From NCBI RefSeq assembly GCF_900096585.1, contig NZ_FMYH01000004.1:248001-312000 (forward strand): 64,000 nucleotides of DNA, read 5' to 3'. Position 1 is the first letter of the stretch. Each line of letters starts with the position of its first letter. The DNA comes from Sanguibacter gelidistatuariae (GTDB lineage: Bacteria > Actinomycetota > Actinomycetes > Actinomycetales > Cellulomonadaceae). This document shows, piece by piece, positions 1 through 64,000 of this stretch. The position numbers and the translations under genes were made by a program. The notes beneath the pieces are model-generated. The model was not told the DNA's origin and ran no database searches. It saw nothing but the letters and a program-made list of their open reading frames with translations.

Positions 1-105
1 ACCGTGACCGTGCGGCTCTGGGGTCGCCCCCGGAGTGACCGGCCGTCGCGGCGAGCCCCGCGCAGCCACGTGCGCGAGGAGCCGGTGGGACGGCGTCAGG
101 CAGGC

Positions 106-942
106 TCAGCGTGCGTCGTCGGCCCAGTGCGCCGGCAGGTCGAGGCCCGCGGGGATGCGCGTGGCCGCGTCGCCGCGGGCGGCGGTGAGCTGCGGCTGGG
201 TAAGGAAGAGCGCGTCGGTGAGGTTGGCTCCGCGCAGGTCCGCGTCCCGCAGGTCCGCCCCGATGAGGTCGGACCAGCGCAGGTCTGCACCGCGCAGGTT
301 GGCGCCGATGAGGAGAGCTCCGCGCAAGGTGGCCCCGCGCAGGTCCGCACCCGCGAGCTTGGCACCGATGAGGTCGGCGCCCCGGCGGTCCTTGGGCTTG
401 CCCGGCGCACAGGCGCGCACGAGCTCACTCGCCCGGGTGAGCAGGACGTTGACCTCCTGGCGGTAGGCGTCGACGTCGAGGGCGAGCAGTGCCTCCGGCC
501 GGCCGGCCGCCAGCTCTTCGGTAGCGGCCGACGCCGCGCGCAGGCCGTCGTGGACCGGCGCAGTGGCCGCTCGGGAGAGCGCATCGGTGAGATACCAGAT
601 GAGCTCGTGGAGGTGACGCACGACCGGGAACACCTCGAACATCTCGGTCATGGTCGCGGGTGCCTCCCGCCAGCTGACCCCCGAGTAGATGACCTGGGCG
701 ACCTGCTGCCCGGCGCCGAAGCAGTCGTAGACGGTGCAGCCCCGGAAGCCGCTCGGACGTAGCTTGGCGTGGATGCCGCAGCCGAAGGTCGGCTCGAGGT
801 TGGGGCACGGCGTGCCCGCGGCCTTGGTGATGGCGAAGTCTGACGACCTGGCGAAGGGCAGCGCGACGCAGCACAGCCCGAAGCAGCTGCCGCAGTCCCC
901 GCGCAGGTCGTCGCGGCCTAGCTGCTGGTCTGCCTCAGACAT
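106..942 (-). CDS. Cys-cluster protein with C-terminal pentapeptide repeats
   Basis: This is a 278-aa protein. The N-terminus has eight cysteines (C17, C20, C24, C25, C46, C55, C69, C74) arranged like the YkgJ-type zinc or iron-sulfur cysteine cluster. A helical middle follows. Residues 189-248 are about twelve A(D/N)LxG pentapeptides, which should fold as a right-handed quadrilateral beta-helix. ATG 942 is chosen because AAGGAG lies 4 nt upstream; the frame stays open to 1092. The metal and the partner are unknown. Pentapeptide proteins such as MfpA/Qnr mimic DNA, but nothing here shows that role. Function is unassigned; the two-domain architecture is clear. Confidence 0.85.
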   Translation of the reverse strand: MSEADQQLGRDDLRGDCGSCFGLCCVALPFARSSDFAITKAAGTPCPNLEPTFGCGIHAKLRPSGFRGCTVYDCFGAGQQVAQVIYSGVSWREAPATMTEMFEVFPVVRHLHELIWYLTDALSRAATAPVHDGLRAASAATEELAAGRPEALLALDVDAYRQEVNVLLTRASELVRACAPGKPKDRRGADLIGAKLAGADLRGATLRGALLIGANLRGADLRWSDLIGADLRDADLRGANLTDALFLTQPQLTAARGDAATRIPAGLDLPAHWADDAR

Positions 943-1054
943 CGTGCTCCTTGCCGCGGTGGTGAACCTGCGCTCGTGGACGACCTCCAGTGTCCCAGCA
1001 CGCGAGCCCGGCGTCACGTCGTTTCCGGCGAGGAGCGGGTGTGGGGCGCGCGGG

Positions 1055-1972
1055 TCACGCGTGGCCCGCCCAGCCGTCGGATGCGTCCTCATGCATGGAC
1101 GGGCAGGTCCCGCCCCGTTCGATGACCGGTTCGAAGTGCCACACCTCGTTCGCGTACGTGCGGCACAACCCGTACCGCTCCGACCGCTCGCCCAGCCACA
1201 GGGCCCCCTCGGTGGGGCCGACGTCGATCGCCAGGCCCGCCACGTGGGCGGAGGCCTCCGGTGGCAGCACCCAACGGCGGGCCGCCTCGGCCGACCCGTA
1301 ACGTTCCAAGGCCGCGTCGACCAGCCCTTGCTGGTCTGCCGCGCTGCGCCAGCCCGAGGTGAGGGTCAGCTCGACGCCGTCGCGTGCGGCGTCGGCTGCG
1401 GCCTCGTCGAAGGTGGCGCGGAGGCCGTCGTCGAGATGCGTCGCGGGACCAGGAGCGGGCACGGGACCGGCCGCGGAAATCGGGCCGGTCGTGGTCCCGG
1501 CCGCGGACGGCCGCGAGAAGACTCCTCCCAGCAGGAGACCCACGGCCACGACGACTGCCACGAGTCCGACGACGAGGCCCGCCGTGGTCCTGCGCCCTCG
1601 CCGGGACGCGCCGCTGGGTCGGGAGGTAGGGCGGGAGGTGGGCGGCCAAGGCTGGGTGCCGGCGCGGGGCGCTGCCCAGGCCGGGTTCTGGGCCGGCGCG
1701 GCGGCCCGCACGGCGCCGGTGTCGGCCGGGCCCACCGGGCGGTGGCCTGCCGTGCGGTGGCCTGCCGTGCGCCGGACAAGCGCTTCGGCATGCGGGCTGG
1801 AGAGCGGCTGCCCAGCGGAGGGCTGCCCAGCGGAGGGCTGCCCGGCGGAGGGTGGCCCGGCCGGGGGCTGCCTGGCTGGCACGCGAGCAGCCGGGACAGC
1901 AGGGTCGTGCCCAGGACGTCGGGGGATCCGCCGACGCGCTGGGTCGTCGAGGTCGTGTGCCATGACAGTCAT
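1055..1972 (-). CDS. VanY/D-Ala-D-Ala carboxypeptidase-like, membrane anchored
   Basis: A 305-aa protein with a long Pro/Gln-rich cytoplasmic N-terminus, one membrane segment near residues 131-151 and an extracytoplasmic peptidase M15B/VanY domain. SGWRS starts at residue 206, SAHVAGLAID at 242-251 gives zinc ligands H244 and D251, and EVWHFE supplies E276 and H279. The family trims the terminal D-Ala from peptidoglycan stem peptides. The N-terminal region includes near-perfect 15-bp repeats (about 1799-1856) encoding AGQPS units. ATG 1963 is an alternative start nine bases downstream. It is divergent from the histidine-kinase operon at 2151. Confidence 0.85.
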   Translation of the reverse strand: MTVMAHDLDDPARRRIPRRPGHDPAVPAARVPARQPPAGPPSAGQPSAGQPSAGQPLSSPHAEALVRRTAGHRTAGHRPVGPADTGAVRAAAPAQNPAWAAPRAGTQPWPPTSRPTSRPSGASRRGRRTTAGLVVGLVAVVVAVGLLLGGVFSRPSAAGTTTGPISAAGPVPAPGPATHLDDGLRATFDEAAADAARDGVELTLTSGWRSAADQQGLVDAALERYGSAEAARRWVLPPEASAHVAGLAIDVGPTEGALWLGERSERYGLCRTYANEVWHFEPVIERGGTCPSMHEDASDGWAGHA

Positions 1973-2150
1973 CTTTGCGCCTGTCGCGGGCTGGCACATC
2001 GACCCCTGGGGGGGGAATGGCGGGGGAGCCTGGCCGCCCAGAGGTCCGCCGGGCTCGGACACGTTCCCTGCGCCCTCCACCCGTGGGAGGACCGGCCGGG
2101 CGCGCCGGTCCTCCCTTCGGACGTCGCCGCCGGGAGCCAGGCACCGTACG

Positions 2151-3446
2151 GTGGTCACCGTGACCGACTCTCCGCCTCAGGCACTGCCGCCTCAGGCGCC
2201 GGTGCCCGACACGCGGGCGACAATGCAGCCGCGCGAGGGGCAGCCGCGTCCGACGCGGCCGCCCTGGGTGCGCGACGTGATCGTCGCCCTCGTGGTCGGT
2301 GGGATCTGGTTCCTCGCGGTCCGGCTCGCCGACCAGGGCGGATACTGGCACCCCCGGTGGATCAGCACGTACTGGTGGGCTGGCGCCTGGATGGTCTTTG
2401 CGCTCGCCGGCCGCCGAACGATCCCGTGGACGGTCTTCTGGCTGACGATGCTCTGCTACCCGCTCGGCTACCGCACGGGCCTGCAGTCCGACTTCCACGT
2501 GCTGCCTATCCTCATCGCGGCCTTCGGCGCCACGCACTCGGCGCGGGTCCGCCCGGCAGTCGCCGTCGTGGTCGCCGGTGCAGCCGGGCTCTCGCTGCGC
2601 TTGCGCGGGGGCCCGGCCATTACTTCCGGGTGGGACCTGAGGGCCCTCGGCTTTGACTTCCAGGGCCGGCCGTCCACGGTCCTGGTCATGTTCGCCCTGA
2701 CCACCGGCGCGGTCGCGCTCGGGGTGGTCATGCACAGGCTGGCGTTGAGCTCGCAGTCACTCATCAACCAGAATGCCGAGCTCCAGCGGCTGCAGGGCGT
2801 CGTCGCCGAGCAGGCCGTCTCAGCCGAGCGGCTGCGCATCGCTCGGGAGCTGCACGACGTCGTCGCGCATCATATGAGCGCGATCGTCATCCGGGCGCAG
2901 GCCGCGACCCGGGTGGCGCCCAACCAGCCCGATGCGCCGCTGCTGGCCACAGAGTGGATTGCGGAGGCTGGTAAGGACGCGCTCAAGGCGATGCGCACGA
3001 TCGTCGACATGCTGCGCGAGAGCCCGGGAGAGGGCGGCGCCCTCACCCCCGCCCCGCGTCTGGACGACCTGCGCGGGGCCGCTCAGCGGATGGCGCAGGC
3101 CGGACTCGATGTGACGGTCATGATCCCCGAGGTGAACCTCGCGCTCGGGCCGGCGGCCGAGCTGGCCCTCGTGCGGATCGCCCAGGAGTCGCTGACCAAC
3201 GTGCTGCTGCACTCGACAGCGACGACGGCGACGCTGTCGCTCAGTCGGCGTCCCCGGCACATCGTTCTCACCGTCCACGACCCCGGTCCGGCGCGACCGC
3301 CCACACAGCCCGGCGAGGCCCGGCGAGACGGCAACGGCGTGCGCAACATGGGTGAACGCGCCGTGACCTGCGGCGGCCGGTTCTCCGCTGGCCCCGACCC
3401 GGATGGCGGCTGGCTCGTCCGCGCGCACCTGCCCAAAGACCTGTGA
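2151..3446 (+). CDS. NarL-type sensor histidine kinase
   Basis: A 431-aa kinase with about five membrane segments in the first 185 residues, a short coiled linker, a HisKA_3 dimerisation box (RIARELHDVVAHH, phospho-acceptor H235) and an HATPase domain ending with GNGVRNMGERA. The sensed signal cannot be read from sequence. GTG 2151 is preferred because GGGAG lies 14 nt upstream; GTG 2160 in the same frame is possible. It overlaps or abuts the response-regulator gene that follows, so the two form a cognate pair. Confidence 0.9.
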   Translation: MVTVTDSPPQALPPQAPVPDTRATMQPREGQPRPTRPPWVRDVIVALVVGGIWFLAVRLADQGGYWHPRWISTYWWAGAWMVFALAGRRTIPWTVFWLTMLCYPLGYRTGLQSDFHVLPILIAAFGATHSARVRPAVAVVVAGAAGLSLRLRGGPAITSGWDLRALGFDFQGRPSTVLVMFALTTGAVALGVVMHRLALSSQSLINQNAELQRLQGVVAEQAVSAERLRIARELHDVVAHHMSAIVIRAQAATRVAPNQPDAPLLATEWIAEAGKDALKAMRTIVDMLRESPGEGGALTPAPRLDDLRGAAQRMAQAGLDVTVMIPEVNLALGPAAELALVRIAQESLTNVLLHSTATTATLSLSRRPRHIVLTVHDPGPARPPTQPGEARRDGNGVRNMGERAVTCGGRFSAGPDPDGGWLVRAHLPKDL

Positions 3447-3496
3447 CCCAAAGACCTGTGACGATGCGAGGACCTGTGACGATGCAAGGAACTGAG
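3432..3496 (+). repeat. Degenerate direct repeats at kinase/regulator junction
   Basis: The motif CTGTGAC occurs at 3441-3447, 3456-3462 and 3474-3480. CCCAAAGACCTGTGAC is present twice with a 15-bp period (from 3432 and from 3447), followed by two 18-bp related units beginning GATGC at 3463 and 3481. Each CTGTGAC contains a GTGA, so the kinase stop and several candidate GTG starts of the regulator are duplicated. Confidence 0.75.
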
Positions 3497-4279
3497 ATGA
3501 CCCAAGAACCTGCGCGGGCCCACATCCCCACGACGATCGTCAGCGAGGTGGCCACCCATCCCAGCGTGCGTGTCGTGGTCGTCGATGATCAGCCGACCAT
3601 CCGGCTGGGCCTGACGATGATCCTCGACAACGAGCCCGACATCACGGTGGTCGGGGAGGCCAAGGACGGTCAGGAGGCCCTCGACGTGGTTCGCGCACTG
3701 CGCCCCGACGTCGTCCTCATGGACATCCGGATGCCGCGCCTGGACGGCGTCGAGGCGACCCGCATCCTCACGGCTGACCCGACCCTCGCCGACGTCCGGA
3801 CCATCGTGCTGACAACCTTCAACGACGAGGAGTACCTCTTCGGGGCGCTGCGCGCCGGGGCGAGCGGATTCTTGCTCAAAGACGTCGATCCGGCCACGCT
3901 GATCACTGCGATCCACCGGGTGCATGCGGGGGACTCCCTGCTCGACCCGTCCGTCACCCGGTCCATCATCGAGCGGTACGTCGAGCTCTTCAGCCGTGAC
4001 GTGCGCGCCCAGCCCGCGGGCTCACCCGCCGGCTCGCCATCAGCGCGGACGCCGGGCGCGGCCCTGATGAACACCATCAGTCCCCGCGAACGCGACGTGC
4101 TGCTGGCCGTGGTCACCGGCGGCAGCAACCGAGACATCGCCGCCGGTCTCTTCCTGACCGAGGCGACCGTCAAGAGCCACATCCGCTCGCTGCTCACCAA
4201 GCTTGGCCTGACCAGCCGGGTGCAGCTGGTGGTCGCCGCCTACGAGAGCGGCCTCGTCAGCCGGTCGGCGCCGAGCTGA
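3497..4279 (+). CDS. NarL/FixJ response regulator
   Basis: A 260-aa receiver plus LuxR-type HTH protein. VVVVDDQP marks the acidic pocket, D76 in LMDIRMPRLDG is the phosphorylation site, and TTF and K of FLLKD complete the active site. The HTH runs from about SPRERDVL through TEATVKSHIRSLLTKL. ATG 3497 is chosen because AAGGA sits 6 nt upstream; GTG 3443, which overlaps the kinase stop as GTGA, would add 18 residues. Its 3' end overlaps the convergent flavoprotein gene by 23 bp. Confidence 0.92.
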   Translation: MTQEPARAHIPTTIVSEVATHPSVRVVVVDDQPTIRLGLTMILDNEPDITVVGEAKDGQEALDVVRALRPDVVLMDIRMPRLDGVEATRILTADPTLADVRTIVLTTFNDEEYLFGALRAGASGFLLKDVDPATLITAIHRVHAGDSLLDPSVTRSIIERYVELFSRDVRAQPAGSPAGSPSARTPGAALMNTISPRERDVLLAVVTGGSNRDIAAGLFLTEATVKSHIRSLLTKLGLTSRVQLVVAAYESGLVSRSAPS

Positions 4280-5573
4280 GGTCCTCGAGCGGCGTGCTCG
4301 GATCTCTCAGGCGGGCCAGATCGACCGCCTGCCCCGAGGCGATGAGGGCGTCGATCGCGGGATTGACGTCCCACACGTTGACGTTCATGCCCGCGACCAC
4401 GCGGTTCCCCCTGCCATGTGGCGCGACCCAGAACGCGATGAACTCACCGCTCGCCCGGTCTCCGCGGTAGACGACGCTCGCACCGGGCATGAGGTCGCCA
4501 TAGCCGGAGAACTCCATCCCCAGGTCGAACTGGTCGGTGTAGAAGTAGGGCACCCGGTCATAGCTGACCGGCTGGCCGAGCATCGAGCGGGCAGCCGCCG
4601 CGCCCTGGTGCTCGGCGTTGGCCCAGTGCTCGATCCGCAGGTGCTTGCCCAGGATCGGATGGAAGGCCCGTGCCACGTCGCCCGCCGCCCACACATCCAG
4701 GCCAGCGCTCAGGCTCGCGTCGACGACGATCCCGTTGTCGTCGACCAGGCCCACCCCGCTGGCGAGCTCGGTGTTGGGTACCGCTCCGATGCCGACCACG
4801 ACGACGTCGGCGGGGATCTTCTCGCCGTCGCGCAGGACCACCGCGGTCACCGCGCCGTGCGCGGTGTGCGGAGCGTGGTGGAGACCGAGGTGGACGCCGT
4901 CGTGGGCGCCGGTGAAGCCGGCCACGTCGACGCCCATCCGTAGCGTCACCCCGTTGCGGCGGTGAACATCGGCGAAGTAGGAGCCGAGCTCGGCCCCGAG
5001 GACAGGCTCGAGCGGCGTCGTCTCGCGGCCCAGCACGGTCACCTCGTTGCCGTAGCCGCGCGCGGCCGAGGCCACCTCGAGCCCGATCCAGCCCGCGCCC
5101 ACGACGACGACACGCCGCCCACCCTCTCGCAGCTCGGCCCGCAGCTGTTCTGAGCTGGCCAGGGTGCGCAGGTAGTGGACCCCGGTGAAGTCGGGGAATT
5201 CCTCGAGCGGCAGCCGGCGCGGGGACGCGCCGGTCGCGACGAGGGCCCGGGTGTACGCGAGGCGGGAATGGTTGTCGAGGACGACCACATGCTCCGCGAC
5301 GTCGATGCTCGTGGCCGTGCACCCGCGGAGCAGCTCGACGTCGTGGCCGGCGTACCAGGCTTCCGGCTCGACCCAGGTGTCCTTGCGCTCAGCCGCACCG
5401 GTGAGGAACTCCTTGGACAACGGAGGGCGGATGTAGGGGACCTCGTCCTCCCCGGCGAGCAGCACGAGCCGACCGTCGAACCCCTCGGTGCGCAGGGTCC
5501 GCGCGGCGCTCGCGCCGGCGAGCCCGCCTCCGATCACAAGAAAGGTCTCTGACCTGCGTGCGGTGGTGTTCAT
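4257..5573 (-). CDS. FAD/NAD(P)-dependent ferredoxin/rubredoxin reductase-like
   Basis: A 438-aa flavoprotein. The FAD-binding motif GGGLAGASAA is at the N-terminus, the NAD(P) Rossmann motif VVGAGWIGLEVA is mid-protein, and the second FAD motif is DVWAAGDVA. A Reductase_C-type domain follows. Such proteins move electrons from NAD(P)H to a ferredoxin, rubredoxin or an oxygenase component. No ferredoxin or P450 is adjacent, so the partner is unknown. ATG 5573 has AGGAG 6 nt upstream. It is divergent from the metal ATPase. Confidence 0.88.
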   Translation of the reverse strand: MNTTARRSETFLVIGGGLAGASAARTLRTEGFDGRLVLLAGEDEVPYIRPPLSKEFLTGAAERKDTWVEPEAWYAGHDVELLRGCTATSIDVAEHVVVLDNHSRLAYTRALVATGASPRRLPLEEFPDFTGVHYLRTLASSEQLRAELREGGRRVVVVGAGWIGLEVASAARGYGNEVTVLGRETTPLEPVLGAELGSYFADVHRRNGVTLRMGVDVAGFTGAHDGVHLGLHHAPHTAHGAVTAVVLRDGEKIPADVVVVGIGAVPNTELASGVGLVDDNGIVVDASLSAGLDVWAAGDVARAFHPILGKHLRIEHWANAEHQGAAAARSMLGQPVSYDRVPYFYTDQFDLGMEFSGYGDLMPGASVVYRGDRASGEFIAFWVAPHGRGNRVVAGMNVNVWDVNPAIDALIASGQAVDLARLRDPSTPLEDLSSAPTG

Positions 5574-5693
5574 CTCTGGCTCCTGATCGTCGATGTCCAT
5601 CGTCGCAACACCTGACCAGACCGCAACCGCTGAGTTCGGCAAGCCTATCTTGACATTCTCGAGGAGATTCTGGAAAGGGCAGCCTGGGCTTGC

Positions 5694-5722
5694 TTGAAAT
5701 CATTGTCGGTCGGCGATAGATA
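5694..5722 (+). promoter_or_regulatory. Predicted leaderless promoter of the P1B ATPase
   Basis: TTGAAA (5694-5699), a 17-bp spacer and TAGATA (5717-5722) form a good sigma70-type promoter. The -10 ends exactly 6 nt before ATG 5729, and there is no Shine-Dalgarno, so transcription should start at or within a base of the start codon. Confidence 0.6.
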
Positions 5723-5728
5723 TGAATC

Positions 5729-7711
5729 ATGAAACGCGTTCAGAGCATTGTTCGCCGGTATCCACTGGTGGCACTCACCGTCTGTGTCGCCGTCGTCGCC
5801 CTCGTGCTGTCCGGTGCCGGTGCGTCCCCAGCCACCCGCTGGCTGGTCAGCGCCTATGCTCTCGCCGTCGCGCTGCGACAGGGATGGTCGATGGTCGCCG
5901 ATATCCGCAGGGGGACCTGGGGGGTCGACATCCTGGCTGTCACCGCGATCGTCGCCACGGTGGCGGTCGGTGAGTTCTGGGCCTCCCTGGTCATCGTGCT
6001 CATGCTCTCCGGAGGCGAAGCCCTCGAGGACGTCGCCGCCGGGCGGGCGCGGCGCGAGCTCACGAGCCTGCTCGACCGTGCGCCGAGTCAGGCTCATGTG
6101 GAGACGGCGGACGGCAGCGTGGTCGACCGCCCTGTCGCCGAGATCACGATCGGTCAGACGCTCGTCGTCAAGCCGGGGGAGATGGTCCCGGTCGACGCGA
6201 CCGTGCTCTCCGACACCGCGTCCTTCGACGAGTCCTCCATCACGGGGGAGAGCCTGCCGGTCGATCGTCGGGCAGGTGAGACCGTGCTGAGCGGTGCGGT
6301 CAACGGTCCGCACCTGGTCCGGGTGCAGGCCGTCGAGGTCGCGGCGAACTCGCAGTACCAGCGGATCGTCGAGCTCGTCGAGTCCGCTTCGGGCAGCCGC
6401 GCGCCCTTCGTGCGGATGGCGGACCGGTACGCAGTCCCTTTTACGGCCTTCGCCTTTCTTCTTGCCGGGTTGGCCTGGTGGGTCAGCGGCGACGTCGTGC
6501 GCTTCGCCGAGGTTCTCGTCGTGGCTACCCCGTGCCCCCTGCTCATCGCCGCCCCGGTCGCCTTCATCGCCGGGATGAGCCGAGCGGCCAAGAACGGCAT
6601 CATCGTCAAGGACGGCGGCGCGCTCGAGCGGCTGGCACGGGTGCGGACCGTCGCCTTCGACAAGACCGGGACGCTCACCTACGGTGCGCCGCGGGTCTCC
6701 CGGGTGCTTCCCGTCGATGGAGTCAGCGATGACGCACTCGTCGCCCTCGTGGCGGCGGCCGAGCAGTACTCCGCACACGTCCTGGCCCGGGCGTTCGTCG
6801 AGGAGGCGAATGACCGAGGCCTGGTGGTCGACGCCGACGCGCAGGTCGAGGAGGTCCCCGGCTTCGGCTTGCGGGCCACGGTCGCCGGTCGCCGGGTGGT
6901 GGTGGGCAAGGCGTCCTTCGTCGCCGATGCGATCGGCGAGACGGCGGCCGGGCACCCTGGGCCGACGTCGGCCCAGGGCGCCGCGGTGCCGGGTGGAGCT
7001 GTGCGGGAAGTGCAGGTCCGCCTCGCCGGGGGTGAGACGGCCGTCTACGCGGCGGTCGACGGCGCGGTGTGGGGCGCGATCGTCCTGGCGGACGAGATTC
7101 GCGGCGACGCGCCTGCCACGTTGCGCGAGCTGCGGCGGCTCGGGGTCGCCGACTCCCTCATGCTCACCGGCGACGCACGAGAGACCGCCGAGCATGTCGC
7201 CGCTGAGCTGGGCCTGACCCACGTGCGTGCCGAGTGCCTGCCTGCCGACAAGGTCGCGGCCGTCCAGGCCGTCGACCGCCGTCCGGTGATGATGGTCGGC
7301 GACGGCGTGAACGACGCCCCGGTGCTGGCCGCCGCGGACGTCGGGGTGGCGATGGGCGCGCGTGGGGCGACGGCGGCGAGCGAGTCGGCGGACGTCGTGA
7401 TCATGGTCGACGACCTGGTCCGGGTGGCCACGGCCGTGCAGATCTCCCAGCGCACCATCCGCGTCGCGGTCCAGAGCATCGGCATCGGCATCGGGCTCAG
7501 CGTGGTTCTCATGGTCCTCGCGGCCTTCGGTGCCATCCCCGCGATCGTCGGGGCGGGGCTGCAGGAGGTCGTCGACCTGGTGACAATCCTCAATGCCCTG
7601 CGCGCCCTCACCGGACCCGTGGCCGCTACCCACCAGGGCGAGCCCTCGGGTGCTGCAGGGACGGGCCTGCCGCTCCTCGCCCGAGACCGCAAGGCTGAGG
7701 AGCGGGTCTAG
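5729..7711 (+). CDS. Heavy-metal translocating P1B-type ATPase
   Basis: A 660-aa integral membrane pump with all catalytic parts: TGES actuator loop, the TPCP motif at residues 267-270 in the metal-binding helix, phosphorylated D311 in DKTGTLT, and MVGDGVNDAP hinge. There is no N-terminal HMA metal-binding domain, and the usual SxHP dipeptide of the nucleotide domain reads SAHV. TPC instead of CPC or SPC leaves the metal (Zn/Cd/Co/Mn) undecided. Exporters of this type confer metal tolerance. No ArsR/MerR regulator is adjacent. Confidence 0.92.
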   Translation: MKRVQSIVRRYPLVALTVCVAVVALVLSGAGASPATRWLVSAYALAVALRQGWSMVADIRRGTWGVDILAVTAIVATVAVGEFWASLVIVLMLSGGEALEDVAAGRARRELTSLLDRAPSQAHVETADGSVVDRPVAEITIGQTLVVKPGEMVPVDATVLSDTASFDESSITGESLPVDRRAGETVLSGAVNGPHLVRVQAVEVAANSQYQRIVELVESASGSRAPFVRMADRYAVPFTAFAFLLAGLAWWVSGDVVRFAEVLVVATPCPLLIAAPVAFIAGMSRAAKNGIIVKDGGALERLARVRTVAFDKTGTLTYGAPRVSRVLPVDGVSDDALVALVAAAEQYSAHVLARAFVEEANDRGLVVDADAQVEEVPGFGLRATVAGRRVVVGKASFVADAIGETAAGHPGPTSAQGAAVPGGAVREVQVRLAGGETAVYAAVDGAVWGAIVLADEIRGDAPATLRELRRLGVADSLMLTGDARETAEHVAAELGLTHVRAECLPADKVAAVQAVDRRPVMMVGDGVNDAPVLAAADVGVAMGARGATAASESADVVIMVDDLVRVATAVQISQRTIRVAVQSIGIGIGLSVVLMVLAAFGAIPAIVGAGLQEVVDLVTILNALRALTGPVAATHQGEPSGAAGTGLPLLARDRKAEERV

Positions 7712-7792
7712 CCGTGGCTGCGTGAGGCGTGCGCAGCATCGGCGGTGCGTGCCGGGCGGTACCGCACCAAGCAGACGAAGATGGCTTGCCCC

Positions 7793-7798
7793 TAAGAT
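7793..7798 (+). promoter_or_regulatory. -10-like TAAGAT, 6 nt before start
   Basis: TAAGAT precedes ATG 7805 by exactly 6 nt and no ribosome-binding site is present, so a leaderless mRNA is predicted. No convincing -35 is visible. Confidence 0.5.
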
Positions 7799-7804
7799 CG
7801 GCCT

Positions 7805-8236
7805 ATGGGCGACGGATGGGACATGGCTGGTTCTGCGCTCGGGGGATCGCACCCGAGCGCGCAGGGGCCTGCCGTCGTCGTGATCGAGGACGACGCCGAC
7901 ATCCGCGCGCTCATCCACTCGGTCCTGGTCCGGGGCGGCCTCCAGGTGCACATCGCCCGCTGCGGGCTCGAGGGCCTCGCCCTCGTGGCGACGGTGCGAC
8001 CCGCGCTCGTCACGCTCGACGTCGGGTTGCCCGACATCGACGGCTATGAGGTGCTGCGTCGGCTGCGAGCCGACCCCCGGAATGGCGACCTGCCCGTCCT
8101 GCTGCTGTCCGCGCGCAGCCAGGAGGAGGAACTGACCGAGACGTGCGCCTTCCTCGCGAAGCCCTTCCGCGCCCGCGAGCTCCGGGCCACGGTAGCCGGC
8201 CTGATCGCCGCCCAACCCAGCCCGCCCGCCGCCTAG
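7805..8236 (+). CDS. Stand-alone receiver-domain response regulator
   Basis: A 143-aa single CheY-like domain. VVVIEDD (D29, D30) forms the acidic pocket, D72 in TLDVGLPDIDG is the phospho-acceptor, and FLAKPF carries the conserved Lys. There is no output domain. It faces the PAS histidine kinase at 8412-10094 across a palindromic repeat, so the two may be partners, but they are not co-transcribed. Confidence 0.88.
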   Translation: MGDGWDMAGSALGGSHPSAQGPAVVVIEDDADIRALIHSVLVRGGLQVHIARCGLEGLALVATVRPALVTLDVGLPDIDGYEVLRRLRADPRNGDLPVLLLSARSQEEELTETCAFLAKPFRARELRATVAGLIAAQPSPPAA

Positions 8237-8291
8237 CCACGCCCGCCCGCAGTCGCCTGACCGCTCCCCCCCAAACGCCGGTTCCCGGTCC

Positions 8292-8350
8292 ATAGGTGTC
8301 CGTTTACCGCCCTGTTCTCCCGGTGGGCAGGGCGGAAAACGGACACCTAT
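8292..8350. repeat. Palindromic repeat A1
   Basis: Arms 8292-8314 and 8328-8350 (23 nt, one mismatch) flank a 13-nt loop. The arm reads AGGTGTCCGTTT then CCGCCCTG. It lies between convergent genes. Related copies are at 28966-29030 and 62810-62872. There is no U-tract, so it is not a standard terminator. Confidence 0.85.
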
Positions 8351-8411
8351 CGGTGCTGGCCGGCGGCAGGCGGCAGGAGGCGGCCTGCAGGCGGGGCCGG
8401 GCAGCCGGGGG

Positions 8412-10094
8412 TCAGGCGCCGAGGCGGGGGAGTGTCACCTGGATCGTCGTGCCGACTCCGAGCGTGCTGGTGACGACGATGGAACCCTCGTGCCCGTCGA
8501 CGATCGCCTTGGAGATGACCAGCCCGAGACCGATGCCGGGGATCGCGTTCTCCCGGGCCGTGTCTGCCCGGAAGAACTTCGTGAACAGCATGCCCACGTC
8601 GGCCGAGGACATCCCGATCCCGGAGTCGGTCACTGTGACGACGCTCGCGGAGCCGGTCGCCTCGACCCGGACCAGGACGGTCCCGCCGGGCCGGGTGTAC
8701 TTGATGGCGTTGGAGAGCACGTTGTCCAAGACCTGGGAGAGTCGACCGTGGTCTCCGGACTGGATCGGGGTGGGGTCGATCTCCACCTTGAGGGTGACGT
8801 CGGCCGCGCTGGCCCGCGGGCGGAAGGACTCCAGGGCACGGGTGGCGAGCTGGTCGATGCGCACGTCGGTCATCCGGAACCGCAACGACCCCGCCTCGGC
8901 CTGGGCCGTGGTGAGCAGGTCGGAGACGAGCAGGAGCAGCTGTTCGGCGTTGCGGGAGATCACGGCGAGGTGGCCGACCACCTCGGGCGGCAGGTCGTAG
9001 TCGCCGTCTTCCCGCCCGTCGTCGATGAGCGAGAGGTAGCCGATGATCGACGTGAGCGGGGTGCGCAGCTCGTGCGAGACGGTTGCGACGAAGCTGTCCT
9101 TGGACCGCATGGCCGCGTTCATCTCGGTCACGTCCTGGAAGGCGATGACGGCGCCGTCCGCCGCGCCGTCGTCGTCGAGGATCGGACGCGAGGTCACCGA
9201 GACGATCCGCCGCTGCAGCGGGTCACGGCCCATCGCCATCTGGAAGTCGGTGAGCATCTCACCGGCGATCGTGCGCACGACGGGCCGGTCGGCCACCGGG
9301 ATCGGGGCGGCGGTGTCGACATCGAAGAGGAAGTGGCCGGCCTCGGTCGGGTCGACCGCGTCGTTGGGAGAGGCCAGATCGTGGAACTGCAGCTGGCGAC
9401 GGTTGTAGAGCACGTCGTTGCCGTCGGCATCGATCGTCAGCAGGCCGATGTCCACCGTGTCGATGATGGTCTCGAGCAGCTGAGAGGCCCGGCGCGCGGA
9501 CTTCTCGTTGTCACGCAGCTCCGCCTGCTGGACCCGCCAGTACTCGGTCACCACGGCGATCGCCGCCCCGAGCATCAAGACGATGAAGGGAAGCAGCAGG
9601 ACCCGGAACCAGAACTTCAGGTCGAAGTCGGCGCCGGTGGTCAGATCGGGGACGACGAGCACGACGACGGTCGCCGCCGTCCCGAGCAGGACGCCCTTCC
9701 AGTAGAAGTGGTAGGCCAACCACACGGCCGGGAAGATGCACAGCAGCCCGAGTGCGCCGATGACCTGCAGCGTGGCGCTACGGGTGAGGCCGATAGCGAC
9801 GAAGTCCGCGAGCGGTATCGCCAGGATCAGCAGCGAGGTCCTCCGGGGCCACGGCACGGCGGCAGCCGCGACCGTGGCGGCGACACCGATCGCCGCGCCG
9901 ATGAGGAACTCCGGCGTCTCGAAGGCCGTGCGTGAGGTGAGGCGCACGAGCACGACGACGACAAGAAAGGTGAAGGCGAAGGGAAGCTGGTTCGCGACGA
10001 CGGCAGACCGCGGGCCGCCGCTGAAGGCCCGGTTGACGAAGCGGGCCAGCGCGGAGACGCGCGGCCTGGGCGATCCGAAGGCTTCGCTGGTCAT
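8412..10094 (-). CDS. Membrane-bound PAS sensor histidine kinase
   Basis: A 560-aa hybrid-free kinase. Five or six membrane helices occupy residues 36-188, a PAS domain about 203-325, and HisKA has H341 in SHELRTP. The HATPase has NAIKYTRPGG (N box) and GIGLGLVISK (G box). The membrane-PAS arrangement suggests sensing of an intramembrane or redox cue. ATG 10094 is preceded at 6 nt by TAGACT, implying a leaderless transcript. The lone receiver at 7805-8236 is a candidate partner. Confidence 0.9.
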   Translation of the reverse strand: MTSEAFGSPRPRVSALARFVNRAFSGGPRSAVVANQLPFAFTFLVVVVLVRLTSRTAFETPEFLIGAAIGVAATVAAAAVPWPRRTSLLILAIPLADFVAIGLTRSATLQVIGALGLLCIFPAVWLAYHFYWKGVLLGTAATVVVLVVPDLTTGADFDLKFWFRVLLLPFIVLMLGAAIAVVTEYWRVQQAELRDNEKSARRASQLLETIIDTVDIGLLTIDADGNDVLYNRRQLQFHDLASPNDAVDPTEAGHFLFDVDTAAPIPVADRPVVRTIAGEMLTDFQMAMGRDPLQRRIVSVTSRPILDDDGAADGAVIAFQDVTEMNAAMRSKDSFVATVSHELRTPLTSIIGYLSLIDDGREDGDYDLPPEVVGHLAVISRNAEQLLLLVSDLLTTAQAEAGSLRFRMTDVRIDQLATRALESFRPRASAADVTLKVEIDPTPIQSGDHGRLSQVLDNVLSNAIKYTRPGGTVLVRVEATGSASVVTVTDSGIGMSSADVGMLFTKFFRADTARENAIPGIGLGLVISKAIVDGHEGSIVVTSTLGVGTTIQVTLPRLGA

Positions 10095-10100
10095 CGCCTG

Positions 10101-10106
10101 AGTCTA
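10101..10106 (-). promoter_or_regulatory. -10-like TAGACT, 6 nt before start
   Basis: On the minus strand TAGACT is followed by 6 nt and ATG 10094, with no Shine-Dalgarno. A leaderless transcript is predicted. Confidence 0.5.
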
Positions 10107-10142
10107 GGGGCAGGACCAGGCCCGGTGTCCGTCCTGGTGGTC

Positions 10143-11792
10143 CTACCCGGCGGCCGCGGCGCGACCGGCCTGTCGTCCGGAGAAGAGGCACCCACCGAGG
10201 AACGTGCCCTCGAGCGAGCGGTAGCCGTGCACCCCGCCCCCGCCGAACCCGGCCACCTCGCCGGCCGCGTACAGCCCCGGGACCGGGGCGCCGCCGTCGG
10301 ACAGGACCCGGCCGGAGAGGTCCGTCTCCAGGCCGCCGAGGGTCTTGCGGGTGATGACGTGCAGCCGGACGGCGATCAGCGGCCCGGCTGCCGGGTCGAG
10401 GATCGGCCCCGGGGTGGCCACCCGGATGAGCTTGTCACCCAGGTAGTTGCGGGCCCCGCGCATGGCAGTGATCTGCAGGTCCTTGGTGAAGGTGTTGACG
10501 ACCTCGCGGTCGCGCGCCTCGACGACCGAGCGCAGCGCGGCCTCGGTGATGAGCGTGTCCCCGGTGACCGCGTTCATCCCGGCGGCCAGCTCGGCAAGGG
10601 TCTGCGCGACGACGAAGTCCTCGCCGTTGCGCTTGAACGCCTCGACCGGCGCGGTCGCGCCCTTCTTCAGCCGGCCGAAGACTCCTTTGACGGATCGCCC
10701 CGTCAGGTCGGGGTTCTGCTCGGAGCCGGAGAGCGCAAACTCCTTCTCGATGATGGCCTGGTTGAGCACGAACCAGCTGTAGTCGTGCCCGGTCGTGCGC
10801 AGGTGCGTGAGCGTGCCCAGGGTGTCGAATCCGGGGAAGAGCGGCACCGGCAGGCGGTCGCCGGTCGCGTCGAGCCACAGCGAGGACGGGCCGGGCAGGA
10901 TCCGGATACCGTGGGCGGGCCACACCGGATCCCAGTTCTTGATCCCCTCGACGTAGTGCCACATGCGGTCCCGGTTGATCACCCGTCCGCCGGCCGCCTC
11001 GGTCAGGGCGAGCATCCGCCCGTCGACGTGGGCGGGGACCCCGGTGATCATGTGCTCGGGCGGGGTGCCCAGCCGGTCCGGCCAGGCGGCCCGCACGAGG
11101 TCCTGGTCGCCGCCGATGCCACCGGAGGAGACGATCACGGCCCCGGCGCTCAGCTCGAAGTCGCCCGTGACCTCCCGGCTCGAGGACTCCCCGCGCCTGG
11201 CGGTGCTGCGTGTGAGGCGCGCGCCGTGCACGCCGGTGACCACGCCGTCGTGCATGGTGAGCCCGTCGACGCGGTGGCGGAACTTCATGATGATCCGGCC
11301 GGTCTTGGCGTGGTCGAGCACCCGGGCGACAAACGGCTCGCAGATGCCGGGGCCGGTGCCCCAGGTGATGTGGAATCGGGGGACGGAGTTGCCGTGCCCC
11401 TGCGCGGTGTAGCCGCCGCGCTCGGCCCAGCCGACCACGGGGAAGAAGCGCACGCCCATGGCGTGCAGCCAGGCGCGCTTCTCACCGGCTGCGAAGTCCA
11501 CGTAGGCACGCGCCCACTGACGAGGCCAGTGGTCCTCGGGCCGGTCGAAGCCGGCCGAGCCGGTCCAGTCCTGCCAGGCGAGCTCGGCGGAGTCCTTGAT
11601 GCCCATCCGGCGCTGCTCGGGGGAGTCGACGAGGAACAGCCCGCCGAAGGACCAGAAGGCCTGCCCGCCCAAGGACTGCGGACCTTCCTGGTCGACGACG
11701 GTCACCGTGCGCCCCGCGTCCGCCGCCTCCGCGGCGGCGACGAGCCCGGCAAGACCTGCTCCGACGATGATGACGTCACTGGCATCAGACAT
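10143..11792 (-). CDS. FAD-binding dehydrogenase (KSTD/fumarate-reductase flavoprotein family)
   Basis: A 549-aa soluble flavoprotein. The N-terminus reads VIIVGAGLAGLVAAAEA, a dinucleotide-binding fold, followed by an acidic strand end and SLGGQAFWSFGG. The C-terminus has PGLYAAGEVAGFGGGGVHG, the second FAD contact. The family includes 3-ketosteroid dehydrogenases and fumarate reductases; this member fits the predicted-oxidoreductase branch and its substrate is unknown. ATG 11792 lacks a good ribosome site, and TTG 11828 in frame is possible. No steroid or fumarate genes lie nearby. Confidence 0.85.
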   Translation of the reverse strand: MSDASDVIIVGAGLAGLVAAAEAADAGRTVTVVDQEGPQSLGGQAFWSFGGLFLVDSPEQRRMGIKDSAELAWQDWTGSAGFDRPEDHWPRQWARAYVDFAAGEKRAWLHAMGVRFFPVVGWAERGGYTAQGHGNSVPRFHITWGTGPGICEPFVARVLDHAKTGRIIMKFRHRVDGLTMHDGVVTGVHGARLTRSTARRGESSSREVTGDFELSAGAVIVSSGGIGGDQDLVRAAWPDRLGTPPEHMITGVPAHVDGRMLALTEAAGGRVINRDRMWHYVEGIKNWDPVWPAHGIRILPGPSSLWLDATGDRLPVPLFPGFDTLGTLTHLRTTGHDYSWFVLNQAIIEKEFALSGSEQNPDLTGRSVKGVFGRLKKGATAPVEAFKRNGEDFVVAQTLAELAAGMNAVTGDTLITEAALRSVVEARDREVVNTFTKDLQITAMRGARNYLGDKLIRVATPGPILDPAAGPLIAVRLHVITRKTLGGLETDLSGRVLSDGGAPVPGLYAAGEVAGFGGGGVHGYRSLEGTFLGGCLFSGRQAGRAAAAG

Positions 11793-11873
11793 GGCGCCCA
11801 GTAGATCGCGCGCGAGCCGATGTGGCAAGCGTTCGACCTGCTGGGCGCCATGGTGGGTGCTGGCGGGTGGTCC

Positions 11874-12683
11874 TCAGGCGTCGCGGCGCTTGAGCAGCAC
11901 GGCGGCGACGATCGTGCCCACGACGGTCCAGGCGGCGAGGATCGCGAATCCGACCCAGGCGGTGTGCGTGCTCTGCCCCGGGGGGAGCATGACGGCGTCG
12001 CCCACGCCGGGCAGGTACTTGACGATCTCCTTGAGCGGCTTCCACGGGATGATCGGCAGGAAGGTCGGCAGGATGAGCAGCAGGCCCACGACGATCGAGA
12101 TGCCCGCTGCGGTGTTGCGCACGATCGCCCCGATGGACAGCGAGAACATCGTCATGAAGGACAGGTACAGCGCTGCGCCGACGAGCATCCGCAGCACGTG
12201 CGGGTCGCCCAGGCTCGCCGCGTGGTCGGTCGACGACAAGATCGCCTGGACCAGGAAGAAGGCCACCACGATCGAGACGAAGGACACCACGAAGGACGCG
12301 ATTCCGAGCACGACCGTCTTGGCCAGCAGCGCGGGCGTGCGGGTCGGCGCTGCGCTCAGCGTCGAGCGGATCATCCCGGTGGAGTATTCCGACCCGATGC
12401 CGATCACGCCGAGCACGACGTAGACGAGCTGGGCGAAGTACACGCCGACGATCGGGGCCATCGCGCCCACGGACACGCCGTCTCCAAATGCGTCCTGGCT
12501 CTTGGACGCGGAGGCCATGATCGCGCCGAAGCCGATCACGAGGACCACGGCGACCGACAGCGACCAGAGGGTCGAGCGGACCGTGAGGAACTTGATGAGC
12601 TCGCTGCGCAGCAGCCGGGGGAAGGTGACGATGAACTTGGAGGTGGGACCGGCCGACGGGCGGGTCAGGGTGGCGGCGGACAT
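11874..12683 (-). CDS. ABC-2 type transporter permease
   Basis: A 269-aa membrane protein with about six hydrophobic segments: a short cytoplasmic N-terminus, LIKFLTVRSTLWSLSVAVVL and further helices to the C-terminal KRR. It is the permease of a two-gene ABC-2 exporter. ATG 12683 is preceded by GGAGG, and its A is also the last base of the ATPase TGA, so the two are translationally coupled. The exported compound is unknown. Confidence 0.88.
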   Translation of the reverse strand: MSAATLTRPSAGPTSKFIVTFPRLLRSELIKFLTVRSTLWSLSVAVVLVIGFGAIMASASKSQDAFGDGVSVGAMAPIVGVYFAQLVYVVLGVIGIGSEYSTGMIRSTLSAAPTRTPALLAKTVVLGIASFVVSFVSIVVAFFLVQAILSSTDHAASLGDPHVLRMLVGAALYLSFMTMFSLSIGAIVRNTAAGISIVVGLLLILPTFLPIIPWKPLKEIVKYLPGVGDAVMLPPGQSTHTAWVGFAILAAWTVVGTIVAAVLLKRRDA

Positions 12684-13648
12684 CACTTTCCTCCGGTGAG
12701 GGTGGTGGTCGGACGTGAGATGGCGGGAGGGCCCGACGGACCCGTCGGTGCGGAGTGGTACTCGACCGAGTCGGCCGTGAGCTCCATGTAGGCCGCTTCG
12801 AGGGTGGTCTCGATGGGGGTGAGCTCGTGCAGGACGACCCCGGAGGACGCGGCAAGCTCGCCGATCGCGGCCGCGTCGGCCCCGTTGACATAGAGCAGAC
12901 CGGGTTCGCTGCTGGTGACCTGCGCTCCCGTCGGGGCGATGAGCTCGGCCAGGAGGGTGGCCTGCGGGCTGCGCACCCGCACGCCGTTGCCCGACGCCGC
13001 CGCGAGGATCTGGGAGACCGGCGCGTCGGCGAGGATCTTGCCGCGGCCGATGACCACGATGTGGTCCGCAGTCAGCGCCATCTCGCTCATCAGGTGGCTC
13101 GAGAGGAAGACCGTCCGGCCCTCGCTCGCGAGAGAGCGGACGAGCTGACGGACCCACAGGACGCCTTCGGGGTCGAGCCCGTTGACCGGCTCGTCGAGGA
13201 GGAGCGTGCGCGGGTTGCCGAGCAGCGCGACGGCGATGCCCAGGCGCTGGCCCATGCCGAGGGAGAAGCCGCCAACCCGCTTCTTGGCCACGGACTGCAG
13301 CCCAGTCATCTCGATGACCTCGTGCACCCGGGAGAGCGGGATGCCGTGGGTCGCGGCCATCGCCCGGAGGTGGTTGTACGCGCTGCGCCCGGTGTGCACG
13401 GCCTTCGCGTCGAGCAGGGCGCCGACTTCGGTCAGCGGTGAGCGGTGCGCCGCGTACGGCTTGCCGTTGACCGTGACCGACCCGTGGGTGGGGCGGTCCA
13501 GCCCGACGATCATCCGCATGGTGGTCGACTTCCCGGCCCCGTTGGGGCCGAGGAAGCCGGTGACGATCCCCGGTGCGACCGTGAAGGAGACTCCGTCCAC
13601 GGCGGTCTTGTGCCCGTACCTCTTCGTGAGGTTCTGTACCTCGATCAT
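12683..13648 (-). CDS. ABC transporter ATP-binding protein (DrrA/CcmA-like)
   Basis: A 321-aa ATPase. Walker A is GPNGAGKSTT (K40), the signature is the atypical FSLGMGQR, Walker B is LLLDEPVNGLD, and the H-loop SSH follows. A C-terminal extension of about 90 residues is typical of exporters such as DrrA or BcrA. It pairs with the permease immediately downstream. The Pro/Ser-rich tail runs past the folded domain. A role in efflux or lipid/peptide export is inferred from the family. Confidence 0.9.
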   Translation of the reverse strand: MIEVQNLTKRYGHKTAVDGVSFTVAPGIVTGFLGPNGAGKSTTMRMIVGLDRPTHGSVTVNGKPYAAHRSPLTEVGALLDAKAVHTGRSAYNHLRAMAATHGIPLSRVHEVIEMTGLQSVAKKRVGGFSLGMGQRLGIAVALLGNPRTLLLDEPVNGLDPEGVLWVRQLVRSLASEGRTVFLSSHLMSEMALTADHIVVIGRGKILADAPVSQILAAASGNGVRVRSPQATLLAELIAPTGAQVTSSEPGLLYVNGADAAAIGELAASSGVVLHELTPIETTLEAAYMELTADSVEYHSAPTGPSGPPAISRPTTTLTGGK

Positions 13649-13732
13649 TGGATCTCTCTCCCGTGAGTGGTGCTCCGCAGACGGCGCGGGGCGACATATC
13701 CATCTTCGAAGGGACGAGGCCTGACCGCCACC

Positions 13733-13765
13733 GCCATGTGGCCGAAGCGGGGTCGGCCACATGGC
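13733..13765. promoter_or_regulatory. Perfect 13-bp inverted repeat between divergent genes
   Basis: GCCATGTGGCCGA (13733-13745), a 7-nt spacer and its exact complement (13753-13765) lie between the divergent ABC exporter and Bax-inhibitor genes, 85 bp from the first start and 131 bp from the second. It could be an operator or an mRNA-leader hairpin. Confidence 0.5.
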
Positions 13766-13895
13766 CAGTTCCGGCTCGGGAACGTTGGCACCGGGTTGTT
13801 CGTTGACTACTCTTGAAGAGCACAATCATCCGGCCAGCGAGAATCCCTCGGCTGGCGCCACGGCGTCGGACCGGAACCGCGACCAGGAGGCACGA

Positions 13896-14744
13896 GTGGG
13901 AAATCCAGTCTTTGCTAACAGCGACGTGTTCGGCGCGAAGTCGAACGGCACGACGCTCAACGGTGCGCCGCTGAACGGTTCACCGACCGGGCAGGCGCCC
14001 CAGTACGGGCAGTACGGAGCGGGCTACCCGGCCACGGACGCCTCGACGCTCGGCACCATGTACGACGCGCCCTCGGCCACGACCGCTCAGACCGGGCGGC
14101 TGACCTACGACGACGTCATCATCAAGACTGGTGGGCTGCTCGCGCTGCTCGTCGCCGTCGGCGCGGTCACCTGGGTGATGTTCCCGGACATGTGGTGGGC
14201 CGGCGCGATCGTCGGTCTGGTCCTCGGTCTGGTCAACGCCTTCCGGCGGAACCCCAGCCCCGTCCTCATCGTCGGCTACACGATCGCCCAGGGTGTGTTC
14301 CTCGGCGGGATCAGCGCGATGTACGAATCGCAGTTCAACGGCATCGTGGCCCAGGCCGTGCTCGCCACGGTCTGCACCTTCGCGGCCTGCCTCATGCTGT
14401 TCCGCTCCGGGCGCGTCCGAGTCACGCCGCGGTTCACCCGCTGGCTGCTCTTCGCCATGGTCGGCTACCTGATCTTCTCCCTGGTCAACGTCGTCCTCAT
14501 GTTCGCGAACGTCGGCGGCGGCCAGTTCGGCCCGCTGCGCAGCGGCGGCTGGGGCATCATCGTGGGTCTCATCGCGGTGGGTCTGGCCTCGGCCTCGCTC
14601 ATCGTGGACTTCGACGCCATCCAGCGCGGCGTGCGCAACGGCGTCCCGGCGAAGTTCGCCTGGTCGGCGGCCTTCGGTCTCATGGTCACGCTGATCTGGC
14701 TGTACCTGGAGTTCCTGCGCCTGCTGGCCATCTTCCGCAACTGA
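13896..14744 (+). CDS. Bax inhibitor-1 / YccA family membrane protein
   Basis: A 282-aa protein: about 110 Asn/Gly/Gln-rich cytoplasmic residues, then seven hydrophobic segments ending FLRLLAIFRN. The body matches the actinobacterial Bax1-I family, whose relatives act as pH-sensitive calcium leak channels. The start is GTG 13896, with AGGAGG 5 nt upstream. The physiological role here is unknown. Thirty bases downstream lies the FKBP gene, in the same direction. Confidence 0.9.
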   Translation: MGNPVFANSDVFGAKSNGTTLNGAPLNGSPTGQAPQYGQYGAGYPATDASTLGTMYDAPSATTAQTGRLTYDDVIIKTGGLLALLVAVGAVTWVMFPDMWWAGAIVGLVLGLVNAFRRNPSPVLIVGYTIAQGVFLGGISAMYESQFNGIVAQAVLATVCTFAACLMLFRSGRVRVTPRFTRWLLFAMVGYLIFSLVNVVLMFANVGGGQFGPLRSGGWGIIVGLIAVGLASASLIVDFDAIQRGVRNGVPAKFAWSAAFGLMVTLIWLYLEFLRLLAIFRN

Positions 14745-14774
14745 GTTCACCCCATCTACGAGAGGTACCGACAC

Positions 14775-15179
14775 ATGTCGATCGAACTACCCCAGGCCAC
14801 CGGCGGATTCGGCGAGAAGCCGCAGATCACCTTCCCCACAGGTGGTGCGCCTGAGGGCCTGCAGGTCAAGGTCCTCGTCCAGGGCGACGGCGCAGAGGTT
14901 GCTGCCGGAGACAACATCGTCGTGCACTACCTCGGCCAGTCCTGGGACGGCGGTGTCTTCGACAACTCCTACGACCGCGGGGCCACGATCGATTTCCCGA
15001 TCGGTCTGGGCGCCGTGATCGGCGGCTGGGACCAGGGCCTGGTGGGTCAGCTCGTCGGCTCCCGTGTCCTGCTCTCGATTCCGCCGGAGCTCGGCTACGG
15101 CCAGCGCGGCGTCCCCCAGGCCGGCATCGGAGCGGGCGCCACGCTCGTCTTCGTCGTCGACGTCGTGGGCGTCGGCTGA
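14775..15179 (+). CDS. FKBP-type peptidyl-prolyl isomerase
   Basis: A 134-aa single FKBP domain without a signal peptide, so cytoplasmic. Characteristic parts are VHYLGQSWDGGVFDNSY, GAVIGGWDQGLVGQ and IPPELGYGQRG, with most of the usual proline-pocket residues. It accelerates X-Pro isomerisation during folding. A strong GC-rich hairpin follows, so it ends the transcript begun at 13896. Confidence 0.93.
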   Translation: MSIELPQATGGFGEKPQITFPTGGAPEGLQVKVLVQGDGAEVAAGDNIVVHYLGQSWDGGVFDNSYDRGATIDFPIGLGAVIGGWDQGLVGQLVGSRVLLSIPPELGYGQRGVPQAGIGAGATLVFVVDVVGVG

Positions 15180-15198
15180 CCCTCGGGTCTCCATCCGG

Positions 15199-15250
15199 CA
15201 CGACCGTGCGGCCGTCCTCCCTCCGGGGAGGGCGGCCGCACGTCGTCGTG
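15199..15250 (+). terminator. Strong hairpin downstream of FKBP gene
   Basis: CACGACCGTGCGGCCGTCC and its near-complement, ending CACGTCGTCGTG, form arms of over 20 bp around a TCCG-type loop. It lies 20 bp after the FKBP stop and has no U-tract. Confidence 0.7.
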
Positions 15251-15260
15251 CCCCCTGAGC

Positions 15261-15360
15261 GCCCCCTCCCTCCCTCCCCGCCCCCTCCCTCCAGCCCTCC
15301 CCTCCCTCCCCTCCCCTCCCCTCCCTCCCGCCCCCTCCCTCCCTCCCTCCCCTCCCTCCC
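15261..15360. repeat. Polypyrimidine (CCCT)n tract
   Basis: Almost uninterrupted C/T on the plus strand with repeated CCCTCC units. The minus strand carries many GGGA runs that can form a G-quadruplex. Confidence 0.85.
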
Positions 15361-15539
15361 GCCGAACTCGTGAACGGCTCGCCGAGCTCGTGAGTTAGGG
15401 CTGTTTCGCGGGTCGAAACACCGGTAGCTCACGAGTTCGGCGGGGGACTCACGAGTTGGGCGGGGGACTCACGAGCTCGGCGGGGGACTCACGAGTTGGG
15501 CGGGGGACTCGGTGAGGGACTCACGAGCTCGGCGGGAGG
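15361..15539. repeat. Palindromic repeat C0 plus 20-bp tandem repeats
   Basis: The 5' half shares GAACTCGTGAACGGCTCGCC with copies C1 and C2. Inner arms are 15382-15394 and 15428-15440. The 3' half is extended by CTCACGAG(T/C)T-type 20-bp units starting at 15428, 15448, 15468 and 15488, a 12-bp insert, and a fifth unit at 15520. Confidence 0.85.
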
Positions 15540-15670
15540 GGCCGGGTTGGGCGCGGCCGTCGGGTAGGTGGCAGGGGCGGCGGCTGACTCGGCCGAAAGG
15601 CCGACTGCCACGGTGAGATATCAGCCCGTGGTGGGATGCCACGGAGCGTGCGATAGGTCAGGCTGGACCG

Positions 15671-16636
15671 GTGAACACGTCTCTGGGGGGATTTGTGCGG
15701 GTGGCGACGACGGTCGTCGCACTCGCGATGGCGGCGACGGTCCTGGCCGGATGCGGTGAGGCCGCGCCGCTGCTCCCACTCGATCCGGTCGCCGGCGCGC
15801 CATCCGAGGCCCAGGCCCAGGCGCAGGCCGACCGGTTGGTGCTCATGCTGGCGGCGCTCGAGCAGCGGTTCACGGCCGAGCCCACGGTGAAGACAGTCGG
15901 CCTCGCCGACGACCCGGAGGAGGTCGCGCCGTTCCTGTCGGCCGACGCTACCGTCGACGAGGCACCGGACGCGCTCTCGCGGCACTTCAACCTTGCGAGC
16001 CAGCCCTTGGCGCTCATCGAGGCCCACGCGGCGTACCTCGAAGACATCGCCTCCGCCGGTCCGCGCCCGGTCACGGTCGACGTCGAGGCCACCGACGTCG
16101 ACGTGGTCGGCACGAGCCCTGTCGGCGACCCGGTAGCCCGCGTCGTGGTCGAGACGACCTACCGCTACGCCACCGGCCCGGACGCGGTCACCTCGGCCGA
16201 GTACGCGGTGTCCTGGGCCTCGGCCGTGGGCGGCGCAGTCGACGCCCACGGCACGGCCGTCCAAGGCCCCTACTTCGACGGAGTGCGTCTCACCGAGATC
16301 CTCCCGCTGTACGACGACGCAGGCAGGCCCGCGCTCGACAGCGGCCTGGGCGAGGACTCGCCCAGCAACGCCGTACACGGCTACGTCCGGGCACTCACGC
16401 ACGGGTCCAGCGCGAACGTCTCCGCCCTGGAGGGGACCGTGCGGTCCTCCGAGGACTTCCGGGCCGTGCTCAGGGACCGCCTCAAGTCCGTTGGCCGGTA
16501 CAGCGTGGTCGAGGTCCCCGGCGCTCGGATGGGTGACACCCACGTGATGTTCGTGATTCAGGAGGGGGTGCCCGGTGCCCTGCGGCTCGACGTGACGATC
16601 GGCCGCGACGGGCCCACGGTCGTCCCGCGGCTGTGA
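15671..16636 (+). CDS. Putative lipoprotein
   Basis: A 321-aa predicted lipoprotein: signal peptide hydrophobic core at residues 11-27 and lipobox VLAGC with C28 as the lipidated Cys. The mature part is acidic and mixed alpha/beta. I do not recognise a conserved domain. It begins at GTG 15671 and ends 19 bp before cbs, in the same direction, though cbs has its own possible promoter. Function is unknown; the export signal is clear. Confidence 0.8.
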   Translation: MNTSLGGFVRVATTVVALAMAATVLAGCGEAAPLLPLDPVAGAPSEAQAQAQADRLVLMLAALEQRFTAEPTVKTVGLADDPEEVAPFLSADATVDEAPDALSRHFNLASQPLALIEAHAAYLEDIASAGPRPVTVDVEATDVDVVGTSPVGDPVARVVVETTYRYATGPDAVTSAEYAVSWASAVGGAVDAHGTAVQGPYFDGVRLTEILPLYDDAGRPALDSGLGEDSPSNAVHGYVRALTHGSSANVSALEGTVRSSEDFRAVLRDRLKSVGRYSVVEVPGARMGDTHVMFVIQEGVPGALRLDVTIGRDGPTVVPRL

Positions 16637-16655
16637 CGATGGATACCGTGGGGGC

Positions 16656-18053
16656 ATGAGATACGCGGAACACATCAGCGAGCTGGTCGGCAACACCCCC
16701 CTGGTCAAGCTGGGGGTGGTGACCGCGGGCCTGTCCGCGACCATCCTGGCCAAGGTCGAGTACGTCAACCCCGGCGGGTCGGTCAAGGACCGCATCGCGC
16801 TGAAGATGATCGAGGCGGCCGAGGCGAGCGGTGAGCTCCGCCCCGGCGGCACGATCGTCGAGCCGACGTCAGGGAACACCGGTGTCGGGCTGGCGCTGGT
16901 GGCCCAGCGCAAGGGCTACCACTGCGTGTTCGTCTGCCCCGACAAGGTCTCGGTCGACAAGCGCGACGTGCTCAAGGCCTACGGCGCGGAGGTCGTGGTC
17001 ACCCCGACCTCGGTCGCCCCCGACCACCCGGACTCCTACTACTCCGTCTCTGACCGGCTGGTCTCCGAGATCGAGGGAGCCTGGAAGCCGAACCAGTACG
17101 CCAACCCGGCCGGCCCGGCGAGCCACTACGAGACCACGGGTCCCGAGATCTGGGCTGACACCGACGGCCGCGTGACGCACTTCGTCGCCGGGGTGGGTAC
17201 CGGCGGCACGATCACCGGAACCGGGCGGTTCCTGCGGGACGCCTCGGCCGACCGCGCGACCGGAGAGGTCCACGTCGTGGGCGCCGACCCGGAAGGCTCG
17301 GTCTACTCCGGGGGGACCGGGCGTCCCTACCTCGTCGAGGGCGTCGGAGAGGACTTCTGGCCGGCCGCCTACGACCCCGCGGTCCCGCACGAGATCATCG
17401 CGGTCTCAGACGCGGACTCCTTCACCATGACCCGGCGCCTGGCCCGCGAGGAGGGCCTGCTGGTGGGCGGCTCCTGCGGGATGGCCGTGGTCGCCGCGCT
17501 GCGCCTGGCTCGCCGGCTCGAGGAGGAGGACCCGGTTGCCGCCGCGGCGGCGGTCATCGTCGTGCTGCTCCCGGACTCCGGGCGCGGGTACATGTCCAAG
17601 ATCTTCTCCGACGCGTGGATGCGGTCCTACGGGTTCATCGGCGCCGAGCAGGGCGTCACCGCAGGCGACATCCTGCGGGGCAAGTCCGGCGGACTGCCCG
17701 ACCTCGTGCACACCCACCCGACTGAGACGGTCCGCGACGCGATCGAGATCCTGCGGGAGTTCGGCGTCTCGCAGATCCCCGTCGTGCTCGCCGAGCCGCC
17801 CGTGGTCATCGGCGAGGTGGCCGGGTCGGTCAGCGAACGCGAGCTGCTCGACGCCGTGTTCTCCGGCGCCGCCGCGCTCACCGACACGGTCGGCAAGCAC
17901 ATGGCCGCACGGCTGCCGCTCATCGGCGCGGGGGAGCCGGTCGACACCGTCCGTGTCGCCCTGCAGTCCGACGACGCCGTCATGGTCATCGACGGCGGCC
18001 TGCCGGTCGGCGTGCTCACCCGCCACGACCTTCTCGGCTTCCTAGCCCGCTAG
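16656..18053 (+). CDS. cbs: Cystathionine beta-synthase
   Basis: A 465-aa fold-type II PLP enzyme with a C-terminal CBS-domain pair (about residues 335-465). PLP Lys is K44 in NPGGSVKDR, SGNTG binds substrate, and GVGTGGTITGTG is the phosphate loop. It condenses serine and homocysteine into cystathionine. Length and architecture match M. tuberculosis Cbs. It is followed by a cystathionine gamma-synthase/lyase gene, giving a transsulfuration pair. GATACC lies 8 nt upstream of ATG 16656. Confidence 0.92.
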   Translation: MRYAEHISELVGNTPLVKLGVVTAGLSATILAKVEYVNPGGSVKDRIALKMIEAAEASGELRPGGTIVEPTSGNTGVGLALVAQRKGYHCVFVCPDKVSVDKRDVLKAYGAEVVVTPTSVAPDHPDSYYSVSDRLVSEIEGAWKPNQYANPAGPASHYETTGPEIWADTDGRVTHFVAGVGTGGTITGTGRFLRDASADRATGEVHVVGADPEGSVYSGGTGRPYLVEGVGEDFWPAAYDPAVPHEIIAVSDADSFTMTRRLAREEGLLVGGSCGMAVVAALRLARRLEEEDPVAAAAAVIVVLLPDSGRGYMSKIFSDAWMRSYGFIGAEQGVTAGDILRGKSGGLPDLVHTHPTETVRDAIEILREFGVSQIPVVLAEPPVVIGEVAGSVSERELLDAVFSGAAALTDTVGKHMAARLPLIGAGEPVDTVRVALQSDDAVMVIDGGLPVGVLTRHDLLGFLAR

Positions 18054-18078
18054 TCCGCTAGCCCGCCCCCACCCCACC

Positions 18079-18142
18079 CGCTGAGTGCGTGAAAATACAC
18101 GTGTTGCCCCGGCATGTCGCGTACATCTTCACGCACTCAGCG
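18079..18142. repeat. Palindromic repeat B1
   Basis: Arms 18079-18103 and 18118-18142 (25 nt, four non-Watson-Crick positions) flank a 14-nt loop. The arms start CGCTGAGTGCG. It sits between cbs and metB, with its 3' arm ending 17 bp before the metB -10-like hexamer. Relatives are at 46630-46695 and 56562-56627. Confidence 0.85.
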
Positions 18143-18159
18143 ATTCGGGCGGGCGGCGG

Positions 18160-18165
18160 TAGCCT
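18160..18165 (+). promoter_or_regulatory. -10-like TAGCCT, 6 nt before start
   Basis: TAGCCT precedes GTG 18172 by 6 nt without a ribosome-binding site, so a leaderless mRNA is predicted and metB need not depend on cbs read-through. Confidence 0.5.
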
Positions 18166-18171
18166 GGACGG

Positions 18172-19386
18172 GTGACGAACTCGAGCGAGCACCCAGACTG
18201 GTCCACCTCCGGATTTGCGACCCGCGCCATCCACGCCGGGCAGGATCCCGATGCCTCGACGGGCGCCGTCGTCCCCCCGATCTACCAGGTCTCCACGTAC
18301 AAGCAGGACGGCGTCGGCGGCCTGCGCGGGGGGTATGAGTACTCCCGCTCCGCCAACCCCACCCGCACCGCACTCGAGGACGCGCTCGCCGCGGTCGAGC
18401 TCGGGTCTCGGGCCTTCGCCTTCTCCTCGGGTTTGGCCGCCGAGGACACCCTGCTGCGCGCCGTGCTGCGCCCCGGCGGACACCTGGTCATCCCTGACGA
18501 CGCCTACGGCGGCACGTACCGCCTCGTGTCGAAGGTGCTGGGCGCCTGGGGCGTCGACTTCACCCCCGTGAACACCTCCGACCCGGCCGCCGTCGCAGCC
18601 GCGATCCGCCCCGGCCAGACGGCCGCGGTGTGGGTCGAGACGCCGTCCAACCCCCTCCTCGGGGTGAGCGACATCCCCGCGCTGGCCGACGTCGCGCACA
18701 CCGCCGGGGCGCTGCTCATCGTCGACAACACCTTCGCCACCCCCGCCCTGCAGCGCCCGCTGACCCTCGGCGCGGACGTCGTGGTGCACTCCACGACGAA
18801 GTACATCGGCGGGCACTCCGACGTCGTCGGCGGCGCGGTCGTCACGGCGGTCGGCGCGGTCCTGCCTGGGGGAGCGACCGGCCCGACCGGCTCCCAGACC
18901 CTTGCCGACGCGGTCGGCTTCCTGCAGAACGCCGCCGGCGCGATCGCCGGTCCCTTCGACGCCTGGCTCACGCTGCGCGGCCTGAAGACCCTCGGGCTGC
19001 GGATGGAGCGGCACTCCCAGAACGCCGGCGAGATCGCCCTGTTCCTCGAGGCGCACCCCCGCGTGGAGTCGGTGCTCTACCCGGGGCTGCCCAGCCATCC
19101 CCAGCACGCGCTCGCGGCCCGGCAGATGTCGGCCTTCGGGGGGATGATCTCCTTCCGCACCGGGTCCCTGGAGAGCGCGCTCGACGTCGTCTCCCGCACC
19201 AAGGTGTTCACCCTCGCGGAGTCGCTCGGGGGAGTGGAGTCGCTCATCGAGCACCCCGCGAAGATGACCCACGCCTCGGTCGTCGGGTCGGCGCTCGAGG
19301 TGCCCGACGACCTCGTGCGGGTCTCGGTCGGCATCGAGGACGTGGCGGACCTGCTCGCCGACCTCGAGCAGGCGTTGGGCCGGTGA
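18172..19386 (+). CDS. metB: Cystathionine gamma-synthase/lyase (trans-sulfuration enzyme)
   Basis: A 404-aa Cys/Met-metabolism PLP enzyme. K210 in HSTTKYIGGH is the internal aldimine Lys, SSGLAA and DNTFATP are family motifs, and YSRSANPTR contacts phosphate. Family members either make cystathionine from O-succinylhomoserine or split cystathionine to cysteine; with cbs next door the lyase direction is plausible. The symbol follows the mycobacterial neighbour and is not proof of direction. It overlaps the next gene as GTGA. Confidence 0.88.
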   Translation: MTNSSEHPDWSTSGFATRAIHAGQDPDASTGAVVPPIYQVSTYKQDGVGGLRGGYEYSRSANPTRTALEDALAAVELGSRAFAFSSGLAAEDTLLRAVLRPGGHLVIPDDAYGGTYRLVSKVLGAWGVDFTPVNTSDPAAVAAAIRPGQTAAVWVETPSNPLLGVSDIPALADVAHTAGALLIVDNTFATPALQRPLTLGADVVVHSTTKYIGGHSDVVGGAVVTAVGAVLPGGATGPTGSQTLADAVGFLQNAAGAIAGPFDAWLTLRGLKTLGLRMERHSQNAGEIALFLEAHPRVESVLYPGLPSHPQHALAARQMSAFGGMISFRTGSLESALDVVSRTKVFTLAESLGGVESLIEHPAKMTHASVVGSALEVPDDLVRVSVGIEDVADLLADLEQALGR

Positions 19387-19781
19387 CTGCCGCGGGCGAC
19401 GTCGACGCCGTCGCGCAGGCGATCAGCCTGACGGTCGAGGCTCCTGCGCCCAAGGCACGCGTGCAGATCATCTATTGCACACAGTGCAAGTGGTTGCTCC
19501 GGGCGGCCTGGATGGCGCAAGAGCTGCTCACCACGTTCTCCGACGACCTTGCCGAGGTGGCGCTCGTGCCCGCCACGGGTGGGGTGTTCCGGATCGCCGT
19601 CGGCTCCGAGACCATCTGGAACCGCAAGGTCGACGGCGGCTTCCCCGAGATCACCGTGCTCAAGCAGCTCGTCCGGGACCGCGTCGCGCCCGGGCGCAGC
19701 CTCGGGCACTCCGACGCGGGCGGCGGCTCGGGTGTGACGAGCGCTTCTGGGGCCAGCGTGCCGGGAGCCAGCGAGGTCTGA
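19383..19781 (+). CDS. SelT/SelW/SelH-family (Rdx) protein
   Basis: A 132-aa protein with a thioredoxin-like core. IIYCTQCKW gives the redox CxxC (C32, C35), Cys-containing rather than selenocysteine. LLRAAWMAQELL and WNRKVDGGFPEITVLKQLVRD fit the Rdx family. The C-terminal 25 residues are Gly/Ser-rich and probably unstructured. GTG 19383 overlaps the metB stop by 4 nt, so the two are translationally coupled. A redox job in sulfur-amino-acid metabolism is inferred from that coupling only. Confidence 0.85.
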   Translation: MTAAGDVDAVAQAISLTVEAPAPKARVQIIYCTQCKWLLRAAWMAQELLTTFSDDLAEVALVPATGGVFRIAVGSETIWNRKVDGGFPEITVLKQLVRDRVAPGRSLGHSDAGGGSGVTSASGASVPGASEV

Positions 19782-19813
19782 GACGCTCCCGCTCAGAGCG
19801 GCGCTCGCCGGAA

Positions 19814-19857
19814 CGCACGAACGGCTGGCCCCCGATGGGGAGCCAGCCGTTCGTGCG
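19814..19857. terminator. Bidirectional hairpin between convergent genes
   Basis: CGCACGAACGGCTGGC and GCCAGCCGTTCGTGCG form a perfect 16-bp stem around a C4-GAT-G4-containing loop, between the SelT-like gene and DUF5997. Confidence 0.85.
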
Positions 19858-19879
19858 TGCTAGGTCGTGCGTGCTGCGA

Positions 19880-20305
19880 TCAGGAGCGACCGGCGGCGCT
19901 GTTGTTGGCGCGGCGCTCGACCTTGGCGGCGAGCTTGGCGTCACGTTCGCGGACGCGCTGCTCCTCGGCCAGGACCTCAAGCTGAACCTTGCGCTCGCGC
20001 ACCAGCCAGTCCGGCTCGTCGTCGCGGATCTCGTTGATCTCGTCGGTCGTCAGGGCCTCGCTGACCTCGCCGCGAGCCAGCCCGGCGATCGAGACCCCGA
20101 GGCGGGCGGCGACAGTGGGCCGCGGGTGCGGTCCGTTCTTGCGGAGCTCGACGAGCCACTCGGGCGGGCTGGCTTGCAAGACGTTCAGTTCTTCGCGGGA
20201 GATCACGGTCTCCTGGAACTCCTGGGGTGTCGCAGGCAGATACACGCCCAGCTTCTTGGCCGCAGTGGCGGGCTTCATGGTCTGGGGGGTCTTCTGGGAC
20301 GTCAT
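19880..20305 (-). CDS. DUF5997 family protein
   Basis: A 141-aa basic, soluble protein. MKPATAAKKLGVYLPATPQEF at the N-terminus, EELNVLQASPPEWL and PRPTVAARLGVSIAGLARG match what I recall of actinobacterial DUF5997. The last segment looks like a helix-turn-helix. The C-terminus is a charged helix rich in Arg/Glu/Ala. It is divergent from a LysR-type effector-binding protein that lacks its own DNA-binding domain; the 40-bp gap contains two leaderless-type -10 hexamers. DNA binding is inferred. Confidence 0.8.
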   Translation of the reverse strand: MTSQKTPQTMKPATAAKKLGVYLPATPQEFQETVISREELNVLQASPPEWLVELRKNGPHPRPTVAARLGVSIAGLARGEVSEALTTDEINEIRDDEPDWLVRERKVQLEVLAEEQRVRERDAKLAAKVERRANNSAAGRS

Positions 20306-20311
20306 GGTCTA

Positions 20312-20317
20312 AGGGTA
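20312..20317 (-). promoter_or_regulatory. -10-like TACCCT, 6 nt before DUF5997
   Basis: On the minus strand TACCCT is followed by 6 nt and ATG 20305; no ribosome-binding site fits. Confidence 0.4.
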
Positions 20318-20333
20318 TCGATCTTTCGGCAGG

Positions 20334-20339
20334 TAGCCT
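20334..20339 (+). promoter_or_regulatory. -10-like TAGCCT, 6 nt before start
   Basis: TAGCCT, then 6 nt, then GTG 20346, identical in layout to the metB start. A leaderless transcript is predicted. Confidence 0.45.
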
Positions 20340-20345
20340 GACTGT

Positions 20346-21245
20346 GTGCACAACGACCCCCAGGACGACCCGCTCGACGCAATCTCCGACGCGACTCCCG
20401 ACGCGACTCCTACCGCGGTGGACCAGGCTTCTCACGACGACCCCGCCGGCCCCGCCGAACCCTCCGTCGCGCCGTTCCGGCTGGCCTTCGCTCCCGGGGT
20501 GACTCCCGCGAAGTGGGTCGGCGTCTGGCGTGAACGCCTCGCGGACGTGCCGCTCCAGCTGGTTCCGGTCGACGTCATGGACCGCGGCGCCGCGTTGCGC
20601 GCGGGAGATGTGGAGGCCGGGCTGCTCCGCCTCCCGATCGACCAGGAGGGCATGGGAGTCATCCCCCTCTACACCGAGATCCCCGTCGTCGTCGTGCCCG
20701 TCGAGCACGCGATCGCGGCCTTCGACGAGGTGAGCGTGCTCGACCTTGCCGACGAGGTGTTCCTGCACCCCCTCGATGACCTGCTCGAGTGGGACACCAC
20801 TCCGGGGCGGCCCGCAGCCGAACGTCCAGCGACGACGGCCGCGGCGATCGAGCTCGTGGCCGCGGGCATCGGCGTGGTCGTCGTGCCGCAGTCGGTCGCG
20901 CGGGCGCACCACCGCAAGGACCTCACCTATCGCCCGGTGACCGGAGCCCCGTCTTCCCGGATCGGCTTCGCCTGGGTCGAGGAGAACATGACCGAGCTGG
21001 TCGAGGAGTTCATCGGCATCGTGCGAGGCCGCACGGCGAACAGCTCCCGGGGTCGCAGCGCAGCCGCCGAGCCAGCGGCCGAGTCGGGCAAGAAGGGGTC
21101 AGCGCCCAAGGTCCGGACCAAGGCTGAGGAGAAGGCTGCCTTGGCTCGTCAGGCCGCCGACCGCAAGGCGGCAGGCGCGCGCAAGGCCGCCGCTCGTGGC
21201 GGAAAGCTCACCGGCAAGCGGCTGGGTAAGCGCGGGAACCGGTAG
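20346..21245 (+). CDS. LysR-type substrate-binding-domain protein without HTH
   Basis: A 299-aa protein: an acidic, disordered first 40 residues, then a LysR-type periplasmic-binding-fold effector domain (FRLAFAPGVTPAKW, PLYTEIPVVVVPVEH, ELVAAGIGVVVVPQS) to about residue 225. A Lys/Ala/Arg-rich tail follows, resembling actinobacterial nucleoid-protein tails. The LysR HTH is absent at both ends. It is divergent from DUF5997, which may supply the DNA-binding function. Confidence 0.82.
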   Translation: MHNDPQDDPLDAISDATPDATPTAVDQASHDDPAGPAEPSVAPFRLAFAPGVTPAKWVGVWRERLADVPLQLVPVDVMDRGAALRAGDVEAGLLRLPIDQEGMGVIPLYTEIPVVVVPVEHAIAAFDEVSVLDLADEVFLHPLDDLLEWDTTPGRPAAERPATTAAAIELVAAGIGVVVVPQSVARAHHRKDLTYRPVTGAPSSRIGFAWVEENMTELVEEFIGIVRGRTANSSRGRSAAAEPAAESGKKGSAPKVRTKAEEKAALARQAADRKAAGARKAAARGGKLTGKRLGKRGNR

Positions 21246-21278
21246 GTCGCCGCGCAGATCACGCGCGGCAGGTGCGGC

Positions 21279-21692
21279 TCAGGTCGGCTCGACGGCCGAG
21301 GGATCCATCCACATGATCTCCCAGTCGTGACCGTCGAGGTCGCTGAAGCCGCGCTCGTACATGAAGCCTTGGTCCTGGGCCGGACGCGGCTCGGTCGCCC
21401 CCGCCGCGACGGCGGCGTCGACGAGCGCGTCGACCTCGGCGCGGCTGGTCATCGCGAGGCCGTTGAGGACCTGCGCCGAGGTGCGCGCGTCGACCACCGG
21501 CTTGTCGGTGAACGACTGGAAGAAGTCACGCTGGAGCAGCATGGCGAAGATCGAGTCGCTGAAGACCAGGCACAGGGCGTTCTCGTCGCTGAACTGCTCG
21601 TTGAAGGAGTAGCCCAGCGTCGACCAGAATGACCGTGACGCGGCGACGTCGGCGATCGGGAGGTTGACGAAGATCATCGGGTGAGTAGTCAT
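21279..21692 (-). CDS. VOC/glyoxalase-superfamily protein
   Basis: A 137-aa protein with one vicinal-oxygen-chelate fold: MIFVNLPIADVAASRSFWSTLGY at the N-terminus and GFSDLDGHDWEIMWMD at the C-terminus, the latter with the usual metal-ligand Glu. The sequence is like the lactoylglutathione-lyase-related proteins of unknown substrate. It starts at ATG 21692 and shares orientation with msrA, which lies upstream across a 67-bp gap. Confidence 0.85.
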   Translation of the reverse strand: MTTHPMIFVNLPIADVAASRSFWSTLGYSFNEQFSDENALCLVFSDSIFAMLLQRDFFQSFTDKPVVDARTSAQVLNGLAMTSRAEVDALVDAAVAAGATEPRPAQDQGFMYERGFSDLDGHDWEIMWMDPSAVEPT

Positions 21693-21759
21693 CTTTCGAG
21701 GCTAGGCCCACCTGGCCCGGTCGTCGCGTCAGGGGCGGCGAGGGCTGGTCAGGCCAGCC

Positions 21760-22431
21760 TCACGCCCCCTCTGGCACCACGCAGGCGACTCCGGTCGAGT
21801 GCACGGGGCAGTAGCCGTTCGGGTTCTTCGCGAGGTACTGCTGGTGGTAGCCCTCCGCGTAGTAGAACGGGCCTGCCTCCTGGGCCGACCGCAGGTCCGT
21901 GGTGACCTGCCCGAATCCGCGCGCGGCGAGGCTCGCCCCGAAGTCTTCGGCGGTGCGCCGGGCCGCGGACTCCTGCTCCGGCGTCGTCCAGTAGATCGCC
22001 GAGCGGTACTGGGTGCCCACGTCGTTGCCCTGGCGGAAGCCCTGCGTGGGGTCGTGAGACTCCCAGAATTGGCGCAGGATCTCCCCGTCGGAGACGACCG
22101 CGGGGTCGTAGGCGACCATGACAGCCTCGGTGTGACCGGTCATCGCCGTGCACACCTCCTCATACGTCGGGTTGGGCGTGAAGCCGCCCTGGTAGCCGGC
22201 GGCGGTCGTGACCACGCCGGGCAGCTGCCAGAACTCCTTCTCCGCACCCCAGAAGCAGCCGAGGGCGAGGTAGATGACGCGGGTGCCCTCCGGCCACGGG
22301 CCGGCCAGCGGCGCCGGGAGCACCGCGTGGGTCGCGGGCACGGTGTACGACGGCGCGGGTCGCCCGGAGAGCGCCCGCTCGGGGGTGACCATGGTCGTCT
22401 TGAGCGACGAACCGAACAGGGAGCCGAACAT
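21760..22431 (-). CDS. msrA: Peptide-methionine (S)-S-oxide reductase
   Basis: A 223-aa MsrA. The catalytic Cys is C59 in LGCFWG, GYQGG and GHTEAV are conserved, and a C-terminal YCPVH plus GVACV supply resolving cysteines. It reduces the S epimer of methionine sulfoxide in proteins, using thioredoxin. The first 45 residues are a family extension seen in longer MsrA proteins. ATG 22431 follows GGAGG by 4 nt. Confidence 0.93.
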
Positions 22432-22612
22432 GAGTCCTCCGCGGTGGTGAATGTCTTGGGGAGTTGTCCCCATGATCGCAAACACCAGGAGTGTTCGGAC
22501 TGTTCCCCGGCCCGCGCCGTCGTAGCCTTGCAGATGCGCGCGCATGCCGCCGCGGCGCACCCAGGCCACACCTTCCCGGCCAGCACACTCCTGACGAAGG
22601 GCAACGCACCTG

Positions 22613-23980
22613 ATGGGCGTCGATCCGCAAGGCACCACCGACCCGCACGACGCCGTCGCACCGGGCGAAGGAGAGGGCGCGCCGAGCGCCACCCCCGCCA
22701 CCGACGAACCCCAGGGGACCGGCGAGCCGTCGACCACCGGCCATGCCTTCCGGGTGACCTCACAGACCTTGGGCGCCGCGACCGGGGCCAGGCCGCGGGT
22801 CGGAGCCGACGCCGTAGCGGGCAGCGTGCGGTCCGCGGCGGCCTGGGCGTGGCGCTTCCTCGCGATCGCCCTCGGGCTCGCGGTGGTCTTCTCGATCATC
22901 GCCTACCTCAAGGTCATCGTCGTCCCGGTGGCGATCGCGCTGCTGCTGACCGTCCTGCTGCAACCCCTCGCCACGTTCCTGCGGGTACGCCTGCGGTTCG
23001 CGGTCGGGCTCGCCGCCGCGACGTCCGTGATCGGGCTGATCGCCGCGATCTGTGGGCTCGTCTTCATCGCCGGGAACGAGATCCTCAAGGGCTTCAGCGA
23101 CCTCCGGGACAAGGCCACCGAGGGCCTGCAGCAGGGCCTCGACTGGCTCTCCACGGGACCCTTGGGACTGGACAGCACGACGATCGAGAAGTATCTCGAC
23201 GACGCGCTCGCTGCGATCGAGAAGAACACCGGGACGTTGCTCTCCGGTGCACTGTCCGTCACGACCACGGTCGGCCAGGTCCTCGCCGGTGCGGTCATCG
23301 CGCTCTTCTGCACACTCTTCTTCCTCATGGACGGCCGCCGGATCTGGAGCTGGGTGGTTGGTCTCCTCCCGCGGCACACCCGCGAACGCACCCATCAGGC
23401 CGGCCGGCGTGGCCTGGTCACGCTCGCCTCCTACGCCCGTACCCAGATCCTCGTGGCCTTCATCGACGCCGTGGGTATCGGCGCGGGAGCAGCGATCCTC
23501 GGGGTCCCCCTCGCCCTGCCGCTCGCCGTGCTCGTCTTCATCGGGTCGTTCGTCCCCTTCGTCGGCGCGATCTTCACCGGCGCGATGGCGGTCCTGGTCG
23601 CCCTGGTCGCGAACGGGTGGCCCGCCGGGCTCATCATGCTCGGCGTCGTGCTGCTGGTCCAGCAGATCGAGTCCAACGTGCTCCAGCCCTGGCTCATGGG
23701 TCAGGCCGTGTCGATGCACCCCGTCGCCGTGCTGCTCGTGGTCACCGGCGGAACGCTTGTCGCCGGAATTGTCGGCGCCCTCTTCGCGGTGCCGATCGCG
23801 GCCGTCCTCAACACGGTCGTGCTGTACTTCCACGGCCACGACAAGTTCCCTGAGCTCGGCTTCGACGACCATATGAGCCTGCGACCCGCCGGTCGCCGGG
23901 CCGTGATGATCACGAGCGCCGAGCACCTCGTGGGCGACGCGCCCGGCGAGCTGCCGCAGGCGACGAAAGGCGACTCATGA
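22613..23980 (+). CDS. AI-2E (PerM/YdiK) family transporter
   Basis: A 455-aa membrane protein with a Pro/Thr-rich cytoplasmic N-terminus of about 75 residues, then eight hydrophobic segments. [15 protein letters not shown] and [14 protein letters not shown] are signature loops of the AI-2 exporter superfamily. Members export AI-2, act in sodium/proton exchange or are uncharacterised, so substrate is open. Its stop overlaps the ilvA start as ATGA, so ilvA is translated from the same message. Confidence 0.9.
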
Positions 23981-25221
23981 TGGCCGACGCCGATCAGAGC
24001 GCCATGCCCCGACCGCGCCTTCGGGTAGGGATCGAGGCGATCCGTGAGGCGGCCGCCCTGCTCGAGGGCGTCGTCGCGGTGACCCCGGTCGAGCGCTCGA
24101 GCGCACTGGCCGCGGTGGTCGGCGCCCCGGTGTTCCTCAAGTGCGAGAACCTCCAGCGCTCGGGATCGTTCAAGCTCCGTGGGGCCTACGTGCGGATGGC
24201 TCGACTGAGCGAGGAGGACAAGGCCCGCGGGGTCGTCGCTGCCAGCGCCGGGAACCACGCGCAGGGCGTTGCGCTCGGCGCGCGGCTGCTGGGTATCCGC
24301 GCGGTCGTCTACATGCCCACCGATGCGGCCCTGCCCAAGATCGCGGCCACCCGCGAGTACGGCGCCGAGGTGCGCCTGGTGGGCACCACGGTCGACGACG
24401 TGCTCGCCGCCGCGCACGAGGAGTCCCTGCGCAGCGGCGCGGTCCTCATCCACCCCTTCGACCATGAGGACATCGTGGCGGGGCAGGGGACGATCGCCCT
24501 GGAGATCCTCGAGCAGGTGCCCGACGTGCGCACTGTCGTCGTGCCTGTCGGTGGGGGCGGGCTCGCGGCCGGGATCGTGGCCGCGATGGCCGAGATCGCG
24601 CCGCACGTGAAGGTCGTCGGGGTGCAGTCGGCCCGGGCCGGCGGGTACCCCGGGTCGCTCGCCGCGGGCGTGCCCACGAGGGCGACCACGGCGTCCACGA
24701 TGGCCGACGGCATCGCCGTGAGCACCCCGGGGAAGGTGCCCTTCGAGATCATCCGGGACGGCGGCGCCCAGATCCGGACCGTGACCGAAGAGGATCTCTC
24801 CCGGGCCCTGCTGTTCATCGCCGAGCGGGCGAAGCTTGTCGTCGAGCCGGCCGGGGTCGCTGGGGTCGCGGCGCTGATGGCCTACCCGGGGGAGTACGAG
24901 GGCCCGGTCGTGGCCGTGCTCTCCGGCGGGAACATCGACCCGCTCGTGCTGCTGCGGGTCGTGCGGCACGGCCTCGCCTCGGCGGGACGCTACCTCCAGC
25001 TCCGGGTGCGCCTGGTCGACCGGCCCGGTGCGCTCGCCGACCTGCTCCAGGACCTGGCGTCCTCGGGCGGGAACATCATGCACGTCGACCACGTCCGGAC
25101 CGGGGTCGACCTCGCGATCGACGAGGTCGAGGTCACGATGCAGGTCGAGACGAAGGGCCCCGAGCACTGCGCGGCGCTGCTCGACCACCTGCGGGCCGAG
25201 GGCTACAACCTCAGCGAGTAG
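23977..25221 (+). CDS. ilvA: Threonine ammonia-lyase with ACT domain
   Basis: A 414-aa PLP enzyme that deaminates threonine to 2-oxobutanoate. K66 in SGSFKLRGAY binds PLP, SAGNHAQG and VGGGGL are the usual loops, and residues about 330-414 form an ACT domain with LVDRPGALADLL. Single-ACT enzymes are typical of catabolic or short biosynthetic forms; no other branched-chain gene is near. It overlaps the AI-2E transporter gene by 4 nt. Confidence 0.92.
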   Translation: MMADADQSAMPRPRLRVGIEAIREAAALLEGVVAVTPVERSSALAAVVGAPVFLKCENLQRSGSFKLRGAYVRMARLSEEDKARGVVAASAGNHAQGVALGARLLGIRAVVYMPTDAALPKIAATREYGAEVRLVGTTVDDVLAAAHEESLRSGAVLIHPFDHEDIVAGQGTIALEILEQVPDVRTVVVPVGGGGLAAGIVAAMAEIAPHVKVVGVQSARAGGYPGSLAAGVPTRATTASTMADGIAVSTPGKVPFEIIRDGGAQIRTVTEEDLSRALLFIAERAKLVVEPAGVAGVAALMAYPGEYEGPVVAVLSGGNIDPLVLLRVVRHGLASAGRYLQLRVRLVDRPGALADLLQDLASSGGNIMHVDHVRTGVDLAIDEVEVTMQVETKGPEHCAALLDHLRAEGYNLSE

Positions 25222-25297
25222 CGGCGGCGCGGGTGGTGCGCCCGGGTGCGGTGCGCGCGGAGGCCGTTGCTGCGTCGTCGGGCAGGGTGCTGGTGGA

Positions 25298-25342
25298 CGA
25301 CGGCGGGGCCGCACCGGATCATCCGGTGCGGCCCCGCCGTCG
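25298..25342. terminator. Perfect palindrome between ilvA and greA
   Basis: Two 22-nt arms (25298-25319 and 25321-25342) are exactly complementary around one central C. It lies between convergent ilvA and greA, so it can terminate both. Confidence 0.9.
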
Positions 25343-25366
25343 TGCATGCGTGGACGTCGTCCGCGC

Positions 25367-25849
25367 TCAGCCCTCGTAGGGCTTGGCGTTCGTGACCTCG
25401 ACCTCGATCTGCTTGCCGTTGGGCGCGGAGAAGCTCGCCTTCTCGCCGACCTTCTTGCCGAGGATCGCGGCGCCGAGCGGAGATCGGTCGGAGTAGACGT
25501 CGATGTCTGCCGTGTCGGCGATCTCACGCGAGCCGAGCAGGAAGACCATCTCGTCGCCGCCGACGAGGGCCGTGACGACCATGCCGGGCTCGACGACGCC
25601 GTCGTCCTGAGGCGAGCCGATCCGGACCGTGCGCAGCTTCGCCGTGAGCTCCTTGATCCGGGCCTCGCTCTTGCCCTGCTCCTCGCGGGCGGCGTGGTAG
25701 CCGCCGTTCTCCTTGAGGTCGCCCTCGTCGCGAGCTCTCGCGATGCGGTCGATGATCTCGTCGCGGCCCTTCCCCGTGAGGTGCGCCAGCTCGGCCTGGA
25801 GTCGGTCGTGTGCCTCCTGGGTCAGCCAGGTGACGTTCGTCTCGGTCAC
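25367..25849 (-). CDS. greA: Transcription elongation factor GreA
   Basis: A 160-aa GreA: N-terminal coiled-coil with TWLTQEAHDRLQAELAHL and the acidic tip ARDEGDLKENGGYHAA, then the FKBP-like C-terminal domain ending EVTNAKPYEG. It stimulates transcript cleavage by backtracked RNA polymerase. The start is GTG 25849, preceded by AAGGAG. It is upstream in orientation of nothing else; DUF4307 lies 289 bp further up in the same direction. Confidence 0.96.
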   Translation of the reverse strand: MTETNVTWLTQEAHDRLQAELAHLTGKGRDEIIDRIARARDEGDLKENGGYHAAREEQGKSEARIKELTAKLRTVRIGSPQDDGVVEPGMVVTALVGGDEMVFLLGSREIADTADIDVYSDRSPLGAAILGKKVGEKASFSAPNGKQIEVEVTNAKPYEG

Positions 25850-26138
25850 AGGTCGCTCCTTCCTTACCTAAGAACCATAAGACACGCTGAATGTGTCCGT
25901 AGTGAATCGGGTGTGTGGTGTCTTCTCGCGCGGGGCCCTGTCGATCGGCGCACGTCAGCGCGAGAATGGGGCCGATTGCGTACTGGGTACGCCTCGGCAC
26001 TGCCCCCGGCCTCAGTGCTCGTGCCGGGACGTGCTGGGAACTGGCGAAGGTGCACCGCCAGATCGCCCACCGGGTCAGCGTCTGAATAGGTCAGTGTAGC
26101 AATGGCGGTGCCACCAGGGCCAGACGCGGCCGGAGAGG

Positions 26139-26585
26139 TCAGTCGACGAGCGTGCAGCTCTCGATCACCGCGGTCACGGCGAGCTCGGTCGTGGCGATCT
26201 GCGTGGTGTATCGGGCCTCCCCGACATCGGACGGGCCGATCGTGACGTCCTTCGTCCCCACCTGGGCATAGTTGGTGTTCAGGGCGTTGAGCGTGCAGAT
26301 GACGGTCGCGTCCTTGGGCTTGGCGACGTCGAAGGTGATGTCGATCGCCTCGGGACCCTTGACCGAGAACCCGAACTCCTGACCGCGCACGCTGCTGGCA
26401 GTGTTGCCGAAGGACAGGTACGCGGCGATGGCGACCATGACGGCGATGCCGGCGACGGACCCGGCGAACTTGAGGCGGCGGGCGCGCGGGTTCGGCGCGG
26501 TGGTGTACCGCGTCCCGAGATCGTGAGGGGTGGTCGACTCGGGGTCGTGGCTTGAGTCGTGGCTGGGGTCGAGCTGCTCGGGCAC
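26139..26585 (-). CDS. DUF4307 single-pass membrane protein
   Basis: A 148-aa protein with a 38-residue polar cytoplasmic N-terminus, one membrane segment (about residues 40-62) and an extracytoplasmic beta-rich domain with two cysteines (TVICTLN and IESCTLVD). It fits actinobacterial DUF4307, which in M. tuberculosis lies between greA and mca as it does here. GTG 26585 has GGAAAGG upstream. The role is unknown. Confidence 0.85.
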   Translation of the reverse strand: MPEQLDPSHDSSHDPESTTPHDLGTRYTTAPNPRARRLKFAGSVAGIAVMVAIAAYLSFGNTASSVRGQEFGFSVKGPEAIDITFDVAKPKDATVICTLNALNTNYAQVGTKDVTIGPSDVGEARYTTQIATTELAVTAVIESCTLVD

Positions 26586-26745
26586 GGCGAACGCCTTTCC
26601 GGCGGGTTCCAGTCCACCAGAGTGCAGACCTGGCGGTCTTCTGGGGGATCATTGGCTGTAGTCGATTATTGTCATGATCGCCGCGTTGCCGAAATCGCTG
26701 GCCGCGCGGGGCCTGGCGCACTCAGCAAGATCCCTTGGAGGACGC

Positions 26746-27636
26746 GTGACTACTACGCCGTTGCGGCTCATGGCCGTGCATGCCCACCCGGACGATGAGT
26801 CGAGCAAGGGCGCGGCGACTACCGCGCGCTACAGCGCCGAGGGCGTCGAGGTGCTCGTCGTGAGCTGCACAGGCGGGGAACGGGGCAGCATCCTCAACCC
26901 CAGCTACGGCCGTGACATCACCGACCTCGACGAGATGCGCCAGGTGCGCACGGTCGAGATGGCCGAGGCCGCGCAGGCCCTGGGTGTGCAGCACCGTTGG
27001 CTGGGCTTCGTCGACTCCGGGCTTCCGGAGGGTGACCCGCTGCCGCCGCTCCCGCCGGGTTGCTTCGCGCTGGTCCCCCTAGAGGAGGCCGCCGCGCCTC
27101 TCGTGGAGCTCGTCCGCGACTTCCGCCCGCACGTGATCACCACCTACGACCCGACCGGTGGATACCCGCACCCGGACCACATCATGACCCACCGGGTCGC
27201 GAAGGAAGCCTTTCACGCAGCCGGGGACAGCGACCGCTACCGCGACCGCGGGCAGCCCTGGGAGCCGCTCAAGCTCTACTACAACCACGACTTCTCGATG
27301 AACCGCATCCGCAGCATGCACCAGGCCATGCTCGACGCCGGCCTCGAGTCGCCCTTCGGCGACTGGGTCGAGTCACGGGCCGCCCGGGAGATCCCCGAGC
27401 GCGAGGTGACTACCCGGATCGCCTGCTCGGACTACTTCGACGCGCGCGACGGCGCACTGCGCGCACACGCCACACAGATCGACCCCGACGGCTTCTTCTT
27501 CGCCATCCCGCGCGACCTCGAGATCGAGATGTGGCCGGTCGAGGAGTACGAGCTCGCCGAGTCGCGGGTAGCGACGACCACGCCCGAGGACGACTTGTTC
27601 GCGGGCATCACCGGGAACGAGGGGCTCAGCGCATGA
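26746..27636 (+). CDS. mca: Mycothiol S-conjugate amidase
   Basis: A 296-aa LmbE-like zinc amidase. AHPDDE at residues 13-18 and HPDH later supply metal ligands, and CTGGERGSILNP and YDPTGGYPHPDH are typical of Mca rather than MshB. It cleaves mycothiol adducts to give a mercapturic acid, a detoxification step unique to Actinobacteria. GTG 26746 has GGAGGA 3 nt upstream; upstream in-frame codons lack one. It overlaps the next gene as ATGA. Confidence 0.95.
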   Translation: MTTTPLRLMAVHAHPDDESSKGAATTARYSAEGVEVLVVSCTGGERGSILNPSYGRDITDLDEMRQVRTVEMAEAAQALGVQHRWLGFVDSGLPEGDPLPPLPPGCFALVPLEEAAAPLVELVRDFRPHVITTYDPTGGYPHPDHIMTHRVAKEAFHAAGDSDRYRDRGQPWEPLKLYYNHDFSMNRIRSMHQAMLDAGLESPFGDWVESRAAREIPEREVTTRIACSDYFDARDGALRAHATQIDPDGFFFAIPRDLEIEMWPVEEYELAESRVATTTPEDDLFAGITGNEGLSA

Positions 27637-28031
27637 CTATCACCACACTGGTCTTCGCCGACCCTGGGGTGGCCGCCGCGCTGCACCTGGCCGACGACGC
27701 CACTCCCGAGCCGGTGAGCACGACCGAACCCTCCGGGGTCCCCACCATGCGACCCGACCTCGAGGTCAGCGACGTCTCCCCGGGGCTGGGCGGGTTCCTC
27801 GCGATCTTCGTGGTCGCGGTCGCGGCGATCTTCCTCATGCTCTCCATGACGAAGAAGCTGCGCAAGGTCAACCACCGCGCGGGCGTCGAGACGACCGCGT
27901 CGGCGACCTTCGGCGACGGGACGGAGACGTCGGGCGGGTCTGTTGGGTCGGGCGGGTCTGGGTCTGGCGGGTCGGGGTCTGGCGGAGCTGATGGATCCGG
28001 CGGGACCCATCCGGTAGCCGACGGCGTCTAA
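27633..28031 (+). CDS. Small membrane protein coupled to mca
   Basis: A 132-aa protein with a polar start, one membrane segment (LGGFLAIFVVAVAAIFLMLSM) followed by KKLRKVNHR, and a Gly/Ser repeat tail of about 35 residues. The 4-nt overlap with mca indicates co-translation, and an equivalent small membrane protein follows mca in mycobacteria. The Gly/Ser tail is encoded by near-identical GGGTCTGG-type units, probably a slippage-grown extension. Function unknown. Confidence 0.75.
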   Translation: MTITTLVFADPGVAAALHLADDATPEPVSTTEPSGVPTMRPDLEVSDVSPGLGGFLAIFVVAVAAIFLMLSMTKKLRKVNHRAGVETTASATFGDGTETSGGSVGSGGSGSGGSGSGGADGSGGTHPVADGV

Positions 28032-28032
28032 G

Positions 28033-28899
28033 GTGCGCGTCACGATCGCCCAGCTCGAGGTGAGCGCGGACCACAGCGCGAATGTCGTCGTGGTGCGCCA
28101 GGCCTGCGCGGAGGCGGCCCTGGTCTCGGCGGACCTGCTCGTGCTCCCCGAGTACGCGAGCGGCTACGACCCGCGCGGGGTGGGCATCGAGCACGCCGAG
28201 TCCCTCGCGGGGCCGTTCGTCCAGCTGCTCCGCGAGCAGTCGGCGGAGACCGGCGTGACGATCGTCGCGGGGATGGTCACGTTCCCGGAGGGGGCTGCGC
28301 ACGGGGCCGACCCTGGTCCGGACCGAGCGGCCGCCGCGCCCCGGGCGAGCAACATCGTCGTCGTGGTGCGCGGGGGAGAGGTCGTGGGGGCGTACCGCAA
28401 GGTTCACCTCTACGACGCCTTCGGCCACCGCGAGTCCGACCGGCTCGAGCCCGGTGACCCGGCCGCACCGCCGCTCGTGGTCACCGTCGGCGACCTCGCC
28501 GTCGGCATCATGACGTGCTACGACCTGCGCTTCCCCGAGAGCGCCAGGCGCCTGGTCGACGCCGGTGCGCAGGTCCTCGTCGTCCCGGCGGCCTGGGCTG
28601 CAGGGCCCGGGAAGGTCGACCAGTGGAGGGTGCTGGCCCGCGCCCGGGCGATCGAGAACACGTGCGCCGTGCTCGCCGTCGGGCAGGCCGGCAAGGGGGT
28701 CAGCGGGCACTCGCTCCTGGTCGGTCCGGACGGCTCGGTCGCAATCGAACTGGCCGACGCCGCAGCCGTGACCAGCGCAGACATCGACGCGGCCGGCATC
28801 GCGGCCGAGCGCGACCGCAACCCGTCCCTGGCCAACCGCCGCTACACCGTCGTCCCCGTCCCGACAGCGCCGACGGCTCCGCTCACTCCGACTGACTGA
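28033..28899 (+). CDS. Carbon-nitrogen hydrolase (nitrilase superfamily)
   Basis: A 288-aa Nit-like amidase. The catalytic triad is E40 (LPEYAS), K123 (YRKVHLYD) and C162 (TCYDLRFPE). The DLRFPE context is shared with Nit1/Nit2-type omega-amidases and deaminated-glutathione amidases. GTG 28033 begins one base after the previous stop, so it is in the mca operon. A linked role in thiol repair is inferred. Confidence 0.9.
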   Translation: MRVTIAQLEVSADHSANVVVVRQACAEAALVSADLLVLPEYASGYDPRGVGIEHAESLAGPFVQLLREQSAETGVTIVAGMVTFPEGAAHGADPGPDRAAAAPRASNIVVVVRGGEVVGAYRKVHLYDAFGHRESDRLEPGDPAAPPLVVTVGDLAVGIMTCYDLRFPESARRLVDAGAQVLVVPAAWAAGPGKVDQWRVLARARAIENTCAVLAVGQAGKGVSGHSLLVGPDGSVAIELADAAAVTSADIDAAGIAAERDRNPSLANRRYTVVPVPTAPTAPLTPTD

Positions 28900-28965
28900 C
28901 TGACTCCCCACGGTCGGGCCTCCCACCCGTCTGACCACCCCAACCCGCCCACTCGCCCATCCCCA

Positions 28966-29030
28966 TCGATAGGTGCGCAAATTCCGCCCTGAATTCGCCA
29001 AGAGCAGGGCGGAGTTTGCGCACCTGTCGA
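28966..29030. repeat. Palindromic repeat A2
   Basis: Arms 28966-28991 and 29005-29030 (26 nt; two G-T wobbles) flank a 13-nt loop. The arms read AGGTGCGCAAATTCCGCCCTG-like. It lies between the convergent nitrilase and trhA genes. Confidence 0.88.
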
Positions 29031-29128
29031 CGGCGGCGCAGGGCGGGTGGCGGAGCAGGGCGGGCGGCGCGCAGGGCTGGGTGGTCGAGCGGGGCCGGTG
29101 GAGTGGGCCGGTGGTCGGTCGCGGAGCT

Positions 29129-29917
29129 TTAGGCGGCGGTCGCGGCGAGCATGATGGCTGCGTAGTGGCAGCCGAAGCCGATGACCGTGAGCACGTGGAA
29201 GATCTCGTGGAAGCCGAACCAGCCCGGGACCGGGTTGGGGCGCTTGAGCGCGTAGATCACGGCGCCGACCGTGTAGGCGAGGCCGCCGATCGAGATGAGC
29301 CAGACGATCGTCGGGCTGCCGTAGGTCCAGAACTGCGGCATGTATCCGACCGCGACCCAGCCCAGGGCGAGGTAGATCGGGACGTACACCCAGCGCGGGG
29401 CGCCCAGCCAGATGATCCGGGCAGCGAGCCCGAGCAGGGCGCCGACCCAGACGATGATCAGCAGCACCGTCGCCATGCTCTTGGGCAGCATCAGCACCGC
29501 CAGCGGGGTGTACGTGCCGGCGATGATGAGGAAGATGTTGGAGTGGTCGGCCCGGCGCAGCGCCGCGGCCGTCCGCGGCGACCAGGTCCCGAGGTGGTAG
29601 ACCGCGCTCGTCCCGAACAGCAGGATCGCGCTCAGCCCGAAGACAGCCGTGGAGACCTTCCCGGCGACCGGCGGGGCCATGGCGACGAGGATGATGCCCG
29701 CCACGAGCGCGATCGGGAAGGTCACCGCGTGCACCCAGCCGCGCAGACGAGGCTTCTCGCTCCGGCGGACCAGCCCGGCGTCGGCGACCTCGTCGATCGT
29801 CTCCGGCGCGGCGTCCGGCGCGGCGTCCGGCGCGGTGCCCGGCGCGGCGTCCGGCGGCGTGACCGGCGGCGTGACCGGCGAGGAGTCGGGCATGTCGGCC
29901 GGTGAGGTCGTGGCCAT
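29129..29917 (-). CDS. trhA: Hemolysin III / TrhA family membrane protein
   Basis: A 262-aa protein with seven predicted membrane helices after a 40-residue Ala/Pro/Asp tail of APDA repeats. HAVTF, SAVYHLGTWSP, DHSNIF and FHEIFHVLTVIGFGCHYAAI are the conserved blocks of the progestin/adipoQ receptor-hemolysin III family; the three His residues would bind zinc. Homologues control membrane energetics; haemolysis is not implied. ATG 29917 follows AGGAG. It is divergent from uppS. Confidence 0.9.
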   Translation of the reverse strand: MATTSPADMPDSSPVTPPVTPPDAAPGTAPDAAPDAAPETIDEVADAGLVRRSEKPRLRGWVHAVTFPIALVAGIILVAMAPPVAGKVSTAVFGLSAILLFGTSAVYHLGTWSPRTAAALRRADHSNIFLIIAGTYTPLAVLMLPKSMATVLLIIVWVGALLGLAARIIWLGAPRWVYVPIYLALGWVAVGYMPQFWTYGSPTIVWLISIGGLAYTVGAVIYALKRPNPVPGWFGFHEIFHVLTVIGFGCHYAAIMLAATAA

Positions 29918-29937
29918 GGAGAGCTCCTCGTCGTATG

Positions 29938-29983
29938 GTTCCTGAGTCAGGAACGACAGTAACCTACGCCGACGTAGGTTACT
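29938..29983. promoter_or_regulatory. Two palindromes in the trhA-uppS divergent region
   Basis: GTTCCTGAGTCAGGAAC (29938-29954) is a perfect 8-1-8 palindrome, and AGTAACCTACG with a 4-nt CCGA spacer and CGTAGGTTACT (29958-29983) is a perfect 11-4-11 one. Both look like TetR-type operators. The second recurs, degenerated, upstream of the gene at 42969. Confidence 0.65.
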
Positions 29984-30092
29984 GGTCAGTAGCCAGTGGG
30001 ACCGGTGAAGATCGGCTCATCTGATCCTTTCACGCGCGGGGCCGCGCTCCGGTACCGTGTGACTCTCTGCACTGATCATCGGAGGAACGCGC

Positions 30093-30854
30093 GTGCGAAT
30101 GCCCCACCTGCTCTACGGGCTCTATGAGAAGCGCCTCGCGGCCTCGCTTGCGCACCAGTCGTTCCCGCGCCACGTCGGTGTCATCCTCGACGGCAACCGG
30201 CGCTGGGCGAAGTCCTTCGGGGAGCCCGCCGCGCACGGCCATCGCCGCGGCGCGGACAAGATCGAGGAATTCCTCGGGTGGAGTGAAGATCTGGGGATCG
30301 AGGTGGTGACGTTGTGGATGCTGTCCACCGACAACCTCTCCCGCGCCGCCGAGGAGCTCGAGGCCCTGCTCGCGATCATCGAGGATGCCGTGTGCAGCCT
30401 GGCCGCGAGCAAGCGGTGGCGGCTGCGCGTCGTCGGGCGGCTGGATCTGCTGCCGGAGAAGTTCGCGGACACGCTGCGCGCCGCGCAGGCCGAGACCGAG
30501 GAGATCGACGGCCTGCAGGTCAACGTCGCGATCGGCTACGGCGGGCGCCACGAGATCGCCGACGCCGTGCGCGACTTCCTGCGTGAGCGCGCCCAGGCGG
30601 GCGCCACGATCGCCGAGATCGCCGAGAGCATCGACGTCGACAACATTGCCGAGCACCTCTACACCAAGGGCCAGCCCGACCCCGAGCTGGTCATCCGCAC
30701 GTCGGGCGAGCAGCGCCTGGGCGGGTTCCTGCTGTGGCAGAGCGCCCACTCGGAGTTCTACTTCTGCGAGGCGCACTGGCCGGAGTTCCGTCGCGTCGAC
30801 TACCTGCGCGCGCTGCGCTCCTACGCCGCCCGAGAACGTCGCCTCGGCCGCTGA
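30093..30854 (+). CDS. uppS: Isoprenyl (cis-prenyl) transferase
   Basis: A 253-aa cis-prenyltransferase. HVGVILDGNRRW carries catalytic D33, HRRGADKI and TLWMLSTDNL follow, and RTSGEQRLGGFLLWQSAHSE is a characteristic allylic-pyrophosphate loop. Members make short or decaprenyl-type lipid carriers for cell wall synthesis. Chain length is not predictable here. GTG 30093 follows GGAGGA by 6 nt. Confidence 0.93.
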   Translation: MRMPHLLYGLYEKRLAASLAHQSFPRHVGVILDGNRRWAKSFGEPAAHGHRRGADKIEEFLGWSEDLGIEVVTLWMLSTDNLSRAAEELEALLAIIEDAVCSLAASKRWRLRVVGRLDLLPEKFADTLRAAQAETEEIDGLQVNVAIGYGGRHEIADAVRDFLRERAQAGATIAEIAESIDVDNIAEHLYTKGQPDPELVIRTSGEQRLGGFLLWQSAHSEFYFCEAHWPEFRRVDYLRALRSYAARERRLGR

Positions 30855-30892
30855 CTGCACCCACCCCACCCCCACCCCGACCCCCCGCCCCC

Positions 30893-30916
30893 AGCACTCA
30901 GCGATTGTTGGGCGGG
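30893..30916. repeat. Half copy of palindromic family B
   Basis: CACTCAGCGATT followed by GGGCGGGC matches the 3' arm and flank of B1, but no complementary 5' arm is present upstream. It lies between convergent uppS and the nitrite reductase gene and appears to be a decayed copy. Confidence 0.5.
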
Positions 30917-30955
30917 CAGGCGGGCAGGTGGGCGGGCGGGCCGATGGTGGGCGGG

Positions 30956-33763
30956 TTAGTCGGTGACCTTGAGGAGGCCGTGGGCGCCGCGTTCGGCGTC
31001 GACCATGGAGTGGCTGACGAAGGGGTATGTCCCCGCCTCACCGAACTCGAGCTCGACGAAGCCGCCCTGCGCCGTGGTCAGGCCGAGGGCCTGCGCCCCG
31101 CCGCCCGCGACCGCGCTAGGCGTGCCAGGCTGCAGCGTGTAGGCGCCCTCGAGGAACACCGTGTCGAACTGCCCGCCGACCACGTGGAACGACGTGCCGC
31201 GGCTCGGCCCGGCCGCCAGCACCCAGACCCGCACCCGCTCGCCGACCCGCGCGGTGAGCGGGTCGACGTCGTACTGGTTGGCGTAGCCGTTGAAGGCCAC
31301 GATGTCGGGCGTCTCGGCGGCGATCTTCGCCGTGTCGACCTCCCCGCCCTGGGGCCCGAGATAGAACTCCGACTGCACAAGCACGTACTCCCGGTCCACC
31401 GGAGCCAGCCCCTCCGGGTCGATGATCACCGCACCGAACATCCCGTTGGCGATGTGCGCGCTCATCGGCATGGTCGAGCAGTGATACATCCAGATCCCGG
31501 CACGCGTCGCAGTGAACCGGTACGTCAGCGACTCACCCGGCGCGATGGTCCGCATCGGCTGGTCGGGCGCGAGCGCCCCGGCGTGGAAGTCGATCGAGTG
31601 CCCGATCGTCCCGTCATTGACCAGTGTCACGTCGAAGGTGTCGCCGATCTTGCCGTGCAGCGTCGGCCCCGGCGCGGTGCCGCCAAAGGTCCACAGCTTC
31701 TGGGTGACGCCGGGCGCCACCTCGGTCACCGTCTCGGAGACCGTGAGGGTGATCGCGTGCGTCGCGGGGCTGCTGGGATCGCCCCCGTCTGCGCGGGCCG
31801 GCGCGAGCGCGGCGTCGCGGGCGCGGAAGTCGGCGGCGGGCTTGCGCATGAAGTCGAGGTCGTCCGCGGCGCTCGCCGCGGCCTCCCCGCCGGGCATCGT
31901 CGAGTGGTCCATCTCGCCATCCATACCGTCCCCCGTGCCCGACGCCGCGCCGCCCTCCGCGGCCCCGTCGCCTTCCGCGAGGGGCTGGCCGTCCGCGCCG
32001 ACGACGTTCACGGTGAAGACCATGCCCATCTGCCGGTGGCCGATCACGGTGCACCAGCCGTCGACCGTGCGCCCGATGACCCCCGCCTCGATCCGCGCAG
32101 TCGCCCCCGGGGACAGCCGGCCGCTCGTCGCCCCGGTGTCCAGGGCCAGGTCGTGGACCTGGGTGTCGACGTTCGTCAACTCGATGATCAGGGTGTTGCC
32201 GACCGGGACGTCGACCGAGTCGGGGAAGAACCGCATGTCCCGAGCCTCGACCTGGACGGTTGTGGTCTCCCCGGTGGCGGCGACGGCGCCCGCGGCGGAC
32301 TTCCCGATGCCGAGGGCGGCCGGGTCGAGGCTGACCCCGGCGACGACGGCCAGCACGAGGGCACCGATAGCGACCCCGACGAGGCCGGTGCGGCGGGCGG
32401 GTGGCGGCGCTGCGGCCGCGGCGGCTACCCGCTCCGCCGGAGTCGTGGCCGAGACCAGGGCGGGGGAGGCTGTCCCGGCCCTCGACCGCGCGCGGTGCAG
32501 CCGCAGGATGCTCACGACGCAGCCGACGAAGAACGCGAAGCCCACGAGCACGAGCATCGAGGCGAGCACCCGCACGAGGCTCGGCACCGGCAGCACGCAG
32601 AGCGCCAGGCCGCCATTGATGAGGATCAGCCGAATGGGCGCGGCGCGGTCCATCGCGGCCGACGTCGCGCGCACGGCACCGGGGCCGCCGCCCAGGACGA
32701 CCGGCAGCAGGTAGGACAGTGCCCCGAGGAGCACCTGCGCGGCGAAACCGGCGACCAGAGCGGAGGTCACCAGGCCGACGTGCGCCGCGGCGTCGGACCA
32801 GGTGGGACCGATCGCGGCGATGACCACGAGGGTGAGCAGGGACCCCAGCAGCCACGTCACGCCGGCGGCCACGGACCACGCGGCGTAGGACGTCGGGGGC
32901 TTGACGCGGGCGACGGCGACCAGCGGGACGCAGATCGTGACGAGCCCGGCCGCGTAGCCGAGGACCCCCGCGCCGGCGATCAGCCGCTGGCCGGTGAGCG
33001 CGCCGACGAGCAGGACGGACAGGGACACGAGGAGCACGACGAGTCCGCGACGGGCTGCGCGCTCGGCGCCGTCGGCGATCTTGGTCCGCAGGATGGTCGG
33101 CCACAGCGTCATGAGGGTGCCCGTGACGGTCAGGCCCACGAAGCCCAGCAGGTTGAGCGTGACGTGCGCGAAGACGACGCGGTTGTGCCAGCGGTCGTCC
33201 AGGCCGGCTGAGAGCAGCGCCCCGAGGGCCGCGCCGACCGGCAGCAGCATGCACGCGGTGACGTAGTACGTGATGGTCGACGTGAAGCGGGAGGGAAGTG
33301 CCCGCCGCGACTGCAGGCCGAGAACTGCACCGTGCGCGGCCACGGCCGCGCCGACCCCCGTCGCGCCGACCGCGGTGACCTGCCACGTGGCGGTGAGCAC
33401 CCCGGCGATGACGACAACGATCCCCGCGTTGAGGAGCGCGATCCGGGCCACCTGCCAGCGCCGGGAGGCGACTGTGACCGGGCGGTGCAGGAGCGCGTCG
33501 GCGAAGTGCGCCGACCACACGAGGATCGCGTTGGTCACCGCCCCGAGCAACAACATGTGTACGAGCAGCCAGCCGCCCTCGGGCACGAAGCGGTGCCCGA
33601 GCGCGACGGCGAACGTGGCGAGCAGCCAGAACGCGGTCGGCAGGTTGGCGCGCAGGTGCCACGCGGTGCGGGAGCCGGTTGGCGGCGGGCTGGTCGGGCG
33701 GAGGCCGATCGAGGCGGGGCGCGGCGTGGAAGGGCGGGGTGTGGACGGGCGGGGCGCGGTCAC
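30956..33763 (-). CDS. nirK: Copper nitrite reductase fused to a membrane domain and cupredoxin
   Basis: A 935-aa three-part protein. Residues 40-475 carry about twelve membrane segments. Residues 500-590 are a cupredoxin with ligands H537, C571, H576 and M579. Residues 665-935 are a two-domain copper nitrite reductase: H722 and H727 with catalytic Asp in HSIDFH, H761/C762 in WMYHC, H770 and M775, and second-domain His in SFHVVGG and FVSHSMVD. It should reduce nitrite to NO outside the membrane. It overlaps the upstream gene as GTGA and is the last gene of a three-gene operon. Confidence 0.88.
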   Translation of the reverse strand: MTAPRPSTPRPSTPRPASIGLRPTSPPPTGSRTAWHLRANLPTAFWLLATFAVALGHRFVPEGGWLLVHMLLLGAVTNAILVWSAHFADALLHRPVTVASRRWQVARIALLNAGIVVVIAGVLTATWQVTAVGATGVGAAVAAHGAVLGLQSRRALPSRFTSTITYYVTACMLLPVGAALGALLSAGLDDRWHNRVVFAHVTLNLLGFVGLTVTGTLMTLWPTILRTKIADGAERAARRGLVVLLVSLSVLLVGALTGQRLIAGAGVLGYAAGLVTICVPLVAVARVKPPTSYAAWSVAAGVTWLLGSLLTLVVIAAIGPTWSDAAAHVGLVTSALVAGFAAQVLLGALSYLLPVVLGGGPGAVRATSAAMDRAAPIRLILINGGLALCVLPVPSLVRVLASMLVLVGFAFFVGCVVSILRLHRARSRAGTASPALVSATTPAERVAAAAAAPPPARRTGLVGVAIGALVLAVVAGVSLDPAALGIGKSAAGAVAATGETTTVQVEARDMRFFPDSVDVPVGNTLIIELTNVDTQVHDLALDTGATSGRLSPGATARIEAGVIGRTVDGWCTVIGHRQMGMVFTVNVVGADGQPLAEGDGAAEGGAASGTGDGMDGEMDHSTMPGGEAAASAADDLDFMRKPAADFRARDAALAPARADGGDPSSPATHAITLTVSETVTEVAPGVTQKLWTFGGTAPGPTLHGKIGDTFDVTLVNDGTIGHSIDFHAGALAPDQPMRTIAPGESLTYRFTATRAGIWMYHCSTMPMSAHIANGMFGAVIIDPEGLAPVDREYVLVQSEFYLGPQGGEVDTAKIAAETPDIVAFNGYANQYDVDPLTARVGERVRVWVLAAGPSRGTSFHVVGGQFDTVFLEGAYTLQPGTPSAVAGGGAQALGLTTAQGGFVELEFGEAGTYPFVSHSMVDAERGAHGLLKVTD

Positions 33764-34947
33764 GGGGCCACCGTTCGGGATGTGGGGGCGGTGGGGGAGG
33801 TGATGGGCGCGGCTGGGCTCGTGGAGTCTGGGGCCGTGGAGTCGGGTGTCGTGGTCGGCCGTCGGGCGCTCGACGCGGCCGGGCTCCTCCGGGAGGCGAC
33901 GACGATCGACGCCACGGTGATCACGACGAACAGCAGCAGTGCCGTGATGTTGAGGACGCCGCCGACCTGCCGCGCCCACTCGATCTGCCGGGCGTCGCCG
34001 ACCAGGACCCGCAGGGCCAGGGAGGCGTGCAGCAGCGCGGCGGGGACGATCATCACAGGGTGGTAAGGCAACCGGACTCGCAGGACCGCGGGCAGGATGA
34101 CCGGGGCGTGGGCGAAGATCATCGACAGCGTGAAGCCGAGGAAGACGGAGTGGATCACTGCGTCGTAGGCGAAGCCCTCGCTGGTCCGCCCGTGCAGCAG
34201 CCATACCCCGCCGGCCACCGCGAGCCAGGCGTATCCGGCGAGCAGGCAGCCGGCCATGAATCGCGGCAGCCCGGTCGAGCGGATGGTGCGCCGCGCGACG
34301 TCGTGCACGGCGAGCCAGGCGACCAGGGCCAGGATGGTCGCGCCGAGCAGCGCGTAGCCGGGGCCCGGCCACAGCAGGGTCGCGGTGACCGACGCCATGA
34401 GTGCCACGACGAGGGCGAGGAGCTGGTTGACCGTGCGCGGGGCGAGGCGGATCACGCGGGCCAGCTCGAGGCGCTCGCCGATGATCGTGGCGACGATGAA
34501 GCCGGCCAGCCACGGCAGGACGTCGGGCATGGGTACCCCGGCCGTCCACAGCAGGGCTCCGCCGAGGGCGAGGACCGCGCCGAGGGCCTGGATCATGACC
34601 GAATCGTCGTAGGAGCGGCGAAAGAGCGGGACGTAGATGCCGACCAGGGCAGCGCAGCCGGCGACCAGGAGGAACTGGCCGACGCGCAGCGGTGCGGGGC
34701 TGAGCAGCACGAGCGCACCGATCCCGAGCAGCGCTGGGGCCGCGAAGCCGGCCCTCGAGCGCAGCGCCACGGAGCGCTCGAGGGCGATGACCGTCCCGAC
34801 GAAACCGAGGACGAGGAGCATCCCGTGGACGTCGGGCAGGCGGTCCGTGGTCAACGGCGCGGGCAGGCCGAGCAGCAGCAGTGCCGCATCCAGGCCGGCG
34901 AGCATGGCGAGCCCCGCGGGCAGCAGGAACACCAGGCGGCGGATCAC
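33760..34947 (-). CDS. NnrS-like polytopic membrane protein
   Basis: A 395-aa protein with about twelve hydrophobic helices. HGMLLVLGFVGTVIALERSVAL near the N-terminus, HDVARR, and HSVFLGFTLSMIFAHAPVILP are His-bearing blocks reminiscent of NnrS, a haem/copper protein that relieves nitrosative stress. The C-terminus is Ser/Thr/Pro-rich. GTG 34947 forms a GTGA overlap with the upstream regulator; GTG 34977 is another in-frame choice. Its position beside nirK supports the NO link. Assignment is by motif, not full homology. Confidence 0.7.
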   Translation of the reverse strand: MIRRLVFLLPAGLAMLAGLDAALLLLGLPAPLTTDRLPDVHGMLLVLGFVGTVIALERSVALRSRAGFAAPALLGIGALVLLSPAPLRVGQFLLVAGCAALVGIYVPLFRRSYDDSVMIQALGAVLALGGALLWTAGVPMPDVLPWLAGFIVATIIGERLELARVIRLAPRTVNQLLALVVALMASVTATLLWPGPGYALLGATILALVAWLAVHDVARRTIRSTGLPRFMAGCLLAGYAWLAVAGGVWLLHGRTSEGFAYDAVIHSVFLGFTLSMIFAHAPVILPAVLRVRLPYHPVMIVPAALLHASLALRVLVGDARQIEWARQVGGVLNITALLLFVVITVASIVVASRRSPAASSARRPTTTPDSTAPDSTSPAAPITSPTAPTSRTVAP

Positions 34948-35723
34948 TCCGGGACTGCCGTGAGGTGCAGCCGGCACGCGCCGCGTTCGGCGAAGGGGAG
35001 GAGCGTGAGGCCCTCGGAGGCGGCGCCGAGCTCGGCCAGGGCGCCCTGGGCGAGGCCGAGGTGCACCCCGCAGACGACCTCGGGGTGCAGGTGGGCGGCG
35101 GCGAGCAGCGGGCAGCGGCGCAGGCGGATGACCGTCGCGTCGTCGTCGGCCTCGGGGGAGAAGCCGAGCTCGTCGAGGAGGGTGACGACGCGGCGTCGGG
35201 CACAGAGCTCGGCGGCGGGGTCATCGGCGCGGTGGTCGCCGTCGCCGGCGACGCCGCCCATGTCGTCCATGTCTTCGTCCATGTCGCCGGACGCCATCGC
35301 GGTGCGGATGAGGTCCCGTCCCCACTCCATGCCGGCGGCGTCGGCGTCGGCGGCCGGGTTCGCGCTGGTGCGGGCGATGTGCCCGGCGAGGGCCGCGGCC
35401 AGACTGGCGTACTCCTGCGCGTCCTCGCTGAGCCGGGCCTCGATCGTGGCCTCGTAGAGCCAGGCTGGCCGGCCCCGCCCGGTCGTGGGCGCTGGGGTCC
35501 GGGTCGCGGCGCTGGCGGCCACGAGGGCGTCGAGGTGCTCGCGGACGGTGTTGGGGTGCTGGTGCATCATCTCGGCGAGCGCGGTCACGGTGCACGGCTC
35601 GGGCTGGTCGACCAGGTGGTCCAGGATCGCCGACTGGGCGGGGGTCAGCCGCCTGCGGCGGTGCCCGGCAGGTGTGGGCCGGGGGCCGTACTGCGCCTCG
35701 GTGCCGTTCCGAATGATTTTCAC
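34944..35723 (-). CDS. Winged-helix regulator with C-terminal cysteines (COG2345/SufR-like)
   Basis: A 259-aa protein. The N-terminal winged helix (SAILDHLVDQPEPCTVTALAEMM-HQHPNTVREHLD) is ArsR/DeoR-like. The C-terminus holds RRCPLLAAAHLHPEVVCGVH and GACRLH, three cysteines placed like the iron-sulfur ligands of SufR-type regulators. That makes it a candidate NO/redox switch for the operon it heads. Start GTG 35723 is directly downstream of an AT-rich stretch. Between residues 140 and 170 is an Asp/Met-rich insert. Confidence 0.78.
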   Translation of the reverse strand: MKIIRNGTEAQYGPRPTPAGHRRRRLTPAQSAILDHLVDQPEPCTVTALAEMMHQHPNTVREHLDALVAASAATRTPAPTTGRGRPAWLYEATIEARLSEDAQEYASLAAALAGHIARTSANPAADADAAGMEWGRDLIRTAMASGDMDEDMDDMGGVAGDGDHRADDPAAELCARRRVVTLLDELGFSPEADDDATVIRLRRCPLLAAAHLHPEVVCGVHLGLAQGALAELGAASEGLTLLPFAERGACRLHLTAVPE

Positions 35724-35810
35724 GGTTTCCAGTGTAATAAAGTTTTGACCAGTCCCGTCTAGGGCTTTGTCCCTATCTTCGTCGCGGGTGTCCGTCCGGA
35801 GGTCCTTGCC

Positions 35811-36668
35811 ATGTCTGTCGCCCCGAACACCGTCGTCATCGCCTCGAGCGCCGCGGACGCGGCCGCCGTCGAGGCCGTCGTGAGCCATCACGCCGAGCTC
35901 TCCGGAGCGCTCGAGGCGCATGTCCACCGGGTCTTCTCGGCGGTCATCAACAACGACGTCCGCGGAGCCGAGCACGAGCGCGCGGCCCTCGTGGCCTGGT
36001 GCGCGGCCGAACTGCTGCCGCACGCGCTCGCGGAAGAGGCGGCCATGTACCCCGCCGCCCACCAGGACCCGCGTGGACGCCTGCTGATCGACGCGATGAT
36101 CGATGAGCACGCGATCCTGACCGAGCTCGTCGAGGCGATCCGCAAGGCCGTCAACCCGGTGGTCGTGGCAGCCAACGCGCACGCGCTCCGGGTCGTCTTC
36201 GCGAGCCACCTGGCCAAGGAGAACGAGCTCATCCTGCCGCTGCTCGCCGGCTCGCCTGACGTGTCGTTGGCCGAGGTGCTCGAGGGGATGCACGTGTCGC
36301 TGAGCGGGGGCGACGACGCTGGTCACGACGACGCTGGTCACGACCATGCTGGTCACGACCATGCGGTGCCCGACGCCGGCCCGGACGGTGCCGCCTCGGC
36401 GCCGGCGGGCGGCTCCTGCGGCTGCGGCGGGCACGACGACGCAGGCTTCCCCGAGCTGGACGCGACCGCCATCCCGCACGCGATCCGCCACGCGACGATC
36501 TTCGGCGCGCTCGAGGTGGTGGCAGCCGGCGGCGGGCTGGTGCTGCTCGCCCCGCACGCCCCGCTCCCGCTCCTGCGCCAGATCGACGCCCGCTGGCCCG
36601 GCCGCTTCGAGGTCAGCTACCTCCAGGAAGGCCCAGAGATCTGGAAGGTCCAGTTCCTGGCGGCGTAG
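35811..36668 (+). CDS. Hemerythrin-HHE plus DUF2249 protein
   Basis: A 285-aa soluble protein. Residues 20-150 are a hemerythrin-like four-helix bundle with His/Glu ligands (SHHAEL, PHALAEEAAMYP, DEHAIL, SHLAKENELILP). A Gly-His-Asp repeat segment with SCGCGG follows at about 165-210, then DUF2249 to the C-terminus. Hemerythrin-DUF2249 proteins often accompany nitrite/NO genes and may bind NO or oxygen. It is divergent from the nirK operon. Confidence 0.85.
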   Translation: MSVAPNTVVIASSAADAAAVEAVVSHHAELSGALEAHVHRVFSAVINNDVRGAEHERAALVAWCAAELLPHALAEEAAMYPAAHQDPRGRLLIDAMIDEHAILTELVEAIRKAVNPVVVAANAHALRVVFASHLAKENELILPLLAGSPDVSLAEVLEGMHVSLSGGDDAGHDDAGHDHAGHDHAVPDAGPDGAASAPAGGSCGCGGHDDAGFPELDATAIPHAIRHATIFGALEVVAAGGGLVLLAPHAPLPLLRQIDARWPGRFEVSYLQEGPEIWKVQFLAA

Positions 36669-36715
36669 CTAACACCCCCGCACCCGCGCCCCCTCGCACC
36701 CCCGCCCCCTCCCCG

Positions 36716-36814
36716 TCGAACTCGTGAACGGCTCGCCGAACTCGTGAGCCACGGTGGTCCAGGACCGCGAACGTCCCGTGGCTCACGAGCTCGCCGGCGC
36801 GCTCACGAGCTCGA
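36716..36814. repeat. Palindromic repeat C1
   Basis: Inner arms 36737-36754 and 36776-36793 (18 nt, one mismatch) enclose a loop with a GGTCC-A-GGACC hairpin; outer 12-nt arms are 36716-36727 and 36803-36814. It follows the hemerythrin gene. Confidence 0.88.
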
Positions 36815-36873
36815 CGACCGGGATAGTTGGTGCAGGGGCCGAGCATCGGTCGCCGTCCAGTCAGGAGCCCGCC

Positions 36874-37239
36874 ATGTCCGCACCCAACCTCTTCCTCGTC
36901 TACGTGACTGACGTCGTGCGAGCGACCGACTTCTATCGGGACCTGTTCGAGATCGAGCCTGTCATGGTCACCCCTCGGTACGTGTCCTTCGAGGTCGCCC
37001 CCGGCGTCCTGTTCGCGTTGTGGAGCGGGCGGGCCGATCAGGTCACGGCGGAGGTTCCGCGCACCTTCGAGGTTGGGCTGATGGTGCCAGGCTCCGCCGC
37101 CGCCGTCGACGAGGTCTTCGCCCGATGGGTCGCGAAGGGCGTCACAGTTGTCGACGAGCCCTACGACGAAGTGTTCGGCCGCACCTTCCTCGTCGCAGAC
37201 CCCGACGGAAACCTCATCCGCGTCTCGCCGATCGACTAA
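36874..37239 (+). CDS. VOC-family protein
   Basis: A 121-aa single vicinal-oxygen-chelate domain: NLFLVYVTDVVRATDFYRDLF at the start, FLVADPDGNLIRVSPID at the end. It is like the glyoxalase/drug-binding group with no substrate evident. ATG 36874 follows AGGAG by 8 nt. It is flanked on both sides by family C palindromes, which are near identical, and those repeats could let it move or be deleted by recombination. Confidence 0.85.
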   Translation: MSAPNLFLVYVTDVVRATDFYRDLFEIEPVMVTPRYVSFEVAPGVLFALWSGRADQVTAEVPRTFEVGLMVPGSAAAVDEVFARWVAKGVTVVDEPYDEVFGRTFLVADPDGNLIRVSPID

Positions 37240-37265
37240 CCGCCAACGAGGCCCCCACAACCCCG

Positions 37266-37390
37266 TCGAACTCGTGAACGGCTCGCCGAACTCGTGAGCC
37301 ACGGCGGTCCAGGACCGCGGACGTCCCGTGGCTCACGAGTTCGGCGGCGCGCTCACGAGTTCGGCGGCGCGCTCACGAGTTCGGCGACCG
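37266..37390. repeat. Palindromic repeat C2 with triplicated arm
   Basis: Inner arms 37287-37304 and 37326-37343; the 3' arm unit GCTCACGAGTTCGGCGGCGC is present at 37331, 37351 and (slightly changed) 37371. The first 60 nt are nearly identical to C1. It lies between convergent VOC and RidA genes. Confidence 0.88.
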
Positions 37391-37428
37391 GGTCGCTGGC
37401 GACCGGGTGGTCGGGTGGTCGGCGACCG

Positions 37429-37830
37429 TCAGTCGGTGATCGCGAAGGCGTCGATCTCGACGAGCATCTCTTCGCGGGGCAGGCCGGTGAAGACCGTGGT
37501 GCGGGCGGGCAGCACGCCCTTGGGGGAGTTCGCGGAGACGAACGCGCCGTAGGCCTCGTTCATGATCGGGAAGTCCTCGCGCTTGGTGAGGTAAACGCGG
37601 AGCATGACGACGTCGTCGAAGGTCGCCCCGGACGCCTCGATGATCGCCTTGATGTTCTCCAGGGTGCGGGTGGTCTGGGCGGCCACGTCACCGGGGAAGA
37701 GGTATTCGCTCGTGGCGGGGTCGACCGGCCCCTGTCCGGAGACCTGGACGAAGGGACCCTTGCGGATGCCCTGGTGGAAGGTGTGCGCGGGGGCCGGTGC
37801 GTTCGGGGTGCTGACGGCGATCTTGGTCAT
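37429..37830 (-). CDS. RidA/YjgF-family enamine/imine deaminase
   Basis: A 133-aa RidA-like protein. VSGQGPVDPAT, ENIKAIIEASG and PARTTVFTGLPREEMLVEIDAFA cover the active site; the Arg in PAR fits the catalytic carboxylate-binding Arg. RidA hydrolyses reactive 2-aminoacrylate and related enamines made by PLP dehydratases. It is the last gene of an operon whose previous gene encodes such a dehydratase, so the fit is direct. ATG 37830 has AAGGA upstream. Confidence 0.9.
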   Translation of the reverse strand: MTKIAVSTPNAPAPAHTFHQGIRKGPFVQVSGQGPVDPATSEYLFPGDVAAQTTRTLENIKAIIEASGATFDDVVMLRVYLTKREDFPIMNEAYGAFVSANSPKGVLPARTTVFTGLPREEMLVEIDAFAITD

Positions 37831-37871
37831 GAGAGTCCTTCATCGATGGTGGTGCTGGTGGATGGAGACGA

Positions 37872-39347
37872 TCAGAAGTCGGTTGTGACGATCTCGACGA
37901 CGCGGTCGGAGTTGTCGACGATCACGGCCATCCGCCACTTGTCGAAGAGCGTGCACGGGTGGGAGATACCGAAGCCGACGACGTCGCCGGGCGCCAGGCC
38001 CGCCTCCGCCGTGACGGTCAGGTAGAGGTGCTGGTCGTTGAGCGCGGTGACCTGCGCCCCGGCCAGGTCGGTGACCGGTCCCGGCGTCCCGTCCTCGAGC
38101 GCGCGGCGCACGGTCAGGGCGACCGGGAGGTCGATGTCGTAGGACACGTCGCGGCGCCCGACGCCGCAGATCGCCAGTCCGGGCTCGGGCACCGAGAGCA
38201 CCTGGCCCCACACGGTCGCGGCGGCGCGCATCGGCTCGGCGCCGGGGATCCGGGTCCACGGGTCCATCCGGGCGCAGAACCCGTGGTCGTGGGTGATGTA
38301 CGCCCCCGATCGCACGACGACGCGCACCGGCCAGGCGGCCGGTCCGGCGGAGGCCTCGCCCGACTGCGCGACGTCGCCCGACTGCGCGACGTCGCCCGAC
38401 TGCGCGACGTCGCCGGGTTGCGTGCCGCTGCTGGCCTGCCCGACCATCACCTCCCCCGGCAGCTCGGCGAGCACGACGTCGAGGAAGGAGCTGCCGCCCG
38501 CGGACACGACGACCGGTCGCCCCGCCGGGATGAGTCCCGCGGCGCAGATGCCCGCGGCGACCGCGCGCAGGTCCTGGCAGTAGGCGGCCACCGTGGCCAG
38601 GTCGGCCTGCGAGGTGCCCGAGGCGGCGGAGCCCTCGTAGCCGGCCACGCCGACCAAGGTGAGCCCGGAACCCGCGACCGCACGGGCCAGGTCGATCGCC
38701 GCGGCGACCCCGCGCACGCCCGTCCGCCCACCGGCCACGCCGAGCTCGACGAGCACCCCGAGCCGCGCGCGGACCTCCGGGGGAGTCCCGGCGAAGCCGC
38801 GGGCGAGCAGGTCGAGCCCCACCTGGGAGTCGACGTACAGCCAGATCTCCGCGGCCGGCCCGGCGTTGCCGCGCGCCACAGAACCCGCCTCCGCGGCAAC
38901 CGCCCGCGTGAGCTCCTCGCGGATCCAGGCGATCTCCCGCGGGTCGTACAGCTCGTTGGCGAGGAACACCCGCTCGGTGCCCCAGTCCCGCACGGTCCGC
39001 AGCTGGGCGGCGTTGGCCACGGTCGCCCCCCATGCGCCGTGCGCCCGTTGGCGCGCGAAGAGCTGGGCGGACATCGCCGTCTTGACGTGCGGGGCGTGCT
39101 CGACGCTGGCGCGCGCGCACAGCCGCTCCATGAGCGTCAGGTTGTGCTCGACGGCGTCCTCATCGAGGGTGAGCAGCGGCCAGGAGAACTGTGGTCCGGT
39201 AACGAGCGGGCGATGCGCAGCGGAGGCACCGACCACGCCATCGAGTGAGGCCGGGCCGGTCAGCAGCAGCCCCTTGGTCCGGGGGCCCAGCGGCGCGGCA
39301 GGTGTTCCGGGCCGGTCAGCAGGAACGATGAGGCCGACGGCGTTCAC
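37872..39347 (-). CDS. D-serine/D-threonine dehydratase-like PLP enzyme
   Basis: A 491-aa fold-type III enzyme (alanine-racemase barrel N-terminus). K89 in HAPHVKT is the PLP Lys, and SHPCTLFDKW near the C-terminus supplies His and Cys ligands for the zinc used by DSD1-type D-serine dehydratases. Products would be pyruvate or 2-oxobutanoate, ammonia and a transient enamine. GTG 39347 overlaps the D-aminoacylase stop as GTGA. An in-frame 18-bp triplication adds QSGDVA units mid-protein. Confidence 0.85.
   Translation of the reverse strand: MNAVGLIVPADRPGTPAAPLGPRTKGLLLTGPASLDGVVGASAAHRPLVTGPQFSWPLLTLDEDAVEHNLTLMERLCARASVEHAPHVKTAMSAQLFARQRAHGAWGATVANAAQLRTVRDWGTERVFLANELYDPREIAWIREELTRAVAAEAGSVARGNAGPAAEIWLYVDSQVGLDLLARGFAGTPPEVRARLGVLVELGVAGGRTGVRGVAAAIDLARAVAGSGLTLVGVAGYEGSAASGTSQADLATVAAYCQDLRAVAAGICAAGLIPAGRPVVVSAGGSSFLDVVLAELPGEVMVGQASSGTQPGDVAQSGDVAQSGDVAQSGEASAGPAAWPVRVVVRSGAYITHDHGFCARMDPWTRIPGAEPMRAAATVWGQVLSVPEPGLAICGVGRRDVSYDIDLPVALTVRRALEDGTPGPVTDLAGAQVTALNDQHLYLTVTAEAGLAPGDVVGFGISHPCTLFDKWRMAVIVDNSDRVVEIVTTDF
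38356..38411. repeat. In-frame 18-bp tandem repeat
   Basis: CCCGACTGCGCGACGTCG is present three times in tandem plus a diverged fourth, encoding QSGDVA repeats in the dehydratase gene. Confidence 0.85.
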
Positions 39348-40993
39348 GACCGCACCCCGCCCTCGGTGCGGACGGCGGTAGGCGCGGCCGGGCGAGAGCC
39401 CCCCGGCCGCAGCGCCCGCCCCGGCAGGAGCCCAGTCATCGCGCCCCCCACCAGCACCGGCACGCCGGCGACGAGCACGTCGTCGATCCCGCTAGCGAGC
39501 TGGCGCGGGTTCTCATACGTCGCCTCGTCGCGCACCCGGTCGGGGTCCACGAGCACGACGTCGGCCGCCATGCCGGGCAGCAGCTGCCCGCGGTCCGTGA
39601 AGCCGAAGCGACGGGCGGCCGCGGTCGACAGGTGGTCCTGGGCGTCGGCCCACGTCCAGTCGCCGAGGTCGCGGACGTGCTCTGAGAGGAACCGCGCGAA
39701 GGCGCCCCAGCCGCGTGGGTGCGGGCGCCCGCCGGCGTAGATCGCGTCGGACCCGCCCATGTGTGCGCCGTGGCGCAGCAGCGTTCGCACCGACTCGGGG
39801 GAGTTGGTCGGCGGCTGGGCGAACACGCACCCGGCCCGCAGACCCGTGCTGACCAGCAGCTCGACCGCGGCGTCCGCGGGGGACAGGCCCAGGCGAGCGG
39901 CGACGTCGGGCAGGGTCATGCCCTCGGTCCAGTTCAGCTCGCCGGGCACGGCCGCCATGGTGACGCGCCCCCAGAGGTCGGCCAGGGCGGGGAAGTGCTC
40001 GGTGTGCAGGCGGGCCAGGACGGATTCGTCGCGTAGCAGCTGCACGGTCCGGGCGGGGTCGGCGATGGGCAGCCAGGTGGGTAGGGAGACCATCGACAGG
40101 ATCGAGCAGCCGCGCAGGTAGGGGTAGGAGTCGAAGGTGACGTCGAGGCCCTCGGCGAGGGCCGCGTCGACGTAGCCGGCGAGCTCGGCGGCGGGGCCGT
40201 GATAGTGCGAGACGTGGGTGGCCACGTCCGTCTCCCGGGCGAGGTCCATGAGCTCGGCCATCGCTGCGCCGGCCTTCTCCTCGTAGCCGCGCATGTGGCT
40301 CACGTGCGGGAGCCCGCGCCCGGCCAGGACCGCGGTGAGCGCAAGCAGCTCCTGGCGCTCGGCGTAGGAGGCGGGCACGTACTCGAGCCCGGTCGACATG
40401 CCGCAGGCGCCCTCGTCGAGGCCGCGGATCAGCGCGTCGGCCATGGCCGCGATCTCGCCCGGCGTCGCCGGGCGGGCCGCATCGCCGAGCGCGCCGTAGC
40501 GCAGCGTGCCGTGCGGCACGAGGTAGGCGACGTTGAGCGGGGTGGTCCGGTCGTACGTGGCGAGCAGCTCCGCGACGGAGCCGCCGCGGAAGGTCGGGTG
40601 CTCGCCGTTGATCGCGGAGAAGTAGCCCGTCGCCCAGGCGAAGGCGCCTGGGGCGCCCGCTCCGGCGTCGGGCATGGCGGGCCCGCCCGCAGCGCGCGCG
40701 GAGGGCGCGTAGGACACGCCGTCCTGCCCGACGACGATGCTCGTCACCCCCTGGCGGAGCATGGCGTGCTGGACGTCGGTATCCAGGACCGCGGCCTCGC
40801 CGTGGACGTGGGAGTCGATGAACCCGGGGAAGGCGATCCGGCCGTCGGCATCGATGACGTGGCCGTCGCCGGTGGGCCGCGCCCCCGACTGAGTGACGGA
40901 CACGACGGTGTCGCTCAGGTGCAGGTCGACCGGGTGGCTGAGGCCGTCGGCGCTGTGGGCGTCGGGCAGGCGGGCCCCGTGGATGATCGTCAT
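39344..40993 (-). CDS. N-acyl-D-amino-acid deacylase (amidohydrolase)
   Basis: A 549-aa D-aminoacylase/dihydroorotase-type amidohydrolase. H62 and H64 in GFIDSHVHGE bind zinc, and STGLEYVP, VSHMRGYE, THVSHYHG and GRPHPRGWGAFARFL are family blocks. It releases free D-amino acids from N-acyl forms or N-acylated peptides. ATG 40993 overlaps the GH20 stop as ATGA, and its stop overlaps the next gene as GTGA, so it is the middle of the operon. Confidence 0.9.
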   Translation of the reverse strand: MTIIHGARLPDAHSADGLSHPVDLHLSDTVVSVTQSGARPTGDGHVIDADGRIAFPGFIDSHVHGEAAVLDTDVQHAMLRQGVTSIVVGQDGVSYAPSARAAGGPAMPDAGAGAPGAFAWATGYFSAINGEHPTFRGGSVAELLATYDRTTPLNVAYLVPHGTLRYGALGDAARPATPGEIAAMADALIRGLDEGACGMSTGLEYVPASYAERQELLALTAVLAGRGLPHVSHMRGYEEKAGAAMAELMDLARETDVATHVSHYHGPAAELAGYVDAALAEGLDVTFDSYPYLRGCSILSMVSLPTWLPIADPARTVQLLRDESVLARLHTEHFPALADLWGRVTMAAVPGELNWTEGMTLPDVAARLGLSPADAAVELLVSTGLRAGCVFAQPPTNSPESVRTLLRHGAHMGGSDAIYAGGRPHPRGWGAFARFLSEHVRDLGDWTWADAQDHLSTAAARRFGFTDRGQLLPGMAADVVLVDPDRVRDEATYENPRQLASGIDDVLVAGVPVLVGGAMTGLLPGRALRPGGSRPAAPTAVRTEGGVRS

Positions 40994-42810
40994 GCGTGCG
41001 CTCCTGCGTCGGCTCCGGCTGTACCGGCCTCGTCAGCGTTGTCCTCGTGCCAGCCGCCCGCGCCGGCCCAGCCGGCCGCGGCCATCTCGGCGGCCAGGTC
41101 GCGGGGGAAGCCCTCCGCACCCGGGCGCGACTGCCAGGGCCTGGGTCCGTCCAGGGGGCGGTAGTCGACCCCCGCGGCGTCCAGGCGCGGCAGGTGCACG
41201 GCCAGGCGCGCCATGAACTCGGTCGAGGCGGGGGAGCCGGGCGCGCGATCGGTCGGCGGGCTCCACACGACCTCGGCGAAGGCCGCCAGCCGCGGGAACG
41301 TCAGGTAGTCGATCCGGCGCGCGGACTCGAGGTGCTCGGTCCAGACCTGCGCCTGCGCGCCGACGAGCGCACCGGGGGCGGAGTCGAGGTCGGGGTGCAG
41401 CCGGTAGACCTCGGCGGGCACGGTCTCGAAGGCGAGCACGTCCTCGATGGTCCGCAGGAACCCGACGGGGGTCGGTTCCCCAGGTCCCTCACCGGACCGG
41501 TGGTCGAGGTAGACGACCTGCTCGGGGGCCATGACGACGTCGTGCCCGGCCTCCATGGCCACCGCGCCGACCGTCACGCCGCGCCACGCGGTGACGATCG
41601 CCTCGGTGGGCAGGGCGGGGGAGAATGCCTCGTCCCAGACGACCGGACGGCGTCCGGCGGCGATGACGTGCTCGCTCAGCCGGGCGATGAACCAGCCGTG
41701 CAGCTCGCGGACGTGCTCGAGCCCGAGGGCGGTCGCCTGCGCGACGATCTCGGGGCTGTCCAGCCACAGCGTCGTGGGGACCTCGTCCCCGCCCAGGCCG
41801 ATCCATGGGGAGTCGAAGACGTCGAGGACCTCGTCGAGCACGCCCCGGAAGAACTCGAGCGAGGCCTCGGAGGGGTCGAGAACCTCGGTGCTGACCCCCC
41901 ACGTGGTGCGCACGGTGTGCGGCTGCTTGCGGGTGCCGAGCTCGGGGTAGGCCGCCACGGCCGCCTCGACGTGACCCGGCACGTCGATCTCGGGGACGAC
42001 GGTCACGCCGCGCTCGCGGGCGAAGGCGACGATCTCGCGGAGGTCGTCCTGGGTGTAGAAGCCGCCGTGCGGCTGCCCGTCCGTGATCCCGCTCCGCCAG
42101 GTGCCGACGCCGGTCTCGGCGCGCCAGGAGCCGACCTCGGTCAGCTTCGGGTAGCGGGTGATCTCCATCCGCCAGCCCTGGTCGTCGGTCAGGTGCAGCT
42201 GGAGCACGTTGAGCTTGTGCGCGGCGGCCAGGTCGATGAAGCGCAGCACGTCGCGCTTGGGCAGGAAGTGGCGGGCTACGTCGAGCAGGACCCCGCGCCA
42301 CGGGTAGCGCGGGTGGTCGGCGACGGCGATGTGGGGGAGTGCGACGTGCGTGGGCGGGCCGGCCACGCGGAAGGCGCGCGGCCCCGCGAGCTGGCGCAGG
42401 GTCTGGGCGGCGCTGTGGGCGCCCTCGGCGCCACCCGCCTGCACGACGACGCCGGTCGCGCCGATCTGCAGGCGATAGCCGGCCGCGGGCAGGGTCTCGT
42501 CGAGGTCGAAGGAGACGGCCGCGGTGGGGAGGGCCGCGGTGGGGAGGGTGGAGTGCGCGTCGTCGGACGGACTCGTGGTGGATTGCGCCGAGTTGGATGA
42601 CGCCGCGTCAGATGGCTTCGTGACCTGGAAGGCGAGGTCGAGGCCAAAGGCGGCCTCGGTGACCGCGCGCCACCAGCGCGCACCCGCGCGCAGGGCCGGG
42701 TGAGCGCTCACCCGCGCGCCGTCGTCGAGCACGAAGAACGCGCCCTCCGCGGGGGTCTCGACGTGGACAGGGGCAGGGAGGAGACCGTACGGCGCCGCGG
42801 AAGAAGTCAC
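40990..42810 (-). CDS. Beta-N-acetylhexosaminidase (GH20)
   Basis: A 606-aa GH20 enzyme without a signal peptide, so cytoplasmic. An N-terminal GH20b domain precedes the barrel; DVARHFLP, HLTDDQGWR and the catalytic pair D342-E343 in GLGGDEVP are present. It removes terminal beta-GlcNAc/GalNAc, for example from imported chitobiose or muropeptide sugars. It heads a four-gene operon with D-amino-acid enzymes. GTG 42810 is preceded at 7 nt by TAGGCT, suggesting a leaderless transcript. Confidence 0.92.
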   Translation of the reverse strand: MTSSAAPYGLLPAPVHVETPAEGAFFVLDDGARVSAHPALRAGARWWRAVTEAAFGLDLAFQVTKPSDAASSNSAQSTTSPSDDAHSTLPTAALPTAAVSFDLDETLPAAGYRLQIGATGVVVQAGGAEGAHSAAQTLRQLAGPRAFRVAGPPTHVALPHIAVADHPRYPWRGVLLDVARHFLPKRDVLRFIDLAAAHKLNVLQLHLTDDQGWRMEITRYPKLTEVGSWRAETGVGTWRSGITDGQPHGGFYTQDDLREIVAFARERGVTVVPEIDVPGHVEAAVAAYPELGTRKQPHTVRTTWGVSTEVLDPSEASLEFFRGVLDEVLDVFDSPWIGLGGDEVPTTLWLDSPEIVAQATALGLEHVRELHGWFIARLSEHVIAAGRRPVVWDEAFSPALPTEAIVTAWRGVTVGAVAMEAGHDVVMAPEQVVYLDHRSGEGPGEPTPVGFLRTIEDVLAFETVPAEVYRLHPDLDSAPGALVGAQAQVWTEHLESARRIDYLTFPRLAAFAEVVWSPPTDRAPGSPASTEFMARLAVHLPRLDAAGVDYRPLDGPRPWQSRPGAEGFPRDLAAEMAAAGWAGAGGWHEDNADEAGTAGADAGAHA

Positions 42811-42817
42811 CCGATCG

Positions 42818-42823
42818 AGCCTA
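42818..42823 (-). promoter_or_regulatory. -10-like TAGGCT, 7 nt before start
   Basis: On the minus strand TAGGCT precedes GTG 42810 by 7 nt. Upstream is an AT-rich segment (42833-42857) with GTTAGTAAAC and GCTGACAAAC that could be an operator. Confidence 0.4.
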
Positions 42824-42928
42824 GCCGGAAAACCGAGTTAGTAAACAATGCTGACAAACGCTGGACGGGGCGGAGCGGGCCTGCCGGGACCTTTGGCCCA
42901 GGGAGGCGGGGTGCGCGGAGCCTACGGT

Positions 42929-42957
42929 TCAGTAAGTTACGCCACCGTAGGTATCGA
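42929..42957. promoter_or_regulatory. Operator-like site shared with trhA/uppS
   Basis: AGTAAGTTACG-CCAC-CGTAGGT matches 18 of 22 positions of the perfect palindrome at 29958-29983, with the same 4-nt spacer. It lies just upstream of the nitronate monooxygenase start. Confidence 0.55.
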
Positions 42958-42968
42958 AGGGGACGTTC

Positions 42969-44426
42969 ATGACCGCGCTGTCCATGCTGCCCGTCCCGAC
43001 GTTCGACCGACCCCTGCCGCGGGTGATCCAGGGCGGCATGGGCATCGCCGTGTCGTCCTGGCGGCTCGCCTCCGCCGTCGCCCGCGCCGGCCAGCTCGGC
43101 GTCGTCTCTGGGACGGCGCTCGATCTTGTCCTGGCCCGCCGGCTGCAGGACGGCGACCCGGACGGAGCCGTGCGCCGCGCGCTCGCGGCCTTCCCGGTGC
43201 CGACCTTCGCCCACCGCGTGGTCAAGCGGTATTTCCGCGCCGGCGGCCGCGCGCCCCGCGAGCCCTATGCGCCGATCCCGCGGCTCGCGCTGCGCCAGAC
43301 CCGGCTCGCGCAGGAGCTCATGATCCTCGGGGCCTTCGTCGAGGTGTGGCTCGCCAAGGAGGGGCACGGTGGCCAGGTGGGGATCAACTTCCTCGAGAAG
43401 GTCCAGATGGCGACCCCGACCGCGGCTTACGGATCGATGCTCGCCGGCGCAGACTATGTCGTCATGGGCGCCGGGATCCCCCGAGACATCCCGCACCTGC
43501 TCGACCGGCTGGCCGGGCACGAGGCGGTCGACCTGCCGGTCGAGGTCTCCGGCGCCCCCGCGGGCCACAGCGTCCGCCTCGACCCCGCCGAGCTGCTCGA
43601 CGCCGATCTCCCGCCCTTGACCCGCCCGACCTTCCTCGCGATCGTCTCCGCCCACGCGCTCGCCTCCTATCTCGCCCGGGACTCCCACATCTGCCCGGAC
43701 GGCTTTGTCGTGGAGGGCTCGCGGGCCGGCGGGCACAACGCCCCGCCGCGCGGACGGCTTACGCTCGACGATCTCGGCCAACCGGTGTTCGGGCCGCGCG
43801 ACGAGGCGGACGTCGCCAAGGTCGCGGCGATCGGGCTGCCGTTCTGGCTGGCCGGATCGCAGGGGACCCCCGAGGCGCTCGCGACCGCGCGCGCGGCCGG
43901 GGCCGCCGGGGTGCAGGTGGGCACGGTCTTCGCCCTGGCTCAGGAGTCCGGCCTCGACCCGAGTCTGCGTGACGACCTGCTGACCCGGCTGCGCGCGGGC
44001 ACCCTCGAGATCCGCACCGACCCCTTCGCCTCACCGACCGGCTTCCCCTTCAAGGTCGCCCAGGTCCCCGGGACGCTCTCGGACCCCGAGGTCCTGGCGG
44101 ACCGCCCGCGGCTGTGCGACCTCGGCTACCTGCGCACCCCCTACCAGCGCGAGACGGGCGCGGTCGGCTACCGCTGCCCCGCGGAACCGGTCCACGTGTA
44201 CGTGCGCAAGGGCGGCGCGGTCGAGGACACCGTCGGCCGGGTCTGCCTGTGCAACGCGCTCACCGCGGACGTCGGGCTCGGGCAGCAGCGCGCGGACGGC
44301 CACGAGGAGCTGGGGCTGCTCACCCTCGGGGTGGACATCGACGGCGCGAAGCGGCTCGCCACGATCCACCCGGGGGAGTGGACAGCCCGGGAGGCGCTCG
44401 ACTGGCTGATCGGGGCGACGGGCTGA
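42969..44426 (+). CDS. Nitronate monooxygenase-family flavoprotein
   Basis: A 485-aa FMN barrel of the 2-nitropropane dioxygenase family. QGGMGIAVSSWRLASAVARAG is the N-terminal FMN segment and EGSRAGGHNAP the conserved His-bearing loop (VGINFLEKVQM also fits). The extra C-terminal 120 residues include two cysteine pairs. The family also contains FabK-like enoyl reductases, so activity is not certain. ATG 42969 follows GAAGGGGAC. Confidence 0.85.
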   Translation: MTALSMLPVPTFDRPLPRVIQGGMGIAVSSWRLASAVARAGQLGVVSGTALDLVLARRLQDGDPDGAVRRALAAFPVPTFAHRVVKRYFRAGGRAPREPYAPIPRLALRQTRLAQELMILGAFVEVWLAKEGHGGQVGINFLEKVQMATPTAAYGSMLAGADYVVMGAGIPRDIPHLLDRLAGHEAVDLPVEVSGAPAGHSVRLDPAELLDADLPPLTRPTFLAIVSAHALASYLARDSHICPDGFVVEGSRAGGHNAPPRGRLTLDDLGQPVFGPRDEADVAKVAAIGLPFWLAGSQGTPEALATARAAGAAGVQVGTVFALAQESGLDPSLRDDLLTRLRAGTLEIRTDPFASPTGFPFKVAQVPGTLSDPEVLADRPRLCDLGYLRTPYQRETGAVGYRCPAEPVHVYVRKGGAVEDTVGRVCLCNALTADVGLGQQRADGHEELGLLTLGVDIDGAKRLATIHPGEWTAREALDWLIGATG

Positions 44427-44520
44427 GGCTGCCGCCGCGCTGCCGCCGCACGGCCGTCGCGCCGCCGTCGCGCCGCCGTCGTACTGCCGCCGCGAAGATG
44501 ACAGGGTGTCGGTTCAACGT

Positions 44521-44536
44521 CACAACGGAGGTTGTG
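44521..44536. promoter_or_regulatory. Small palindrome upstream of hemH
   Basis: CACAAC-GGAG-GTTGTG is a perfect 6-4-6 inverted repeat 46 bp before the hemH start. It may be an operator, but 6-bp arms are weak evidence. Confidence 0.3.
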
Positions 44537-44582
44537 GGCTTCTCTCCGCGGCACCCCTGCAACCGGTGCGATGATGGCAGGC

Positions 44583-45743
44583 ATGGCCATCGAGACCCCG
44601 GCGCCTGGACCGTCCACCGACGGCTCGCGTCCCTCCCCGCTCCCCTACGACGCCCTCCTCCTCTACTCCTTCGGCGGGCCGAACAAGCCTGAGGACGTCG
44701 TGCCCTTCCTGCGCAACGTCACGGCCGGCAAGGGGATCCCCGACGCCCGCCTCGAGGAGGTCGGGGAGCACTACTACGGCTTCGGCGGCAAGAGCCCGAT
44801 CAACGGCCAGAACCTTGCGCTCAAGGCCGCGCTCGAGGCCGAGCTCGCCGCGCGGGGCATCGACCTGCCCGTCGTGTGGGGCAACCGCAACTGGGAGCCG
44901 TACACGCGCGACGCCGTCGCCGAGCTGGCTGACCTGGGCGCCCAGCGCGCTGTTGCCCTCGTGACCAGTGCGTACTCCTCCTACTCGGGGTGCCGTCAGT
45001 ACCGCGAAGACCTCGCGCTGACGCTCGAGGCCCGCGGCGAGCTGGGTGAGCACGGGTCGACGGGTATCCAGTTCGACAAGGTGCGCTCCTACTTCAACCA
45101 CCCCGGCTTCGCCCAGGCGAACGTCGACGCGGTCGTCGAGGCGTACCGCGAGCTCGCGGACGGAACCGGAGCCCACCTGGTCTTCGTCACGCACTCCATC
45201 CCTCTCACCATGGAGGCCGCCTCCGCGGTCTCCGGCGCCACGTACTCCGCCCAGCACCTCGACCTCGCGGGGGTGGTCGCCGAGCGGGTCGCCGCCGAGC
45301 TTGGCCACCCGGTCGAGTGGACCCTGGCCTACTGCTCGCGCTCGGGCCCGCCCAGCCAGCCGTGGCTCGAGCCGGACGTCAACGACCACCTCGGCGAGCT
45401 CGCCAGGGCCGGCACGCGCGCCGTCGTGCTGTCCCCGATCGGCTTCGTCTCCGACCACATGGAGGTCGTCTACGACCTTGACACCGAGGCCCTGGCCACC
45501 GCGCGCGACCTCGGCCTCACGGCCGTGCGCGCCGGCACGGTCGGCACCCGGGCGCCGTTCGTGGCCGGTCTGGTCGACCTCGTCCTGGAGCGAGCAGCCC
45601 TCGCCCGCGGGGAAGACGTGGCGGAGGAGTCCGTGGGTTCCATGGGCGCCTTCGACTCCGTGTGCCGCCCGGGCTGCTGCCGCCGGCGCGACGGCGAGGA
45701 CAGCGGCGTGCCCGCGCTGTGCAGCACCGGCCTGTACACCTGA
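44583..45743 (+). CDS. hemH: Coproporphyrin ferrochelatase
   Basis: A 386-aa ferrochelatase. The metal-handling His lies in FVTHSIP and a Glu in GFVSDHMEVVYD. The C-terminal VCRPGCCRRR and PALC cysteines match the [2Fe-2S] ligands of actinobacterial ferrochelatases. Since HemQ follows, it should act on coproporphyrin III. Start could be ATG 44571 or 44583; neither has a clear ribosome site. A GCCGCC-rich simple-sequence patch lies 100 bp upstream. Confidence 0.93.
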   Translation: MAIETPAPGPSTDGSRPSPLPYDALLLYSFGGPNKPEDVVPFLRNVTAGKGIPDARLEEVGEHYYGFGGKSPINGQNLALKAALEAELAARGIDLPVVWGNRNWEPYTRDAVAELADLGAQRAVALVTSAYSSYSGCRQYREDLALTLEARGELGEHGSTGIQFDKVRSYFNHPGFAQANVDAVVEAYRELADGTGAHLVFVTHSIPLTMEAASAVSGATYSAQHLDLAGVVAERVAAELGHPVEWTLAYCSRSGPPSQPWLEPDVNDHLGELARAGTRAVVLSPIGFVSDHMEVVYDLDTEALATARDLGLTAVRAGTVGTRAPFVAGLVDLVLERAALARGEDVAEESVGSMGAFDSVCRPGCCRRRDGEDSGVPALCSTGLYT

Positions 45744-45800
45744 CGGCGATACCGTTGCATCAGCCGTCCGACCCCACCACCTGAGAGCAGGCCACCACCC

Positions 45801-46559
45801 ATGACGCACGCACCCGAGACCCACCACCGCCCCGACACCGGCGAGCTCGTCAGCACCGAGCCCGTCAACGCGACCGTCCGCTACACCATGTGGTCGGTGT
45901 TCTCGACGGTCCAGACGCTGCCCGCGGACGACGCCGAGCGCACGGCCATGATCGACGCCGCGCTCACCGCGGTGGGCGGCGCGGCGTCGGGCATCGACAC
46001 CGAGCTGACCGTGCGCGGCTGGTACGACGTCGGCGGGCTGCGCTCGGACGCGGACCTGATGGTCTGGTGGCACGGACCTTCGATCGAGTCCGTCCAGCAC
46101 GCCTACCAGCGCCTGCGTGCGAGCGACCTGGGGCGTCACCTCGAGCCCGTGTGGTCGGTCGCGGCCCTGCACCGCCCGGCGGAGTTCAACCGCGGCCACA
46201 TTCCCGCGTTCATGGCCGACGAGGCCCCCGAGAAGTACATCTGCGTGTACCCCTTCGTGCGGTCCTACGACTGGTACCTGCTGCCCGCCGACGAGCGCTC
46301 CACGATGCTCCGCGACCACGGCATGGCCGCGGCCGGCTACAAGGACGTCCGCGCGAACACCGTCTCCGCCTTCGCCCTCGGCGACTACGAGTGGATCCTC
46401 GCCTTCGAGGCCGCCGAGCTCGACCGGATCGTCGACCTCATGCGGGACCTGCGCGCGACCGAGGCCCGCCGCCACGTCCGCGACGAGGTCCCCTTCTTCA
46501 CCGGCCCGCGCACAGACCTGCACGCCTGGGCCGCCCGCCAGCCCCTCTCCGAAGACTGA
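45801..46559 (+). CDS. hemQ: Coproheme decarboxylase
   Basis: A 252-aa chlorite-dismutase-fold protein. [20 protein letters not shown] and [17 protein letters not shown] (bearing the conserved Tyr) and MLRDHG (candidate proximal His) are present. It finishes haem b synthesis by decarboxylating coproheme. Spacing of 57 bp after hemH suggests one transcript. There is no transmembrane segment. Confidence 0.95.
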
Positions 46560-46564
46560 CCGCC

Positions 46565-46613
46565 GGCGCCCGGAGCCGGACGGGACCCGCCCGGAGCCGG
46601 ACGGGACCCGCCC
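46565..46613. repeat. Two 22-bp direct repeats after hemQ
   Basis: CCCGGAGCCGGACGGGACCCGC-like unit occurs twice in tandem immediately after the hemQ stop. Confidence 0.7.
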
Positions 46614-46629
46614 AGCATCGCGCCCTCTT

Positions 46630-46695
46630 CCGCTGAGTGCGGTCAAACGGCTGCCCGATGTCGGGAATGTCCAGCCGATCGACCGCACTCAGCGG
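46630..46695. repeat. Palindromic repeat B2
   Basis: Arms 46630-46653 and 46672-46695 (24 nt, two mismatches) flank an 18-nt loop with its own CCCGA/TCGGG stem. It lies between convergent hemQ and gdhA. Confidence 0.9.
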
Positions 46696-46714
46696 GTGGG
46701 GACGGGTGGGTGGA

Positions 46715-48079
46715 TCAGGGGTAGAGGCCTCGGATCTGGTGGGCCTCGGCTACCCGGCGGACCCCGATCACCAGGGCCGCGTCCCGCAGGGTGAGGCCCT
46801 GCTGGGCCGCGACGTCGGTCACGTCGGCGAAGGCGGTATGCATCCGCTCGGCGAGGCGGCTCTCGATCTCGCTCAGCGTCCACCGGTAGGCCTGGTTGGC
46901 CTGCGCCCACTCGAAGTAGGACACGACGACGCCTCCCGCGTTCGCGAGGATGTCCGGCACGACGACGATGCCCTGGCTGGCCAGGATCGCGTCGGCTTCG
47001 GCCGTGGTCGGGCCGTTGGCGCCCTCGACGACGAACCGGGCTCGCACCGCAGGCGCGGTGACGGCGTCGAGCACGCCCTCGACCGCGGCCGGAACGAGGA
47101 CGTCGACCTCGAGCGCGAGCAGGGCGGCGTTGTCGATGGGATCCGCGCCGTCGAATCCGACGACCGACCCCGTGGCTTCCACGTGGGCGAGGAGCCGCGC
47201 GACGTCGATCCCGTCCGCGTTGTGCAGCCCACCGAACTGATCGCTCACGGCGACCACCCGGGCGCCCTCCGCGGCGAAGATGTCCGCGGCGTGCGCCCCC
47301 ACCTTGCCGAAGCCCTGCACGGCCACGGTCGCCCCCGCCAGGTCGCTCCCCGCCTGCGCCAGGGCCGCCCGCGTGACATGCACGACGCCGCGCGACGTCG
47401 CCGTCGTGCGTCCCAGGGACCCGCCCAGCGCGATCGGCTTGCCGGTCACGACCGCGGGGATGGTGTACCCCTGGCTGGCCGAGTACGTGTCCATGATCCA
47501 CGCCATGGTCTGCTCGTTCGTGCCCATGTCGGGCGCCATGATGTCCTGCTCGGGACCGATCATCGGCATGATCTCGCTCGTGTACCGGCGGGTCACCCGC
47601 TCGAGCTCGGCCTGGCTGTAGGCGAGCGGATCGATGCCCACACCGCCCTTCGCCCCGCCGTAGGGGATGTCGACGACGGCGCACTTCCACGTCATGAGCA
47701 TCGCCAGGGCGCGGACCTCGTCGACGTCGACGCTGGGGTGGAACCGCAGGCCACCCTTGCCCGGACCTCGGGAGACGTTGTGCTGGACGCGGTAGCCCTT
47801 GAACAGCTCGATCCGGCCGTCGTCGCGCCGCAGCGGGATGGCGACGTTGACCTCCCGCCGAGGCGTCGCGAGCATCTCGTGCAAGCCCTCGTCGTACTCC
47901 AGGATCCGGACCGCTCCGGCGAGCTGACCGAGGGCGTTCGCCCACGGGAGGGAGGCCTCGCTGCGGCTCTGGGCGGACCCGTCGGCGCCCCCGCGGGCGG
48001 ACGGGCGGGCGGCCTCGGAGGGGAGAGGCGCCGCCGCGATAGGCGGGGCCGTTGGCCCGGAGACAGTGGTAGGTGACAT
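46715..48079 (-). CDS. gdhA: Glutamate dehydrogenase (Glu/Leu/Phe/Val family)
   Basis: A 454-aa enzyme. GGLRFHPSVD and PYGGAKGGVG (catalytic K144) are in the first domain, and the Rossmann motif GFGKVG in the second. The N-terminal 40 residues are low-complexity. It interconverts glutamate and 2-oxoglutarate; cofactor choice is not readable. ATG 48079 has AGGAG 9 nt upstream; GTG 48112 is possible. Confidence 0.92.
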   Translation of the reverse strand: MSPTTVSGPTAPPIAAAPLPSEAARPSARGGADGSAQSRSEASLPWANALGQLAGAVRILEYDEGLHEMLATPRREVNVAIPLRRDDGRIELFKGYRVQHNVSRGPGKGGLRFHPSVDVDEVRALAMLMTWKCAVVDIPYGGAKGGVGIDPLAYSQAELERVTRRYTSEIMPMIGPEQDIMAPDMGTNEQTMAWIMDTYSASQGYTIPAVVTGKPIALGGSLGRTTATSRGVVHVTRAALAQAGSDLAGATVAVQGFGKVGAHAADIFAAEGARVVAVSDQFGGLHNADGIDVARLLAHVEATGSVVGFDGADPIDNAALLALEVDVLVPAAVEGVLDAVTAPAVRARFVVEGANGPTTAEADAILASQGIVVVPDILANAGGVVVSYFEWAQANQAYRWTLSEIESRLAERMHTAFADVTDVAAQQGLTLRDAALVIGVRRVAEAHQIRGLYP

Positions 48080-48149
48080 CGTCGTCGCTCCTGGTGATCG
48101 TGTGGGTCTCACTCACGTCAACCTACGCCAACGGGCGCGAGGCGCAGCG

Positions 48150-49160
48150 TCAGAGCCGGGTGATTCCCGCGAAGGTCAGGCCACGGTGGGCGGCCAGCCG
48201 CGCGCCCTCGCCCTCGATTCGCGCGGCTGTGCTGCGGGCGAGCGGTTCGAGCTCCTCCAGGCGCACGCTGAGCGAACGGCCCGTCGCCCGCGGACGCCAC
48301 AGCGCGATCGCTGTGCCGTCGGCCACGACGACGCCGGGCCGTCCCAGGGTGGGCCACACCCGCTTGCGCAGGGCTGCGTCCGAGATCAGCAGCTCACGGT
48401 CCTTGAGCTGGAGGAAGGGGTCGTAGGGGCCGAGCAGTCGGAGCGCGCCCGACTCCCCGTGCTCATGCGCGCCCGATGCGCCGGCCTGGTCGGTCGGCTC
48501 CGCGGTGACCTGGGGCCAGCGCCGGGTGACCTCGGCGACCGGGGCGTCGAGATAGGCGGCCGCGTGCTTGGGGCCGGCGTAGGGGTAGAACCGGCGGAAG
48601 CTCGCCAGGACGTCGCGCGGGCCAGCGGGTGGTTGATCCCCTTCCTGTTCGGGGGGCGCGAGCGGGAAGGGATCTAGGTGCCACCCGGGGATCGGTCGCA
48701 GCGTCGGGGGAGAGGTGCCGGGCACCAGGTCGAGCCCGGCCTGCAGGGCGGCCAGGCGGAACGGCATCTCGAAGGTATGGGTCGCGTGGCAGGGCGCGCA
48801 CCAGCGCAGGTACGGGGCGGGGAGCAGGGGGGTGAGCCGGCTGGAGACCTCGCCCTTGGGCATGGGCTCGGTGACGATCTCGTGGAGATGACTGGCGACG
48901 GTCCGCAGGGCGTCGAGCACGTCGATCCCTGCGGCGCGCAGGGGTTTGGCGGCGCCATAGATCCGCCTGGCGGCATCGGGCTCGCTGAACGGGGACACCC
49001 CGCAGGCTACGGCCGCGAGGTCGGCCCTGCGGTAGGTGTGGGGTGCCCCGCGCAGGGTCCAGGCCAACGCGAGGCCGGCGTCTTCCTCCCCGCCGCGCCC
49101 GACCGGCAGGGCCCGGTTGGTCAGGGCCCACGCGGCGCCGTCCGCACCTGTGTCCTGCAC
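48150..49160 (-). CDS. Winged-helix/AlkZ-like protein, start uncertain
   Basis: A 336-aa minimum protein of the HTH_42/AlkZ-like winged-helix family (WTLRGAPHTYRRADLAA, CHATHTFEMPFRLAALQAGL, FYPYAGPKHAAAYL). Relatives repair DNA or bind it. From GTG 49160 the same frame stays open upstream to 49397, and the residues there (LHERWVAQGLA, then APILDLGVQDTG) look like real family N-terminus. However, no ATG/GTG/TTG is in frame. ATG 49321 is in another frame. The gene may be frameshifted, start-less, or use a CTG. Confidence 0.65.
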   Translation of the reverse strand: MQDTGADGAAWALTNRALPVGRGGEEDAGLALAWTLRGAPHTYRRADLAAVACGVSPFSEPDAARRIYGAAKPLRAAGIDVLDALRTVASHLHEIVTEPMPKGEVSSRLTPLLPAPYLRWCAPCHATHTFEMPFRLAALQAGLDLVPGTSPPTLRPIPGWHLDPFPLAPPEQEGDQPPAGPRDVLASFRRFYPYAGPKHAAAYLDAPVAEVTRRWPQVTAEPTDQAGASGAHEHGESGALRLLGPYDPFLQLKDRELLISDAALRKRVWPTLGRPGVVVADGTAIALWRPRATGRSLSVRLEELEPLARSTAARIEGEGARLAAHRGLTFAGITRL

Positions 49161-49337
49161 CCCGAGGTCGAGGATCGGGGCGTGCGCGACGGCAATCCGC
49201 AGGTCCGCGGGGACCGGCTCGTGGCTGCTCCTGGCCGAGGCGAGACCCTGGGCAACCCAGCGTTCGTGCAGTGCGTCGGTCGGGCGCCCGACCCAGCCGG
49301 ATCCGGCTGGGTGGAGGTCATGGCCGCTCCTTATCGG

Positions 49338-49449
49338 AACTGCGACGGATCGGAACTGTGACGGATCAGAACTGCGACGGATCAGAACTGCGACGGATCA
49401 GAACTGCGACGGATCAGAACTGCGACGGATCAGAACTGTGACGAGCGGG
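49338..49449. repeat. Seven 16-bp tandem repeats
   Basis: AACTGCGACGGATCAG units start at 49338, 49354, 49370, 49386, 49402, 49418 and 49434; four are identical and the outer ones are diverged. They sit between the 5' end of the winged-helix gene and the 3' end of the LacI gene. Confidence 0.92.
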
Positions 49450-49453
49450 GATG

Positions 49454-50512
49454 TCAGGACGAGGCGCGGGGCACCAGGACGGGGGCCAGGATGATGTGCC
49501 CGTCCTTCTCGACGACGGGCACGGAATCGCCCGCCTGGGCGACGAAGTCGTCCTTGTCGAGGAAGCCGAGGCTCACGAGCAGCTCGTCCGTGGCGTACCT
49601 CGCCATCCGCACGACCGGGTTGCTGATCGTGGTCAGGGCGGGCACCGAGCCTTCAGCGACGCCGAGGTCGTCGTAGCCGATGACGGCGACGTCCTCGGGC
49701 ACGGATCGGCCGTGCTTGGCGAGCACCCGAAGCACCCCCATGGCCATGAGGTCAGAGGCGGCAAAGACGGCGTCGACGGTCGGGTCGAGGGCCAGGATCG
49801 TCTCCATGGCCTGGACACCGGAGACGGTCGTGAAGTCACCGCGGGCGAGCGGCCCCTCGGCCATCCCCGCCTCGGTCAGCGCCTGGCGCCAACCGGCGAG
49901 GCGGTCCTCACCGGCGGCCATGTCCGAGGGACCGCCGACGTGGGCGATGTTCGTGCGGCCCTGGGCGATCAGATGGTTCGTGGCGAGAAAGCCTCCGGCG
50001 ACGTTGTCGACGTCGACGAAGCGCAGGCCGGGGAAGTCTCGGAACGGGCGGCCCACGAAGACAGCGGGGATCCTGGAGTCCTCGATCGCGCCCTCGAGGT
50101 CGTCGCGGCGGTGGTGGGACACGACGATCGCGCCGTCGACGTGGCCGTTGCGCAGGTAGCGGGAGATTCGCCCGGGAGTCTCGTCCGGCTGGGCGAAGAG
50201 CAGCACCAGCTGCAGGTCCCAGTCCCGCAGCGCGGAGTTGATGCCGCGCACGGTGGCGGCGAAGAACGGGTCGGTCAGCACACGTTCGTCGGGCTCGGGC
50301 ACCACCAGGGCGATCGAGTTGGTGCGGCGGGTGACGAGGGAGCGGGCCGCGCGGTTGGGGACGTACCCGAGCCGGGCGATCGCGTCGTCCACCGCCTGCT
50401 GGGCCTCGGGGGAGACGCGTGAGCCGCCGTTGATCGCGCGCGACGCCGTAGACCGTGACACACCGGCCGCATGCGCGACCTCCTCCAATGTGGGAGCTTG
50501 CTGGCCCATCAT
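49454..50512 (-). CDS. cebR: LacI-family regulator, CebR-like
   Basis: A 352-aa repressor. The HTH is TLEEVAHAAGVSRSTASRAING, the hinge helix is near NRAARSLVTRRT, and the effector domain follows (IALVVPEPDERV through GYDDLGVAEGS). It resembles CebR, the cellobiose-responsive repressor of actinomycetes. Two TGGGAGCG(C/G)T-type CebR operators lie upstream of the linked cebE-like gene. ATG 50512 follows AGGAG. No operator is seen before cebR itself. Confidence 0.85.
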   Translation of the reverse strand: MMGQQAPTLEEVAHAAGVSRSTASRAINGGSRVSPEAQQAVDDAIARLGYVPNRAARSLVTRRTNSIALVVPEPDERVLTDPFFAATVRGINSALRDWDLQLVLLFAQPDETPGRISRYLRNGHVDGAIVVSHHRRDDLEGAIEDSRIPAVFVGRPFRDFPGLRFVDVDNVAGGFLATNHLIAQGRTNIAHVGGPSDMAAGEDRLAGWRQALTEAGMAEGPLARGDFTTVSGVQAMETILALDPTVDAVFAASDLMAMGVLRVLAKHGRSVPEDVAVIGYDDLGVAEGSVPALTTISNPVVRMARYATDELLVSLGFLDKDDFVAQAGDSVPVVEKDGHIILAPVLVPRASS

Positions 50513-50700
50513 GTCTCCTCTCGGCCGCGCCACTGCGGCCGACGACGTTTCCTGGCTAGTTTTGGAACATGAGTGGGTCGCGGATTGATGCTAGTGCCCA
50601 CAATGCTGTCGGCGCACCAGGAGCCTTGGAAGCCGACAGGCAGCGGCGAAATCCGGCTAGACATGAGCGTGAGTGCGCCCCGCCGATGCGACTGCTTCAT

Positions 50701-50728
50701 CCGGGGCGCAGTTGCGGCTGCGCCCCGG
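50701..50728. terminator. Hairpin after the ceb-like permease gene
   Basis: CCGGGGCGCAG and its perfect complement CTGCGCCCCGG are separated by 6 nt, 50 bp past the permease stop, before the cebR start. It likely ends the transport operon. Confidence 0.65.
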
Positions 50729-50777
50729 ACGAGTCCTTCGAGACCGATCAGGTCATCGAGGGATGGTGTGGGGAGAA

Positions 50778-51689
50778 CTACCCCTTGACGGCGCCCGCCA
50801 TGATGCCGGCAACCAGGTGGCGCCCGGCGAAGGCGAACACGACGACGAGCGGCAGGGTCGACAGCAGCACGCCGGCCATCACGAGCGAGAAGTCAGTGAA
50901 GTAGTTTGAGTTGAGCAACTGCATGACCATCGGCAGGGTTGGGTTCTTGCTGCCCAGGATGATGAATGGCCAGAAGAAGGCCGTCCAGCTCCCGATGAAG
51001 GTGAACAGGGCCAGCATCGCCGCCGCAGGACGGGCCGCCGGCATGGCGATGTGCCAGAACGTGCGGATCATAGAAGCGCCGTCGACCCTGGCGGCCTCGA
51101 TGAGTTCGTAGGGCAGTGCCCCCTCGAGGTACTGGGTCATCCAAAACACGCCGAAGGCGGTGACCATGCCGGGCACGATCACGGCGATGATCTTGCCGGA
51201 CCAGCCGATCTCCGACATGACGATGAAGAGCGGAACGATGCCGAGCTGGGACGGGATGGCCATCGTCGCGATGACGAAGACGAGCAGCGGACCGCGGCCC
51301 CGGAAACGGAGCTTAGCGAAGGAGTAACCAGCCAGGGTCGAGAAGATGACCACAGTGATGGACTGGACGACCGCGATGGTCAGGGAGTTGATGAAGCCCT
51401 TGACCAGCGGGATGTTCGAGTCGAAGACGCGGCTGAAGTTCGTGAACAGGTTGCCCTGGGGGAGAAGACCGGGGATCGGGTTGCGCACGATCGTCAGCGA
51501 GTCCGAGGACGCGAGCTGGATCACGTAGTACAAGGGGTATGCGGAGATAAGTAGCACGATCACGAGAATCACGTACGTGACCCAGCCGGGCCGACGATCC
51601 GGGCCAGCGAGCTTGGCCTTGCGGCGCTTGGCTGCGGACCGTGCGGCGCCCTTGCCTGCGGTCTGGGCGATGACGGGGATGGAGCTCAT
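50778..51689 (-). CDS. cebG: Sugar ABC transporter permease, CebG-like
   Basis: A 303-aa MalG/CUT1-type permease with six membrane segments and the EAA loop EAARVDGASMIRTFWHIAMP that contacts the ATPase. The ATG 51689 overlaps the previous stop by 4 nt. No ATPase gene is in the locus, as is usual for CUT1 systems served by a shared MsiK ATPase. Family naming relies on the CebR/operator context. Confidence 0.85.
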   Translation of the reverse strand: MSSIPVIAQTAGKGAARSAAKRRKAKLAGPDRRPGWVTYVILVIVLLISAYPLYYVIQLASSDSLTIVRNPIPGLLPQGNLFTNFSRVFDSNIPLVKGFINSLTIAVVQSITVVIFSTLAGYSFAKLRFRGRGPLLVFVIATMAIPSQLGIVPLFIVMSEIGWSGKIIAVIVPGMVTAFGVFWMTQYLEGALPYELIEAARVDGASMIRTFWHIAMPAARPAAAMLALFTFIGSWTAFFWPFIILGSKNPTLPMVMQLLNSNYFTDFSLVMAGVLLSTLPLVVVFAFAGRHLVAGIMAGAVKG

Positions 51690-52702
51690 CGCGTCCTCCG
51701 GTTGTTTGAGTTGCGGGACTTGCTCTTCTTGACCTTGATGTCACCGGAGGTGGCGATCCTCGTCGTGATGAGGAAGTTGATCAGCCCGATGATGACGATG
51801 ATGAGGAAAAGGAGGAGCGCGACGGCTGAGGCTCGTCCGAAGCTCTTCTGGTTGCCCCAGCCGAGCTCGTAGAGGTACATCGTCACGGTCATCCACTGCC
51901 GGCTCGCACCGCCGTCGCCGCCGGAGCTGAACATGCGCGGCTCGTCGAAGATCTGCAGTCCACCGATCGTGGACGTGATGATCACGAAGATGAGGGTGGG
52001 ACGCAACTGCGGGATGGTGATCGAGAAGAACTGGCGCAGGCGACCGGCGCCGTCAAGAATTGCGGCCTCGTAGAGGTCGCGGGGGATGGCCTGCATCGCG
52101 GCGAGGAAGATCAGGGTGTTGTACCCGGTCCAGCGGAAGTTGACCATCGTGGAGATCGCGAAGTGGCTGGGCAGGATGTCGACGTGCCAGCGGACCGGAT
52201 CGAGGCCGATGTGGGTGAGGACGGCGTTGATGAGGCCGGACTCGTCCGCGAAGAGCTTGCCGAAGATGAGTCCGACGGCCACCGGGGCCACGACGTAGGG
52301 CAGCAGCACGCCCATCCGCCAGAAGGTCTTGGCACGGAGGTTCGCTGAGAGCACCGCGGCCAGGATGATCGCCATGACGACCTGCGGCACGGAGGAGAGC
52401 AGGAAGATCGAGAAGGTGTTGCGCAGCGCCTTCCAGAAGCTCGGCGAGTGGAGGACCGCGTCGAAGTTGTCGAAGCCGACGAACGCGCGCTTGCCGGCGA
52501 TCAGGTGCCAGTCGAAGAGCGAGACGTAGCCGGTGTAGATCAGGGGGAAGAGCCCAGTGATCGCGAAGAGGATGAAGAACGGTGAGATGTAGAGGTACGG
52601 CGAGAGCTTTACATCCCACCTGCCAACTTTCTGGCTGAAGGCGATCCGTCGAGGGATTCGGTCTTCATCGCTTGATGGCTTTGGTGGGGACAGGACGGCC
52701 AT
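51686..52702 (-). CDS. cebF: Sugar ABC transporter permease, CebF-like
   Basis: A 338-aa MalF/CUT1-type permease with six or seven membrane segments and the EAA loop EAAILDGAGRLRQFFSITIP. ATG 52702 has AAGGA 5 nt upstream. It overlaps cebG as ATGA. A hairpin separates it from the binding-protein gene upstream, so the permeases should be expressed below the binding protein. Confidence 0.85.
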   Translation of the reverse strand: MAVLSPPKPSSDEDRIPRRIAFSQKVGRWDVKLSPYLYISPFFILFAITGLFPLIYTGYVSLFDWHLIAGKRAFVGFDNFDAVLHSPSFWKALRNTFSIFLLSSVPQVVMAIILAAVLSANLRAKTFWRMGVLLPYVVAPVAVGLIFGKLFADESGLINAVLTHIGLDPVRWHVDILPSHFAISTMVNFRWTGYNTLIFLAAMQAIPRDLYEAAILDGAGRLRQFFSITIPQLRPTLIFVIITSTIGGLQIFDEPRMFSSGGDGGASRQWMTVTMYLYELGWGNQKSFGRASAVALLLFLIIVIIGLINFLITTRIATSGDIKVKKSKSRNSNNRRTR

Positions 52703-52763
52703 GGGGTTCCTTCGGCGATGTGCGGGCGGGCCTGCACGGGTGAGCAAGGTGGTGATGTGGACG

Positions 52764-52806
52764 GACGGGCGCTGCCGGAAGGTTGTGCCTTCCGGCAGCG
52801 CCCGTC
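52764..52806 (-). terminator. Intercistronic hairpin between cebE and cebF
   Basis: A perfect 19-bp stem (GACGGGCGCTGCCGGAAGG) with a 5-nt loop lies between the binding-protein stop (52846) and permease start (52702). It should attenuate or process the message and protect the 5' part. Confidence 0.85.
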
Positions 52807-52845
52807 GTTGTCATCCGGGCGGTGTCAGCCGACCCGTTGCGTTTC

Positions 52846-54162
52846 TCAGAAGCCGAGCTCGCCGAAGTTGGTCAGCGCCAGGTTCCAAGAGTCGTCGGCC
52901 TTGCCGCCGTCGATGTCCACGCGGTTGAGGGCATCCATGACAATCTGCTGGATCGCGAAGTAGTTCAGGCCCTTGAACGGCGGGGTCGCGCTGATCTGGT
53001 TGGCGCGGTTGGAGAAGATCTGGCCGACAGGAGCGTCAGCGAAGAACTCGTTCGTGGCGTCCTTGACCTGCGGAAGAGCCTGAGCCTCGATCTGGCTGGG
53101 GAAGGTGCCGGCGGAGGCGAAGGCCTTGGCCTGCTGCTCCGGGGCGGTCAGCCAGGTCGCGAGCTTGGCGGCCTCGGCGGTGTTCTTGCCGGTCGAGGGG
53201 ACCGTGAGGAATGATCCGCCCCAGTTGCCACCGCCGCCGGGGAAGACGTCAGCAACGTTCCATCCGTCAACGCCGTCGGCGTTGCCCGAGATGACCGAGG
53301 TCATCCACGGCGGGCACGGCATCGTGGCGAAGGCGTTGCTCTGGAAGCCTGCGGCCCAGTCGTCGCCCCACATGCCGAGGCGGGCGGACAGGTCGACCGA
53401 CTCCGTGAGGATGGTGTCGTACATGCCCTTGATGACGGTGTTCGAAGCGAGGTCCGTGGGCTCACCCGTGGACGCGTTCTCATACGCTGCGGGGAGCTGG
53501 CCGATCTGGCTCTGCATGATGGCGACCGCGGAGTCGAACCAGGCCGAGTCAGAGTTGGCGACGAACTGGTGGCCGACCTCGAAGTACTTCTCCCAGGTGG
53601 CGTCCTTACCGCCGAGCAGCTCGGCGACCCCCTCGCGGTCGGAAGGCAGGCCAGCAGCCTCGAAGAGGTCTGCGCGGTAGCAGATGGCCTCCGGGCCGAT
53701 GTCCGTGCCGAGGCCGATGAGCTTGCCGTCGGCGGTACCCTGGGCTTCCTTCCACGGCACGTAGCGGCCCGTGACGTCGGGGCCCGCGAGGTCTTCGAAG
53801 CTGTCGGCGATCTCGGAGAGCTCAGGCATCCAGTCGACCTCGATGGCCTCGACGTCGGCCAGTCCGTCGCCGCCAGCCGCGAGGCGCGTGGTGAGGTTCG
53901 TGCGAGCGTCGCCGGACAGTGCCGCGACGGTCTGTTCGACCTTGATGCCGGGGTTGGCGTCCTCGTACTCCTTCAGGAGCTCGGGGGTGTAGCCGAACTG
54001 GTTAAAGGTCGCGACCGTCAGCGTGATGTTGCCGTCGGCCCCCTTCGACGCCTCGGGCGTTTTCTCGGTGCCGTCGCTCGAGCAGGCAGAGAGGGTCAGT
54101 GCGAAGATCGACGCGCCGGCTACAACGGTTGCCATGCGGCGGGTACGGATGATGCTGGTCAT
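52846..54162 (-). CDS. cebE: Sugar-binding lipoprotein, CebE-like
   Basis: A 438-aa CUT1 solute-binding protein. The signal peptide ends LTLSAC, with C27 lipidated. ITLTVATFNQFGYTPELLKEYEDANPGI and IEVDWMPELSEIADSFEDLAG match CebE-type cellobiose/oligosaccharide binders as I recall them. ATG 54162 follows AAGGAG. Two CebR-type operators control its promoter. Ligand (cellobiose/cello-oligosaccharide) is inferred from the operators, because no beta-glucosidase gene is adjacent. Confidence 0.85.
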   Translation of the reverse strand: MTSIIRTRRMATVVAGASIFALTLSACSSDGTEKTPEASKGADGNITLTVATFNQFGYTPELLKEYEDANPGIKVEQTVAALSGDARTNLTTRLAAGGDGLADVEAIEVDWMPELSEIADSFEDLAGPDVTGRYVPWKEAQGTADGKLIGLGTDIGPEAICYRADLFEAAGLPSDREGVAELLGGKDATWEKYFEVGHQFVANSDSAWFDSAVAIMQSQIGQLPAAYENASTGEPTDLASNTVIKGMYDTILTESVDLSARLGMWGDDWAAGFQSNAFATMPCPPWMTSVISGNADGVDGWNVADVFPGGGGNWGGSFLTVPSTGKNTAEAAKLATWLTAPEQQAKAFASAGTFPSQIEAQALPQVKDATNEFFADAPVGQIFSNRANQISATPPFKGLNYFAIQQIVMDALNRVDIDGGKADDSWNLALTNFGELGF

Positions 54163-54465
54163 TCGAGGACTCCTTTGTCGACGTGCGGCTTCTGCGCCGT
54201 TCGTGTCTGTCGTGAGGATCTCGAGCCATCTCGTGGGAGGTGCTCGTCAATACGTGCGTGGTCACACTCTCCCAGATATCTGGAAGCGCTCCCATGCGCC
54301 ATTAACGATCTTGGTGGGAGCGGTTCCACCTGTCAAGCAAGCCTGATCTGTCGAAGGGTGTTCGTGGGGGCGTCATTTGCATAACTGCAGGTCAGGGCGT
54401 TGTGCGCTGGGAGCCGTATGCGAAATCGTTACGTTGGGCCCGGTGCCCGGGGAGCGGAAGCCGGT
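54163..54465. other. Gene-free control region of the ceb-like operon
   Basis: This 303-bp interval has the cebE promoter and both CebR operators (54281-54336). Apart from these the sequence up to the DUF2505 stop (54466) holds nothing I can assign. Confidence 0.7.
54281..54336 (-). promoter_or_regulatory. cebE promoter with two CebR-type operators
   Basis: TTGACA (-35, 54331-54336, minus strand), 17-bp spacer and CAAGAT (-10, 54308-54313). Operator O1, TGGGAGCGGTTCCA (54315-54328), lies inside the spacer, and O2, TGGAAGCGCTCCCA (54281-54294), lies just downstream, 34 bp apart. The consensus TGGGAGCGCTCCCA is the CebR operator. Confidence 0.8.
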
Positions 54466-54978
54466 TCAGGACGGTTCTTGACCCGCCAGCCACACCGTTG
54501 CGTAGGCGGCTTCCTGGGTCAGTGCGCTGCGGATCGCTTCCGTGGCGGCCGCCTCGATGCTCGCCCCGAAGATCGGGATCGGGGACTTGACCTCGCCCGT
54601 GTAGGTCATGCGTGATCCATCCGCGGTGGGGACCAGGAGGATCGATCCGGTCAGTCGGACGGGGGCCCCGGTGATCTCGACCGACACCGTGCCGTGGCGT
54701 TGGCCCTGGGGGCCGTCCATCGGTTCGGCCCATGCCTCGGTCTGGCGGATCTCGAGCTCGTTGCCCACGAATGAGCGCACCTGAGGCGGGATCTGGTCGC
54801 TCGCGATGGTGCGGCGCACCGACGACGTGAAGCTGCCGTCGGGACCGGGTGTCACATCGACCTGGACCACGCGGGAGCCGACGTGCTCGGCCTTGAGCCG
54901 GATGAACTCGACGTCATTGACCAGCCGCACGACTGCGTCCGTCGGTACGGGAAATTGAAGGTCAATGCTCGCGCGCAT
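54466..54978 (-). CDS. DUF2505 family protein
   Basis: A 170-aa protein of the SRPBCC-like DUF2505 family: starts MRASIDLQFPVPTDAVVRLVND, with a conserved RLTGSILLVPTADGSRMTYTGEV strand block and an Ile/Ala-rich final helix. Such folds bind hydrophobic ligands; no ligand is known. ATG 54978 has AAGGAG upstream. It is divergent from pdtaS. Confidence 0.85.
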   Translation of the reverse strand: MRASIDLQFPVPTDAVVRLVNDVEFIRLKAEHVGSRVVQVDVTPGPDGSFTSSVRRTIASDQIPPQVRSFVGNELEIRQTEAWAEPMDGPQGQRHGTVSVEITGAPVRLTGSILLVPTADGSRMTYTGEVKSPIPIFGASIEAAATEAIRSALTQEAAYATVWLAGQEPS

Positions 54979-55048
54979 CGTGGAAGTCTCCTTGGCGGGT
55001 GTCAGGTGTCCTGAGCCTACCGAACACGGTCTCTTCGCGTCGTCCGCG

Positions 55049-55054
55049 TAGGCT
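55049..55054 (+). promoter_or_regulatory. -10-like TAGGCT, 6 nt before pdtaS
   Basis: TAGGCT is followed by 6 nt and GTG 55061, without a ribosome-binding site. A leaderless pdtaS transcript is predicted. Confidence 0.5.
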
Positions 55055-55060
55055 TCGTCT

Positions 55061-56527
55061 GTGTCGACCATGAGCAACCTTGTGTCCAAGTACGGCCTGC
55101 TGGAACCCGCCGACGCCGAATGGCTGCACCTCCTCATCGGGGACTGGCAACTCATCTCCGATCTAGCCTTCGCCGACCTCGTGCTGTGGCTGCCCATGCC
55201 AGACGGCGCGTTCATCGCGGTCGCCCAGTGCCGGCCGAGCACGGGCGCGACCGTGCACTACGACGACATCGTCGGGTCCTTCGCCCCGGAGGGCCTGCTT
55301 CCTCAGCTCGAACGGGCCCTCGTGGAGGAGAGCACGCAGCGTTCCCGGGAGCCGCGCTGGTTCGGGACGTACGCGGTGCGCGAGGAGACGGTCCCGGTCG
55401 TCCGCGCCGGCCGGGCGATCGCCGTCGTCGCGCGCCAGACGAACCTGGGCAGCGGGCGCACCCCGAGCCGGCTCGAGCTCAACTATGTCGAGGCCGCCGA
55501 CGACCTGATGAACATGGTCGCCACCGGCGACTTCCCTTCGCCCGACGGCGCGACCGGACCGCGGCGCGGCGCGCCCCGGGTCGGTGACGGCCTCATCAGG
55601 CTCAACTCCGAGGGCGAGGTCCTCTACGCGAGCCCGAACGCGCTGAGCTGTTTCCATCGTCTCGGTGTGATCGGCGCGCTCGTCGGCGAGTCCCTCATCG
55701 AGGTCGCGACCGCGCTCATCGAGCACAAGGCACCGGTCGACGAGTCCATGCCGCTGGTCGTCATGGGTCGTGCGCCGTGGCGCACCGAGATCGATTCCAA
55801 GGGCGTGTGCCTGTCGATCCGCTCGGTCCCGCTCACCGAGCACGGGCGGCGCATCGGTGCGGTGCTCATGTGCCGGGACGTCTCCGAGCTGCGCCGACGT
55901 GAGCGCGAGCTCATCACCAAGGACGCGACGATCCGGGAGATCCACCACCGGGTGAAGAACAACCTGCAGACGGTTGCCGCACTGCTGCGCCTCCAGGCGC
56001 GACGGATGACGGTGCCCGAGGCCAAGGAGGCGCTCGAGGAGGCGATGCGGCGGGTCGCCACGATCGCACTGGTGCACGACAGCCTGTCCCAGACCCTCGA
56101 CGAAGAGGTCGAGTTCGACACGATGGTGGGACGCGCGCTGCGCCTCGCGGCCGACGTCGCATCCGCCGGGGTAAGCGTGCGGACCGTGCAGAGCGGGTCG
56201 TTCGGCCTGGTTCCCGCCCAGGACGCCACCGCGCTGGCGCTCGTGCTGACCGAGCTGGTGACCAACGCCGTCGAGCACGGGCTGTCCAAGTCGGGCGGCG
56301 GGACAGTCGAGATTCACGCCCTGCGCGACGGCAAGCACCTGCGTGTGACCGTGGCCGACGACGGCGTCGGCATGAGCGAGGGCAAAGGCCCCTCGGGCGG
56401 GCTGGGGACTCAGATTGTGCGGACCCTGGTGACCAACGAGCTCCAGGGCGAGATCGAGTGGGCGGCCCGCGACGCCGGCGGGACGATCGTCACTGTCTCA
56501 GTCACCCTCCGAGGCGTCACCGCCTGA
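55061..56527 (+). CDS. pdtaS: PdtaS-type sensor histidine kinase (soluble)
   Basis: A 488-aa soluble kinase: N-terminal GAF domain (about 1-150), PAS (about 170-280), then HisKA_2 with EIHHRVKNNLQTV (H295/H296) and an HWE-type HATPase with ELVTNAVEHGLSKSGGG. This is the PdtaS layout; the partner PdtaR is an ANTAR-type RNA-binding regulator, not present here. In M. tuberculosis pdtaS is beside whiB1, as here. It converges with whiB1. Confidence 0.9.
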   Translation: MSTMSNLVSKYGLLEPADAEWLHLLIGDWQLISDLAFADLVLWLPMPDGAFIAVAQCRPSTGATVHYDDIVGSFAPEGLLPQLERALVEESTQRSREPRWFGTYAVREETVPVVRAGRAIAVVARQTNLGSGRTPSRLELNYVEAADDLMNMVATGDFPSPDGATGPRRGAPRVGDGLIRLNSEGEVLYASPNALSCFHRLGVIGALVGESLIEVATALIEHKAPVDESMPLVVMGRAPWRTEIDSKGVCLSIRSVPLTEHGRRIGAVLMCRDVSELRRRERELITKDATIREIHHRVKNNLQTVAALLRLQARRMTVPEAKEALEEAMRRVATIALVHDSLSQTLDEEVEFDTMVGRALRLAADVASAGVSVRTVQSGSFGLVPAQDATALALVLTELVTNAVEHGLSKSGGGTVEIHALRDGKHLRVTVADDGVGMSEGKGPSGGLGTQIVRTLVTNELQGEIEWAARDAGGTIVTVSVTLRGVTA

Positions 56528-56561
56528 CACTCCCCGCCTAGCCTTCCCCGCCTAGCCCGCC

Positions 56562-56627
56562 CCGCTGAGTGCGGTCAAATGGCTGCCTGATGTCCGGTTT
56601 GGGCAGCCAAACAACCGCACTCAGCGG
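56562..56627. repeat. Palindromic repeat B3
   Basis: Arms 56562-56585 and 56604-56627 (24 nt, four mismatches in the middle) flank an 18-nt loop. The first 40 nt are nearly identical to B2. It lies between convergent pdtaS and whiB1. Confidence 0.9.
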
Positions 56628-56675
56628 AGATGTTCGGCGTCGGGCATGCAAGTCGAGCATGCAAGTCGAGCATGC

Positions 56676-56711
56676 AAAAGAGCCCGGTCCCTCTCGGGGC
56701 CGGGCTCTTTT
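56676..56711. terminator. Intrinsic terminator of whiB1
   Basis: AAAAGAGCCCGG and CCGGGCTCTTTT form a perfect 12-bp stem with a GGG/CCC inner pairing. The symmetry gives a T run on both strands, so it can terminate whiB1 and pdtaS. Confidence 0.9.
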
Positions 56712-56742
56712 GCGCGCTGGGCGCGAGTTGTGCTGGGGTGCT

Positions 56743-56991
56743 TCAGCTGGCGCGGCGGGCGCGGGCGGTGCGGCGCTTGAGGGCGCGGCGCTCGTCCTCG
56801 GACAGGCCACCCCAGACGCCAGCATCCTGGCCAGACTCGATGGCCCACTTGAGGCAGGTATCGACTACGTCGCAGCGACGGCAGACAGCCTTGGCCTCAT
56901 CGATCTGAAGGATCGCCGGACCAGTGTTCCCGATCGGGAAGAACAGCTCGGGGTCTTCGTCGAGGCAGGCTGCGCGGTGACGCCAATCCAT
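56743..56991 (-). CDS. whiB1: WhiB1-type iron-sulfur transcription factor
   Basis: An 82-aa Wbl protein. Cluster cysteines are C9, C37, C40 and C46 (CRRC-x5-C), GVWGG is the beta-turn, and KRRTARARR the DNA-binding tail. WhiB1 binds sigma-A and its [4Fe-4S] cluster reacts with NO. ATG 56991 has GGAG upstream. A GTGTGAACTAG-type CRP-like site lies 70 bp before the start. Synteny with pdtaS supports WhiB1 over other Wbl types. Confidence 0.93.
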   Translation of the reverse strand: MDWRHRAACLDEDPELFFPIGNTGPAILQIDEAKAVCRRCDVVDTCLKWAIESGQDAGVWGGLSEDERRALKRRTARARRAS

Positions 56992-57060
56992 GGGATCTCC
57001 TAGGCAGGGTGGAGTCAGCCCTGTGAAGGGGATCTGGCTCAGTGGGGGGCTTGTAACTGC

Positions 57061-57076
57061 TGGTAACTAGTTCACA
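57061..57076 (-). promoter_or_regulatory. CRP-like site upstream of whiB1
   Basis: On the minus strand TGTGAACTAGTTACCA matches TGTGA-N2-T-N-G-N with a partial second half (TACCA for TCACA). CRP control of whiB1 is known in M. tuberculosis. Confidence 0.45.
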
Positions 57077-57120
57077 CCTCAATGAGCCACGGCACAAGGG
57101 TTACGGGAAGGTTTCTATTG

Positions 57121-57145
57121 TGTGACGACTGAGTCCTTGGTCACA
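57121..57145. promoter_or_regulatory. TGTGAC...GTCACA inverted repeat
   Basis: TGTGAC and GTCACA are separated by 13 nt that include the odd palindrome GACTGAGTC. The spacing is too long for a single CRP dimer. It could be two half sites or another factor's operator. Confidence 0.4.
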
Positions 57146-57331
57146 CTATTGGTCGAACGCGACTCTGGAGTGAGTTATAAGCACGCCCCGACGCCCCGCG
57201 TCAAGGGCTGAATGGTGCCAATCTTGTGATTGTGATGAAGTTTTCAACCGGTTGGTTCCGGGGCGTCGCGTGGCGGGTCCCCTCCGAGTGTCCTCAGCGG
57301 CATCCAGCGTCCGTTATTGTCGAAGTCATCT

Positions 57332-57802
57332 ATGGCTAGCAACGATCGCGACCCCGCCGCACCGCCCCCCGCGCCCGCCCCCGGTCGTGCGCAGACGTGG
57401 CTCGCCCGGTGGAAGCCGCTGAGCGTCTGGATCACCTCGTGCGCGCTGGCGCTCGAGGCGCTGGTGCTGGTTGTCCTGGTCGTCGTCGGGCTGATCGACC
57501 TCCTCGGCGGTTCTGACCGGGTCGTCTCCGTTGCGCTCGCCCTGGTTGTGAGTGCGGCGCTGGGGGCCTGGCTGCTGCTCGCCTGCGCCGTGGGCCTGGG
57601 TGCAGGGCGCCCGTGGGTCCGCGGGCCCACGGTCACCGTCCAGGTGCTGGCCGTCCTCGTCGGGATCAGCTTCATCCAGGGAGGCGCCGCAGTGCTCGGT
57701 GGCGTCCTCGTGGTGGTGGGTGGGGCCACCCTCGTGGGGCTCCTGAGCCCGCCGGTGTCTCACTACACGGGACGAACGACCTTCTCCTTCCACCAGGACT
57801 GA
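57332..57802 (+). CDS. Small membrane protein, four helices
   Basis: A 156-aa hypothetical protein with a Pro-rich N-terminus, four hydrophobic segments (about residues 28-55, 63-85, 95-115, 118-140) and a short tail. I do not recognise a family. ATG 57332 is preferred over TTG 57317. Its stop codon directly abuts the stop codon of the convergent EccC-like gene with no gap, and no terminator is visible between them. Confidence 0.75.
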   Translation: MASNDRDPAAPPPAPAPGRAQTWLARWKPLSVWITSCALALEALVLVVLVVVGLIDLLGGSDRVVSVALALVVSAALGAWLLLACAVGLGAGRPWVRGPTVTVQVLAVLVGISFIQGGAAVLGGVLVVVGGATLVGLLSPPVSHYTGRTTFSFHQD

Positions 57803-60800
57803 CTACCGAGGCCCGGTGGGCTCCGACTCGTCGATCACCTGGACGAACGTCGACGTCGATCCGTCCACGAGGACGCCGCGTCCCGGCCGGTGCATCTCCG
57901 GCTCGACGTGCCAGCCGAGGTCAGACCCGAAGATCTCCGAGCTCCCCGGCACCCCAGGGGTGAGCACCAGGCCATAGCGAGCCGCGCGCAGGTCTGCCAG
58001 GGCGCCGCGGAAGGCACCAGCGGCCGCGACGGTCGTTGCCGAGGCAACGAGCACGACGGCGTCCTCCGCACCGCCCTCGCTGCCCGCTCCGCCCGCTCCG
58101 CCCGCTCCGCCCGCTCCGCCGTCGGCGAGGGCGCACAGAGCATCCAGCGCCGTGGGGCACGAGAGGGAGAACGTGTCGAGGTCGTCGATGACAAGACGAA
58201 GCGGCCGGAGCGGTCGGTGCCCGGCCCGGGCCGTCAGACGCGCATGCACGTCGTCGACGAACCGGTCGGCTGCCGCTGGTGTCAGACGGCTCAGGACCGG
58301 GACGTCTCCCAGTGCGCGAGCACGGTCGGCCAGCCGGGCATCCCGGCTGATCACCCCGAGGATCGAGTCGCCGGAACCGGAACCGGAACCGGTGCTGGGA
58401 CCGTCCGCGTCGCTCGGTGCGCTCAGCAGCCGGGCGAGCACAGCGGTGCGTCCTGAACCGTGCGGACCGCAGACCAGGAAGCTATGGGAGACGCGCACCC
58501 ACAGCGGGCCCGCGTCGTCTCCGCCACGACCGAGCAGCACCAGCCCGGGTGCCGGGGCAGCTGCCTCCATCGTTCGCGCCTGGAATGGCACCTCCACGAT
58601 CCGAGTCCGCCGCGCAGACCGCGAAGACCACACCGATCCCGTACCTGCGCCCCCACCAACGCCCGCGTCCATCCATGGACTCGCGAGGCCGGGACCACCG
58701 AGGCCGGGACCACCGAGCCCGGGTTCCGCGAGCCCCGTGCCCGCGGCATGCCCCACGCTCTCGGCGACGGCGACCTGGCAGAGCAGCGGCGTCGGGCCGG
58801 TGACCAGGACGGCGCGTCCAGGCCCTCCGCCCAGGCCGGCCAGCACCGAGGGGATCCCGAGGAAGGCATCCTCGTGCTTGTCCCCGCCGCAGAAGATCAA
58901 CCGGTGCCGGATCAGCGCAGCGAGCGCTGACGTCGGCACGGCCGCACCGGACAGCGCAAAGGCGATTCCGCGGGACGGCCCCTCGCGCAACACCGACAAG
59001 AACAGGTCCAGGCCCGCGCCACGGTGCAGCGAGCTCATCGCCTGGAGCAGGTCCTCGAGGCCGTCGACGACGACCACGTGCCGGATGGGTCCGCGCCCCT
59101 CGGACGCGCCCTCGTCCGCGGCCGCGGCCGCGTCCGTCGACATGAGCACCGTCAGGAGCCTGGCCACCCGGCGCGGGTCCCATCGGTCTGCGACGGTCCC
59201 CAGGTGCGGATCGGCCGCGTCGAAGCCGGTCGTCAGGGCCGCCGACCCCAGCAGGTGCACGGTGTGCCCGGCCGCAAGCGCCGCGCGGGCAACGGTGCGC
59301 AGCGCACACGTGCGCCCCGACCCAGCGCGGCCCAGGACCAGCAGGTGCCCGTCGCCGGGAGCCCATCCGAAGGAGCGGTGCTGCTGGTCCTGCGGGTGGT
59401 CGGCGAGCCCCAGCAGGAGCACGGAGGACGGGGAACCAGCTGTGTCCAGGTCCTCCCACCGGATCCGGGTGGGCAGCGCGGGGGTCCACGGCACGCGCGG
59501 CTGGCCGATCCCTAGCTGGGCGGCCACCTGGACCGCGTGGGAGACGAGGGCGGCGACCGGGTCGGCGGCCGCGGGTCTCGCGTCCCCGGCCCGCACCTCG
59601 CCCGCGCACCTCATGAGCGAGCGAGTCACGCGGCTGCCCACGGCCACCCCGGCCGTCCCCTCCGCCAGCCCCGCCGCCCTCGCCGCGCCCCCGGCCTCGT
59701 CCGGCGAGCACGCGTCGTCGGCCGCCCCGTCCCGCGGGGAGTGCCACACCCTGGGCCCCGACCGCGTCGTCAGGCCGCCCGCGAAGTAGGTCTGGAGCTC
59801 CTCCGGAGGCCCCAGGCCGCGCCGCACGACCGCCCGGCCGGGGAGGTCCGCGGGGATCCACGCGGCGTCTGGCGCGTCGATCACGTCCTGAGAGTCCGCC
59901 ACCCCGGCGACCCGCAGGGCGATCCGCAGCGAGATGTTCGCACGCATGTCCCCCGTGATCGCGCCGCTGGGTCGCTGGGTCGCGAGGACCAGGTGGATGC
60001 CGAGGGACCGCCCCTGCGCGGCGATCCGGACCAGGCCCGGGATGAAGTCGGGGTGGTCGTCGGCCATGGCGCGGAACTCGTCGACGACGATCAGCAGCCG
60101 GGGCAACGCCCCCTCTCCGCCCCGCCGCGCGCGGTAGGTCGCGAGGTCACCGGCGCCTACGCCGGCGAAGAGCCGTTCGCGCCGGCGCAGCTCGGCCCGC
60201 AGCCCGGTCAGGGCGCGCTCGGCCGCCCCTGGGTCGAGGTCGGTCACCTGCCCGACGACGTGCGGCAGCCGCGCGCACTCCCCGAAGCTCGCCCCGCCCT
60301 TGTAATCGACGAGCGCCACGGTCAGGTCATCCGGGGAGTGGGCGAGCGCGAGGGTGAGGACGAGCGTCTGGAGCAGCTCGGACTTCCCGGAGCCGGTCGT
60401 CCCGGCCACGAGGGCGTGCGGACCGTCGCGCAACAGATCGATGGTCACCGCCTCCCCTCCGTGCCCGACGCCGATCCGCGCCTCGAGCGTCTCGTTCGCC
60501 CGGGCGGTGCCCCCGGCCGCCCTCGCCCGGGCCGGTCCATGAGAGTTCTCACGCCACCGGCGTTCCACCTCCCAGATCCCTGGGACCTCGATGAGTGCGG
60601 CGCGGCGGGGGAGGTGAAGACCGTGGGTGCGGTCGGCGGCATTCGATCCGGACGCCGCAGCGGTGAGAGCTGCTCCGGCGCGGCGCGGGAGATGGTTCCA
60701 CCGTCCGCGCTGGCTCAGTGCCGCGACCCGGCGTGCGTACGAGTCGAGCCAGCCTGGGGCGACCCCGTCGAAAGTGGTGACCTCCTCGGCGGTGCCAGGC

Positions 60801-62626
60801 GAGGACCACACCACGCGCGCTCCCCAGGGGTCAGTGCTCACAGTACCCCCGGCACCCCCAGCACCACCGCCGACCTCGATCACAGCCCGGGCCGCGCACC
60901 AGGACGGCACCGATGCGACGTCGGCGACCAGCACGATGAGCGCGGCATGCTCGGCGTGGGTTGCATGCCAGGCACCCAGGCGGGTGACCAGCGGACCGAG
61001 CGTGAGGCAGTCCACGACGAGCAGCCCGCCCGGACCCGCCTCGAGCGACAGGTCAGGGGACGGCGCGCGGATCCGGGCCTGCGGGAGCCAGCGCGCCCAG
61101 GCCCACGCCTCCCGTCGGGACGCATCGCACAGGACTGTCACGGTCTCCCCGCGACCGCCCGCGTGCAACGAGACGAGCATCCGCGCGGCCAGCGCCGCCC
61201 CCTGTGCCCGGGGGCCGACGATGGCGAGGCACCCGTCTGAGAGGTCGCCCGGCAGTGCCGGGTTTCGACCGGCGAGGGGCGGCGGTGACCCGGCGACGAC
61301 GGGCGGCACGGGGCCAGGCAAGGCGGCACAGGCCGCGGCCGCAGTGAGCAGGTCCGCGGGAGGCACACCGGCGCGCAGGGCGGCCCGTCCCCACGGGCTG
61401 TCCCACGAGCCCTGGAGCGTGGTGTCTTGCCCGGCCGCGCGCCGCGACCCGTGACCGGTCGGCGAGTGTGCGGCGGCAGTCTCCTTCCCGCCGAGGCGCC
61501 CGCGCCGGCGCCGGGCCAGCAGTGGCCCGAGGATCATCAAAGGAGCGGTGAGGGCCATGATCGCGAAGAGCGGATTGTGCAGGACGATCGCGAGCGTGAT
61601 CGAGCCGATCGCGGGAATCATGCCCGCAAGGAGGGTGCCGGTCATCGGGCGGGTGCCCGCGGCGAGCGCAGGTGGGCCACCGTCGTCGGGTTCGAGTGCC
61701 GCGAGCACGGCCGAGTACGTGCGCTCAGCCAGGACGGGCTGGTCCCGCAGCTCGACCATGACGGTCGGGGCCAGATGCTCGGGCTTCGTCCCATCCTGAA
61801 TGGTCAGCAGGTGTCCTTGCCGCCAACGACGCCACGGGGACCGCGGCCACCGGACCCGAGGCGGCCACTGCGACAGGCACCCGCCGCGCCCGACCTCGTT
61901 GACCCGACCGGTCGGGCTGGTCAGGCTCACCCGGCGGCGGCATCCGTCGCGCCTGTGCCTCCCGTCCGCCTGCCCGCGGTCCGCCCGACGACGGTCCGCC
62001 CGCCCGCGGTCCGCGTGGCCGCGCTCCACCTGACCACGATCTGCCCGCCCGCGCCTCATCCGCCTACGGTCCGCGCGAACCGCGACACGCACCCCGCCCC
62101 GCCGGTCTCGCCTCACCCGCAGCCGGACGCCGAGCGCATCGACCGTCCCACTCACCTCGAGCGGGAGCAGATCACCCGCGCGCCGGCCGGCGAGTACCGC
62201 GAGGTGGACGGGCGCTGCCAGGGCGCGCTCCGGCGTCGGGCAGGGGGTCGGGGTGGTGCGCAGGACGGCTCCGGCGAGGAGCGGGGGATGGCCGACGACG
62301 TGGTGATCGTCGAGGCGGCGGTCGTCGACGTAGAGCGGTGCGTGGACGAGTTCGGGGCGGCCGGTGCAGGCGGCGAGCTCGGCGCGCAGCTCGCCGAGCG
62401 GACGGGCAAGGGCGAGATGGACGTCCTGGCCCGGGTGCATCGTGACGGGCACGCCGTCGAGGTCCGCGGGTGGAGCGAGGGGCGCGGGGGAGAAGGCGGC
62501 GGGCGCGCCGGATGAAGGTCCTGGTGACGCGGCGGGTGACGCGGCCGACGCGGCCGACGCGGCTCCGGACCCAGCCGCGGGTGGCGTGGCGGGGTCGGGC
62601 AGCGGGATGGGCAGGAGGGATCGCAC
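57803..62626 (-). CDS. FtsK/SpoIIIE-family ATPase, EccC/EssC-like, orphan
   Basis: A 1607-aa protein. The N-terminus holds a Pro/Ala-rich region, a possible FHA-like segment, and Arg/Asp repeats (RADRGQ type). Two membrane helices follow near residues 345-385. Then come three FtsK-type ATPase modules: GTTGSGKSELL (K748) with LIVVDEF, and two later P-loops with GSGRT (near 1103 and 1392) where Arg replaces Lys. EccC-like proteins drive type VII secretion, but no WXG100, EccB/D/E or MycP gene is in the window. Start GTG 62626 is tentative. Confidence 0.85.
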   Translation of the reverse strand: MRSLLPIPLPDPATPPAAGSGAASAASAASPAASPGPSSGAPAAFSPAPLAPPADLDGVPVTMHPGQDVHLALARPLGELRAELAACTGRPELVHAPLYVDDRRLDDHHVVGHPPLLAGAVLRTTPTPCPTPERALAAPVHLAVLAGRRAGDLLPLEVSGTVDALGVRLRVRRDRRGGVRVAVRADRRRMRRGRADRGQVERGHADRGRADRRRADRGQADGRHRRDGCRRRVSLTSPTGRVNEVGRGGCLSQWPPRVRWPRSPWRRWRQGHLLTIQDGTKPEHLAPTVMVELRDQPVLAERTYSAVLAALEPDDGGPPALAAGTRPMTGTLLAGMIPAIGSITLAIVLHNPLFAIMALTAPLMILGPLLARRRRGRLGGKETAAAHSPTGHGSRRAAGQDTTLQGSWDSPWGRAALRAGVPPADLLTAAAACAALPGPVPPVVAGSPPPLAGRNPALPGDLSDGCLAIVGPRAQGAALAARMLVSLHAGGRGETVTVLCDASRREAWAWARWLPQARIRAPSPDLSLEAGPGGLLVVDCLTLGPLVTRLGAWHATHAEHAALIVLVADVASVPSWCAARAVIEVGGGAGGAGGTVSTDPWGARVVWSSPGTAEEVTTFDGVAPGWLDSYARRVAALSQRGRWNHLPRRAGAALTAAASGSNAADRTHGLHLPRRAALIEVPGIWEVERRWRENSHGPARARAAGGTARANETLEARIGVGHGGEAVTIDLLRDGPHALVAGTTGSGKSELLQTLVLTLALAHSPDDLTVALVDYKGGASFGECARLPHVVGQVTDLDPGAAERALTGLRAELRRRERLFAGVGAGDLATYRARRGGEGALPRLLIVVDEFRAMADDHPDFIPGLVRIAAQGRSLGIHLVLATQRPSGAITGDMRANISLRIALRVAGVADSQDVIDAPDAAWIPADLPGRAVVRRGLGPPEELQTYFAGGLTTRSGPRVWHSPRDGAADDACSPDEAGGAARAAGLAEGTAGVAVGSRVTRSLMRCAGEVRAGDARPAAADPVAALVSHAVQVAAQLGIGQPRVPWTPALPTRIRWEDLDTAGSPSSVLLLGLADHPQDQQHRSFGWAPGDGHLLVLGRAGSGRTCALRTVARAALAAGHTVHLLGSAALTTGFDAADPHLGTVADRWDPRRVARLLTVLMSTDAAAAADEGASEGRGPIRHVVVVDGLEDLLQAMSSLHRGAGLDLFLSVLREGPSRGIAFALSGAAVPTSALAALIRHRLIFCGGDKHEDAFLGIPSVLAGLGGGPGRAVLVTGPTPLLCQVAVAESVGHAAGTGLAEPGLGGPGLGGPGLASPWMDAGVGGGAGTGSVWSSRSARRTRIVEVPFQARTMEAAAPAPGLVLLGRGGDDAGPLWVRVSHSFLVCGPHGSGRTAVLARLLSAPSDADGPSTGSGSGSGDSILGVISRDARLADRARALGDVPVLSRLTPAAADRFVDDVHARLTARAGHRPLRPLRLVIDDLDTFSLSCPTALDALCALADGGAGGAGGAGGAGSEGGAEDAVVLVASATTVAAAGAFRGALADLRAARYGLVLTPGVPGSSEIFGSDLGWHVEPEMHRPGRGVLVDGSTSTFVQVIDESEPTGPR

Positions 62627-62982
62627 CCTGCGAGCCTGCCCTGCACGCGTCGGGAACGACCGAGGGCCCGTGGCCCGCCGGGGACATCCCGACGATCCAC
62701 AGACCCTCGAACCGCGCGTTCTGACCACGACCGACCCACAAGGTTTCACCCCCGATCACCCGCCACCCAGCCCGCCCTTCCGGTCCCCGTCCGGTCCCCG
62801 TTCTCCCATCCGTAGGTGCACGAATTCCGCCCTGTCCTCAGGAAAAACGAGGCGGATTCCGTGCACCTATGGCCGGAGCTGGGTGGCTGGGGACCGGGCA
62901 GGCGGCCGGCCGGGTTGCCCGGCCGGAGCTGGGGCAGGCGGCTAGCAGGAGTCCGGCCGGCCGGGCCGGGCGAACTCGACGC
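62627..62982. other. Gene-free interval with palindrome A3
   Basis: A 356-bp gap between the EccC-like start and the FtsX-family stop. It carries palindrome A3 (62810-62872); nothing else is recognised. The EccC-like frame is open to 62749, so a small part could belong to that gene. Confidence 0.7.
62810..62872. repeat. Palindromic repeat A3
   Basis: Arms 62810-62834 and 62848-62872 (25 nt, five mismatches) flank a 13-nt loop, the same layout as A1 and A2. Confidence 0.85.
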
Positions 62983-64000
62983 CTACTCGACCGCGAGCGC
63001 CTCGACCGGGGACGTCCTGGCCGCGCTGCGGGCGGGCAGCACCGAGGCCAGCAGCCCGGCCGCGATGGCGATCGCCACGACGAGGACGAGGTCGCGCCAC
63101 GGGACCGTCAGCCGGACGCCCGCGAAGGACCCCAGGACGACCGTGGACCCGATCCAGCCGTAGACCAGGCCGAGCAGGACACCCAGGACCGCGCCCACCC
63201 CGGCGATGAGCGTGCCCTCGATTGCTAGCGTCGTGCGCAGCTGACGCCGGCTCAGCCCGATGGCCCGCAGGGTGGCCGACTCGCGCCGGCGTTCCAGGAC
63301 CGACAGGGACAGGGTGTTCGCCACCCCGATCAGCGCGATGACCACCGCGATCCCGAGCAGCCCGATGATGACGGCCAGGATCGTGTCGATCACCTGCTGC
63401 ATCGCGGCCCGCTCCATCGCCGCACCGGTCAGTGCTGCCGGCGTCTGGGACATCGTGTCCCGGATGTCGGCGACGATGGCGGAGGCATCGGAGGGGTCGG
63501 TGATCTTGAGCCACACCCCGTTGACCACGGCCGCGCCGTCGAGCTCGCGACCGACCGCGGGCGTCGCGATGATGTTGTCGGAGCCGATGTTAGCCACCAC
63601 GACGTTGACCGTGACGGTTCCGTCGACGCCGGCGAGCTGCAGCGTCGACCCCGAGTCGAGGTGGTAGGCGCTCGCGACGAAGAGGCCGACGACCACGGTC
63701 TGGTCGTCGAGGCCGTCGAAGAGGCCATCCGGGTTGACCGCCGCGGCGGCGGCGGCCGGGTCCACGGCGTTGACGACCACGTCCTGGGAGGTCGAGTCGT
63801 CGGGCCAGGTGACCGTGACGTTCGTGCCGGAGAGCTGCGCCATGGCGGCGACGCCGGAGACCTTGGACAGGTCCTCGATCAGTGCGGGGGTCAGGCCCGT
63901 TGCGGGGTCCGTCCCGTCATCGGGCGCGGAGCTGATCACCCCGGCGTCGATCGCCACGTCGAAGGGATACTGCTCGTCGAGGGTCGTGGCGAGGGAGTTG
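62983..64000 (-). CDS. FtsX-family ABC permease, 3' part
   Basis: At least 339 residues are visible; the frame runs off the window at 64000. The C-terminal part shows three or four membrane helices and the FtsX/MacB signature around LERRRESATLRAIGLSRRQLR, ending RTSPVEALAVE. An extracytoplasmic domain precedes it. The protein would export or release a substrate with an ATPase encoded beyond the window. Reading continues through GTG 63957, so that is not the start. Confidence 0.88.
   Translation of the reverse strand, partial: NSLATTLDEQYPFDVAIDAGVISSAPDDGTDPATGLTPALIEDLSKVSGVAAMAQLSGTNVTVTWPDDSTSQDVVVNAVDPAAAAAAVNPDGLFDGLDDQTVVVGLFVASAYHLDSGSTLQLAGVDGTVTVNVVVANIGSDNIIATPAVGRELDGAAVVNGVWLKITDPSDASAIVADIRDTMSQTPAALTGAAMERAAMQQVIDTILAVIIGLLGIAVVIALIGVANTLSLSVLERRRESATLRAIGLSRRQLRTTLAIEGTLIAGVGAVLGVLLGLVYGWIGSTVVLGSFAGVRLTVPWRDLVLVVAIAIAAGLLASVLPARSAARTSPVEALAVE

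Follow-up and report, generated by a model that had tools for sequence, protein, structure and literature searches.

Dispersed extragenic inverted repeats that form hairpins of set length and carry compensatory changes are described as REPINs (PMC3116915), and a RAYT gene is described as lying between two inversely oriented repeats (PMC2817692). The CGTC-REPs are palindromic repeats that, in the words of one report, 'apparently lack a dedicated transposase' (PMC3733652), and an EDxHD homing endonuclease is described with a long target (about 60 bp), which it cleaves as a dimer (PMC3943268). The palindromes reported here, from a 64-kb stretch of Sanguibacter gelidistatuariae DNA (the window, meaning the whole stretch analysed), are dispersed palindromes of the enzyme-linked kind; the literature searched shows no such role for the enzyme class concerned. 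Among the literature matches listed, in a search covering few subscription journals, there is no link of DUF559, MTES_1575 or AbiEi nucleases with palindromes.

The likeness to REPIN-RAYT systems lies in the dispersed hairpins of set length with compensatory changes, and in an enzyme gene situated between two inverted copies of the repeat, here in 40 of 69 loci compared with 1 of 254 controls and with an unrelated enzyme. The differences are that the enzyme is of AbiEi-Vsr/EDxHD type and not a Y1 HUH transposase (Pfam PF01797 has no matches in the host genome, in a search that was positive in 5 of 14 control genomes), that the palindrome is symmetric and 63-65 bp long with outer arms TAGGTG or CTGAGTG, whereas the REPIN-RAYT unit is 20-40 bp with a one-sided GTAG or CGTC head, and that the host genome has tens and not hundreds of copies (20 of family A and 36 exact pairs of family C). 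Membership in REPIN-RAYT was rejected on the missing Y1 transposase, the lack of a one-sided head and the size; the CGTC-REPs, likewise palindromic, also differ in size and tag. The EDxHD (Vsr-like) homing endonucleases such as I-Bth0305I are related by fold and their ~60-bp target length agrees with the palindromes, although cleavage here is only predicted. The nuclease here is joined to an AbiEi-like N-terminus and resides in bacterial chromosomes, and its gene lies beside two intact palindromes and does not interrupt a target; one Oerskovia genome (G027) has a solo palindrome where four relatives have palindrome-gene-palindrome, with both flanking copies intact in the latter. The AbiEi antitoxins of AbiE toxin-antitoxin systems have the AbiEi fold in common with this protein, which adds a nuclease domain, and in loci such as L290 the space between the palindromes is too short to take a second gene.

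The three palindromes of the original prediction are all present in the window where it had placed them, as solo copies of family A (palindrome positions are given without strand). The copy at 8292..8350 (genome C12:256285-256357) is flanked by convergent genes ending at 8236 (+) and 8412 (-), that at 28963..29033 by the convergent genes 28033-28899 (+) and 29129-29917 (-), and that at 62810..62872 lies 3' of gene 62983-63999 (-). As the prediction had it, two copies, the first and the second, lie between convergent genes; at the third, a convergent call depends on a low-scoring ORF, and the arrangement may instead be tandem. RNA folds of the three have z-scores of -6.29 to -12.88 against dinucleotide shuffles (both strands), and the arms have TAGGTG n8 CCGCCCTG in common. 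The covariance-model scan proposed at the outset, with a model built from 16 copies, gives 20 copies in the 4.04-Mb host genome, every one matched on both strands, and A-model matches in 8 of 59 genomes including the host; the family is neither confined to the three window copies nor without conserved arms in relatives. Within the host genome 23 of 24 single-arm matches (with at most one mismatch) fall inside family A palindromes, and with the 20 copies this excludes a chance origin. Terminators made from DNA uptake sequences are also inverted pairs at gene ends; identity with a DNA uptake sequence was rejected because the A arms are found almost solely in palindromes. The exact A pattern has no matches in 84,980 named genomes, a set that may omit the host genome itself.

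The loop had been given as exactly 13 nt, and it is 13 nt in 15 of the 20 genomic copies and 14 nt in the other five; in the window it is uninterrupted in two copies, and at 62810-62872 is obtained only with one arm mismatch. Nor are the loop sequences wholly unrelated, as had been claimed, many of them reading YTTY...RAAR by eye. Co-variation of the arms is borne out, with 89.9% of cells paired in 16 copies versus 82.9% when shuffled, and two-sided changes in 36 cells versus 17.8. The number of pairs changed on both sides is less clear (10 versus 7.9, a value of 10 being reached by 65 of 500 shuffles). One-sided copies (n=28) include 8 G-U and 14 A-C, without preference for G-U, and a wobble bias indicating selection for an RNA hairpin was therefore rejected. 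Quasi-palindrome correction by template switching is another route by which two-sided changes are expected. No Rfam family reaches its gathering score in the 64-kb window, and in eight loci the only Rfam matches are one tRNA and one ZTP riboswitch, neither at the palindromes, so that a known RNA family was rejected. The ZMP/ZTP riboswitch (L206 5096-5186; 40.1 bits) is about 1.4 kb from an Oerskovia element.

The window also contains sister families. Family C palindromes of 64 bp are at 46631..46694, between convergent genes and with outer arms CGCTGAGTGCGG, and at 56563..56626; a C2 palindrome of the same length (CGCTGAGTGCGTGAAAATACACG) is at 18079..18142. Family B consists of long palindromes in which the CGAACTCGTGAG motif is repeated, with a double-motif copy at 36714..36816, a second copy at 37263..37367 (the same family is present in the aligned region of relative G003), and a copy at 15378..15444, within the stretch 15358-15484, after which tandem CTCACGAGTT-like repeats continue to about 15484; related copies are found at many places in G003. 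The 11-mer CGCTGAGTGCG occurs 97 times in the host genome compared with none for a reversed control, and 72 of the 97 form 36 exact family C pairs, spaced 53 bp apart in 35 and 52 bp in one. Pairs in G035, G036, G027 and G016 have the same spacing of 52 or 53 bp among the matches listed, and A-model matches in G035 keep the 63-bp frame with different outer arms, CCGCTGAGTGCGG.

When 84,980 named species genomes were scanned for paired CGCTGAGTGCG 11-mers with 38-46 bases between them, 56 stretches with 57 elements were obtained, of 63 bp (n=44), 64 bp (n=12) or 65 bp (n=1). These are in Oerskovia, Promicromonospora, Cellulosimicrobium, Luteimicrobium, Flavimobilis, Sanguibacter, uncultured Cellulomonadaceae and one record labelled Sphaerisporangium cinnabarinum; we take the genera to constitute one family, the Cellulomonadaceae of GTDB. 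The label of the last record (L170, ATCC 31213) may be wrong. In a joint ungapped alignment of 15 A copies and 21 named elements, 93.2% of cells are paired versus 69.6% shuffled, with two-sided changes in 21 of 25 pairs; since the named elements were selected by exact outer arms, their outer pairs cannot vary. The joint model (E<=1e-4) has matches in 72 of 221 genomes and 16 of 25 genera of the bacterial family, matches per genome saturating at 24 and some of the 72 genomes having just one or two. The outer arms carry a stop codon on both strands, TAG in family A and TGA in families C and B and in the G012, G004 and G043 types, so that an insertion would end a gene met near its 3' end.

The palindromes are associated with a nuclease gene. 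In the full unit a gene of ~300 aa encodes an AbiEi-like module at the N-terminus and a nuclease domain of Vsr/EDxHD type. Matching palindromes lie on either side of this gene, the first upstream of it and the second at its stop codon or close by. The Oerskovia product matches Pfam REase_MTES_1575 (4e-10) and DUF559 (3e-4), both barely above cut-offs, and the PADLOC AbiEi model (6e-8), and both the AbiEi fold, as in the AbiE antitoxin, and the Vsr/EDxHD catalytic fold were found in the protein. Across 54 sequences residues E203, D236, E247 and H253 are at least 90% conserved and D249 is invariant; by motif, these are presumably the catalytic residues. Homologues are present in 120 of 221 genomes of the family at E<=1e-15 in a protein-only search. 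The cognate nuclease gene of family A is outside the 64-kb window: a host homologue (C12:240894-241715; 56% identity over residues 16-300) lies between two family A copies 6-7 kb to the left, where G003 has neither palindromes nor gene (170 bp versus 1,464 bp). A GGGCT/GGGTT microsatellite is immediately beside the A palindrome at this gene (L064, right of 3944; genome C12, right of 240787).

The loci examined were drawn from among the matches listed and comprise 30 returned, 40 chosen across genera and identity levels, and five plasmid homologues; L297 and L320 are one gene, with L320 omitted from the 69-locus count and L297 from the flank comparison and the palindrome-geometry counts. Palindromes scoring at least 15 are on both sides in 22 of the 30 returned loci, on one side in six and on neither in two. 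Among the 69 loci, 51 have a 5' palindrome, 50 a 3' palindrome, 40 both and 61 either, and among 254 control genes 21 have a 5' palindrome, 30 a 3' palindrome and one both. With the five plasmid homologues added, direct comparison shows matched flanks in 58 of 74 loci versus 9 of 255 controls, and flanks matched in both orientations in 51 of 74 versus 0 of 255; four of the plasmid homologues (three Arthrobacter records and one Tsukamurella) have matched flanks and the Nonomuraea one does not. The likeness of palindromes has a median score of 45 within a locus and 9 between loci, and its within-locus sum of 1700 is greater than in all 20,000 permutations (maximum 729; 69 loci). In 28 of the 50 loci with a 3' palindrome the stop codon of the gene lies inside it, and the 5' palindrome, in 51 of 69 loci, is 38-211 bp upstream of the start (38-107 bp in 34 of the 51), with a median of 83 bp from palindrome end to start codon and a median palindrome span of 64 bp.

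The other families can be partly assigned in the same way. Palindromes of C2 type bracket the host gene C10:192573-193415 (L320), and gene C11:284885-285718 (L321), with a family C palindrome found on its 5' side only, is the probable cognate of family C. A cognate enzyme of family B was not found in the host genome, and the distant nuclease homologues L352 and L356 are bracketed by family-B-like arms. The median similarity of palindromes is clearly raised only above 65% protein identity (0.49 versus 0.14-0.17); with so fast a decay of palindrome similarity with protein divergence, no fine co-phylogeny was possible. A 2x2 table was compiled by hand from the joint-model and protein searches, with cut-offs of 10 matches and 1e-50 that were set post hoc.

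The history of the sites was followed in five relatives of the same genus as the host (G001-G005) and in Oerskovia. The gap with the 28963 copy is 229 bp in the host and 9, 6, 66, -8 and 279 bp in G003, G004, G005, G002 and G001 respectively; G005 has a short ordinary hairpin there, and G001 has a palindrome that differs in sequence and is weaker (13-bp arms, score 12); a strong palindrome at another place in G001 resembles it. At the 62810 copy G003 has just 3 bp separating the flanking alignments, and the family B copy at 15378 is absent from the G003 gap (341 bp between alignments in the host, 36 bp in G003). At window 46559-46715 the host has a C palindrome, G004 a strong palindrome of another family and G005 a short hairpin, with nothing of note in the G003 and G002 counterparts. 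The C2 element at 18079 is common to the host and G003, with compensatory flips, and was not seen in G005 or G002. Where the host has a B palindrome at window 36666-36830, G003 has ~1 kb of extra DNA; this insert (at window 36714) was rejected as a B nuclease because by eye it seems to encode a WYL-like regulator. Ordinary terminator-like hairpins are at 25293-25347 and 52764-52806, and their gaps align with five and four of the five relatives, unlike those of the A, B and C palindromes.

At one Oerskovia site the element is kept in place across seven genomes, with compensatory changes (L216-L222), and in G027 (L222) the interior comes from another subfamily with the flanks kept, a switch that is a whole-element replacement. 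At a second site the arms have diverged in three genomes and G059 has an unrelated hairpin instead. The third has palindrome-gene-palindrome in G059-G062, a single palindrome in G027 and something else in G063; in G064 (O. turbata) the segment is inverted, with a shortened ORF without the stretch around E203-D236. Both O. turbata palindromes (L276-L282) are from another subfamily than those of the other species, which suggests paired replacement or conversion. Within a 100-kb stretch compared across four Oerskovia genomes, three family sites occur in every genome; a fourth, with no clean junction, is confined to G062. From these same-site comparisons in Sanguibacter relatives and Oerskovia, the palindrome sites are long-lived but their sequences turn over. 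The comparison of orthologous gaps, also proposed at the outset, thus shows gap sizes and palindromes differing among relatives, but neither a clean insertion nor a target duplication was seen at six gaps versus G003, the host nuclease locus or three Oerskovia sites, where flanks differ and relatives are 5-18% diverged.

The elements are closely tied to gene ends, gene contexts throughout being those of a crude purpose-made gene caller. The 57 named elements include 28 between convergent, 23 between tandem and none between divergent genes (four are at a stretch edge and two overlap gene calls); for comparison, the gaps of 63 bp or more in these loci number 124 tandem, 43 convergent and 56 divergent. 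All except one adjoin a gene 3' end (56/57), 72 of the 84 adjoining gene ends are within 25 nt (median 11 nt), and 12 of the 84 are at the offset at which the element's own TGA is the stop. The 20 A copies of the host genome are called 12 convergent, five tandem and three divergent; the L077 copy, called divergent, follows a tRNA-Lys gene, the L081 copy, called tandem, follows a tRNA-Ala gene, the L064 copy, called divergent, is the 5' flank of the nuclease gene, and L076 alone stays divergent. The hairpins are not followed by a T-tract, the T fraction per position being 0.10-0.30 at gene-sense ends of the 57 named elements and 0.02-0.22 after A copies; an intrinsic terminator was rejected on this ground. 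The A hairpin at 8292 is preceded by a C-rich, G-poor leader (8237..8291, +), mirrored as G-rich to the right. The 20 A copies have 40 flanks, and in all 40 C exceeds G over the 60 nt preceding the hairpin, with C 0.58 and G 0.18 next to A hairpins, versus 0.40 and 0.31 after stops in palindrome-free convergent gaps (16 flanks) and 0.40 and 0.33 in convergent gaps with other palindromes (12 flanks). A copies are often within low-complexity C-rich/G-rich DNA that is absent from G003 and could be scars of break repair.

The position after stop codons on both sides, the leader in all A flanks, and the presence of other palindromes or hairpins in the same convergent gap of relatives (G004 at window 46559-46715; Oerskovia G059) would all fit bidirectional 3'-end elements owned by the host, in which hairpins of convergent genes end or protect both transcripts (Rho-dependent termination with hairpin-protected 3' ends), gene conversion gives rise to the sequence families and the nuclease gene is carried along as a passenger. 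We regard this as unlikely, since the T-tract is absent and one-sided copies do not favour G-U (8) over A-C (14); it also leaves unexplained why members of one gene family have matching palindromes on either side, the 5' side included, and why outer arms and length are conserved across genera. Less probable by a good deal is that the palindromes are operators or self-markers, to which the AbiEi-like domain binds and represses its own gene, with the nuclease an anti-phage enzyme and the solo copies decoys or host-protecting marks. The AbiEi fold, the PADLOC match (6e-8) and the palindrome that 51 of 69 loci have on the 5' side, 38-211 bp before the gene, agree with such a role, which needs neither a 3' copy at the stop codon nor dozens of solo copies at gene ends. 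Slightly more doubtful still are MITEs of an ordinary insertion sequence with some transposase, the nuclease being cargo or defence: fixed length, inverted ends, dispersal and patchy distribution are as expected, but compared gaps show neither target duplication nor clean empty site, the enclosed gene is the nuclease in the bracketed loci examined (which were picked through that gene), and the host genome has no Y1 transposase, the one family searched.

The palindromes are best read as dispersed targets, or else as non-autonomous copies, of a mobile element linked to the nuclease, which would work in a REPIN-RAYT-like manner with an unrelated enzyme. The original prediction named two possibilities in place of random terminators, namely selection on structure and a mobile miniature repeat. 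The analysis confirms and extends the constant geometry, the covariation and the dispersal, and the mobile repeat is the better half because matched copies bracket the nuclease gene, although no clean insertion or target duplication was seen and wobble pairs give selection on an RNA hairpin no support. As a full working model, we consider it likely that a dedicated nuclease targets an inverted repeat of ~63 bp, of which the three window palindromes represent solo copies. A nuclease dimer would read both conserved outer arms of a single palindrome, which would account for the total length fixed at 63-64 bp, and would nick or cut it; repair would then spread palindromes, or palindrome-gene-palindrome, to new places. 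Recombination between palindrome copies could delete or invert the gene, leaving solo palindromes. Surviving copies would be chiefly those after stop codons, where the element supplies its own TAG or TGA and a strong hairpin on both strands, and there they have probably been exapted as two-way 3'-end hairpins, with the C-rich leader in the host genome possibly loading Rho. Cleavage and mobility are what we infer from the association of palindromes and gene.

Genes annotated as 'DUF559 domain' are numerous as orphans in the phylum. We lean cautiously towards a broader proposal, that a new class of mobile DNA in Actinomycetes is represented here, in which an AbiEi-EDxHD nuclease is encoded between a pair of its own ~60-bp dimer targets and seeds solo targets after stop codons. 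A homing-type nuclease would thereby have turned repeat-spreader and would supply hosts with two-way gene ends ready for use; many of the orphan genes would be autonomous copies, with a separate palindrome in each lineage. A candidate function is thereby offered for orphan DUF559/AbiEi-type nuclease genes, homologues of which are in 120 of 221 genomes of the family, and the REPIN-RAYT way of life would be seen to have arisen with an unrelated enzyme. A direct test is possible, since each locus gives both an enzyme and its expected ~63-bp target, and if the enzymes cut as expected they would provide long-site nucleases with a specificity that the genome sequence itself reveals. The finding also has a bearing on how GC-rich bacteria end convergent genes.
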